From: Chloroflexota bacterium
GTDB lineage: Bacteria; Chloroflexota; Ktedonobacteria; Ktedonobacterales; Ktedonobacteraceae
Assembly (NCBI GenBank): GCA_902810755.1
Contig: CADDYT010000057.1
Location: 1-37,707 of the forward strand
Direction of reading: 5' to 3'
DNA length: 37,707 bases
Under the pieces are notes generated by a model that was not told where the DNA came from, ran no database searches, and worked only from the letters and a program-made list of their open reading frames with translations. The position numbers and the translations under genes are program-made. Shown here in pieces: positions 1 through 37,707 of this stretch. Position 1 is the first letter of the stretch. Every line of letters starts with the position of its first letter.

Positions 1-99
1 CCTGGCGGGTGGCCTGCCCTGCGCAACGTCGGTGGCCTGCCTGCCGTTGGCACGGCCTTCAGTTACCGCTTCTGGGGGCGTATCCCGCCGGGGCCGATT

Positions 100-136
100 G
101 AGAGAGCGCAGCGCCAGTGTAGCAGTGCGCTCTCTC
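100..136. repeat. Inverted repeat downstream of the M29 peptidase gene
   Basis: Perfect 11-bp inverted repeat (100-110 with 126-136, arms GAGAGAGCGCA / TGCGCTCTCTC) with a 15-nt loop, about 30 bp past the stop codon of the minus-strand peptidase gene. The position suits a transcription terminator, but no T-run follows on the minus strand, so it may instead be one of the many palindromic repeats of this genome. Confidence 0.4.
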
Positions 137-166
137 ACATCGGCGCCGATGGGAAGGCGCTTTACC

Positions 167-1266
167 TCAAATCAGAAACTTCCCGTTCTCATAGCAGAGC
201 TGGCCGTCGGCGTAGACCTGGCCTTCGCGCAGGTCGCAGACCATATCCCAGTGCAGAGCGGAGTCGTTGACGCCGCCCGATTCGGGCAGGGACGCGCCGA
301 GGGCCATGTGCATGGTGCCGCCGATCTTCTCATCGAAGAGGGTCTCGCCCGTGAACTGCTTGATATTGTAGTTCAGGCCGAAAGCGACCTCGCCAACGCT
401 GCGCGCGCCCGCGTCCATGTCGAGCATGGTGTTGAGGAAGTCCAGTCCGCGTGTGGCGCTGCTCTCGACAACGCGCCCGTTCTCGAAGGTCAGTCGCACA
501 TCCTCAACCTGGTGGCCATCGTAGACGGCGGGGTAGCTGAAACGCACAACACTGCGAACCGAATCCTCGATTGGCCCGCTGAAGACTTCGCCATCGGGGA
601 AATTCTCCGTTCCCGCGCAACTGATCCATTTGCGCCCACCGACACATAGGTGATGTCCGTGCCGGGCGCGACGATGTGAATCTCGTCATGCTGCTGAAGG
701 AAATCGGCGATGCGCTGTTGTTCGACATCCACCTTGCGCCACGCCGCTGCCGGGTCTGCCTCGTCGAGCATACCGGCACGATAGACGAAATCCTCGAACT
801 CGCTCAGCGACATGCCCGCGTCCTGCGCGTAGGCGTTGGTGGGGAAGAGCGTGCCGCACCAGCGCCGCTCGCCACTCGCCATCATCTCCAGTTCGCGCTT
901 GAACAGGGCCGCGAGAGCCTGACTGTGCAGGGCAGTGCGCGCCGGGTCAACGCCGTTCAATGAGCGCGTGTTCTCCTCCGACCAGATGGTCAGCTCGACG
1001 TTGAAGTAATCCACCTCCAGCCTGTCGAGATCGGAGATGTAGGTCAACTGCTCGTCGCTGCCCTCACGCAGGAAGATTTCGTGCAAACCGGGCAGGCGGA
1101 TGAACGGCGTCACATGCGCGCCCGCGCGAATGGCCTCGCGGTACACCTCGCGCACGAGCGGGGCGGCGCTGGCCGAACTGCGCAGCGCCAGTCGGTCACC
1201 GGGCTGCACGCGCAGCGAGTAATGAATCAACACCCGTGCCAGTTTTTGATGACGGATATCTGCCAT
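167..1266 (-). pseudogene. M29-family metallo-aminopeptidase, frameshifted
   Basis: Two overlapping minus-strand frames together make a full-length thermophilic-type (M29, AmpS/PepS-like) aminopeptidase of about 366 residues. The first frame (from 1266) runs from MADIRHQKLARVLIHYSL to about [10 protein letters not shown]. The second carries the C-terminal half with [25 protein letters not shown] and [11 protein letters not shown], the segments that hold the metal-binding Glu/His/Asp residues in this family. The join is near 635-637: a run of three G (minus strand) must be four to give the expected ...VGRKWISC... reading. AAAGGAG lies about 8 nt before the ATG at 1266. As written, the product would lose its metal site. 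It is either a recent pseudogene or a one-base sequencing error; the rest of the gene shows no decay, which favours the latter. Confidence 0.85.
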
Positions 1267-1400
1267 ATGGGTTTCTCCTTTTTGCTAAAGAATGCGTTCA
1301 TGGACTCCCGTAGACGCCGATTTCATCGCGCGCACCGCCAATTCACCGGCAAATGGAACCACAGGCCGATGAACCGGCAGTACACGCGATCAATCGGCAC

Positions 1401-1628
1401 CTACGATGAAAACATCTTGCGATATGTGAACCAGCCAGTATGGCGGACAAAGCCGAGCCGCTCGTTGAGGGCAATCATTCCTTCGTTGGGCGAATCGTTC
1501 CAGGTCTTGATGTATGGCTTGCCATGCTCCTGTGCGTAGGCGATGGTGCGTAGCTTGAGGGCCAGCGCGATGCCCTCTTCGGGAGAGTAGGGGTCGTCGG
1601 GAAAGAGCTGGTTGTGAGCAAACAGCAA
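1401..1628 (-). pseudogene. GNAT acetyltransferase C-terminal remnant
   Basis: A 75-residue reading frame matches only the last third of a GNAT N-acetyltransferase: an acetyl-CoA-binding helix region (IALALKLRTIAYAQEHG), the WNDSPNEGMIALNERLGF segment typical of the family, and a closing strand. The N-terminal half of the fold is absent upstream on this strand, where instead a short inverted repeat lies (1666-1676 with 1756-1766). I read this as a truncated, probably non-functional remnant of a gene that lost its 5' part. Confidence 0.55.
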
Positions 1629-2034
1629 ACAACACAGCCTGAGACGCTAACCATGTACCGTTTCTTGCAAGAATACACGGACGCCATCCGTTCTCCTTTT
1701 GTAGCAGAAAACGCAGATGCCATCAGAAAAACGCCGCGCAGGCGCGCTTTATCATGTATTCTTGCAGTACCGGGTTAGTGCAGGCTCATCTCGTTCTGTC
1801 TCCTCGTTCTCTGTTGCAAAGAATGTATGAGTTTCTACCCGGAGGAACTATACGCCATTCCGGGCGAAATGTAAAGAGCGAACGGCAAAATATTTTTTTG
1901 AATTTTTGGATTTTGCCGATTTTCTAATGAAAGAGGCGCAAAGGTTTATTGACTTTTCAAAACTGACCGACTACAATTAGAAGAGACTCAACTGAACTGA
2001 CGGCTTCTCGTTGAAATTTTTAGGAGGCAGTTTC
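1629..2034. other. Non-coding stretch between GNAT remnant and first toxin-antitoxin pair
   Basis: No convincing gene. It holds an 11-bp inverted repeat TGCAAGAATAC / GTATTCTTGCA (1666-1676 with 1756-1766), a 9-bp inverted repeat CGGCAAAAT / ATTTTGCCG (1883-1891 with 1910-1918) in an AT-rich patch, and the promoter of the downstream operon. The second inverted repeat ends about 30 bp before the promoter -35 element and could be a regulator site, which is a guess from position only. Confidence 0.5.
1949..1977 (+). promoter_or_regulatory. Sigma70-type promoter of the RHH/MazF module
   Basis: TTGACT at 1949-1954 and TACAAT at 1972-1977, separated by the ideal 17 bp, about 57 bp before the antitoxin start codon. 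Both hexamers differ from consensus at one position. Confidence 0.7.
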
Positions 2035-2361
2035 ATGGCTGTTGTGCAACCTGACTACTATCGTCATGAGAACCTCGTCCGCAAATCGATTCAGATTCCC
2101 TCAACGCAGCACAAGGAACTCAAGGCCCTGGCCGTTGAACTTGAGGCATCGTTAGGGGACGTAGTGGAGACTATAATGGAACTGATGCAGCAGGACAACT
2201 ACCGGCAGTTAAAAGCAGCGATTTTGCAGAAACGCGAACGAGAACTTTCCCCCATCACCCGCGCACTCGATGACGCCTACGCCTACCTTGGAACCCTCCC
2301 GGAAACACTTGAAGACGCCCGATTCTTTTTTGATGCTGGTCATGAAGGAATGGTTGCATAA
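2035..2361 (+). CDS. Ribbon-helix-helix-like antitoxin of a MazF module
   Basis: A 108-residue protein. The start at 2035 is chosen because AGGAGG (2022-2027) sits 7 nt upstream; an upstream in-frame TTG at 2011 precedes that site. Residues about 15-50 (RKSIQIPSTQHKELKALAV onward, then a second helix) look like a ribbon-helix-helix DNA-binding fold: one basic strand followed by two helices. The C-terminal part is acidic and would be the toxin-neutralising arm. Its stop lies 12 nt before the MazF-type toxin gene, the usual antitoxin-first order. I did not recognise a named family, so the antitoxin role rests on fold pattern, size and neighbour. Confidence 0.65.
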   Translation: MAVVQPDYYRHENLVRKSIQIPSTQHKELKALAVELEASLGDVVETIMELMQQDNYRQLKAAILQKRERELSPITRALDDAYAYLGTLPETLEDARFFFDAGHEGMVA

Positions 2362-2373
2362 GGTAATTCGTGC

Positions 2374-2796
2374 ATGAGTAGTGAGGCCAGGCATACAGCG
2401 CCCAGCCCGCAGCATACAAGACAACATGAGCCACCTCCTCACCACATACCCAGCCCGCGACGCGGGGAAATCTGGGATGTGAACTGGTCTCCCGGACGAG
2501 GAGCGGAACAACAGGGGACGCGGCCCGCGCTGATTATTCAAAATGATCGCGGCAATGCGTCGCCTTCCTATCCCCTGACGATTGTCGCCTCGATGAGCAG
2601 GACGGAACGTGAGTTACCTTTACACGTTCGCATTTACCCCACGGAGGAGAACGGCCTGACGGCAGAGACCGACGTGAAATGCGAGCAGGTCATGACCATC
2701 GAGAAATCCCGCCTGCTACGCCGTCGCGGCAGCATCACCCCCGAAGAGATGAGCAGAGTCGACGTGGCCCTCAAGCTGAGCCTGAGCCTGCCTTGA
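2374..2796 (+). CDS. MazF/PemK-family toxin (endoribonuclease)
   Basis: A 140-residue protein with an unstructured Pro/His-rich first 28 residues, then the MazF core. RRGEIWDVNWSPGRGAEQQG is the first strand and loop, RPALIIQND the conserved core strand, TDVKCEQVMTIEKSRLL the strand before the C-terminal helices, and GSITPEEMSRVDVALKLSL the last helix. MazF enzymes cut single-stranded RNA at short motifs and are held inactive by the partner antitoxin encoded just upstream. The Arg of RPAL and the Thr/Ser-rich VASMSRT segment fall where the family has its catalytic groups. The N-terminal extension is longer than usual and the true start could be later, although no in-frame ATG lies nearer the core. 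Confidence 0.85.
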   Translation: MSSEARHTAPSPQHTRQHEPPPHHIPSPRRGEIWDVNWSPGRGAEQQGTRPALIIQNDRGNASPSYPLTIVASMSRTERELPLHVRIYPTEENGLTAETDVKCEQVMTIEKSRLLRRRGSITPEEMSRVDVALKLSLSLP

Positions 2797-2809
2797 CGAA
2801 TCCTCCCTG

Positions 2810-2839
2810 CATGGTGTATACTTATGTGTATACACCATG
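2810..2839. promoter_or_regulatory. Palindromic operator candidate of the AbrB/Doc module
   Basis: Perfect 12-bp inverted repeat, CATGGTGTATAC (2810-2821) and GTATACACCATG (2828-2839), with a 6-bp spacer, about 80 bp before the antitoxin start. Toxin-antitoxin operons of this type are commonly autorepressed by an antitoxin dimer bound to a palindrome, so this is the likely operator. That is inference from symmetry and position. Confidence 0.6.
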
Positions 2840-2919
2840 GTTTACCCGTGTCATGGATGAGGCCAGGGCGGAGGCCATGACACGTCCGAAGTGTGCTTTC
2901 AATGGCAAGAGAGGAAGTT

Positions 2920-3144
2920 ATGCAGACCGTAAAATTGCGCAAAGTTGGCAATTCGGCGACGGTGACGCTGCCTGCCGCCGTGCTGGAGGCGCTGCACCTG
3001 CGCGAAAACGATGAGATTGCCGTCGAGGTGGTCGGTGACCGCATCGTCCTGACGCGGGCCAGTTCAGACTTTCAGGATGCCTGGGCGGCCTATGAGCAGC
3101 TAGAGCCGCGCTATCGCAACGCCAACCGCAAACTGGCCGAGTGA
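2920..3144 (+). CDS. AbrB/MazE-like antitoxin
   Basis: A 74-residue protein whose first 50 residues form a swapped-hairpin AbrB-type DNA-binding domain: VKLRKVGNSATVTLPAAVLEALHL is the signature strand-turn-helix, followed by ENDEIAVEVVGDRIVLTRA. The acidic/aromatic tail (FQDAWAAYEQLEPRYRNANRK) would cover the toxin. The start at 2920 is preferred because GAGGAA lies 3-9 nt upstream; a start at 2893 is possible. The stop codon overlaps the GTG of the Doc gene (GTGA), so the two are translationally coupled. It probably represses its own operon through the palindrome at 2810-2839. Confidence 0.85.
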   Translation: MQTVKLRKVGNSATVTLPAAVLEALHLRENDEIAVEVVGDRIVLTRASSDFQDAWAAYEQLEPRYRNANRKLAE

Positions 3145-3533
3145 TCTCTATGCCGGTTCGCTTCTTGCCCGAAGCCCTCGTGCTGGCGATTCATGATGAC
3201 CAGATTCGCCTCTACGGCGGCAGCTACCGGCTGCGTGACGCCGCAGCCTTAGATTCGGCCCTGCACATGCCACAGGCCCAGTTTGGCGGCGAGTTTCTCC
3301 ATCCAACCATTTTTCATATGGCCGCCGTCTATGGCTTCCACCTCTGCCAGAATCATCCATTTATCGATGGCAACAGGCGCACCGCCGGTATGGCTATGTT
3401 CACCTTCCTGAAACTGAATGGCTACGAACCCGTCGCAACGGAAGAGGACTATTATCGCGTGATTATGGCGCTGGCAAGCGGGCAGATGGGTAAAAAAGAG
3501 CTTGCAGAATGGCTGGAAACAGTTGCCAGATAA
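3141..3533 (+). CDS. doc: Doc-family toxin (Fic-fold kinase of EF-Tu)
   Basis: A 130-residue single-domain Fic/Doc protein. The signature loop HPFIDGNRR lies at residues 72-80 and matches the Doc form (H-x-F-x-D/N-G-N-K/R-R); the invariant His and the Asp-Gly-Asn-Arg cradle are all present. The N-terminal LPEALVLAIHDDQIRLYGG and LRDAAALDSALHMPQ segments are also typical of Doc. Characterised Doc phosphorylates elongation factor EF-Tu and stops translation until the antitoxin masks it. Translation starts at GTG 3141 overlapping the antitoxin stop, or at ATG 3150. The antitoxin here is AbrB-like rather than Phd-like, a known partner swap. Confidence 0.88.
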   Translation: MISMPVRFLPEALVLAIHDDQIRLYGGSYRLRDAAALDSALHMPQAQFGGEFLHPTIFHMAAVYGFHLCQNHPFIDGNRRTAGMAMFTFLKLNGYEPVATEEDYYRVIMALASGQMGKKELAEWLETVAR

Positions 3534-3615
3534 ATCTTACTCTTTATGAGATGAGGAAAGGGGTGTCATCATTGGTCAGGCACAAACCTGTTGATCTGAA
3601 GGCAAGAGCATTATG

Positions 3616-3633
3616 AGCAGATAGTGATCTGCT
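3616..3633. repeat. Small hairpin between doc and pdxS
   Basis: AGCAGAT (3616-3622) and ATCTGCT (3627-3633) form a 7-bp stem with a 4-nt loop, about 80 bp after the doc stop. No T-run follows, so a terminator role is weakly supported. Confidence 0.3.
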
Positions 3634-3776
3634 GGCTCTGCGGGATCTCCTGCCTTCATGCTTACAGTGAATTGGCATAGTGGGCCATTTGCGATTGGCT
3701 GTAGTGGTGGATGGGGGGAATGTGGTAAAATGGTAGAAAATACCAGTGTTGAATATATATCAGGAGGCGAGGAATC

Positions 3777-4676
3777 GTGCAAAAACAGACAGGAACTGAA
3801 CACGTCAAAAGAACTTTTCCCGAAATGCTCAAAGGTGGGGTTATCTGTGATGTTGTCAATGCCGAGCAGGCGCGTATCGCGGAAGAGGCGGGCGCGTCCG
3901 CGGTGATGGCGCTTGAGCGCGTGCCGGCGGATATCCGCGCGTACGGCGGCGTGGCGCGCATGAGCGACCCTGAGTTGATTCTCCAGATCAAGGAGGCTGT
4001 CACCATTCCGGTGATGGCGAAGTGCCGCATCGGCCATTTTGTCGAGGCCGAGATTTTGCAGGCCATCGGCGTTGACTGCATCGATGAGTCAGAAGTCTTG
4101 ACCCCTGCCGACGAGCAATTCCATGTCGATAAGCGCCAGTTCAGCGTGCCGTTTGTGTGCGGGGCGCGCGACCTGGGCGAGGCGCTGCGGCGCATCAACG
4201 AGGGCGCGGCCATGCTGCGCACAAAGGGCGAGGCCGGTACAGGCAATATCGTCGAGGCCGTGCGCCATATGCGCGCCGTCATGAGCGGCCTGCGCGAGCT
4301 GCGCGCGCTGTATGACGTGGGAGACGAGAACCAGTTGCAGGCGAAGGCCAGGGAGATGCGCGTCCCCTACGAGCTAGTCTATGAGGTGGCGAAGAACGGT
4401 AAACTACCCGTCGTCAACTTCTGCGCGGGCGGCGTCGCGACTCCGGCGGACGCGGCGCTGATGATGAAACTGGGCGCGGAAGGCATCTTTGTCGGCTCCG
4501 GTATCTTCAAGTCGGGCAATCCGTTGAAGCGCGCCAAAGCCATTGTGCAGGCTACCACGCACTACGAGAACCCGGAGATTCTGGCCGAGGTCTCGAAAAA
4601 TCTTGGCGAGCCGATGGTGGGCATTAACCTGGATACCCTGCGTGAGGAAGAGCGCATGGCCGTGCGCGGGTGGTAA
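3777..4676 (+). CDS. pdxS: Pyridoxal 5'-phosphate synthase lyase subunit PdxS
   Basis: A 299-residue TIM-barrel enzyme that makes PLP from ribose 5-phosphate, glyceraldehyde 3-phosphate and ammonia delivered by PdxT. Asp25 in GGVICDVVN, Lys82 in VMAKCRIGH and Lys150 in [11 protein letters not shown] match the catalytic Asp and the two Schiff-base lysines of the family. The barrel end motifs [17 protein letters not shown] and GIFVGSGIF are intact. It starts at GTG 3777 with AGGAGG at 3762-3767, 9 nt upstream. The length is normal. pdxT follows 22 nt after the stop, so the two subunits of the glutamine-dependent complex are co-transcribed in the cytoplasm. Confidence 0.97.
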
Positions 4677-4698
4677 TCCCCTCGAAGAGGTTCAGGTG

Positions 4699-5304
4699 AT
4701 GGAAAGTTACAACCGCAAGCTACGAATTGGCGTATTAGCATTACAGGGCGATTTTGAAGCGCACCTGAAAATGCTGGCCGAACTTGGAGTCGAGGGCCGC
4801 GCGGTACGATTACCCGCGCAATTGCAAGAATTAGATGGTATAATAATACCAGGTGGTGAAAGTACCACCATCGGCAAGCTGATGGTTCTGTACGGCCTGG
4901 ACGAACCGTTGCGCCAGGCCATTCGCGAGGGAACCCCCGTCTGGGGAACATGTGCGGGCTTAATTTTGTTATCAAAGATGACGGATAATGCGTTGGCGGG
5001 CCAGCCATTGCTGGCCTCGATGGACATACGCACCCGTCGCAATGCGTTTGGCAGTCAGCGGGAAAGTTTTGAGACTGATCTGCTGGTGCCGGTGCTGGGA
5101 GAAGCGCCGTTCCACGCGGTCTTTATTCGCGGGCCGGTCATTGAAGAGGTTGGCCCGGAGGTAGAGGTGCTGGCGACGCTCGACGATGGTTCTATCGTCG
5201 CTGTCCGTGAAGGAACCCTGCTCGGTACCGCGTTTCATCCAGAGGTATCGGGAGACCCACGTTTTCATCACTACTTTCTCCGCATAGTTCAGGGCGTCAT
5301 GTAG
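4699..5304 (+). CDS. pdxT: Pyridoxal 5'-phosphate synthase glutaminase subunit PdxT
   Basis: A 201-residue class I glutamine amidotransferase that hydrolyses glutamine and channels ammonia to PdxS. Visible are IGVLALQGDFEAH at the N terminus, the oxyanion strand IIIPGGESTTI, the nucleophile Cys85 in WGTCAGLILL, and His180 and Glu182 in AFHPEVSGD completing the triad. GAGGTTCAGGTG before the ATG at 4699 gives a ribosome-binding site. The TAG stop at 5302-5304 lies inside a GTAGG-type palindromic repeat that begins at 5301, so the repeat probably set the present C terminus. Confidence 0.97.
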   Translation: MESYNRKLRIGVLALQGDFEAHLKMLAELGVEGRAVRLPAQLQELDGIIIPGGESTTIGKLMVLYGLDEPLRQAIREGTPVWGTCAGLILLSKMTDNALAGQPLLASMDIRTRRNAFGSQRESFETDLLVPVLGEAPFHAVFIRGPVIEEVGPEVEVLATLDDGSIVAVREGTLLGTAFHPEVSGDPRFHHYFLRIVQGVM

Positions 5305-5368
5305 GGGCGCAGGCAGGCCGTTCGGGGAACGGTCAATCCGACCGTTCGGGAGGATGCGCGCCCGCTAC
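5301..5368. repeat. Palindromic repeat between pdxT and GNAT gene
   Basis: An imperfect palindrome with outer arms GTAGGGGCGC at 5301-5310 and GCGCCCGCTAC ending at 5368, and an inner perfect 8-bp stem GAACGGTC / GACCGTTC (5327-5334 with 5340-5347, 5-nt loop). The GTAGGG...CTAC ends resemble the other palindromic elements of the window. It carries the pdxT stop codon and could end or stabilise the pdxST transcript. Confidence 0.6.
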
Positions 5369-5388
5369 CTCTAACGCGGGAGCAATGG

Positions 5389-6510
5389 ATGATACGACCG
5401 GTACTGTACGTTGATTTACCGGGAATCATCTACTCACTTGATCGACGCGCTCGCGGCAAGCAGCACGAGCTGGCGAATTTTGTCTGCTGGCTGGAGCCGG
5501 TCGATAATCGTCACCCGTTGCCCCCTATCCTCAGGAATATCTTTCCGCTGAACCCTGCCTCGCGCACCTGGATCTGCGAGGACCACTGGCATATCCTTGG
5601 CTTCGCCCAGGCGCGCGAACGCCCGTCGCGCACCATGTGGGACATCTCCTACCTGGCCTCGATGGTCAATCGCAATATCTCCGGCGATGAGGTACTGAGC
5701 GCGCTGCTCGAATACATCCTGGAAATGGCAGCGACGCACGGCATCTTACGTGTATTTGCAAAGGTTGAGGACGAAATCCCCGAACTGGAGATGTTCCAGC
5801 GTATGGGCTTTCAACGTTATGCCCGCGAATTGACCTATGTCTATACCGGCCATGACGCGGGTACAGCAACGCATGCAGACGCGCATAATGAAACTGATTC
5901 TGAATGCAAGAATACGCCGTCTCGTGCGTCTTTATTAGAGAGCAATGACCTCAACCTGCCTTCGCTCCGGCGCTGGAATCGCCATCACGTGTGGGGCCTG
6001 CACCAGCTCTATCGGGCGGTGACCCCGCATCGTGTGCAGATGGCCGAACTGCTGGAGAACAGCGAAGAATTTGCTAAATTACACGTCGGCTCACTGCGCG
6101 GAACCCGCTTCCCGTTCTGGCGTGACAGCGAGAACTACGTCTGTGACGTTGGCGTGCGTTTAGGGGCATGGATGCGGCTTTGCCGGAGTCACGGTTCCGC
6201 ACCGCACCAGCTCTCATTGATGGTTCATCCTGAACATGCTGACCTTGCCGAACCGTTACTGCGCTTCGGCATTCAGCGCCTGCAACAGGAAAGCGCACAG
6301 CCGATTCTCTGTCATGTGCGTGAGTACGAGTCTTCTGTAATCGCCGCTCTGCGCAATAGTGGATTTGAGCAGACCACCACGCGGGTTCTGCTCGTGCGCC
6401 ACATGGCCCTGCTGGCTATGCGACCGCGCACAGTCCCCTCACTGGAACAACGAGTGGCCTATGGCGTCAAGGGCCTGGGGACGGTCAATGCGCGCCAGAC
6501 TATGAGGTGA
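5389..6510 (+). CDS. Double GNAT-fold protein
   Basis: A 373-residue protein that looks like two GNAT domains in tandem. The first (about 1-150) ends in the characteristic [19 protein letters not shown], the acetyl-CoA-fold helix and strand. A low-complexity linker (about 153-185) separates it from a second half (about 190-345) ending in [24 protein letters not shown], a second GNAT-like C-terminal motif. Classical acetyl-CoA loop residues (Q/R-x-x-G-x-G/A) are not obvious, so catalytic activity is uncertain. It starts at ATG 5389. Its stop overlaps a GTG of the next frame and lies about 10 nt before the likely ATG of the R3H ATPase, so the two genes form an operon. The substrate is unknown. 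Confidence 0.6.
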
Positions 6511-6521
6511 TAGAACTGCCT

Positions 6522-8501
6522 ATGCAAAACGTGATCACTGACGATCTGGAGGCTCTGCTGGCGGCTCTTCCGCCAGATATCCACGATGCAGTCAACCGCC
6601 TGGAAAACCGGGGCGAACTGCTGGAGATCGTAATGGACCTCGGGCGTTATGCCGAGGGCCGGTTCCCGGAAGGGGAGGTGATCCTGAGTTCTCAGCCGAT
6701 CACCTACGCCGACCTCGAATACGTGGTCGAGCGTATTGGTGAATTCGGCGACGATAACCGCGCCGGGATTGAGCGCACCCTGCATCGTATTAGCGCCCTG
6801 CGAAACCGTAAAGGGAAAATTGTGGGTCTGACCTGTCGTATTGGTCGTGCGGTGCTGGGTAGCATCGCCCTGATCCGCGATATCGTCGAGCAGGGTCAAT
6901 CGATCTTGATACTTGGTCGCCCGGGCGTGGGTAAAACCACCCTGTTGCGTGAAATAGCCCGTGTTCTGGCCGACGAGGCCAATAAACGGGTGGTGGTGGT
7001 TGATACATCCAATGAAATCGCGGGTGATGGTGATATTCCTCACCCTGGAATAGGACGCGCGCGCCGCATGCAGGTGGCGCGCACGGCAGAACAGCACGCG
7101 GTGATGATCGAAGCGGTCGAAAACCACATGCCGCAGGTCATCGTCATTGACGAAATTGGCACGGAATTGGAAGCGGCAGCCGCTCGCACCATCGCTGAAC
7201 GCGGCGTGCAACTGGTCGCGACGGCACACGGTAACTCGCTGAGCAACCTGCTGGTCAACCCGACGCTCTCCGATCTGGTGGGCGGCATTCAGACCGTCAC
7301 GCTGGGCGATGAGGAGGCGAGGCGTCGCCACACGCAAAAGAGTATTCTGGAGCGCAAGGCCCCGCCGACCTTTGACGTGGTGGTAGAGCAGCAGAGCTGG
7401 GAAGAGCTGGTCGTCCACCGCGACGTGGCCGATACTGTTGATAACATGCTGCGCGGCCAGCCCGTCGTCGCGGAGGAGCGTACCCGCGATGAAGAGACGG
7501 GCCGCATCTCCGTGCGCCGCATCTCTTCCGGCGGCATGGAAATCCCCATGTGGGGGACAGGCGGCCTGACGCGCACCGGCCCCGGCAGCTTCGAGCGTGG
7601 CGGCAGCGACTGGAATCAGTTTCGCCAGCCAGGACAGAGCCAGCCTGGCTATCGAGGCGGCAGCAACGGCGGGAACGTCGGCGCCGACCGTCTTCGAGGT
7701 CGCCACACGGCTCAGACGCAGGTAATGCCCTTTGAAATGGGGACGCGCCCGACCGGCGCGGCTGCCGCTCCCGGCTTGCCCAACGGCAGAGCGAGCATTG
7801 CTACCATGAACATGCAAACCATGCTCAGCGAACTGGCCCCGACCGGAACGTCGCCCGCCGATGTCGAGCATCGCTCCCCCATGACGTTGATCTCCGCCGA
7901 ACGCGCCCCCAACCGGCGCATCCGCGAGAACGGTGAGCAGGAAAACGAGGAGGATGCAGCGTCCATCATCAAGACGCTGCGCATCTACCCCTTCGGCGTG
8001 AGCCGCGACCGCCTGGCCGAGGCCGCCCGCCACCTGCGCGTCCCTATCATCGTCACCAATAGCGAGGTCGACGCCGACGCGATTGTGACGCTGAAAAACT
8101 ATTATCGCCATCAGACGGAGCGGTTGCAACAGGCCGAGCGGGACAATAAGACGATCATCATTCTGAAGAACAACACCATTGCTCAGATGCAGCACGCTCT
8201 CGCCCACATCTTCGACATCCCTTCCACTGATGCCGTCGATGAGGATGAGGTCGGCGGCGATGACAATGGCGGTGGCGATCCTGGCCCCGGCTCTGATGAC
8301 GAAACCATGCGTGCCCTGCTTGAGACCGAGGATGTCATCCATCAGGTACTCAACAAGGGGCTGACGACGGCGGAACTGGCCCCGGCCAACGCCTACATCC
8401 GCCGCTTGCAGCACCAGATGGCCACCCGCTACAACCTGATCTCGCGCAGTCGCGGCAAAGAGCCAAACCGTCGCGTCAAGCTCTTCCGCGCCCGCGATTA
8501 A
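6522..8501 (+). CDS. Ycf45-like AAA ATPase with C-terminal R3H domain
   Basis: About 659 residues from ATG 6522, chosen because GAGGTGAT (6504-6511) is a well-placed ribosome-binding site; GTG 6507 overlapping the previous stop is the alternative. A SpoIIIAA/Ycf45-type P-loop domain carries Walker [14 protein letters not shown] at about residue 132 and Walker [12 protein letters not shown] low-complexity Gly/Arg/Gln-rich linker of about 100 residues follows. A second conserved region starts [20 protein letters not shown], and an R3H nucleic-acid-binding motif ([20 protein letters not shown], then EPNRRV) closes the protein. Family members are predicted single-stranded nucleic-acid-binding ATPases of unresolved function. 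It is co-transcribed with the upstream double-GNAT gene and ends at a strong bidirectional hairpin. Confidence 0.85.
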
Positions 8502-8513
8502 TCCTGTATACAG

Positions 8514-8570
8514 GCGAGGGCAAGCAAACGACGAGCAGCTACGATCTGCTCGTCGTTTGCTTGCCCTCGC
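8514..8570. terminator. Bidirectional hairpin terminator
   Basis: A perfect 25-bp inverted repeat (8514-8538 with 8546-8570) with a 7-nt loop CTACGAT, exactly between the convergent R3H ATPase gene (stop 8501) and the MFS gene (stop 8576). Arms begin GCGAGGGCAAGCAAACG. The exact symmetry and position fit a shared terminator, although T-runs are short. Confidence 0.75.
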
Positions 8571-8575
8571 CTTCC

Positions 8576-9823
8576 TTATACCCTGCGCAGCCTTGTCAAA
8601 GAGGCTGCCACGCCGTTGAGTGCTAAGCCTGCCGCGATCAGCCCCAGCACCAGACGAGGGTTGAGCAGCGACAGCAACAGCCCGAAGCAGGCCGCGCCCA
8701 GCGGCTCTGCGCCATATGAAAGGAAGCGGAAGGCGCTATTGACGCGGCCCTGTAAGTGATCTGGCGAGACCGAGAGCCGGTACGACACCAGCGTGACGCC
8801 ATAGGCAGGCCAGATGAAGCCGATCAGACCAACGCCCGCGATGAGTAACAGAGGCGAAGGTGCCAGAGCCAGAGCAACGAGGGCCAGAGTCCATCCGGCA
8901 ATCGAGGCAAGGATGACCTGCCCGAAACGCAGATGCGCCCGCATCCATGTTGCAACGAAGCCGCCCAGCACGCCGCCAACGCCGCCAGCCGCCAGGACGA
9001 TGCCCAGCACCTGCACGCTGATATGCAATGTCCCTTGCGCCAGCACAATCACCGCCAGCGTGACAGGACTCAGCAGGAAATTGCCGTTCATGGTCAGGAT
9101 AGCCATAATCCGCAGCAGCGGCTGCTGCCAGAGGAAACGCAGCCCTTCGCCGATCTCTTTGCGCAGTGAGCGCCGCTCTTGCGTCCGCTCTCTCTGAAAC
9201 GAGACTTTCATGAAGCGCAGAGTGATTACCGAAACCAGGTAGGACACACTGTCCACCGCGTAAGCCAGATTTGCGCCAACGGCAATGCTCGCTGCGAGGC
9301 CGATGATGAATCCTCCCAGACTCGGCCCCAGTAGTTGCCCCACGTATTCCGTCGTTGTGTCCATAGCGTATGCTCGCGGCAGATGTTCCTGCGCAACTAC
9401 CTGCGGCAAGGCCGCGATCTGCCCGATGCTGAAGAAGACATAGGCGGTCCCTTCGACGAAGGCCACAATGTAGAGCTGCACAAGCGTCAGATGCCCTGAC
9501 ACAAAGGCAAGCGGCACCGACCCCAGGGCAATCCAGCGGATCAGGTCGCAGGAAATCATCGTCTTCTTGCGGTCCCACCGATCGAGCAAGGCGCCAGCGG
9601 GCAGGCTAAAAAGCAGGTAAGGCAGCTGCCGCACAGCCGTAAGCAGCCCGGCCTGCGCGGGTGAGCGCGTCACAGCCAGTACCAGCAGCGGCAGCGCAAG
9701 CAGGGAGATATTTGTGCCAAGCACAGACACCGTCTGCCCGCTCCACAACAAAAGGAAGTCCCCGTTGCGCCACAATGAGCGAGGACGTGTCCGCTGTTTC
9801 TCTGTAGAATCGATAGAATTCAT
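8576..9823 (-). CDS. MFS transporter, MefA-like drug/macrolide exporter type
   Basis: About 415 residues from ATG 9823, preferred because AAGGGAGA lies upstream; a TTG at 9856 would add 11 residues. The pattern is that of the 12-TM MFS efflux family. RNGDFLLLWSGQTVSVLGTNI opens TM1. GALLDRWDRKKTMISCDLIRW is the conserved cytoplasmic loop 2-3 motif (G-x-x-x-D-R-x-x-R/K). PSLGGFIIGLAASIAVGANLAYAVDSVSYL is the TM5-6 signature common in this subgroup. A charged central loop (FQRERTQERRSLRKEI) splits the two six-helix halves. It would use the proton gradient to expel a small molecule; the substrate cannot be told. It stands alone on the minus strand, convergent with the R3H operon. Confidence 0.85.
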   Translation of the reverse strand: MNSIDSTEKQRTRPRSLWRNGDFLLLWSGQTVSVLGTNISLLALPLLVLAVTRSPAQAGLLTAVRQLPYLLFSLPAGALLDRWDRKKTMISCDLIRWIALGSVPLAFVSGHLTLVQLYIVAFVEGTAYVFFSIGQIAALPQVVAQEHLPRAYAMDTTTEYVGQLLGPSLGGFIIGLAASIAVGANLAYAVDSVSYLVSVITLRFMKVSFQRERTQERRSLRKEIGEGLRFLWQQPLLRIMAILTMNGNFLLSPVTLAVIVLAQGTLHISVQVLGIVLAAGGVGGVLGGFVATWMRAHLRFGQVILASIAGWTLALVALALAPSPLLLIAGVGLIGFIWPAYGVTLVSYRLSVSPDHLQGRVNSAFRFLSYGAEPLGAACFGLLLSLLNPRLVLGLIAAGLALNGVAASLTRLRRV

Positions 9824-10376
9824 GAAATGAAATGCTTCTCCCTTCAGGAATACCAACGAACAATGGGTAAAGGCCAGTGAAGAGGGAGGTGAGCGAGCAT
9901 GAGAAATAGCACCAGTAGAGGCTGGCGCGCTGAAGAGACTCTGCCGGTATGGAGTATGAAGCGTCCACGACCAGAAGATGCTAATACGTCATGAGTCAAA
10001 AGAGCGCGTACATGAGCTTTCCTCTGATACCACTGCAAAACATTGCTGTAGATAGCCTTGAGTATGGCACATACGAAGGCAGATCGTCAACTCCCCTCAG
10101 CGCGCTCACTCTGGCACCGCCACAACTACCAATACTGAAAAGTGGTAATCCTTCATGACCGTTTTGACGTAAAAGAATAGTGTTGCCCCTGTAGTCGGGG
10201 GGCTACAGGGGCAACACCAGATCATTGTCTGTATGCCATAAAAAATCAACTCAACCATGTCATACTTCGCTGCCGCTCAGCATGACACATCGGCACCACT
10301 TTTGCGGCAATCTCAAGCTCAGCGTCCTGGTACTCCCCGCTCGGTGGCCTGATCATGCTCGCCTCTACATCCAGGC
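9824..10376. other. Intergenic region with two palindromic repeats
   Basis: No convincing gene lies between the divergent MFS gene and the threonine ammonia-lyase gene. Two palindromes are visible: 10180-10217, a 15-bp perfect inverted repeat GTGTTGCCCCTGTAG / CTACAGGGGCAACAC with an 8-nt G-rich loop, and 10258-10287, a degenerate TGTCAT...ATGACA element with a CTTCGCTGCCGCTCAG core related to the repeats at 34898-34989 and 17654-17669. Confidence 0.55.
10180..10217. repeat. Perfect 15-bp inverted repeat
   Basis: Arms 10180-10194 and 10203-10217 with loop TCGGGGGG. No T-run on either side. It contains the CTACAGGGG / CCCCTGTAG words that recur at the ends of other palindromic elements here, so it is read as a repeat rather than a terminator. 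Confidence 0.55.
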
Positions 10377-10406
10377 TTGCGTGCCAGCCCACCAATACGC
10401 TATAAT
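10377..10406 (+). promoter_or_regulatory. Candidate promoter of threonine ammonia-lyase
   Basis: TTGCGT (10377-10382), 18-bp spacer and a consensus TATAAT (10401-10406), about 100 bp before the first ATG of the gene. The -35 is weak and the -10 perfect. Confidence 0.5.
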
Positions 10407-10503
10407 CGTCGCATCATCGTTCATGCAATGGGGCATGGCTATTGTGAATTGAGCCGAACTAAACCGAACTGAAGAAAAAAGCGTAGATAGAGACCGTACC
10501 ACA

Positions 10504-11919
10504 ATGGGCGTGGTCGAGCGAGTCCGACGCCGCCGACGGATGAAAGGAAAGGAATTGGACCACGTCATGCGTTATGTCGAACATGCTACCAGTAATGATG
10601 ATCCCGGCGCGACTGCTGATGCCGCAACCACTACGGAGACTGCCGATGTGGCAAGCAGCGCGACCGCTCATGGCGAGGCGCACGATGGGCTGGTGAGCCA
10701 GCGCGCGGTGACTATTGCCGATATCTGGGAGGCCCACAAGCTGCTGAAGCCCCGGCTGCACCATACTCCCCTGACGCCCTCGCGCACCCTGCAAGAACTG
10801 ACGGGCGCGGATATTTATTTGAAGGAGGAGAATACGCAGCGCGCCGGTTCCTTCAAGGTGCGCGGCGCGAGTTTCAAACTTTCGCGGCTGAGCGAGCAGG
10901 AGTACCGGCGCGGCGTGATTGCCGCCTCGGCTGGCAACCACGCGCAGGGCGTCGCCATTGCCGCCGCGCAGTATCATATCCCCTGCACCATCGTCATGCC
11001 GGAGACGGCCCCGCTGGCGAAGGTCACGGCCACGCAGAGCTATGGCGCGAACGTCGTGCTGCACGGCTTCACCTATGACGATGCCTACGAACACTGCCTG
11101 CAATTGCAGCGCGAATCGGGTGCGGTCTTCATTCATGCTTTCGATGATCCCGATATCATCGCCGGGCAGGGGACGCTGGGGCTGGAGATGCTGAGCGATC
11201 TGCCGGATGCCGACGCGCTGGTCGTTCCCATCGGCGGTGGCGGCCTCATCGCCGGGATCGCTATTGCCGCCCGCGCCCTGCGCCCCAACATCACCATCAT
11301 TGGCGTGCAGGCCGAGGGCGCTGCCGGTTGTCGCGCTTCGCTGGATGCAGGCACGCTGCAAACGCTGCCTGCCATCACCACCATTGCCGATGGCATCGCC
11401 GTCAAACGGCCCGGCGCGCTGACCTTCTCCATCATCTCGCAGCTGGTCGATGATGTCGTGCTGGTCAATGACGAGGCCATTATCGGTGCGGTGCTGCTGC
11501 TGATGGAACGCTGCAAGCTGCTGGTGGAGGGCGCGGGCGCCGCTGGCGTGGCGGCTCTGCTGAGCGGCACCATCTCCCTGCGCGGCAAGAAGGTGCTGGT
11601 GCCGCTGACCGGCGGCAATATCGATATCAACCTGGTTGGTCGCTTCATCGAACACGGCCTGGCGGCAGCCGGTCGCTACTTCGTTATTCACACAAAGCTA
11701 ACTGATCGGCCCGGCGAGTTGATGCGCCTGCTCAGCATCATCGCCGAAATGCGCATCAATGTCATCGATGTGCGTCACCAGCGCATTTCCAGCCGCCTGC
11801 CCATCATGCAACGTGAAGAGACGCTGACCCTGGAGACGCGCGACCGCGCCCAGTGCGAGCAACTCCTGCACCACCTGCGCGCCGCCGGTTATGTGGTTGA
11901 AGAGGCACAACCTTTGTAG
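10504..11919 (+). CDS. ilvA: Threonine ammonia-lyase with C-terminal ACT domain
   Basis: A 471-residue PLP enzyme turning L-threonine into 2-oxobutanoate and ammonia, the entry step to isoleucine (or threonine catabolism). The PLP lysine is Lys118 in RAGSFKVRGA. ASAGNHAQGVAIAAAQ, the Gly-rich phosphate loop VVPIGGGGLIAG and LTGGNIDI are all in place. After about residue 395 a single ACT domain (LTDRPGELMRLLSIIAEMRINVIDVRHQR) could sense an amino acid. One ACT copy is typical of the shorter TdcB/CTN-type enzymes rather than E. coli IlvA. The first 65 residues are a low-complexity Ala/Thr-rich extension; starts at 10540 or 10567 are also possible. The symbol is therefore functional, not a claim of orthology with E. 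coli ilvA. Confidence 0.92.
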   Translation: MGVVERVRRRRRMKGKELDHVMRYVEHATSNDDPGATADAATTTETADVASSATAHGEAHDGLVSQRAVTIADIWEAHKLLKPRLHHTPLTPSRTLQELTGADIYLKEENTQRAGSFKVRGASFKLSRLSEQEYRRGVIAASAGNHAQGVAIAAAQYHIPCTIVMPETAPLAKVTATQSYGANVVLHGFTYDDAYEHCLQLQRESGAVFIHAFDDPDIIAGQGTLGLEMLSDLPDADALVVPIGGGGLIAGIAIAARALRPNITIIGVQAEGAAGCRASLDAGTLQTLPAITTIADGIAVKRPGALTFSIISQLVDDVVLVNDEAIIGAVLLLMERCKLLVEGAGAAGVAALLSGTISLRGKKVLVPLTGGNIDINLVGRFIEHGLAAAGRYFVIHTKLTDRPGELMRLLSIIAEMRINVIDVRHQRISSRLPIMQREETLTLETRDRAQCEQLLHHLRAAGYVVEEAQPL

Positions 11920-12040
11920 CAAGTGAAGCTACCACTATACGAAATTGCTTATATATGTTATAGTGCTAGAAACACCTGAAGATCGAGTATCAGGCGGTTA
12001 TCAATATGCAGGCGCCGGCCTGATGAGAAGGAGCAATTGT

Positions 12041-12796
12041 GTGAGTCTGTCAATTGATGTTGCGCGCAGAATACTGGAGGCGAGTAAGCAGCGCGCCAGG
12101 GAGCTGCGCAGCCCGGTGAGCATCGCCATCGTCGACGCTGGCGGTCACCTGGTTCTCTTTGAACGCATGATGTCCCCCTACGGGTGGGCAACTGGCAATA
12201 TCAGTATCGCCAAAGCAACGACGGCGGTCATGTTCAACCAGTCGACCGATGCCGTCGCGCAGTGGGGCGCCGGTATTCCCGGCTTTGCCTCCAGCCTGGC
12301 GGCCATGACCCAGGGAAAATTCATTATGGCCGCCGGCGGCTGGCCCATTCGCATCAATGGCGCGACCGTTGGCGGCATTGGCGTCAGCGGGGGCAACGCC
12401 GCCGGGCGCGATGATGAGATCGCCCGCGCCGGTCTGGCCGCCGTACAGGCGTGGAACGAGGCCAACGCGCCTGCTATTCCCGCTCAGGCGGCATCGTCAC
12501 AGTTTCAGCCCCCCCAGTCGTCTCCACCGCCGCAGTTCTCGCAACCATCGATTCCCGCCGTTTCTCCGGCAGCCTCTGTCTACCTGCCGCAGCAACCGCA
12601 GCCGCAGCCGCCAACCGGGACATCGATGCAGCCAACTCCATCGTATCCCGCGATGCCGCTGCAGAACAACTCTGGCTCCAACCCTCAGCAAAGTTTCCCT
12701 CAGCAGAACCTTGCTCCCGATCAGGAAAACCCTTATAATAATGAGATGTCATCATCCAGTCAATACTATGACAATCATTCGGGAGGACAATCATGA
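12041..12796 (+). CDS. GlcG/HbpS-type protein with long disordered tail
   Basis: A 251-residue protein from GTG 12041, chosen for AAGGAG (12028-12033) 7 nt upstream; the frame is open further back but without a site. Residues 1-135 are a GlcG/HbpS domain (SLSIDVARRILEASKQRARE, then VSIAIVDAGGHLVLFERM, then GGWPIRINGATVGGIGVSGG). This fold is linked in other bacteria to haem or corrinoid binding and to operons of diol or glycolate use; here no such operon is visible. Residues about 145-251 are Pro/Gln/Ser-rich and probably disordered, unusual for the family. The last codons overlap the next gene by ATGA. Confidence 0.8.
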   Translation: MSLSIDVARRILEASKQRARELRSPVSIAIVDAGGHLVLFERMMSPYGWATGNISIAKATTAVMFNQSTDAVAQWGAGIPGFASSLAAMTQGKFIMAAGGWPIRINGATVGGIGVSGGNAAGRDDEIARAGLAAVQAWNEANAPAIPAQAASSQFQPPQSSPPPQFSQPSIPAVSPAASVYLPQQPQPQPPTGTSMQPTPSYPAMPLQNNSGSNPQQSFPQQNLAPDQENPYNNEMSSSSQYYDNHSGGQS

Positions 12797-13626
12797 CACA
12801 GGAGCAGAGCCATCGCAGGCGCTCCGCCCGCGCCGACCGTAATCGGCCTGTACTCGTTACCTCTAGCAGAGAGACCGAGAGCGAGACAACGTTAGACGAA
12901 CCAGAGTTCGAGCAGATAGAGACAGTTGAGGAAAGCGTCGAGGAGACGGCACCCGCACCGGCAAAGACCAGGAGATTACCCGGTTTCTTCTCCACTATTG
13001 GCAAAAAGCCAGCAGAGGAGGTACCGGAAGTTGATGTAGCCCAGGCGCGCCTGGCCCGTGCCACGCGCAAAACTGGCCTCGGATCAGGCGCTGCGAAGGC
13101 GGCGGAGGTCTCGACCACGCCAACGAAACAGGAAAGGCAGGAGGCAAAACCAAAGCCCGCCCCGGCTCGCACAACGGCCACGCGCCCCGGCGGCTTCAAG
13201 ACGCGCTACCTGCTGGGCATGGTCATCTACCTGCTGGGCGCCAATTTCATCGGCGTCTTCGAGACCGAGTTTATGACGGCCAATCACCTGAACTACACGC
13301 TCACCAGCTTTAACCTTTTTGGCGGCATAGTGGTTATCAGCACCAGTACCATCGTCTTCCTGGCGACACTGATTCTGCTGCTGATCGTCCTGGCAAAATT
13401 CGATCTTATTCCGCGCAGCCTGAGTGCGCTGGCCGGGCAACCGGAACCGGCGCGGCGCGGCACCGGTCAGTCGAATAACAGAGGCAAGAGCGCCGGTCAG
13501 GAGCCGACCGCCAAAACGCCGCCGCCCACCATGCGCCAGGGCATCAAAGGCGCGGACGACGATCTCTATGAAGATTATCGTGCCACCCAACGGTACATGC
13601 AGCGCCGCGCACGCAAACGTTCATAA
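12793..13626 (+). CDS. Two-TM membrane protein of unknown function
   Basis: A 277-residue protein whose ATG overlaps the stop of the GlcG-like gene, with GGGAGGAC as ribosome-binding site. Residues 1-130 are charged and Ala/Pro/Glu-rich (probably cytoplasmic and disordered). Two hydrophobic helices follow, YLLGMVIYLLGANFIGVF (about 137-154) and GGIVVISTSTIVFLATLILL onward (about 177-203). A basic Arg-rich tail ends RYMQRRARKRS. I recognise no family. Translational coupling suggests it works with, or anchors, the GlcG-like protein, which shares the low-complexity style. Confidence 0.7.
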   Translation: MTQEQSHRRRSARADRNRPVLVTSSRETESETTLDEPEFEQIETVEESVEETAPAPAKTRRLPGFFSTIGKKPAEEVPEVDVAQARLARATRKTGLGSGAAKAAEVSTTPTKQERQEAKPKPAPARTTATRPGGFKTRYLLGMVIYLLGANFIGVFETEFMTANHLNYTLTSFNLFGGIVVISTSTIVFLATLILLLIVLAKFDLIPRSLSALAGQPEPARRGTGQSNNRGKSAGQEPTAKTPPPTMRQGIKGADDDLYEDYRATQRYMQRRARKRS

Positions 13627-13668
13627 ATTGCTGAGTGGGCAGAAAAAGTCCTAAAGTCCTGGAAAGTC

Positions 13669-13697
13669 TTGACAGAGCGACGTTTTCTGCCTATACT
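13669..13697 (+). promoter_or_regulatory. Promoter of the DAHP synthase leader
   Basis: Consensus TTGACA (13669-13674), exact 17-bp spacer and TATACT (13692-13697). It is the strongest sigma70-like promoter I see in the window. Transcription would begin near 13704, leaving a leader of about 255 nt before the aroF start codon. Confidence 0.8.
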
Positions 13698-13710
13698 TGT
13701 AACAGGTAAG

Positions 13711-13733
13711 TACCTGCTACACACGAGCAGGTA
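13711..13733 (+). promoter_or_regulatory. Early hairpin in the aroF leader
   Basis: TACCTGCT (13711-13718) and AGCAGGTA (13726-13733) form a perfect 8-bp stem with a 7-nt loop, close to the predicted 5' end of the leader RNA. It could stabilise the transcript or be a pause hairpin. Confidence 0.5.
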
Positions 13734-13763
13734 TGAGATAAGAGAAAAGAGTAAACACGACAG

Positions 13764-13826
13764 ATGCTTAGCGAACAACGATACAATCAGTACAGCTTTT
13801 ATTACTGGTTTAGCCCTCCAGCATGA
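13764..13826 (+). CDS. Aromatic leader peptide of DAHP synthase
   Basis: A 20-codon reading frame ending in TGA: residues 7-16 are YNQYSFYYWF, that is four Tyr, two Phe and one Trp within ten codons, and the peptide ends SPPA. A purine-rich AAGAG lies about 12 nt upstream of the ATG. It sits between a strong promoter and an intrinsic terminator, upstream of the first enzyme of aromatic amino-acid synthesis. Leader peptides rich in the end-product amino acid are the sensing part of ribosome-mediated attenuators. The composition is very unlikely by chance in this position, but translation is not proven. Confidence 0.7.
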   Translation: MLSEQRYNQYSFYYWFSPPA

Positions 13827-13874
13827 TGGTGGGTTCGTTGTGTTGAGCAAAAAATAACCACCAGCATGCTGGAG
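13816..13874 (+). promoter_or_regulatory. Long stem of the aroF attenuator
   Basis: Seventeen nucleotides at 13816-13832 pair with 13858-13874 with a single mismatch (arms starting CTCCAGCATG and ending CATGCTGGAG). The left arm covers the last codons and stop codon of the leader peptide, so a ribosome sitting at the stop would block it while one stalled on the Tyr/Phe/Trp codons would leave it free. The right arm abuts the terminator stem. A rival 7-bp pairing, 13775-13781 with 13835-13841, is also possible. Confidence 0.6.
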
Positions 13875-13902
13875 AAGCAGAGGTTTGATCCTCTGCTTTT
13901 TT
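13875..13902 (+). terminator. Intrinsic terminator in the aroF leader
   Basis: AAGCAGAGG / CCTCTGCTT stem (13875-13883 with 13890-13898), 6-nt loop TTTGAT, then a run of six T (13897-13902). It is a textbook rho-independent terminator located about 58 nt upstream of the aroF start codon and just after the leader peptide, the position of an attenuator terminator. Confidence 0.8.
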
Positions 13903-13959
13903 GTTTGCCGCAATCCTGCGATAGGAAACGAAATGAAAAGAAAAGGGAGGAACGCAATC

Positions 13960-15030
13960 ATGATTATCACCATTAACATCGATGCCGACAGTAGCACGCG
14001 CGGCGAGTTATTGTCCCTGCTCAGCCAACTTTCCGGCGGTCGCCCGCCGACCTGCACAAAGATCGATGGGCGCGAGGTGATTTGTCTGGAGGGCAGGCAG
14101 TATGATGCGCAGGCGGAACATATCCTGCGCCAGCACCGCGCCGTCGCCCGCATCACGCCCATTACTACCCCGTACAAGCTGGTGAGCCGCGCTTTCAAGG
14201 CAGAACAAAGTAGCGTCATCGTTGGTGAGGAGCGCGGCATCACGCCCCTGGTCATTGGCGGTGCGAACGCTTCTCCGGTCATCATGGCAGGCCCTTGTGC
14301 GGTCGAGAATCGCGACCAGTTGCTTTCAACGGCCAGAGCGGTGAAAGCAGCCGGGGCGCAAATATTGCGCGGGGGCGCATTCAAGCCGCGCACATCCCCT
14401 TACCAGTTCCAGGGATTGGGCGTCGAGGGTTTAGAACTGCTGGCCGAGGCGCGAGAACAGACCGGCCTGCCCGTCATTACCGAGGTCATGGAGCCGGACA
14501 TGGTAGAAACGGTGGCACGCTACGCCGATATTTTGCAGATTGGTAGCCGCAATATGCAGAATTTCCCACTGCTGCTGGCCGCCGGGCGCAACAGCCTGCA
14601 GCGGCCTGTCATGCTCAAACGCGGGCTGGCCTCGACGATTGAGGAATGGTTGCTGGCAGCAGAATACATCGTGGCGGCGGGCAACCCCCATGTCATCCTC
14701 TGCGAGCGCGGCATTCGCAGCTTCGACCCCCAGACGCGCAACCTGCTCGACCTCTCCTGCGTTCCCCTGCTTCACGAATTGACCCACCTGCCGATTATCG
14801 TTGACCCCAGCCATGCCACGGGACGGCGCGAACTCGTTCCCACCATGTCCCGCGCCGCCATCGCCGCCGGAGCAGAGGGCCTCATTCTCGAAGTGCATCC
14901 CGAACCCGATAGCGCACTCTGCGATGGGCGTCAATCTATCACCCCCGACCAGTTACAGGGAATCATTCGCGAGGCAAGGCTGCTGGCGCAGATGATGAGC
15001 GGGCAAACGGCATTGACATATGTGGCATGA
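13960..15030 (+). CDS. aroF: 3-deoxy-7-phosphoheptulonate (DAHP) synthase, type I-beta with regulatory domain
   Basis: A 356-residue enzyme condensing phosphoenolpyruvate and erythrose 4-phosphate, the first step of the shikimate pathway. It starts at ATG 13960 with GGGAGG 9 nt upstream. Residues 1-75 form a ferredoxin-like/ACT-type N-terminal domain as in Thermotoga-type DAHP synthases, where it mediates feedback inhibition by Tyr or Phe. The barrel shows [52 protein letters not shown] and the metal/substrate motif DPSHATGRR. With the aromatic leader peptide upstream, both the protein and its transcript appear tuned to aromatic amino acids. The gene appears to be transcribed alone. Confidence 0.95.
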
Positions 15031-15069
15031 GTCATGAGTGACGCATGTAAAATACGGGAAGAAACAGGT

Positions 15070-15744
15070 TCATGCGCACTTTTGCTGATTCGGTGACCTA
15101 GACCGATGCAGGACACGCAGCCGAAGCAGATCAAACTGCGCTCGGCCATAGGCTTGCCGCTTGATGAGTTTGAGTCGATTGACCTGGCCCTCGGTTTGCC
15201 CATTGCTGTACTTCGTCGAGAGGGCCGCACGCACGGCATCGTAGTCCCGAAGAATGCCTGCAGCAAAGCTCCTGAGTTCGGCAATGCCACTCTGCTGTGC
15301 TTCCTGCAGCCAACGGTGCAGGACGTCCACTTGTCGATTGACAAGCATCGCTCGAAAATCTTGCGCGAGCTGATAGGCGCTTGCCAAGCTTTCGTCTTGG
15401 ACGCGCAATGGTTCGAGTTGCCACACCTGCCGCAACGTGAGCTTGCGCGGATTGCAGACGAAGAGCCAGGCGGCTTCACAAGCAGAAAGAGGCAGAGAGG
15501 CACTACTTCGTACTCCCTGTTGCTTCTGCTGGTGGTACATCTGCAGCCACTGCGGGTGCTGGCGAAACGGTCTGAGATACTCATGCACAATCGTCGCACT
15601 CCCGCGGTAGCCCCGTGCACGGATCTCGCTCACCAGGTGCGTGATGTTGTGTTGCCCGGCTTCCCAGCGCTGATGCAGATAGTCTTTGTAGGGATCCAGT
15701 TTACTGGTCCGCTTGGGACGAACGATTTCAGGATCGGTAGTTTG
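15070..15744 (-). pseudogene. ISL3-family transposase, C-terminal fragment
   Basis: The frame is open from 15744 (where an in-frame stop precedes it) to 15070, with the first in-frame start only at GTG 15633. The C terminus (KYSNGQTEGQVNRLKLIKRQ, then YGRAQFDLLRLRVLH) is the hallmark end of ISL3-type DDE transposases, and the middle part (LDPYKDYLHQRWE, HLVSEIRARGYRGSATIVHEYL) matches the segment before it. The N-terminal zinc-finger/HTH region and the first catalytic Asp are missing, about half of the normal length. I could not find its terminal inverted repeats. It is a dead IS remnant. Confidence 0.8.
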
Positions 15745-16316
15745 TCAAGAGTTGGCTCTCTCGCACTTCTCGTGCTAAAGGGGAAAATGTCTAAAAGTCT
15801 GTGAATGCCAATATACTCTAGCAGCGAATCTTCCGAGGGATGGTTTGGTCATATAGTACCCACAGCACGGGAAATGCGGGAGAGCCAAAATTCGGTATGA
15901 TGTCCCTCCTTGTTGAGAATTGCTTCGTTCTTTCTCTTCAAGAAGGCACATTTCTACGCCGATTAGCTACTGGTCACACCTCGTTGCGCATCGCGTGGGA
16001 GATACGAGAGTTTATCCCAATGACGATAGGTATCCAGGCCGAGGTAGAGCGGTGGGGCGTAGTAGCATCAAGTGTGCTGGTCGAGTCAGTTGTTGTGTTG
16101 CAGGCAAAGTTTGGCAATGGGGAGGCAATATACAGGCAGGTTCGCGGCGAGTAGCATACTTCCAAGCAGGAGTGCGATGAGCGCGGCGATGAGCAAGATT
16201 CTTCGCTGCGGAGCAAAATAGACCGGCATTACAAAGCATGATCCTTTCGCGTAGGATTTGGACCTGTGATTACAATGAAACGTATAGGCATAGTCTACAA
16301 CAAAAGGAGGGGACAG
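15745..16316. other. Stretch without a recognisable gene
   Basis: About 570 bp between the ISL3 fragment and the GT4 gene. No intact gene is supported. On the minus strand an ATG at 16229 opens a short hydrophobic reading frame (one predicted TM, ILLIAALIALLLGSMLLAA) that stops after about 47 codons; it could be the 5' end of a lost membrane-protein gene. The rest may be debris of the ISL3 insertion. Confidence 0.4.
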
Positions 16317-17492
16317 GTGGTGGATGCAACTCGCCTGAACATTGCTTATTTGACTGCCGAAGACCCACAAAGCAAATACGCCTGGTCTGGCACGACCTAT
16401 TACATGGCGCAGGCGCTAGAGAAATACTGTGGAGATGTGCATTTTCTGGGGCCAATTCTTTCGTTTGAAAGGCGCTTTATCGGCAGATTGATGCAGGAGA
16501 TGTCGAGCCGCTTGCTCAAAAAGAACATCGCTTATGATCGGCTGTTGTTTGTAGCAAAAAAGCAGGCAAAGCTGGCGGCGCAAAAGCTAGAACAAGGGCA
16601 TTACGACGTGATTTTTTCGCCGATTGGGCCGCCGGAAGTGGCTTTTTTAGAGACGAACATACCTATCGTGATTGCTACTGATGTCACATTTACTTTACAG
16701 CAAAACTATCATGAACGCTACTCGGAACTGCTGCCCTTTTCTGCGCGCATGGGACAGCAGATTGAGGCAATGGCTTATGCGAAGGCCAGCGCGCTCATTT
16801 ATCCGAGTCACTGGGCCGCTCGCTCGGCGGTAGAAGATTACGGGGTCGATGAGAAGAAAGTGCATGTGCTTCCGTTTGGAGCAAACCTCGACACGCTTCC
16901 CACCCGTCAAATAGCGTTGAAGCGGCACTGTGCGGGCAGGTGCAGGCTGCTCTTTATGGGGCTGGGCTGGGAGCGCAAAGGCGGTGATATCGCCTTTGAA
17001 ACGCTGTTGAAGCTTGAAAGCATGGGCATTGATACCGAGCTGATCGTCTGTGGCTGCACGCCTCCTAAATCGGTTCAACACCCGCGCCTGATCGTCATTC
17101 CATTTTTAAATAAACATGACGAACAGCAAAATCGTGAGATACAGCGGCTCTATGCCACGTCTCACTTTTTACTGGTACCGACACGCTGCGATTGTTTTCC
17201 CATCGTCTTCAGTGAAGCAAACGCTTTCGGCCTGCCCGCGATTACATCAAATACGGGGGGCGTTCCTGACGCGGTTCATGATGGCGAGAACGGCTATGTT
17301 CTGCCATTTGAGGCGCGGGGAGAAAGTTATGCTCGTCTCATAGCCCAAATTTTTCAGGATGAAAAGCGATACAAAGCACTGGCAGCATCCAGCCGGACCG
17401 TCTTCGAGCAGCGGCACAACTGGGATACGTGGGGCATGAGCATGCGTGGTATCTTGCAGCAGGTGGTTTCGTCGGCCTATGTCCATGTGTGA
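16317..17492 (+). CDS. GT4-family glycosyltransferase
   Basis: About 391 residues from GTG 16317 (or 16320); AGGAGG at 16305-16310 decides this start although the frame is open from 16266. A GT-B fold retaining glycosyltransferase: LNIAYLTAEDPQSKYAWSGT opens the N-terminal Rossmann domain, RLLFMGLGWERKGGDIAFETL opens the nucleotide-sugar-binding domain, and the C-terminal E-x7-E-type region appears as VPTRCDCFPIVFSEANAFGLPAITSNTGGVPD. It would transfer an unknown sugar in the cytoplasm during polysaccharide assembly. It is the only plus-strand gene of the polysaccharide set and faces the minus-strand cluster across a 36-bp perfect hairpin. Confidence 0.9.
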   Translation: MVDATRLNIAYLTAEDPQSKYAWSGTTYYMAQALEKYCGDVHFLGPILSFERRFIGRLMQEMSSRLLKKNIAYDRLLFVAKKQAKLAAQKLEQGHYDVIFSPIGPPEVAFLETNIPIVIATDVTFTLQQNYHERYSELLPFSARMGQQIEAMAYAKASALIYPSHWAARSAVEDYGVDEKKVHVLPFGANLDTLPTRQIALKRHCAGRCRLLFMGLGWERKGGDIAFETLLKLESMGIDTELIVCGCTPPKSVQHPRLIVIPFLNKHDEQQNREIQRLYATSHFLLVPTRCDCFPIVFSEANAFGLPAITSNTGGVPDAVHDGENGYVLPFEARGESYARLIAQIFQDEKRYKALAASSRTVFEQRHNWDTWGMSMRGILQQVVSSAYVHV

Positions 17493-17536
17493 AAAGGAAG
17501 CATGAAGAAGTGCGTTCTAAAGGTTTGCGGTCGATG

Positions 17537-17621
17537 GGGGACGGAAGACACCCGCAAGGGGATGTCTCTACAGGCCAAACGACGGTGTAGAGACATCCCC
17601 TTGCGGGTGTCTTCCGTCCCC
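17537..17621. repeat. Perfect 36-bp inverted repeat between convergent GT genes
   Basis: Arms 17537-17572 and 17586-17621 are exactly complementary over 36 bp (starting GGGGACGGAAGACACCCG) with a 13-nt loop. It lies between the ends of two convergent glycosyltransferase genes. No T-run follows on either side. Length and exactness exceed a normal terminator and fit a recently inserted palindromic element that may still end transcription from both sides. Confidence 0.85.
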
Positions 17622-17653
17622 ACGCTGGTTGCAAAAAATTGATTTACACCCAT

Positions 17654-17669
17654 CGCTCAGCATGACAGG
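17654..17669. repeat. Half copy of the TGTCATGCTGAGCG element
   Basis: CGCTCAGCATGACAGG matches the right arm of the palindrome at 34898-34989. On the minus strand it encodes the last residues (LSC) and the TGA stop of the GT4 gene ending at 17657, so this repeat now defines that C terminus. Confidence 0.55.
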
Positions 17670-18877
17670 CACTCGAACGGCGTATAGCCTGCCCTGGCCT
17701 CGGAATAAATTTCTACCAGCTGGTGAGTGATGGTTTTCCAGTTATGCTGGAGTTCTACGTAAGCGCGGCCATATTGCGAAAGGCCTTCCCTGCGGACTGG
17801 ATGATTAAACAGATTCAGGGCCATCTCCGCAAATTGACGTGGAGTTTCTGCTACGAGGAGATCGCGTCCGGGTATGGCTTGTAAAGCTCCGGCGGCCTTT
17901 GGCGAAACGATGACAGGCGTACCAAGGGCCATCGACTCCAATACCTTGTTTTGAATGCCGGTGGCGTAGACCATTGGACAGAGCATGGCTTCGGCACGCG
18001 CAATGTAAGCACGTAAATCATCGACGTAACCAGTTACTTCAACGCGAGGATGTCGGGCTAGCCGTTGTATCTCAGTAGGTGGAAGACCGCCAGCAATGGT
18101 CAGGGTTGCCTCGGGTTGCTCCCGCCAGATAAGAGGCATGACCTGTTCATAGAGATAGAGAGCAGCAGCGACGTTGGGATGATAGTTCATCTTGCCTGAG
18201 AAGACCAGATTGAAAGGCTTGCGCTCTACAGCTAGCGGACGAAAATAGTCGAGGTCAACCCCGTTGGGAAGGACGGAAAGATGCTCACCACCGTTCTGGC
18301 CAGCCGTTTCCAGCATGGCCTGGCGGTCGCGTTCAGAGGTCAGAAGGACACGCTGCGGCTTATGCAAAAGAGCGGTCTCGGCATTGCGAATGCGATCCTG
18401 TTCGAGCGAGGCAATGAAGCGCCAGGAACGACTGCGAGCGGAGATGGCCGTCTGTTTATAGAGCAGGCTGATGCAATCAACGGCATCCCAGACGAGCGGA
18501 TAGGATAACGCGAGTGGCGCAAGCGCAGCCATGCCGCGCAGGTGTTCTACGTGAATGACATCGAAGCGTTGCTGCGCGCAGAGAGCTTGCACTACCTTCG
18601 TTAATTGCGGAGAACGCGCATACGAGACGTGCATAGAATCGGCGCTGAGCAGAGCACGCCCGGCGCGGAGAGCGGCACGCCATTTCGATTCTTGCACTGT
18701 TATGACCTCAAGCGTCGGGTGGTCCTGGCGCAATTTTTGGCAATCGGCCAGGTCATGCAGAGAGCGGCAGAGCGCGAGGACGGTAACGTCATGATTGCGT
18801 TGCAGGTGCTTGATGAAGCTGGCGCTGCGCACGCGAAAACAGGAGGGTGGATAGGGCGTGACGAAGAGTATGCGCAT
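17657..18877 (-). CDS. GT4-family glycosyltransferase
   Basis: A 406-residue GT-B glycosyltransferase. MRILFVTPYPPSCFRVRSAS and FIKHLQRNHDVTVLALCR form the first Rossmann strand and helix. FDVIHVEHLRGMAAL and SVLPNGVDLDYFRPL belong to the acceptor side and hinge, FNLVFSGKMNYHPN opens the donor domain, and MVYATGIQNKVLESMALGTPVIVSPKAAG is the sugar-nucleotide E-x7-E region. This pattern is common in exopolysaccharide loci of the GT4 EpsF/stp2-like type. It starts at ATG 18877, 15 bp after the stop of the upstream GT4 gene, so they are one operon. The last four codons and stop lie in a repeat half-element. Confidence 0.9.
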   Translation of the reverse strand: MRILFVTPYPPSCFRVRSASFIKHLQRNHDVTVLALCRSLHDLADCQKLRQDHPTLEVITVQESKWRAALRAGRALLSADSMHVSYARSPQLTKVVQALCAQQRFDVIHVEHLRGMAALAPLALSYPLVWDAVDCISLLYKQTAISARSRSWRFIASLEQDRIRNAETALLHKPQRVLLTSERDRQAMLETAGQNGGEHLSVLPNGVDLDYFRPLAVERKPFNLVFSGKMNYHPNVAAALYLYEQVMPLIWREQPEATLTIAGGLPPTEIQRLARHPRVEVTGYVDDLRAYIARAEAMLCPMVYATGIQNKVLESMALGTPVIVSPKAAGALQAIPGRDLLVAETPRQFAEMALNLFNHPVRREGLSQYGRAYVELQHNWKTITHQLVEIYSEARAGYTPFECLSC

Positions 18878-18892
18878 AAATTTCCTCCCGCG

Positions 18893-20143
18893 CTATTGAG
18901 CAAAGATATTTTCGTACAGATCAAGCAGGTGTTGTTGCTCTTTCTCCCAGTAAAATTCCTCACGGGCAGCCTGTAGAGCGTTCTTGCGCATTTGAGCCAG
19001 CGCATCAGAATTGCGCAAGATAGCGTTGATGGCCTTACCAATTGCTTCCGGTTTAAGCGCATTGACAATTTTTCCAACCTGCCGGGTATCGATAATTTCT
19101 GCTACAGCCACCAGGCGCGTGGATAGCACAGGGAGGCCGGCCATGAGAAATTCAAACAATTTATTTGGCAGGCACATCCGCACGTTAAGCGAGTGTTCCG
19201 GCGAATAGAGCAGCAGGCCGATATCAGCCGAGGATGTCCAGCTCAGCAGTTCATCATAGGGCGCGGGGGGAAGGATTTTAACGCGCTCCGATACGCCCTC
19301 GCCCACGATTAACGTTTCCAGTTGGGCCTGGGTGTGATCTTTCGCCCGGCCCATAATGACGATCACAATATCCGACTCTAAATATCTGGCCGCCTGCACT
19401 AACCGGTCAAGGCCGCGATCCGCCTGAAGATAGCCCTGGTAGAGGGCAATGCGCGTTGAAGCAGGCAGACCAAGATATTCACGCAGGCGGTTGCTGCGCT
19501 TCACGGACGCATAGGGCAGGATATTGCGTACCAGAGAGACCCTGGCGTGTGGATAGCGGCGAGCTATTTCGCGTGCTATCGGCGGGGAGACGGCGATAAC
19601 CCCTGCACAGCGCGGAAGCATGTGTTTCAAAAGCGGGGCCATTATCCTCTGAAGAAGCTTGCGGCTCCCTCGAATCTCTTCCTTTGCAAGCGTCGAAAGA
19701 GGGAGTTCGTAAGAATCGAAAATGATGGGCTTGCGGCGCACTCTGGCAGCAATATAGCAGGCAGGCAGCGCGGGCAGATCGAGCGCATGGTAGACATCCG
19801 CAGGTGTGCGCATCAGTCGAGCCGCACTGCGCAAAAACATCCAGGCGGCACGCGCAAGCGCCCAACGTTTGAAGCGTGTGGTCACAAATGTGCGCTGCAC
19901 AGGCATGTGCCGGACATGGATGCCGTTTATATCTTCTCGCGTATCGGCTGGCCCAGTTTCGATGTCAAGCACGGAAATATGAAGTCCAGCCTCACGCAAA
20001 GCAGCGGCGGCGCGTTTTGCCCGCACATCGTGACGGAAGCTGCCGAGAACATGCATGCATACATGAACCGGTGCAATCGCAATCTCACGTAGCTCAGGCT
20101 GTTCAGCCTGGAAAGTAGGACGCTGGCTTTTTATTTGTAACAT
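18893..20143 (-). CDS. GT4-family glycosyltransferase
   Basis: A 416-residue GT-B enzyme from ATG 20143 with AAAGAGG about 7 nt upstream. Visible are VCMHVLGSFRHDVRAKRAAAAL (N-terminal Rossmann start), DVYHALDLPALPACYIAARV, LVRNILPYASV (hinge), RIALYQGYLQADRGLDRLVQAARYL (donor domain start) and SLNVRMCLPNKLFEFLMAGLPVLSTRLVAVAEII, the donor-binding E-x7-E region. It is likely a sugar transferase in repeat-unit assembly on the cytoplasmic face. Before the IS66 insertion its start codon lay about 3 nt after the wzx stop, so it was coupled to wzx; now the element's left end sits 38 bp upstream. Confidence 0.9.
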   Translation of the reverse strand: MLQIKSQRPTFQAEQPELREIAIAPVHVCMHVLGSFRHDVRAKRAAAALREAGLHISVLDIETGPADTREDINGIHVRHMPVQRTFVTTRFKRWALARAAWMFLRSAARLMRTPADVYHALDLPALPACYIAARVRRKPIIFDSYELPLSTLAKEEIRGSRKLLQRIMAPLLKHMLPRCAGVIAVSPPIAREIARRYPHARVSLVRNILPYASVKRSNRLREYLGLPASTRIALYQGYLQADRGLDRLVQAARYLESDIVIVIMGRAKDHTQAQLETLIVGEGVSERVKILPPAPYDELLSWTSSADIGLLLYSPEHSLNVRMCLPNKLFEFLMAGLPVLSTRLVAVAEIIDTRQVGKIVNALKPEAIGKAINAILRNSDALAQMRKNALQAAREEFYWEKEQQHLLDLYENIFAQ

Positions 20144-20173
20144 ACTATACCTCTTTTATGAAATTTTTAATGA

Positions 20174-20181
20174 AGCGATTT
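20174..20181. repeat. Target-site duplication, left copy
   Basis: AGCGATTT directly outside the left end of the IS66 element matches AGCAATTT at 21695-21702 in seven of eight positions. Eight base pairs is the usual IS66 duplication size. Confidence 0.75.
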
Positions 20182-21694
20182 GTAACTACTAAGGTCTCCT
20201 AGCGACTTGCCAAAGGCGAGAAAAGCGAGTAAAGTACGCTCATGACGCAAGAAGAAGAACTGGCCGCGTTGCGAGAAGAAAATCGACTGCTCAAAGCCCT
20301 GGTGGCCCAACTGCTGCCCTTGAAAGAGCAATTGGCGAGGGCAGAGGCGCGCATCAAGGAACTGGAAGAGCGCCTGGGCAAAGACAGCCGCAGCAGCAGT
20401 AACCCCCCCTCCTCTGATGGATTGGGGCATCTGCCACGCCGTTCTCGTCCGGCCAGCGACAAGGACCCAGGAGGACAGCAGGGGCATGCTGGTCAGACCT
20501 TGCAGATGGCAGAGCAGCCCGATGAGGTGATCGCTCACCGCCCCGAGTGCTGCCAACAGTGTGGGCAGAACCTGCGCGAGGTCGTCGGCCAGATAGTTGA
20601 ACGTCGGCAAGTACTCGATGTACCAGAAATCCGCTTGCTGGTCCACGAGCATCAGGTGCAAAGCCTGACCTGTCCCACGTGCCAAAGTTCCAATCGGAGC
20701 AGTTTTCCCGTTCAGGTCAACGCGCCTGTGTAGTATGGTCCCAACCTGCAAGCCCGGGCCGTCTATCCGCATCAGGGACAACTGCTGCCGACGGCGCGCA
20801 CCTGTGAAGCCCTCGCGGCCATCTGCGGCTGTCAGATCTCGGAAGCCAGCTTGCTGGCGTGGAGTGAACTGGCCTCCCAGCGCCTGGCTCCAGTGGTCAA
20901 GCGCATTGGTGAGCTGATCGCCGCCAGTCGCTTGCAACATGGTGATGAGACCAGCATTCGCATCTATGGCGTCTTGCATTGGCTGCATGTCAACTGTACG
21001 CGCTGGCTGACGCATTTGGCCTGGCATCCCTCGCGAGGGTAAGAGGCCATGGACGAGATCGGCATCTGGCCCGCCTTCGTGAGCCGTGGGATGCATGACC
21101 GCTTTGCCAGCTACGATGGGTACGACTGTGCGCACAGCATCTGTGAGGCGCATCTGCTGCGTGATTGTCTGGCTATCGCCCGGCAGCCACAGCAAGACTG
21201 GGCCCAGCAAAGGCATGACTTCTTGCTCGATCTGCATGAGGCCTGCCACCACTGGCGTGAACTCTACCTGTCGGCGGTTCCCTCCATCGAGCGTGACGAC
21301 TGGATTGCGCGCTATTTCGAGATTCTGGCGCTCGGCTATGCGGCTGCCGGGTCGCCTGCGGCAGCCAGCACCGGCAAAGGGAAAGGCAAGCCCAGGCAAA
21401 GCCCAGCCAAGAATCTGCTCGATGCGCTGCTCTCTCGTGCCGAGCAAGTGCTGGCTTTGCTCGACGATCTCTCCATTCCCTTTACCAACAACCAGGCTGA
21501 GCGTGACCGAAGCCTTGCCAAAGTGCAGCAAAAGATCTCTGGCACCTTTCGCAGTGCCACGGGAGCGACTGCCTTTTGCCACATTCGCAGTTATCTCTCC
21601 ACCATGCACAAGCAGGTGCATGCCATGCTCTCGGCTCTGACGGCGGTCTTCCATGGTCACCCTTTCCCAGTTGCCTGGTCTCCTGAGTAGTTAC
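20182..21694 (+). mobile_element. IS66-family element, ISBst12-like (transposase only)
   Basis: A 1,513-bp element bounded by inverted ends beginning GTAACTACT (20182-20190) and finishing AGTAGTTAC (21686-21694), with weaker pairing further in (for example AGG at the next matching positions). It is flanked by an 8-bp duplication with one mismatch. It holds only a TnpC-type transposase reading frame and no TnpA/TnpB genes, the layout of the ISBst12 subgroup. It interrupts the extreme 3' end of the minus-strand wzx gene. Confidence 0.85.
20242..21690 (+). pseudogene. IS66 TnpC transposase with two in-frame stops
   Basis: One continuous frame of 483 codons carries the whole TnpC protein: an N-terminal leucine-zipper-like coiled coil (LAALREENRLLKALVAQLLP), the KDSRSSSNPPSSDG linker, a Cys4 zinc finger (ECCQQCGQN and LTCPTCQSSN), the catalytic segment around HGDETSIRIYGVLHWLH, MDEIGIWPAF, and the C-terminal IPFTNNQAERDRSLAKVQQK motif. 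It is broken by TAG at 20731-20733 (usually Glu or Gln before YGPNLQA) and TAA at 21040-21042 (in RG-stop-EAMDEIG). There is no frameshift. The element is therefore probably immobile unless stops are read through. Confidence 0.88.
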
Positions 21695-23477
21695 AGCAAT
21701 TTTTTCTTTCCGAAAACACAACAAGCAAGAGCAGGCAGCCCCCGTAGAGCAACAGCGCGCTTGCATGCAAGCAAATGCTGGGCAGTAGTGCGGCACCTTG
21801 TGAAAGCGCGTCACTGCCAATGTAGAGAACGAGGCCCAGGATTAACGCAAGGCCAAAGAGACCCAGTTCAAAAGGAACGGGATACAGTTTCTGATTCACG
21901 AAATAGGCAATAATGGCAAGCGCCGCATACGCGATCAGCGTTGCAAAAGCGGCTCCCATTGAGCCAAATGGTGGAATCAGCACAAGGTTGAGCGCGACGT
22001 TGATTATCGCGGCGGCGGTAATTGAAAGCGAAGTGATCCACGTCTTACCCTGTAGTGCTACACCAATCGGCAGAATGACGTAGACGCCCGAGAAGAGGAT
22101 GGAAAGGGCGATCACCGGAATCACCGGCCCGGCAACATGGTAGGCCGGTGGATAAACGAGATCGAGCAGCACACGGCCCGCCAGTGAGAGACCATAAGCA
22201 ACGAACAGCAGGAGTAAACTGAACCAGCGAAAGATGCTCGTGAAGATAACCTTTGCCTGCGCCTTTTTTGCTATCGAATAGATTGTCACCCACCAGACCA
22301 TAGAGAATGGAGTGATAACTACCGCCGAAAGAACGCCACCCAGACTATAAGCAACAGCATAACTCCCCACCTCTGATAAGGAGCCAAGACGACCGAGCAG
22401 GTAGCGGTCGATCAACTGCAAAACCCAGCCCGACAGCAGGTTAATAACATGCGGCGCGCCAAAGGTGAGCAGTTCACGTACTATATTCATCCGCAAAATC
22501 AAGCCTGCGCGTACAAGAATTACGGGCAAAGTACAGCAGACCATAAAGGCATAACCGCAAGCACTGGCTAGCAGCACACCTGTCATCCCCATATGCATGA
22601 AAAGCACCAGGAGAATCGTAAAACCTGTGTTCAGGAGCAGATTAGCCAGGGATAAGGCCGAATAAAACAACGGGTGATTCTCCGCGCGCAGCCAGACCAG
22701 GCCAGGTATCGAGAGGTTTTGTAGCAGCATAATCAGCGCAACAAACCTCATCGCATCGCCAAATGATGTATCTCCAAGCAAAAGAGCGGCCAGCCAGGAC
22801 GATGTAATCATCATGCTCAGAGCTACTAGAACGGAGATACCAAGTAGCAAAAAGATAAGCGTCGAAAGGACTTCCTTGCGCTCGCGAGGCGTCTCGTGGT
22901 TGTAGACATACGAGCGAAAGAAGGCATCGCCCAGCCCAAGTTGGGTGACACCGACCATCAAAGCAATAAAGGTATTGACAATGACCAGCGCTCCATAGGC
23001 TGAATACGATAAATAGCGCGTCAGCAACGGCGTCATCAGCAACGAAAGCAGCGGAGAAGCCAGCGAAGAGAGGGCATAAAGGCCGGAACTCTTCACCAGA
23101 TGGCGTAGAATGCTTACATAGCCCTGTGGTTCTGCCTCTTTCTCAGGTCGCGTGGAGCCGGGAAGGACGGGCAAAATCCAGGTCGATTGCTCGCTGATGC
23201 CGGAAGGATCAATAAATGTGGGAGACCTGGGAACCAGCGGGCGCACAGCCTGAATACCCTTGCGCGTCTCAAGCTGGTCTATGCTCACCCCTGGCAGCAA
23301 CATAGTGGGTAGCTGCTCGCAGTTAACAGCCGCCATTACTGCGGTAGGCAGCAGACCTATCTCATCGCCGTATTTCTCCTGCTCCACATGCTGCATCTCC
23401 GATAACTGAGGCGTAGGAGCAACCTGCGCAGTCTTCTTGCCGCTTTCGGAGCGAGGTCTATGCAATGGCATCATCAT
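21657..23477 (-). CDS. wzx: Wzx-type flippase with N-terminal extension; 3' end altered by IS66
   Basis: A 606-residue polysaccharide transporter of the MOP/PST family that flips lipid-linked repeat units across the membrane. Residues 1-115 are a cytosolic, poorly structured extension. From VKSSGLYALSSLASPLLSLL onward about 14 hydrophobic helices follow, with the typical LTRYLSYSAYGALVIVNTF near TM1-2. AGGAGG lies 15-20 nt before the ATG at 23477, next to ATGs at 23474 and 23471. The coding region runs into the IS66 element at 21694: after FSERKNC the last 13 residues (CNYSGDQATGKG and stop) are encoded by the element. Removing it and one duplication copy restores FIKNFIKEV and a TAG 3 nt before the next gene. 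Confidence 0.9.
   Translation of the reverse strand: MMMPLHRPRSESGKKTAQVAPTPQLSEMQHVEQEKYGDEIGLLPTAVMAAVNCEQLPTMLLPGVSIDQLETRKGIQAVRPLVPRSPTFIDPSGISEQSTWILPVLPGSTRPEKEAEPQGYVSILRHLVKSSGLYALSSLASPLLSLLMTPLLTRYLSYSAYGALVIVNTFIALMVGVTQLGLGDAFFRSYVYNHETPRERKEVLSTLIFLLLGISVLVALSMMITSSWLAALLLGDTSFGDAMRFVALIMLLQNLSIPGLVWLRAENHPLFYSALSLANLLLNTGFTILLVLFMHMGMTGVLLASACGYAFMVCCTLPVILVRAGLILRMNIVRELLTFGAPHVINLLSGWVLQLIDRYLLGRLGSLSEVGSYAVAYSLGGVLSAVVITPFSMVWWVTIYSIAKKAQAKVIFTSIFRWFSLLLLFVAYGLSLAGRVLLDLVYPPAYHVAGPVIPVIALSILFSGVYVILPIGVALQGKTWITSLSITAAAIINVALNLVLIPPFGSMGAAFATLIAYAALAIIAYFVNQKLYPVPFELGLFGLALILGLVLYIGSDALSQGAALLPSICLHASALLLYGGCLLLLVVFSERKNCCNYSGDQATGKG
21695..21702. repeat. Target-site duplication, right copy
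   Basis: AGCAATTT directly outside the right end of the IS66 element; it pairs with 20174-20181 with one mismatch. Confidence 0.75.
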
Positions 23478-23479
23478 GA

Positions 23480-26080
23480 TTACTGTTTGGCCTCCTGGCA
23501 GAGAGAATGCTGGTCAATCAGTTCGTGCAGCCCCGCCCAGCCGGTTGTGCGTTCTAGCGTTCGGCGAAACATCTCAGGGCTATGATGCGTGGCGATGTAT
23601 TGGCGGGCAAGCTGTCCCATGCGCTGGCAAAGCTGCTCATCGCTCAGCAATTGCGCAAGGGCGGCGCTGGTCTCCGTGACATTTCCCGCAGGAACCGCGA
23701 AGCCGCGCCCCTCAGAAAGCAGTAGAGCATTCGACAACGGCTCGGTCGAGGCAACGACCGCGCAGGCTGAGGCCATCGCTTCCAGAACTGCCATCGCGTA
23801 ACAAGCTCCTCGTGTGCTGGTATAAAGAAAAATGTCGCTTATGCTCAGCAGCGTGATTACCTCTGCTGACGAAAGCGTTCCCCATAGCTGGCAATATTGT
23901 CCAAGATTATGGCGGATGATATCCTGCTCCACCTGCTGGCGCAGCGGCCCATCTCCCGCGATGACCACACGCACGCGCTCGCGCTGTCCCTCTGTTAAGG
24001 TTGAAAGCGCCTGGCTAATGCTTTCGAGGGCGTTATCCAACCCTTTTTCAGGCGCGAGCCGACAGGCAATAGCAATAATAAGCGCATTAGCAGGCAATCC
24101 TTTTTCTCGACGTTGCGCGACTCTCATCTCCTCGTCTGGCAATGGGTGGCGACGTATATCAATCATGCTGCCGTAGCGCGTCACGCGATGAGGGGAAATG
24201 CCAGCCAAGCGGCAGCCCTCATCCACGCTATCGCCTGGAACGCCAGGAATGAGGTAGGCATCGATGTAACGCGAGGCGATACGCGCCAGGAGATAGCGCG
24301 AGGGCCAGTAGAAAGTCAGCAAGCGCCGGGCGGCGAAACGTACTGGCCAGGGCCAGGGTTTTCCGGCAATCGCTCTCATGCGCTCCTGCTGGAGAATGCG
24401 TTTATTGCGCGGCGTGAACAGGCTGAGGTCTCCATGATCGATACAGACGACGCGCACACCGGTCAATTTGCCCGCAATACCCACCAGCGCGCCCGAAAAG
24501 ACGGCATCCTGCGGCAGCACAACGCGGAAGTCCGCGTGATGGCGCATCAGCAAAACGAACTTGCGAATACCGAACAGCACATAGAGCCAGACAAAGGGAA
24601 AATACCAGGGCGTCATGCGGCGCGTGCCGAACTTGTGAATAATGTAGCGTTCCGCGCCCGTCCCCAGGTATTGCGTAAGATATTCCACCTGCCAGCGATC
24701 TCGCATGACCTCAACCATACCCTCGAGAACGGTGCCAACCCCGCCAAAGGTGGGAAAATCCTGGATGGAGACGCAGACGCGCTTGCGGTTCCCTTTCTCC
24801 ATCAGAGTTTTTGCAGCACCATTACCCGGTGGATTGATGTAGCCAGTTGCCATGAAACGCAAGGCCATATGTAAGGAATGTTTGCATGCAGCAAAGCTGC
24901 GCATAAGCGCATAACGCAAACGCGCAGTCCGTTTGTTGAGTAATTGTTGCCAGCGCCGGGCATAGCGCCTGCAACACTCATCTGGAAGCCCATCCAGTAA
25001 GGATATCATGAGTGCCAGTTCAGCAGGTGCGACAAGGCGACGCGAGGCAAGATCAGCATAAACCCAGGTGGGATGAGCTTTGCCGCGACCAATTTCAAAT
25101 TGTTCAAGTAAGCTATGCAATGTCTTTACAACATGTTGGGCTAATTGCTGATACCGCATCCCTTCCGTAGGGACAGGGGGATGTGGGACGGCGATGTGGG
25201 GGCCTGGTGCCTGTCCCTGAAGCGGGGTGGGGCAAATGGGCTTCCCCTCGTCCGCGCCTGTTTCCCCACCCCACCCCGGGACAGGCACCAGGCCCCCACT
25301 CCACTCCTCACATCTCCCCGTCCCTACGCTCCCGAAAAGGGTTGGAGAGAGACAAACAACATCGAACAGCCCATGCAGCGCAAAAAGACAACCAACCAGC
25401 GCGTGGGATGCCGGATAAACGCCAAATTCCTCGAAAAAAATACCATCATTGCCGATAGGGGCCAAAATGCCACCATCTAAAATATCGCGTTCAAATGTTA
25501 GCAAGACACGTTCGATGGACGCGATGATTGCGCCGTCCCGGTTGTAGGGACGCGCTTCAGCGCATCCACCCGGGACGAAGGACGCGCTGAAGCGCGTCCC
25601 TACAGCATCCTGTTGCGACATAATTTGATAGACGCGCAACAACACGGAAAGGCCGCAACTCTGGGCAATCGCTGAAAGATAGAGCCGGGCGTCTTCTTGT
25701 ACGGGCCAGCCGCCTGCATCGCCCGTGATACGCTGTTCGTTTTTCACCAGCCAGTCGGCCTGAGCGAGAAAGCTCGCCAGGCAACCTTCATCGCCCGTCT
25801 GGCAATAGCGATTCCATTGGGCAAGGGCATAACGAGCAATATCAACCGGGGAATAACAGTGCATGTCCAGGCGATAGGGTATTCCATTAGCATCAAACGC
25901 GCTATTATCCGGTTGTAGAAACGATGACATATCAATGGGATAAGGCAAAAGCGCCTGCCGTTCTGTGGTAGGGGCGAACCTTGTGGTCGCCCTGGAACAA
26001 GTCGCCGGAGAATTGCCAGAGGTGGACGCGCTGAAGCGCGTCCCTACATGTTTGGCTACCCCTTTGGGAAGATTTGTCAT
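23480..26080 (-). CDS. Glucuronyl C5-epimerase-like domain joined to a GT4 glycosyltransferase, with three repeat insertions
   Basis: An 866-residue protein from ATG 26080 (GGAGGG upstream; 3 bp after the wzy stop). Residues about 40-350 resemble the C5-epim_C alpha/alpha-toroid: LPYPIDM, YSPVDIARYALAQWNRY, ADWLVKN, LYLSAIAQSCGLSVLLRVYQI and the key FFEEFGVYPASHALVGCLFALHGLFDV. Such enzymes invert C5 of glucuronate in polymers. Residues about 427-866 are a GT4 enzyme (VSIQDFPTFGGVGTVLEGM, ACRLAPEKGLDNALESI, STRGACYAMAVLEAMASACAVVAS). Three palindromic repeats are inserted in frame: residues 12-38, 160-179 and 252-305, each beginning Val-Gly-Thr and lying in loops of the toroid or at the N terminus. 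No ribosome-binding site precedes Met427, so fusion is more likely than two genes. Whether the epimerase domain is active is unknown. Confidence 0.82.
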   Translation of the reverse strand: MTNLPKGVAKHVGTRFSASTSGNSPATCSRATTRFAPTTERQALLPYPIDMSSFLQPDNSAFDANGIPYRLDMHCYSPVDIARYALAQWNRYCQTGDEGCLASFLAQADWLVKNEQRITGDAGGWPVQEDARLYLSAIAQSCGLSVLLRVYQIMSQQDAVGTRFSASFVPGGCAEARPYNRDGAIIASIERVLLTFERDILDGGILAPIGNDGIFFEEFGVYPASHALVGCLFALHGLFDVVCLSPTLFGSVGTGRCEEWSGGLVPVPGWGGETGADEGKPICPTPLQGQAPGPHIAVPHPPVPTEGMRYQQLAQHVVKTLHSLLEQFEIGRGKAHPTWVYADLASRRLVAPAELALMISLLDGLPDECCRRYARRWQQLLNKRTARLRYALMRSFAACKHSLHMALRFMATGYINPPGNGAAKTLMEKGNRKRVCVSIQDFPTFGGVGTVLEGMVEVMRDRWQVEYLTQYLGTGAERYIIHKFGTRRMTPWYFPFVWLYVLFGIRKFVLLMRHHADFRVVLPQDAVFSGALVGIAGKLTGVRVVCIDHGDLSLFTPRNKRILQQERMRAIAGKPWPWPVRFAARRLLTFYWPSRYLLARIASRYIDAYLIPGVPGDSVDEGCRLAGISPHRVTRYGSMIDIRRHPLPDEEMRVAQRREKGLPANALIIAIACRLAPEKGLDNALESISQALSTLTEGQRERVRVVIAGDGPLRQQVEQDIIRHNLGQYCQLWGTLSSAEVITLLSISDIFLYTSTRGACYAMAVLEAMASACAVVASTEPLSNALLLSEGRGFAVPAGNVTETSAALAQLLSDEQLCQRMGQLARQYIATHHSPEMFRRTLERTTGWAGLHELIDQHSLCQEAKQ
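25167..25327. repeat. 161-bp palindromic element inside the epimerase/GT4 gene
   Basis: Long imperfect palindrome. The left arm starts GTAGGGACAGGGGGATGTG at 25167; the right arm ends CATCTCCCCGTCCCTAC at 25327. A 23-bp core containing GGGGGCCTGGTGCCTGTCCC is perfectly repeated in both arms. It is translated in frame on the minus strand as an insert of about 54 residues rich in Gly and Pro (starting VGTGRCEEWSG). It shares GTAGGGAC ends with the smaller elements but has a different interior. Confidence 0.85.
25544..25603. repeat. 60-bp palindromic element, exactly 20 codons, inside the epimerase/GT4 gene
   Basis: Two 24-bp arms (25544-25567 and 25580-25603, one mismatch) around a 12-nt loop. 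The arms begin GTAGGGACGCGCTTCAG. On the minus strand the element reads as whole codons from GTA to TAC: VGTRFSASFVPGGCAEARPY. It sits between YQIMSQQDA and NRDGAII, a loop between two helices of the epimerase-like toroid. Confidence 0.9.
25968..26047. repeat. 80-bp composite palindromic element at the 5' end of the epimerase/GT4 gene
   Basis: The right part (26024-26047) is one 24-bp unit of the GTAGGGACGCG family. The left part begins GTAGGGGCGAACC (25968) with a small stem GGGCGA..TCGCCC, resembling the sequence at 37562-37586. On the minus strand it begins at codon 12 with GTA and adds VGTRFSAST and following residues. Confidence 0.75.
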
Positions 26081-26083
26081 CGC

Positions 26084-27547
26084 TTAGCCCTCCTTCCCTA
26101 CGCGATTCGCGTTTGCTTTGCCAACCTGCCTTTGGGCAAACCATTTGGTGAGCAGTGGAGAAGCGAGCGCGCCGAGAACGAGCCAGCCGAGCATGGCCAG
26201 GACGGGATTTGTCCAGGCGTTAATCGTCCAGCTATTGACGCTGAGCGTAATGATAGCTGCGATGCCAGCGCCGATTACGGGCCGGTGTTCATAATCGCTG
26301 CGCAGCCAGTTGCGAATGGAAAGCCAGAGGAAATAAACCAGCAGGGCCATAAAAATAGCCAGAACGGGCAGACCGGCCATTGCGCCCCATTCAAGATACG
26401 AATTGTGGGGATGCGCTAAGGGAGCATATTCTTGTGGCACGCGAAACGGGTTAGACAGCACCAGATAGCTTTGATAGCCCAGACCAATACCTGTCCAGGG
26501 ATAGACAGAGATGATACGTAAAGCGGTCAGCCAGGCTCCAACGCGCAGGGGGACTTCGTCCGGCTCCTGGGTGTGAACAAGCAGGCTAGCAATTTGTGCG
26601 GGGAAGAAGAGAATCAGCAGGCCAACGGCGATAACACACAGGATAGGCAGCAGCACACGATAGTGCATTCGTCCAACAAAGACCAGCAGAGTTGCCACGC
26701 CGATGCTCAGGCTGACCCATGCCCCGATGCTATAGGTAAACATAATGGCAAGCACGATCAGGCACATCCCACAGAGATAGACAGCTTTTCCCAGCAGCGA
26801 CCGGCTGCTGACCAGAAGGCCAAAGGGCAGAAAGAACAGCATGCCCAGAAAGGTGCCATTCCAGTTGGGGTCGATAAAAAAGGAACCATAGCGATGCGCG
26901 TTGGTATTCCATATCTGGAAATTGGCGGTCTGCAACAACACCGTATCATAGTGCGAGGTTCCCAAAATGGTGATGCCCAGGGTGGCTTGAATGATGGTAT
27001 GAAGGGCAAACAACGCTCCCATAGCCGCGAGCCACTGGAACAAACGACGCAAACTGCCGCCATTTCGCGCAAGAAGTATGCCAATCCAGATCATCAGCAA
27101 CGCTCCCAGAATGTCGCTGGGATAATAGGTTGCAGCATCATACAGCACCCATGCTCCTTTGATGGACGGGCTGATGGTCAGCAGGAGAAACAAAGCCCAG
27201 AGCCAGGGAGCTTTTGGGCCAATCCAGGGATGCTCTGGCGAACGCGAGATATAGTAAAAGAGCAGCAAGATGATCGCCATAAGCGGCGCAACAATATGCA
27301 GCCCGATATAGAGATCAATATACAGGTGAACGGAGATAAGTATCGCCATCGCCAGCTCATCCTGTCGCAGCAGGCAGACAATTACCATAAACAGGCCGCC
27401 CACGAAGGCCGCGCCATAGACCGGATTGATATAACCAAGCACACCGCCAACCAGCAGCGCGCCGATGATAACAATGAACTGAAATAGATAGGGACGTGCT
27501 GCATGGTCTCCGCCCCACATGAATAGAGATTTGTTATTATTCCACAT
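26084..27547 (-). CDS. wzy: Wzy/O-antigen ligase-like polymerase
   Basis: A 487-residue multi-pass protein (about 12 hydrophobic helices) of the Wzy_C/O-antigen ligase group. The signature periplasmic loop is present: RVGAWLTALRIISVYPWTGIGLGYQSYL, then PLAHPHNSYLEWGAMAGLPVLAIF, where the His-Pro-His-Asn-Ser-Tyr motif is conserved. It would join repeat units on the outer face of the membrane, after flipping. Start at ATG 27547 with GGAAGGG 5-11 nt upstream; 29 bp after cpsB and 3 bp before the epimerase/GT4 gene. In this locus polymerase is more likely than ligase because flippase, co-polymerase and priming enzyme are all present. Confidence 0.85.
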   Translation of the reverse strand: MWNNNKSLFMWGGDHAARPYLFQFIVIIGALLVGGVLGYINPVYGAAFVGGLFMVIVCLLRQDELAMAILISVHLYIDLYIGLHIVAPLMAIILLLFYYISRSPEHPWIGPKAPWLWALFLLLTISPSIKGAWVLYDAATYYPSDILGALLMIWIGILLARNGGSLRRLFQWLAAMGALFALHTIIQATLGITILGTSHYDTVLLQTANFQIWNTNAHRYGSFFIDPNWNGTFLGMLFFLPFGLLVSSRSLLGKAVYLCGMCLIVLAIMFTYSIGAWVSLSIGVATLLVFVGRMHYRVLLPILCVIAVGLLILFFPAQIASLLVHTQEPDEVPLRVGAWLTALRIISVYPWTGIGLGYQSYLVLSNPFRVPQEYAPLAHPHNSYLEWGAMAGLPVLAIFMALLVYFLWLSIRNWLRSDYEHRPVIGAGIAAIITLSVNSWTINAWTNPVLAMLGWLVLGALASPLLTKWFAQRQVGKANANRVGKEG

Positions 27548-27576
27548 ATCGCCCTTCCACCATACCGTTCCATAAT

Positions 27577-28322
27577 TTACGCAAAGACGCCATGAAGCGA
27601 GCCGCTGCCTGAAACTGCGTTCTGTAAAATAGCAGCTGGGCGAGTCTCGACCATCGCGAAAGCGGCCTCGCGCCCAACCAGTTTGCAGGCCCGTTCCATG
27701 CCCTTCGCGACGCCAGGCGGGTGTTTATGCATGCCATGCGCGTCCGAGGCCAGGCAGGAAACAAGCCCCTTCTTGAGCAGAGCTTCGGCGGCGCGTCGAA
27801 TGGTGTTACCCTGCATACCACGAGCGCGCCCAGCGTCACCTGCGGCAGCACGCCCTGGCGCACTAGCGAGGCGAGTAGCGGCGAGTCTTTCTGGAAAACA
27901 GTGTAGCGCTCTGGATGGGCGATCAAAGGAATAACCCCGAACGCCTGCAACTCGAAGATCACCTGCTCGGTGGCGGGAACCCAACCCGTATTCCAGAGTT
28001 CCAGCAGCAGATAGCGACTGCTTGCGAGCGTGCAAACCCGCCCCATTTGAATATCCTCTACCAATCCTGGCTTAATAAGCACTTCGTGACTGGCAAAGGC
28101 GCGCAAAGGGATGCCGGAACGATAGAGCGCCTGTTGCAGTTCGTAGACTCGGGCGACAATCTCCACCGCGCCATGTCGCGGATACTGGTCGTTATAGTGC
28201 GGTGTCGCAATCACGGTATGAACGCTCTCTTGCACCAGCGAGCGAGCCAGATCAAGCGATTCGTTTAGCGTGGCCGGACCATCGTCCACTCCTGGTAAAA
28301 TATGTAGATGCGTATCAATCAT
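27577..28322 (-). pseudogene. CpsB/YwqE-type PHP tyrosine phosphatase, frameshifted
   Basis: A metal-dependent PHP phosphatase that removes phosphate from the BY-kinase partner in capsule loci. Start Met (28322) with GGGGGAG 6 nt upstream. Motifs: MIDTHLHILPGVDDGP (metal His residues), VIATPHYNDQYPRHG, IPLIAHPERYTVF, and in the second frame CLASDAHGMHKHPP. The frame breaks at about 27818-27820: VTLGALV in one frame must continue as GMQGNTIRRAAEALLKKGLV in the other, which needs one extra G in a GG run. The restored protein would be about 248 residues, normal for the family. The break may be a sequencing error. It is in frame with the preceding DUF4012 gene without a stop, probably through another G-run error. 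Confidence 0.85.
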
Positions 28323-30368
28323 CTCGTTCTCCCCCTTATCCCCCAGAGTAATGGTGACATCTGAATCAATCGTGTCCAACACAAGCTGCCGGGCAGGCGC
28401 AGTACCCGTCATGCCAGATGCGCCGCTCGTTTTGCCGGTGCAAGCTACCTGCGCATGTATGTGCCAGCTTGTTCTAGCCTGGTGCTGGATAAAATACTGG
28501 TAATGCCTGTCGCCCGAATGAATGACGGTTGGTACCGTCCACGTGAAATGTAGCGTGCGAGTCTGACCGTAGACCAGCGTGAAAAAACCTGTCCAGACCT
28601 CACGGCCAAAGGACAGCGACGTGCCATGCGGCTCCCAGCCGCTTTGCGCTTGCAAAATGCTCCTGGGCGGCGCGTAAAGGCGAGCATAGTCTTTATAGAG
28701 CGCGTGCCCGTAGACATTCCCCTGCACTGTCCAGGCATACATAAGCGTCAGGGAGTGGTGAGCGTTTCCACTCGCATCAATTGTCACGCTGTCATGAAGC
28801 GAACTCGTAATAAAGGAATTGGCCTTATCTCCTGCCACATTGGTATCTACGACGAAGAGGCTATCGCCATCTGGAGCCTGAATTGTGCCATCCAGGTGAA
28901 ACGCATGCAAAAGCGATTCGGCGGCCTGTGCGTTGAAATAGACCTGAATATCCCTTGATGTCATCGCCTGAGCGAATAGATGCGCGAACGAAGCAAGAGC
29001 AGAACCGGGAAGCTGGTACTGGCGCGCCATAAAATGTTCCGCCAGCAACTCGGTAAAGCGCTGGCGCAGCGACGAGTGCCCATCTGGCGAGGCGATAAAA
29101 TCATTGCCCTCGATAGCCAGGCCAAGCTGATGATAATGAATGCGATCTATCAGATTCTGTGGTGTCACCGTCTCCCCATATTCGGGCAGATAAATCGGTC
29201 CGGTAATGGTCATAGCCTGCTGGATAAGAGCAGGCGTAATGGCAATCACGCCCTGTACGGCAACCGTGCCGCCTTCGCGATGATAATCCAACTCGGCATA
29301 TTGGGCCGCAGTCGGAAAATCGGCATCCAGGTTGGAGTCGCGCAGGCTCCAGCCATTGGTGGCGAGATAGGTATGGAACCAACGATACTGTGGCGGAAAC
29401 AGGATGCGATGCCCGGAAAAATTAAAAGGCTTATCCAGCAAATCCACGTCGCTGACATGTACGGACTGCACACGGCCATCAGCTAGAGTGAGAAGACCGA
29501 TATTGCCGATAAAGCCGCCCGTCGGTCGAAGTTCGCTCGAGTCTTGCAGTTCAAGTAGATAGCTGGTTGGAGACCGAATGCCGAGCAGCGAAGGCAGCAC
29601 AGGAAAAAGTTGCTCCGCATCCTGCAGCCAGGAACGCACCTGAGGCAATTTTTGCTGAAACGAGGCAAAGAGCGTGCTGAGATGCGGCGAAAAACTGAGA
29701 TCCGAGGGCTGCACCTGGTCTGCATTCGCAATTACGGCACCCAGCGCAGTCTCAAGCCGCTGAAAATCGCGGGTAAGTTGGGCAGATTTCGCGCAGGTAA
29801 GGCCCTGCGAGCCAGAAGAACCTGTGCTGAGCGGCTTGTGATAGGCGGAAATGACGATATCCAGCGCATCACAACCCACTATGCCCGCCTGTGATGCATC
29901 GAGGGCAAGCGAAGACAGGCGCATGGCCGCATTCAGTCGCGCATCATAAACCGGCATATCCTGCGCAATACCGGGAAAGCTACTCAGTCCGCTGTTCAAC
30001 TGTTCAAAGAGCGAAAGAGATCGCGTAAACTCCTGTTTCGCGTGGTTCACGATGGCAGAATCGAACGGATTGTGCGGCAGGCTCTCTATAAGAAGAGCAG
30101 CCTGCCACAAATGATCCACGCCGGACTGCGCAAGTAATATGTAGGAGCGATAGCACGCGCTCAGTTGCTGGTAGGCAAACAGCGATACTACCGAACTGGC
30201 AACGGTGATGAACAGCGCGAGCGATAGCCAGAAGCGGAGTTGATGGCTCTTTCCGCGAGTCTTGCGCCGGATATGCATACCAGGGCCGTCCTCCCCTGGG
30301 ATACTCTGCCATAACGATGTTGCCTGTCCCAGAAGCGGGAACAGCTTCCACCTGTCTGTTGGCATCAT
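28323..30368 (-). CDS. DUF4012 protein, membrane-anchored, of the polysaccharide locus
   Basis: About 680 residues. A positively charged N terminus, one TM segment (FWLSLALFITVASSVVSLFAY, about 46-66), a helical extracellular region (about 70-260) and the DUF4012 core with YLLELQDSSELRPTGGFIGNIG, NLDADFPTAAQYAELDY and a TPALIQQAMTITGPIYLPEYG stretch. Function is unknown; DUF4012 proteins are often found near polysaccharide genes in Gram-positive and Chloroflexota genomes, and a role in wall attachment or export of polymer is speculative. Its ATG overlaps the BY-kinase stop (ATGA). The reading frame runs into the CpsB start without a stop; one more G at 28340-28344 would create GGA-TAA just before the cpsB ribosome-binding site. 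Confidence 0.8.
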
Positions 30369-32009
30369 GGCTGTCCTCGTGGCGATAGTAGTAAGTAGGA
30401 GTAGGCTGAATCGCTACGGCTGCGACGCTGCTTGTTGACAATACAACCCAGGATGTTCGCGCCGACCTGGGCCAGCTGGGTTTTTACCTGCGCCAGCGCT
30501 TTCCTGTTGGCGCAGCTGATATCGATCACTACCAGCGTGCCATCGACCTTCGAGGCCAGGATATTGGCGTCAGAGATACCGCGAATCGGCGGCGCGTCAA
30601 AGATCACCATTTCAATGCCGCACCCCTTCCAGAATACTGAAAAAGCGTTTCATAGCCTTGGAGTCGAGCAGTTCGGATGGGTTAGGCGGCAGCGGATCTG
30701 ATGGCATAACCCAGAGGTTCGGAATACCAACATTGTGAACATAGGGTTCGAGCGAAAACTGCTGATGCGTGCCGGAGAGCAGCCCAGGCGTGCCCAGAGA
30801 TAGGAACTGCGCGCCTACCTGGCTCGTCGCGCCCGGCATACTGAGAGCGAGAACAGCATTGCTCAGCCCTTTTCTATCGGCAGGTAGATTGAAAATCTGG
30901 TGCTGCGTCGGCCGACGCAGGTCGGCATCGATGAGCAGCGTGCTTTTACCAGCCTTTGCCAGGAAAATCGCCAGATTGGCAGCGATGGTACTCTTGCCAT
31001 CACCAGGCATGGCGCTGGTCAGCATTATCGTGTGTAGCGGCTTGTCAAGACTGGAGAAGCCAACGTTGGTGCGCAAGATGCGATAGGCTTCGACATTGGC
31101 ATCGCGTTCGTGCGGGTTGATGAGCGCTTTACGCTCCTTTTCGGCCTGCCGGGAACGCCAGACGGTGCCAAGCACCGACCAGCCAAAGAGGCGCGTCACA
31201 TCCTCGGCGGTGCGAACACGAGTGTCCAATTGCTCAAAGAGCAAAGCAAGCAACAGGCTAAAAAAGAGGCCAGCAGCCAGTCCCGCGCCGGTATTCAACA
31301 GCACCACCGGGCGCACCGGGTGCGATTGCGGCTGGGCCATCTGGGCCAGCCGCAGGAAGTCGCCGCTTTGCGCCTGCGATAGCTCAAGCTGCGCCAATAA
31401 CATCTCCCACTGATTGTAGTGCTGCTGCAAGGCATTCAGTTTGGCCTGCAGGACGCTGATCTGCGATTGGCTTGCACCGTTGGCCTGCAAGGCAGCAATG
31501 TGATTCGCGATGGAATTCATCTGCTGCCGGGTTGAATCAAGGTCCTGCTGAATCTGCTGCAAAGCGTGCTGGTTATCGGTCTGCACAACCTGCGCCTGCT
31601 GCTTAATCAGGGTCGTCGCGATATCATTGGCGAGGGCCGCCGTGCGTGTGGGACTCGGATCAAGCACCGTGATGGTAAACAACTGCGTGTTGAGCGTGGG
31701 CGTGGATGTCACCTCTTTAGAAAGCGTATCCACCGTCAGCCCGGGATAATGCGAGGCCACTTCCCGCAAAACGGACGCACCCGTTGCTAGCTGCGACTCG
31801 GTCTGTACCAGTTGATCGCTCGCCAGCAGGTTATTGTAATCGGCCTGGCTGCTGCTCGAACGAACCGAAATCTGCACCACTGCATCGGCCTGATACAGCG
31901 ACGTCATCAGTTTGCTGACAATAAAAGCTTCCAGGCCAGCAATCAGAAAACAACTCCCAATAAGCTTCCAATGCTTCAAAATGGTTGACCAGTAGTTTTC
32001 AAAGGTCAT
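30365..32009 (-). pseudogene. Wzz/BY-kinase (chain-length regulator and tyrosine autokinase), frameshifted
   Basis: Start MTFENYWSTILKHWK at 32009. A Wzz domain with two TM helices (GSCFLIAGLEAFIVSKLM; LLNTGAGLAAGLFFSLLLAL), a coiled coil between them (about 160-230), then a BY-kinase domain: Walker A SAMPGDGKSTIAANLA, A' TLLIDADLRRPTQH and, in the shifted frame, Walker B MVIFDAPPIRGISDANIL. The C-terminal tail is short with two tyrosines (SAYSYLL), where BY-kinases have their phosphorylated cluster. The frame break at 30623-30626 is one G too many in GGGG after FFSILEG; removing it gives FFSILEGCGIEMVIFD. The kinase would regulate Wzy polymerisation and be reset by the CpsB phosphatase encoded two genes on. 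The full product would be about 548 residues. Confidence 0.88.
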
Positions 32010-32051
32010 ACCTACACTATCCCCCCACTTTCTACCTGATTCCCTTGAAAA

Positions 32052-32194
32052 AGGCGGCCTTATGAACATTGATAAGACTGTAGGGACGCGATTCATCGCG
32101 TCCACCTGGCCTAAACGCATATGATGGGCCGGACGCGATGAATCGCGTCCCTACAGAAACGCCTGTTATTTCATAGACCTTCATAAGGTCGCCT
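32052..32194. repeat. Older hairpin split by a palindromic element
   Basis: AGGCGGCCTTATGAA (32052-32066) and TTCATAAGGTCGCCT (32180-32194) are complementary over 15 bp with one mismatch. The 75-bp element at 32080-32154 lies between them, so it looks inserted in the loop of a pre-existing hairpin, perhaps the terminator or processing hairpin between the sugar transferase and BY-kinase genes. Confidence 0.6.
32080..32154. repeat. 75-bp palindromic element (intergenic copy)
   Basis: Two perfectly complementary 24-bp arms (32080-32103 and 32131-32154), beginning GTAGGGACGCGATTCATCG, with a 27-nt loop. Same family as 25544-25603 and the units in the aminotransferase gene. Its length, 75 bp, is also a multiple of three. 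Confidence 0.9.
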
Positions 32195-32198
32195 CAAA

Positions 32199-33758
32199 TT
32201 ACCTTCCACGACAGAATAAGACCTCGATAACGGTCTTGAGTATGATAAAGATGTCGAGCATCATAGACTGGTGCTTGATATAGTAGAGATCGTATTGCAA
32301 CTTGATGAAGGCGTCGTAGTCCGAACTGGCATACGGGTACTTCACCTGCGCCCAGCCCGTAAGGCCGGGTCGAACACTTAAACGACAATGATAAAAAGGA
32401 ATGCTGCGCGACAGATGCTCTACGAAGACCTGGCGCTCTGGCCGAGGTCCAACCAGCGTCATTTCGCCGCGCAGGATGTTGATGACCTGCGGCAGTTCGT
32501 CAAAGTGTGTGGCGCGCATCAGACGACCAACGCGGGTGACACGCCTATCTCCCTGCACAGCCCAGATGGCGTTGCCAACTTTTTCGGCGTCGGTACGCAT
32601 GGAGCGGAACTTGAGAATATTGAACGGCTTGCCGCGATAGCCGATACGCTGCTGCTTATAAAAGATGGGGCCGGGCGAGTCCAGATAAATGCATAAGGCG
32701 ATAAGCGGCAACAACAGGAGCATGATAGTTGTGCCAACGAGGCCAAACGTGAGATCGAGCAGTTTGCGCCAGCAGAGATAAAATGGCGATACCAGCACTT
32801 CCGAGGGAAGCGAACCATACCATTGATCGCCAATATGCTCCACAGCGATTTTTCCGCTCATCTGTTCGTAAACAAGTGACATCGGCACGACTGAAATGCC
32901 GCGCTGTGCCGCCTCGATGGTTTCCTGAAAGAGCGACGGATTGACTTTATAATCCAGAGTCATGATGATGGTATCAATCAAGCCCCGCTCAATCAGATTG
33001 CGCAGGGCAATGCGGCTGCCGAGTACGGGCAGCCCATCGACCTGCGCGGCGATTTCAGGCTTTTCGCTGATGTAACCCAATACGCTAATATTGGGGCGTT
33101 TCGTCTCCTTCAATTCCTTGACCAGCGTGCTACCGGCAGCATTGACACCGACAATAACCGCGCGGGGGGCAAATTGGGGCAGGCTCATACAAAAAGCAAG
33201 AGCCACCCGCCATACAACGAATAGCGGAAGCGCCCAGACCAGGAAAACACATTCCGCCTTGATCGCTGGAGCCAGTACTTTGTTCAGGCCAAGCCAGGTC
33301 AGCGCCGTCCAGGTAGTCACAGTCAAAAGCAGCGCGAGTGTAATGGCAAGCGCGCTCTTAAAGCGATTGGTGACAAAAATAAAGTCCTGCGCCTGGGTGA
33401 TAGATAGCGCCATACACCACGAAGCCAGGCCAAGACAACCCCAGATCAGTTCCAGATTGCCAAACTTCCTCGATATCCAGCTTTCTACCAGAGCAGGCTG
33501 GGCCGGAATGATAAAAAACAGCGCGAAGGTAAGCGCCATCACAATGACAAAAGCATCACCAACCAGCAAGGTAAGCCGCCATAATGCCTGTGACGGCCTG
33601 CGACGATAGGCCTTTTGCAATTCTGGCAGTTCAGATGGCACGTCCTCTACCAGTAGAGTAGTATTACGCAAGAACGAACTGTCTCCCTGGATTCCTTCTT
33701 GCTTGCGCGAATTTGATAGAGATATCCTGGGCAAACTGGCAGTATTCTGGAATTCCAT
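32199..33758 (-). CDS. Polyprenyl-phosphate sugar-1-phosphate transferase (priming enzyme)
   Basis: A 519-residue member of the WbaP/WcaJ/PglC-type family that starts each repeat unit by moving a sugar-1-phosphate from a nucleotide sugar to undecaprenyl phosphate. Four or five N-terminal TM helices (about 60-200), a cytoplasmic Rossmann-like region (VIVGVNAAGSTLVKELKE onward), a TM hairpin (about 335-365) and the catalytic C-terminal domain: SPGPIFYKQQRIGYRGKPF, KFRSMRTDAEK, ATHFDELPQVINILRGEMTL, VGPRPERQVF and RPGLTGWAQVKYPY. The DE pair of HFDELPQ is the expected catalytic site. The sugar cannot be assigned. It lies 69 bp after wecB, in the cluster's direction. Confidence 0.92.
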   Translation of the reverse strand: MEFQNTASLPRISLSNSRKQEGIQGDSSFLRNTTLLVEDVPSELPELQKAYRRRPSQALWRLTLLVGDAFVIVMALTFALFFIIPAQPALVESWISRKFGNLELIWGCLGLASWCMALSITQAQDFIFVTNRFKSALAITLALLLTVTTWTALTWLGLNKVLAPAIKAECVFLVWALPLFVVWRVALAFCMSLPQFAPRAVIVGVNAAGSTLVKELKETKRPNISVLGYISEKPEIAAQVDGLPVLGSRIALRNLIERGLIDTIIMTLDYKVNPSLFQETIEAAQRGISVVPMSLVYEQMSGKIAVEHIGDQWYGSLPSEVLVSPFYLCWRKLLDLTFGLVGTTIMLLLLPLIALCIYLDSPGPIFYKQQRIGYRGKPFNILKFRSMRTDAEKVGNAIWAVQGDRRVTRVGRLMRATHFDELPQVINILRGEMTLVGPRPERQVFVEHLSRSIPFYHCRLSVRPGLTGWAQVKYPYASSDYDAFIKLQYDLYYIKHQSMMLDIFIILKTVIEVLFCRGR

Positions 33759-33827
33759 GCAGTCTCTCCTCTACAACATACCGGGAACTTTTTTTTCAGT
33801 ATACATAGGCATAAGAATGGTCTTTTT

Positions 33828-34877
33828 TTATAGGGCCTGTACAATGCGTTCCGCCGCGTCTCCTCTACCAAAGGGATTATCGCGAACCGAATCCGGCAAA
33901 GGCAAATGTATCGCTTCGAGAATAGCTTCCGGCTGGCTGCCAACCAGCGTATTCCAACTCGTTTCTACCGTTTCAACCCACTCGGTTTCCTCGCGCAAGG
34001 TGATGCAGGGAACCTGAAAGAAAAACGCCTGCTTCTGCACTCCGCCCGAGTCGGTGAGAATGCGCAGGGCCGAGCGTTCCAGTGTCAGCATATCCAGGTA
34101 GCCGACCGGTTCAATCAGCCGAATATGACTTGCACAGGAGATGTCATAATCGCGCAGGCGTTTGCGAGTGCGCGGGTGAATCGGGAAGAGAACAGGAAAC
34201 GGCAGCCGGTTGAGCGCGGAGACAATGTTTTGCATGGTCTCGGGGTCATCCGTATTGCCTGAGCGATGCACAGTAACGAGAAAGTAACGTCCCGGTTCCA
34301 CACGCAGCGAGGAAAGCAGGCGCTCCGTCCGCTCTTCTAGCAAAGGCATCACCTGGAGTTGAATATCATACATCACATCGCCGACGACCTCTACGCCGCA
34401 TGTGATCCCCTCGTTCGCAGCATTTTTACGCGCCGTTTCGGTAGGACAGAAGAGACGGTCTGAGATATGATCGGTGACAATGCGATTGATCTCCTCGGGC
34501 ATCTCGCGATTGAAACTGCGCAGGCCCGCCTCGACGTGAGCGAGAGGGATATGCAGTTTTGCCGCCGCCAGGGCAGCCGCGAGCGTGGAATTGGTATCGC
34601 CAAAAACAACCACCCAATCAGGACGTTCCCCAAGCAGCACCTGCTCGATAGCTTCGAGCATGCGCCCGGTCTGCGCACCATGCGATCCGGAACCGCAGCC
34701 AAGATGATAGTCCGGCTCCGGCAGAGCTAACTCCTGGAAGAACTGTTCGGACATGGCGAAATCGTAGTGCTGGCCCGTATGAATCAGGCATTCATGATGC
34801 CGTTTGCGAAGCGCTCTACTGACAGGCGCAAGCTGCACAAATTCGGGTCGCGCCCCCACCACCGTTGCTACATGCAT
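33828..34877 (-). CDS. wecB: UDP-GlcNAc 2-epimerase family protein (WecB/WbpI-like)
   Basis: A 349-residue GT-B-fold epimerase. MHVATVVGARPEFVQLAPVS opens the N-terminal domain, LIHTGQHYDFAMS and VVVFGDTNSTLAAALAA follow, HVEAGLRSFNREMPEEINR holds the catalytic acids, and FLVTVHRSGNTDDP, FPIHPRTRKRL and LRILTDSGGVQKQAFFFQVPCITLREETEW complete the active site. Start at 34877 (GGAAGG upstream); the longer frame through the upstream palindromic repeat is not believed. Next to a Gfo/Idh dehydrogenase and DegT aminotransferase, it may act on a UDP-2,3-diacetamido sugar as WbpI does rather than on UDP-GlcNAc, so the symbol is tentative. Confidence 0.88.
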   Translation of the reverse strand: MHVATVVGARPEFVQLAPVSRALRKRHHECLIHTGQHYDFAMSEQFFQELALPEPDYHLGCGSGSHGAQTGRMLEAIEQVLLGERPDWVVVFGDTNSTLAAALAAAKLHIPLAHVEAGLRSFNREMPEEINRIVTDHISDRLFCPTETARKNAANEGITCGVEVVGDVMYDIQLQVMPLLEERTERLLSSLRVEPGRYFLVTVHRSGNTDDPETMQNIVSALNRLPFPVLFPIHPRTRKRLRDYDISCASHIRLIEPVGYLDMLTLERSALRILTDSGGVQKQAFFFQVPCITLREETEWVETVETSWNTLVGSQPEAILEAIHLPLPDSVRDNPFGRGDAAERIVQAL

Positions 34878-34897
34878 AGTTTTTCCTTCCCCCTCCA

Positions 34898-34989
34898 CCC
34901 TGTCATGCTGAACACAGCGAAAGATCTGCGGTCTCGACACGCGAATCGTCCGGCACACGAGAGCCTTCGCTGCGCTCAGCATGACAGGG
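34898..34989. repeat. Palindromic repeat, TGTCATGCTGAGCG family
   Basis: Arms CCCTGTCATGCTGA..GCGAAAG (34898-34923) and CCTTCGCTGCGCTCAGCATGACAGGG by parts (34964-34989) pair with about four mismatches over 26 bp. It lies between the dehydrogenase stop and the wecB start. Partial copies are at 17654-17669 and 10258-10287. Confidence 0.75.
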
Positions 34990-35018
34990 GCGAGATGACC
35001 TAAAATGGTTGTTAAAAA

Positions 35019-36050
35019 TCATGATTGCACCTTAGATAACACAGTTGAGCCTCTATCGACAAAATTGCGCTGTCGTGTCGTTTCGACCAGTTTACTGACA
35101 ACGCGCAGCACTGCAAGACCATCCTCACCGGAAACGGTAGGGGCGCGGTCTTCTCGAATGGCGGCGATCACATCCTCGTATTCAAGGCGCAGCGGCTCAG
35201 CTTTCTGCACCTTGAGACGGGTCATCGTGCCCTCGCTGACGCCTGTAAGCGAGCGCAGGGCATCCCAGGTCGTGCCCGTATAATCGTTTTCGTAGAAGTA
35301 GACATCCTGGGTCAGATAGTTCACCACGTACATGCCCTTTTCGCCGGTAATACTGATCTCTCGCACCTTTGTGGGCGTCAGCCAGTTGACGTCGAGGACG
35401 CCGGTTGCCTCGTTTGAGAAGCGCAGCAGGCCGAGCAGCAGATCCTCACAGGTGGCGTGCAGGATGCGCTGCGTCTCGGCGTAAACATGCTCAATCTCGG
35501 CATCGGCAAGATAGCGCATCACATCGATATCGTGCGGAGCGAGATCGAGCGTGACGCCGACATCCGCAATGCGCGCGGGGAACGGGCCGAGCCGCCGGGC
35601 ATGCAGGTGAAAAACTTTGCCGAGTTTACCCGCGACCAGACCGCGCTTCACCTCGATAATGGCAGGATTAAACCGCTCGATATGCCCTACCGCGATCTTG
35701 ACGCCGCGCCGCTCAGCGAGTTCGAGCAGCGAGATAGCCTCTTCCGGCGTGCTGGTAATTGGCTTTTCGATCAGCACGTGCATGCCCCTCTCAAGCACGT
35801 AGGCCGCGATTTCGTAATGAATACAGGTTGGAACAACGATAGATACCAGGTCCGGGCGAGCGATATCGAGCATGTGCCTGTAATCACGAAAGCCCGGCAC
35901 GTGAAAGCGGCTCATGGCCCGTTTCAAAGCGGCTTCGTGCGTTTCTGCCACGCCTACCAGCTGCGCCTGCTCCTCCGGCAATTCTCGCAATACGCGCAGG
36001 TGGTTCATGCCCATCGAACCCGCGCCGATGACGGCAATCCTTATCGACAT
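35019..36050 (-). CDS. Gfo/Idh/MocA-family sugar dehydrogenase (WlbA/WbpB-like)
   Basis: A 343-residue NAD-dependent oxidoreductase. The Rossmann motif is IRIAVIGAGSMGMNHLRVL at the N terminus, the conserved EKP triad is in MHVLIEKPITSTPEEA, and VGHIERFNPAI is the segment often seen in UDP-N-acetyl-sugar 3-dehydrogenases. DVGVTLDLAPHDIDVMRYL holds the conserved active-site Asp/His. It would oxidise the C3 hydroxyl of a UDP-N-acetyl hexose or hexuronate for the following transamination. Its start overlaps the aminotransferase gene end by 10 bp, a tight coupling that supports the shared pathway. Confidence 0.88.
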   Translation of the reverse strand: MSIRIAVIGAGSMGMNHLRVLRELPEEQAQLVGVAETHEAALKRAMSRFHVPGFRDYRHMLDIARPDLVSIVVPTCIHYEIAAYVLERGMHVLIEKPITSTPEEAISLLELAERRGVKIAVGHIERFNPAIIEVKRGLVAGKLGKVFHLHARRLGPFPARIADVGVTLDLAPHDIDVMRYLADAEIEHVYAETQRILHATCEDLLLGLLRFSNEATGVLDVNWLTPTKVREISITGEKGMYVVNYLTQDVYFYENDYTGTTWDALRSLTGVSEGTMTRLKVQKAEPLRLEYEDVIAAIREDRAPTVSGEDGLAVLRVVSKLVETTRQRNFVDRGSTVLSKVQS

Positions 36051-37324
36051 AGGGCAAGCACCTCCTCGACAATCGTATCCAGGTCTTCTTGGCTCAAGGC
36101 AGGATGGACGGGCAGCGATAGCACCTCGCGCGCGGCCTTTTCAGCCTCCAGGAGAATAGAAGCCGCATTTGCGGACGCGATGAAGCGCGTCCCTACAGGT
36201 AGATTGGTGGGCGCGTTTTCGGACGCGATGAAGCGCGTTCCTACAGACCGTTGTAACCCATCCTGTTCCGTCATGCGCATCCCAACCGCAACATCTGTAG
36301 GAACGCGCTTCATCGCGTTCTCTTCCGTCATTGATTGCGTTCGCCCAGAAAGACGATATAATTCAGGCGAGGCTTGATAATACGGCTGCGAATAAATCGT
36401 TTGTGGATAGTGAATACCAATTCCGATGCCGCGCTCCTGCAACTGGCTCGCCCAGGCATCGCGGTCGCAACCTGCAGGAACGCGGATGGTGTACTGGTGA
36501 AAGACGTGGCGATACCCAGGCTTCACCATTGGAGTACGCACCACGCCTGCCAATTTTTCGCTTAGATAGGCGGCGTTAGAGATGCGGTCTGCGGTAAACT
36601 TCTCCAGCCTTTCGAGCTGTGCCAGCCCTATAGCCGCCTGTAAATCGGTCATCCGCAGGTTGAAGCCCAGGGCGGTATGATGATAGCGGGACTGCTGGCC
36701 GTGATTGCGTAACAGGCGTACACGCTCGGCGATGTGAGTGTCGTTGGTTGTCACCATTCCGCCCTCGCCGGTAGTCATGTTCTTGGTAGGATAAAATGAG
36801 AAGCAGCCAGTGCCGAAACCGCCAACCGGTTTGCCCTCAATGCTGGCCGCGTGAGCCTGGCAGGCGTCTTCAATCAGGACGAGAGAATAGCACTCCGCGA
36901 TTGCGGTCAGGCGCGCCATATCGCAGGGATTGCCATAGAGATGAACCGGTAGAATGGCTCGTGTGCGGGGTGTGATGGCGGCTTCAACCTGTTCGGGATC
37001 AAGATTGAAGGTCTCGGGGTCGATGTCCACAAACACAGGCGTCGCGCCGACCAGCAGAATCACATTGGCGGTCGCGGCAAAGCTGAACGGCGTGGTAATA
37101 ACCTCGTCGCCATAGCCGATATCATACGCAATCAAGGATAGGTGCAGGGCAGCCGTTCCTGATGAAACGGCTATGGCCTCCTTCACCTGGCAAAGTTCCG
37201 CGAAACGACGCTCAAAGGCAGCTACGCGCTCCCCCTGGACAAGTTGCCCCGAGCGCAGCACATCTAGAAGGGCAGCCTCTTCCTCCGGGCCAAAAAGAGG
37301 GCGCGCAATTGGAATCACCGGCAT
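36041..37324 (-). CDS. DegT/DnrJ/EryC1 PLP-dependent sugar aminotransferase with repeat insertion
   Basis: About 427 residues from ATG 37324, chosen because AGGAGG lies 7 nt upstream. It aminates a keto-sugar nucleotide. IPIARPLFGPEEEAALLDVL opens the protein; AVSSGTAALHLSL, VHLYGNPCDM, IEDACQAHAAS, TGCFSFYPTKNMTTGEGGMV (PLP lysine in the PTKN segment) and NLRMTDLQAAIGLAQL are the family landmarks. Between GRTQSMTEE (about residue 330) and AASILLEAEKAAREVLSLPVHPALS there is an insert of about 54 residues made by three 24-bp repeat units (VGTRFIAS twice, and the inverted reading NAMKRVPT). The insert sits in a loop just before the conserved C-terminal strand. Family length is normally 370-380. 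Confidence 0.9.
   Translation of the reverse strand: MPVIPIARPLFGPEEEAALLDVLRSGQLVQGERVAAFERRFAELCQVKEAIAVSSGTAALHLSLIAYDIGYGDEVITTPFSFAATANVILLVGATPVFVDIDPETFNLDPEQVEAAITPRTRAILPVHLYGNPCDMARLTAIAECYSLVLIEDACQAHAASIEGKPVGGFGTGCFSFYPTKNMTTGEGGMVTTNDTHIAERVRLLRNHGQQSRYHHTALGFNLRMTDLQAAIGLAQLERLEKFTADRISNAAYLSEKLAGVVRTPMVKPGYRHVFHQYTIRVPAGCDRDAWASQLQERGIGIGIHYPQTIYSQPYYQASPELYRLSGRTQSMTEENAMKRVPTDVAVGMRMTEQDGLQRSVGTRFIASENAPTNLPVGTRFIASANAASILLEAEKAAREVLSLPVHPALSQEDLDTIVEEVLALCR
36173..36320. repeat. Three 24-bp repeat units inside the aminotransferase gene
   Basis: Units at 36173-36196 and 36221-36244 (direct) and 36297-36320 (inverted) belong to the GTAGGGACGCG family (minus-strand start GTAGG[G/A]ACGCGCTTCATC), differing by one or two bases. 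Units 1 and 2 begin exactly on codons 377 and 361. Together with their spacers they keep the reading frame open through the gene. Confidence 0.88.
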
Positions 37325-37351
37325 CCACATACCTCCTAACCCCACCACCAT

Positions 37352-37707
37352 GTGACAAATTTGTTAATCTATTTCCCAGTATAGAAAGCTGTTCAATCGA
37401 TGGTTGCAAATGCAATGAACAGTATATTGATGAACTGGCCTCACAGGCCGGGGAGTGCATTTCCTACCCCTTATTTGAAAAAAAAGTGTTCATAGTACCT
37501 CTCTGCTATTCGTGTAGATGGCAGTGGGCAAGAAAAATCCCATCAATTCTCGGCTGCCAGGGCAGCCACCAGGGTCGCCCCTAGTACTAGTAGCCATTGC
37601 GAAATGGCTCAACGCGCTGGAGAAGAGGCTTTAGAGCAAGCGAGCTTATTTATTGATGAGGTTTTCAAGGGAGAGAAGAGGTCAGGCCGCTTTGGCCAGG
37701 GCGATGC
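37352..37707. other. Upstream region of the polysaccharide cluster, no gene recognised
   Basis: About 355 bp. On the minus strand TATACT (37378-37383) lies about 55 bp before the aminotransferase start and could be a -10 element, but no good -35 is spaced correctly. At 37562-37586 the sequence CAGCCACCAGGGTCGCCCCTAG resembles, by parts, the GTAGGGGCGA...TCGCC repeat at 25968. An ATG at 37604 opens a frame to the window edge; it has no ribosome-binding site and no recognisable similarity. Confidence 0.4.

Follow-up and report, generated by a model that had tools for sequence, protein, structure and literature searches.

The window, the whole 37.7 kb stretch of DNA analysed here, is a polysaccharide-synthesis locus in which short palindromes lie inside enzyme genes, and it raises the question of what decides the reading phase in which such elements are found. 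The initial annotation described a palindrome family that prefers one phase when it enters genes, and left open whether selection or the insertion mechanism keeps that phase translatable. We consider it probable that the family consists of GTAG-tagged REPs and REPINs of a Ktedonobacteraceae type, mobilised by a RAYT/TnpA-REP enzyme, and that the copies seen in genes are the survivors that were in frame, free of stops and placed in a tolerated loop. The two host genes and the eight copies of the 24-bp unit are as follows.

23480..26080, minus strand: host gene 1, a fusion of a C5-epimerase-like part and a GT4 glycosyltransferase (epimerase/GT4), 866 aa, with three insertion sites
36041..37324, minus strand: host gene 2, a DegT/DnrJ/EryC1 aminotransferase of 427 aa as called in the database (P0003), with a REP-filled linker
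25544..25567, plus strand: REP copy 1, inverse to the epimerase/GT4 gene, one stem mismatch
25580..25603, minus strand: REP copy 2, upright in the epimerase/GT4 gene, its GTA being codon 160
26024..26047, minus strand: REP copy 3, upright in the epimerase/GT4 gene, its GTA being codon 12
32080..32103, plus strand: REP copy 4, intergenic
32131..32154, minus strand: REP copy 5, intergenic
36173..36196, minus strand: REP copy 6, upright in the aminotransferase gene
36221..36244, minus strand: REP copy 7, upright in the aminotransferase gene, in tandem with copy 6 at a distance of 48 bp, one stem mismatch
36297..36320, plus strand: REP copy 8, inverse to the aminotransferase gene, tail-to-tail with copy 7, encoding NAMKRVPT

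All eight lie exactly where the initial annotation had placed them, and a consensus scan of the window with up to three mismatches returns no others, nor any copy in 100 shuffles. Each copy consists of a GTAG tag and a hairpin, with the tag abutting the palindrome in 8/8; the published tag rule places GTAG (or GTGG) 0–2 nt 5′ of the hairpin (PMC6006769), as is the case throughout. A perfect stem of 7–9 bp follows GTAG directly in six copies; simulated windows (first-order Markov, n = 40) contain on average 0.1 sites of this kind with a stem of at least 7. By complementarity, four copies have a stem of 9 and a loop of 2, two have a stem of 7 and a loop of 6, and the copies at 25544 and 36221 carry one stem mismatch each. 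The two loops of 6 exceed the rule for short REP hairpins, a basal stem of 7–20 fully paired nucleotides and a loop of 2–5 nt (PMC6006769), and count against the REP explanation. Copy 2 shows GTAG with a 9-bp stem and a 2-nt loop by complementarity, an 8-bp stem and a 4-nt loop in the folded model, and a DNA fold of −10.7 kcal/mol (z −5.5) when taken alone.

Six of the eight copies are intragenic, all of them in one of these two genes, and two lie between genes. GTAG-tagged REPs are mostly extragenic, which is a family tendency and not a strict rule; the intragenic share found here is unusual for a REP family and likewise counts against this explanation. Because the window is approximately 95% coding (gene list compiled in this analysis), genes nevertheless carry fewer copies than their coding share.

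The unit had originally been given as GTAGG...CCTAC over 24 bp. Searched with two mismatches, that pattern yields 11 hits, eight of which are the copies, against 8.8 expected; it conflates the unit with the outermost ends of the pairs, and searching with it therefore does no better than chance. The GTAGG...CCTAC outer palindromes are head-to-head REP pairs, or REPINs, and the paired and related elements are the following.

25544..25603: head-to-head REP pair (REPIN) of 60 bp in the epimerase/GT4 gene, encoding VGTRFSASFVPGGCAEARPY (20 residues)
32080..32154: intergenic REPIN of 75 bp, between a Wzz-like gene and a sugar-transferase gene
25167..25327: imperfect pair GTAGGGAC...GTCCCTAC of 161 bp in the epimerase/GT4 gene, its GTA being codon 252; the sister protein P0123 has the pair too
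25968..25992, plus strand: second REP-like subtype (GTAGGGGCGA...TCGCCC), read by eye

GTAG-tagged REPs form head-to-head, tail-to-tail and head-to-tail dimers (PMC3733652), and the positions and strands of the copies give all three: head-to-head at 25544/25580 and 32080/32131, head-to-tail at 36173/36221 and tail-to-tail at 36221/36297. The DNA fold of the 60-bp REPIN is −31.5 kcal/mol (z −11.9). The 75-bp REPIN is flanked by the start of the Wzz-like gene near 32009 (a chosen start) and the stop of the sugar-transferase gene at 32199. The second subtype at 25968 forms with copy 3 a mixed head-to-head pair of 80 bp (25968–26047), and the arms of the 161-bp pair are unlike the 24-mer. Inverted ends, which together with a target-site duplication are the mark of MITEs, are present in the pairs.

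Other palindromes also occur in the window. At 34893–34994, upstream of a UDP-GlcNAc 2-epimerase gene, lies a palindromic pair (TGTCATGCTGA...) with arms 83% complementary, which we take to resemble CGTC/TGTC-type REPs. A tail-to-tail pair of another GTAG unit (GTAGAGACATCCCC...), with perfectly complementary 36-nt arms, is found at 17537–17621 between convergent ORFs, and a terminator-like perfect 27-bp inverted repeat with a 7-nt loop stands at 8512–8572, also between convergent ORFs. Scans of the window for tRNAs and Rfam families gave no matches.

The presence and absence among relatives that the initial annotation had expected of mobile elements appears at the protein level, in the epimerase/GT4 family and in the aminotransferase relatives P0004 and P0005. 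The 866-aa protein, used as query, gave 97 hits (itself included; 7989 candidates scored), all of which we aligned, so that the comparison covers one sister and some 90 other homologs; where organisms are named, homologs of both host proteins come from Ktedonobacteraceae, Ktedonosporobacter or Chloroflexota. Around residue 160 the window has 45 residues and the sister P0123 has 51, compared with exactly 19 in 90/97 sequences, 23 in one, and four that are truncated or unaligned. Around residue 252 the corresponding values are 79, 87 and exactly 19 in 87/97, with three sequences of 18, 20 or 22 residues and five truncated or unaligned. Among the 97 sequences, the insertions at 160 and 252 are thus common to the window and P0123 only, and this sister (892 aa, 81% identity) carries both in frame. 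Its REPIN at site 160 encodes 26 residues instead of the 20 in the window, with similar arms and a different spacer. At site 12, the N terminus of the window protein has KGVAKHVGTRFSASTS, a 16-residue segment containing copy 3, and the sister has none. The net gains at sites 160 and 252 are 78 and 180 nt, or 18 and 19 nt more than the elements themselves (60 and 161 bp), which indicates that these insertions were not clean element-length events or were edited later.

Two further features of this family were observed in passing. Beside the site of the second REP subtype, P0123 has a seven-residue unit (RATAEQS-like) repeated approximately four times, an in-frame expansion. P0214, a homolog of 1284 aa, has the epimerase/GT4 protein additionally fused to a Wzy_C domain.

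In the aminotransferase, whose search scored 7999 hits, the REPs fill a linker of variable length, spanning 8–107 residues with a median of 26 in the 81 of 121 sequences where it was measurable. 7b0d, the closest relative in sequence with a solved structure, has about 3 residues between the aligned parts that flank it. The window linker holds one inverse REP and two upright REPs 16 residues apart, and that of P0005 holds the inverse REP and a single upright one, that is, one copy fewer, by 16 residues. Together with the tandem 48-bp spacing, this leads us to count the two upright copies as one event. P0004 has one intact REP and one seemingly eroded; it also carries, in frame, a member of a second palindrome family (DVILSAAKDL...LRCAQDD), matching translations of the window pair at 34893–34994. 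The same linker contains VGTRFIAS in P0032. At the protein level, this shows GTAG REPs entering conserved enzyme genes, remaining in frame across two related lineages and varying in copy number by whole codons.

The inserts coincide with low-confidence segments of the AlphaFold models. Segments with pLDDT below 50 that contain them are 1–42, 159–179 and 250–305 in the epimerase/GT4 protein, where residues 161–180 are modelled between two helices, and 338–396 in the aminotransferase. As insert-free segments fall below 50 as well (203–223, 331–336, 413–429 and 849–866 in the former; 1–18, 166–179, 187–195 and 219–229 in the latter) and the input alignments are shallow (16 and 23 rows), low pLDDT at the inserts is weak evidence of disorder.

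All five gene-oriented starts, those of four 24-mers and of the 161-bp element, fall on a GTA codon. As previously annotated, these are codons 12, 160 and 252 of the 866-aa ORF, and codons 361 and 377 of the aminotransferase in the P0003 call (370 and 386 when counted in the longest ORF); the start at codon 252 shares the GTA phase, and its arms are those of the 161-bp element, not of the 24-mer. The inverse intragenic copies at 25544 and 36297 do not share a phase. Among the three paired intragenic elements, two (the REPIN of 60 bp and the 161-bp pair) leave a single readable phase: in three-phase translation the gene strand is open only in the phase observed, the TAG of GTAG closing one alternative and a TGA the other, which in the 60-bp REPIN sits in the mirror arm. 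The initial annotation had noticed the TAG and missed the TGA. Two phases are open in the site-12 pair, whose translation began at 25969 and so lacked one base, and likewise two in the aminotransferase block. With the block counted as one insertion, the joint chance that four of four independent insertions share one phase is 0.012 with stops ignored and 0.25 given the readable phases (0.125 with P0032 added), so that a preference calling for more than stop codons is not supported. A stop-codon filter is enough for the apparent phase rule at these small numbers, and a special mechanism is unneeded. Since tag and arms fix the readable phases, a phase bias has to be judged against those phases and not against one third, which offers a simple rule that can be tested on any genic palindrome.

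A precedent for the openness filter proposed here is found in Neisseria, where an open 107-bp form of an element is abundant in ORFs and a closed 155-bp form is absent there, with one exception (PMC2229807). In the literature covered, to which supplementary file 3 of PMC3733652 (REP-encoded residues) does not belong, we found no treatment of the reading phase of intragenic GTAG REPs. A search with REP peptides had low sensitivity in a trial with simulated targets (at most 2/30 per class under E 10, four-phase composite); the protein search, conducted with phase-0 REPIN peptides only, gave 23 candidates, none at E ≤ 10, and is uninformative on phase.

Could the insertion mechanism itself pick the codon phase, for example through an enzyme target that usually occupies one? 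The agreement of all five starts, and of P0032 and the sister proteins with them, is what such an enzyme would produce, and a target context may exist because CT directly precedes GTAG in 6/8 copies, compared with 10/204 other GTAGs in the window. Yet for two of the four independent insertions the observed phase was the only readable one, the remaining agreement is at the chance level given above, and the CT context is found equally in both intergenic copies. We therefore consider phase choice by the enzyme very unlikely and reject it, as stops account for most of the pattern. A milder possibility is that peptide content adds to the stop filter, with the bland phase-0 VGTRF[IS]AS retained over the Arg/His-rich RDA[LI][HQ]RV of phase 2. 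Phase 0 is used at both free-choice sites and in P0032, and with more cases this might become a genuine bias; read in phase 2, the aminotransferase block is rich in Cys, Arg and His. The phase-0 peptide occurs in 4 of the best 120 of 7999 aminotransferase hits (as VGTRF) and in 2/97 epimerase sequences, the window's own included in each case, and the phase-2 peptide in 0/120 and 0/97, few of which carry any REP. On the other hand, the events are very few and here inseparable from chance, and we hold such an added preference to be possible but tentative.

Two further readings concern the fate of the inserts and not their phase. The repeats might have been co-opted, so that REP-encoded segments serve as adjustable linkers in exopolysaccharide enzymes; the four sites in two enzymes of a single locus, the two palindrome families in the one linker of P0004 and the wide range of linker lengths would suit this idea. 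However, the inserts are absent from most homologs seen and appear unstructured in the predicted models, and we regard co-option as unlikely. Equally doubtful is the stronger form, in which REPs would supply this lineage's exopolysaccharide locus with changeable linkers whose variation is under selection; were it true, palindromes with few readable phases would have been repeatedly inserted, duplicated and trimmed by codons at loops in a pair of enzymes from one pathway. That the host genes are decayed ORFs with an accidentally open phase is suggested by the heavy load of three insertions in one gene. Against this, the 866-aa frame is open and aligns to its end, and the 81%-identical sister still has two insertions in frame; with the sister so conserved, gene decay is rejected as highly improbable.

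The account that we favour, REP insertion followed by survival of tolerated copies, would run as follows. The 24-mer would be a GTAG-tagged REP and the head-to-head pairs REPINs, that is, short non-autonomous mobile elements. Their anatomy leads us to infer that a trans-acting RAYT/TnpA-REP enzyme most likely mobilised them in the form of single-stranded hairpins, and a single mobilising enzyme may be shared by the palindrome family. Copies would insert at many places, and those surviving in genes would be the ones that lengthen the gene by complete codons, are free of stops in their reading phase and lie at a loop-tolerant site of the protein; selection would act here as a filter. Once inserted, tandem copies may be added or removed through duplication and through whole-codon changes of the spacer. 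The earlier description of a mobile-looking, REP-type palindrome family inserted in frame accords with this account.

Bertels and Rainey reportedly described REPINs together with RAYT enzymes in 2011. The window elements resemble such systems in having paired inverted REPs as the unit and in the CT adjoining the REP: TnpA-REP enzymes cleave at a CT 5′ or 3′ of the REP (PMC8266576), and the CT directly 5′ of GTAG in six copies is compatible with RAYT mobilisation without being proof of it. They differ in that no RAYT gene was found in the window, which is known from sequence alone; a phmmer search of window ORFs of at least 50 aa, in which 12 open reading frames of two Y1_Tnp loci served as queries, gave no hit to a Y1-type transposase, a weak test.

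By description rather than by sequence, the elements are like the GTAG-tagged REPs of Di Nocera et al. 2013 (PMC3733652) in tag, short hairpin, head-to-head and tail-to-tail dimers and intragenic copies, and unlike them in that the majority of window copies are intragenic. GTAG repeats have been recorded in Chloroflexi (T. roseum GTAG-23), and more than half of the known intragenic inserts are dimers or groups encoding 20–30 residues (PMC3733652); the main text of that paper does not contain the word 'Ktedonobacter'. In-frame REPs are therefore already in print, and what is new here is the homolog-based evidence of insertion, the two-family linker and the explanation offered for the phase rule. 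Rickettsia palindromic elements (RPEs) are similarly found in frame within genes, shared by orthologs, and encode segments on exposed parts of proteins (PMC3767692, PMC2229807). RPEs are longer than the window unit, at 100–150 bp (PMC3767692), and their hosts are unrelated. In-frame RPEs are also covered in PMC3733652, where the intragenic RPE-4 and RPE-6 are classed as CGTC-type; the GTAG tag of the window unit and the Chloroflexota-type sources of the homologs rule out a Rickettsia palindromic element.

Beyond the window, a scan of genome contigs for sugar-transferase homologs gave 23 loci, none titled Chloroflexota. The core pattern was absent from the 15 genomes behind 15 of these 23 loci (0/15), and was present in 2/145 genomes from the class of the Spirulina locus (L019), with a symmetric palindrome in both. 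Plasmids gave no match at E 0.01 and 16 records at E 10, the best at E 0.7 and with coverage of at most 36% of the query. Among viral contigs, two contain the core pattern and none the longer pattern, and the exact 24-mer of the 32080 copy occurs at L024:5638–5661 and L025:1550–1573, in both cases outside the listed ORFs of at least 100 aa.
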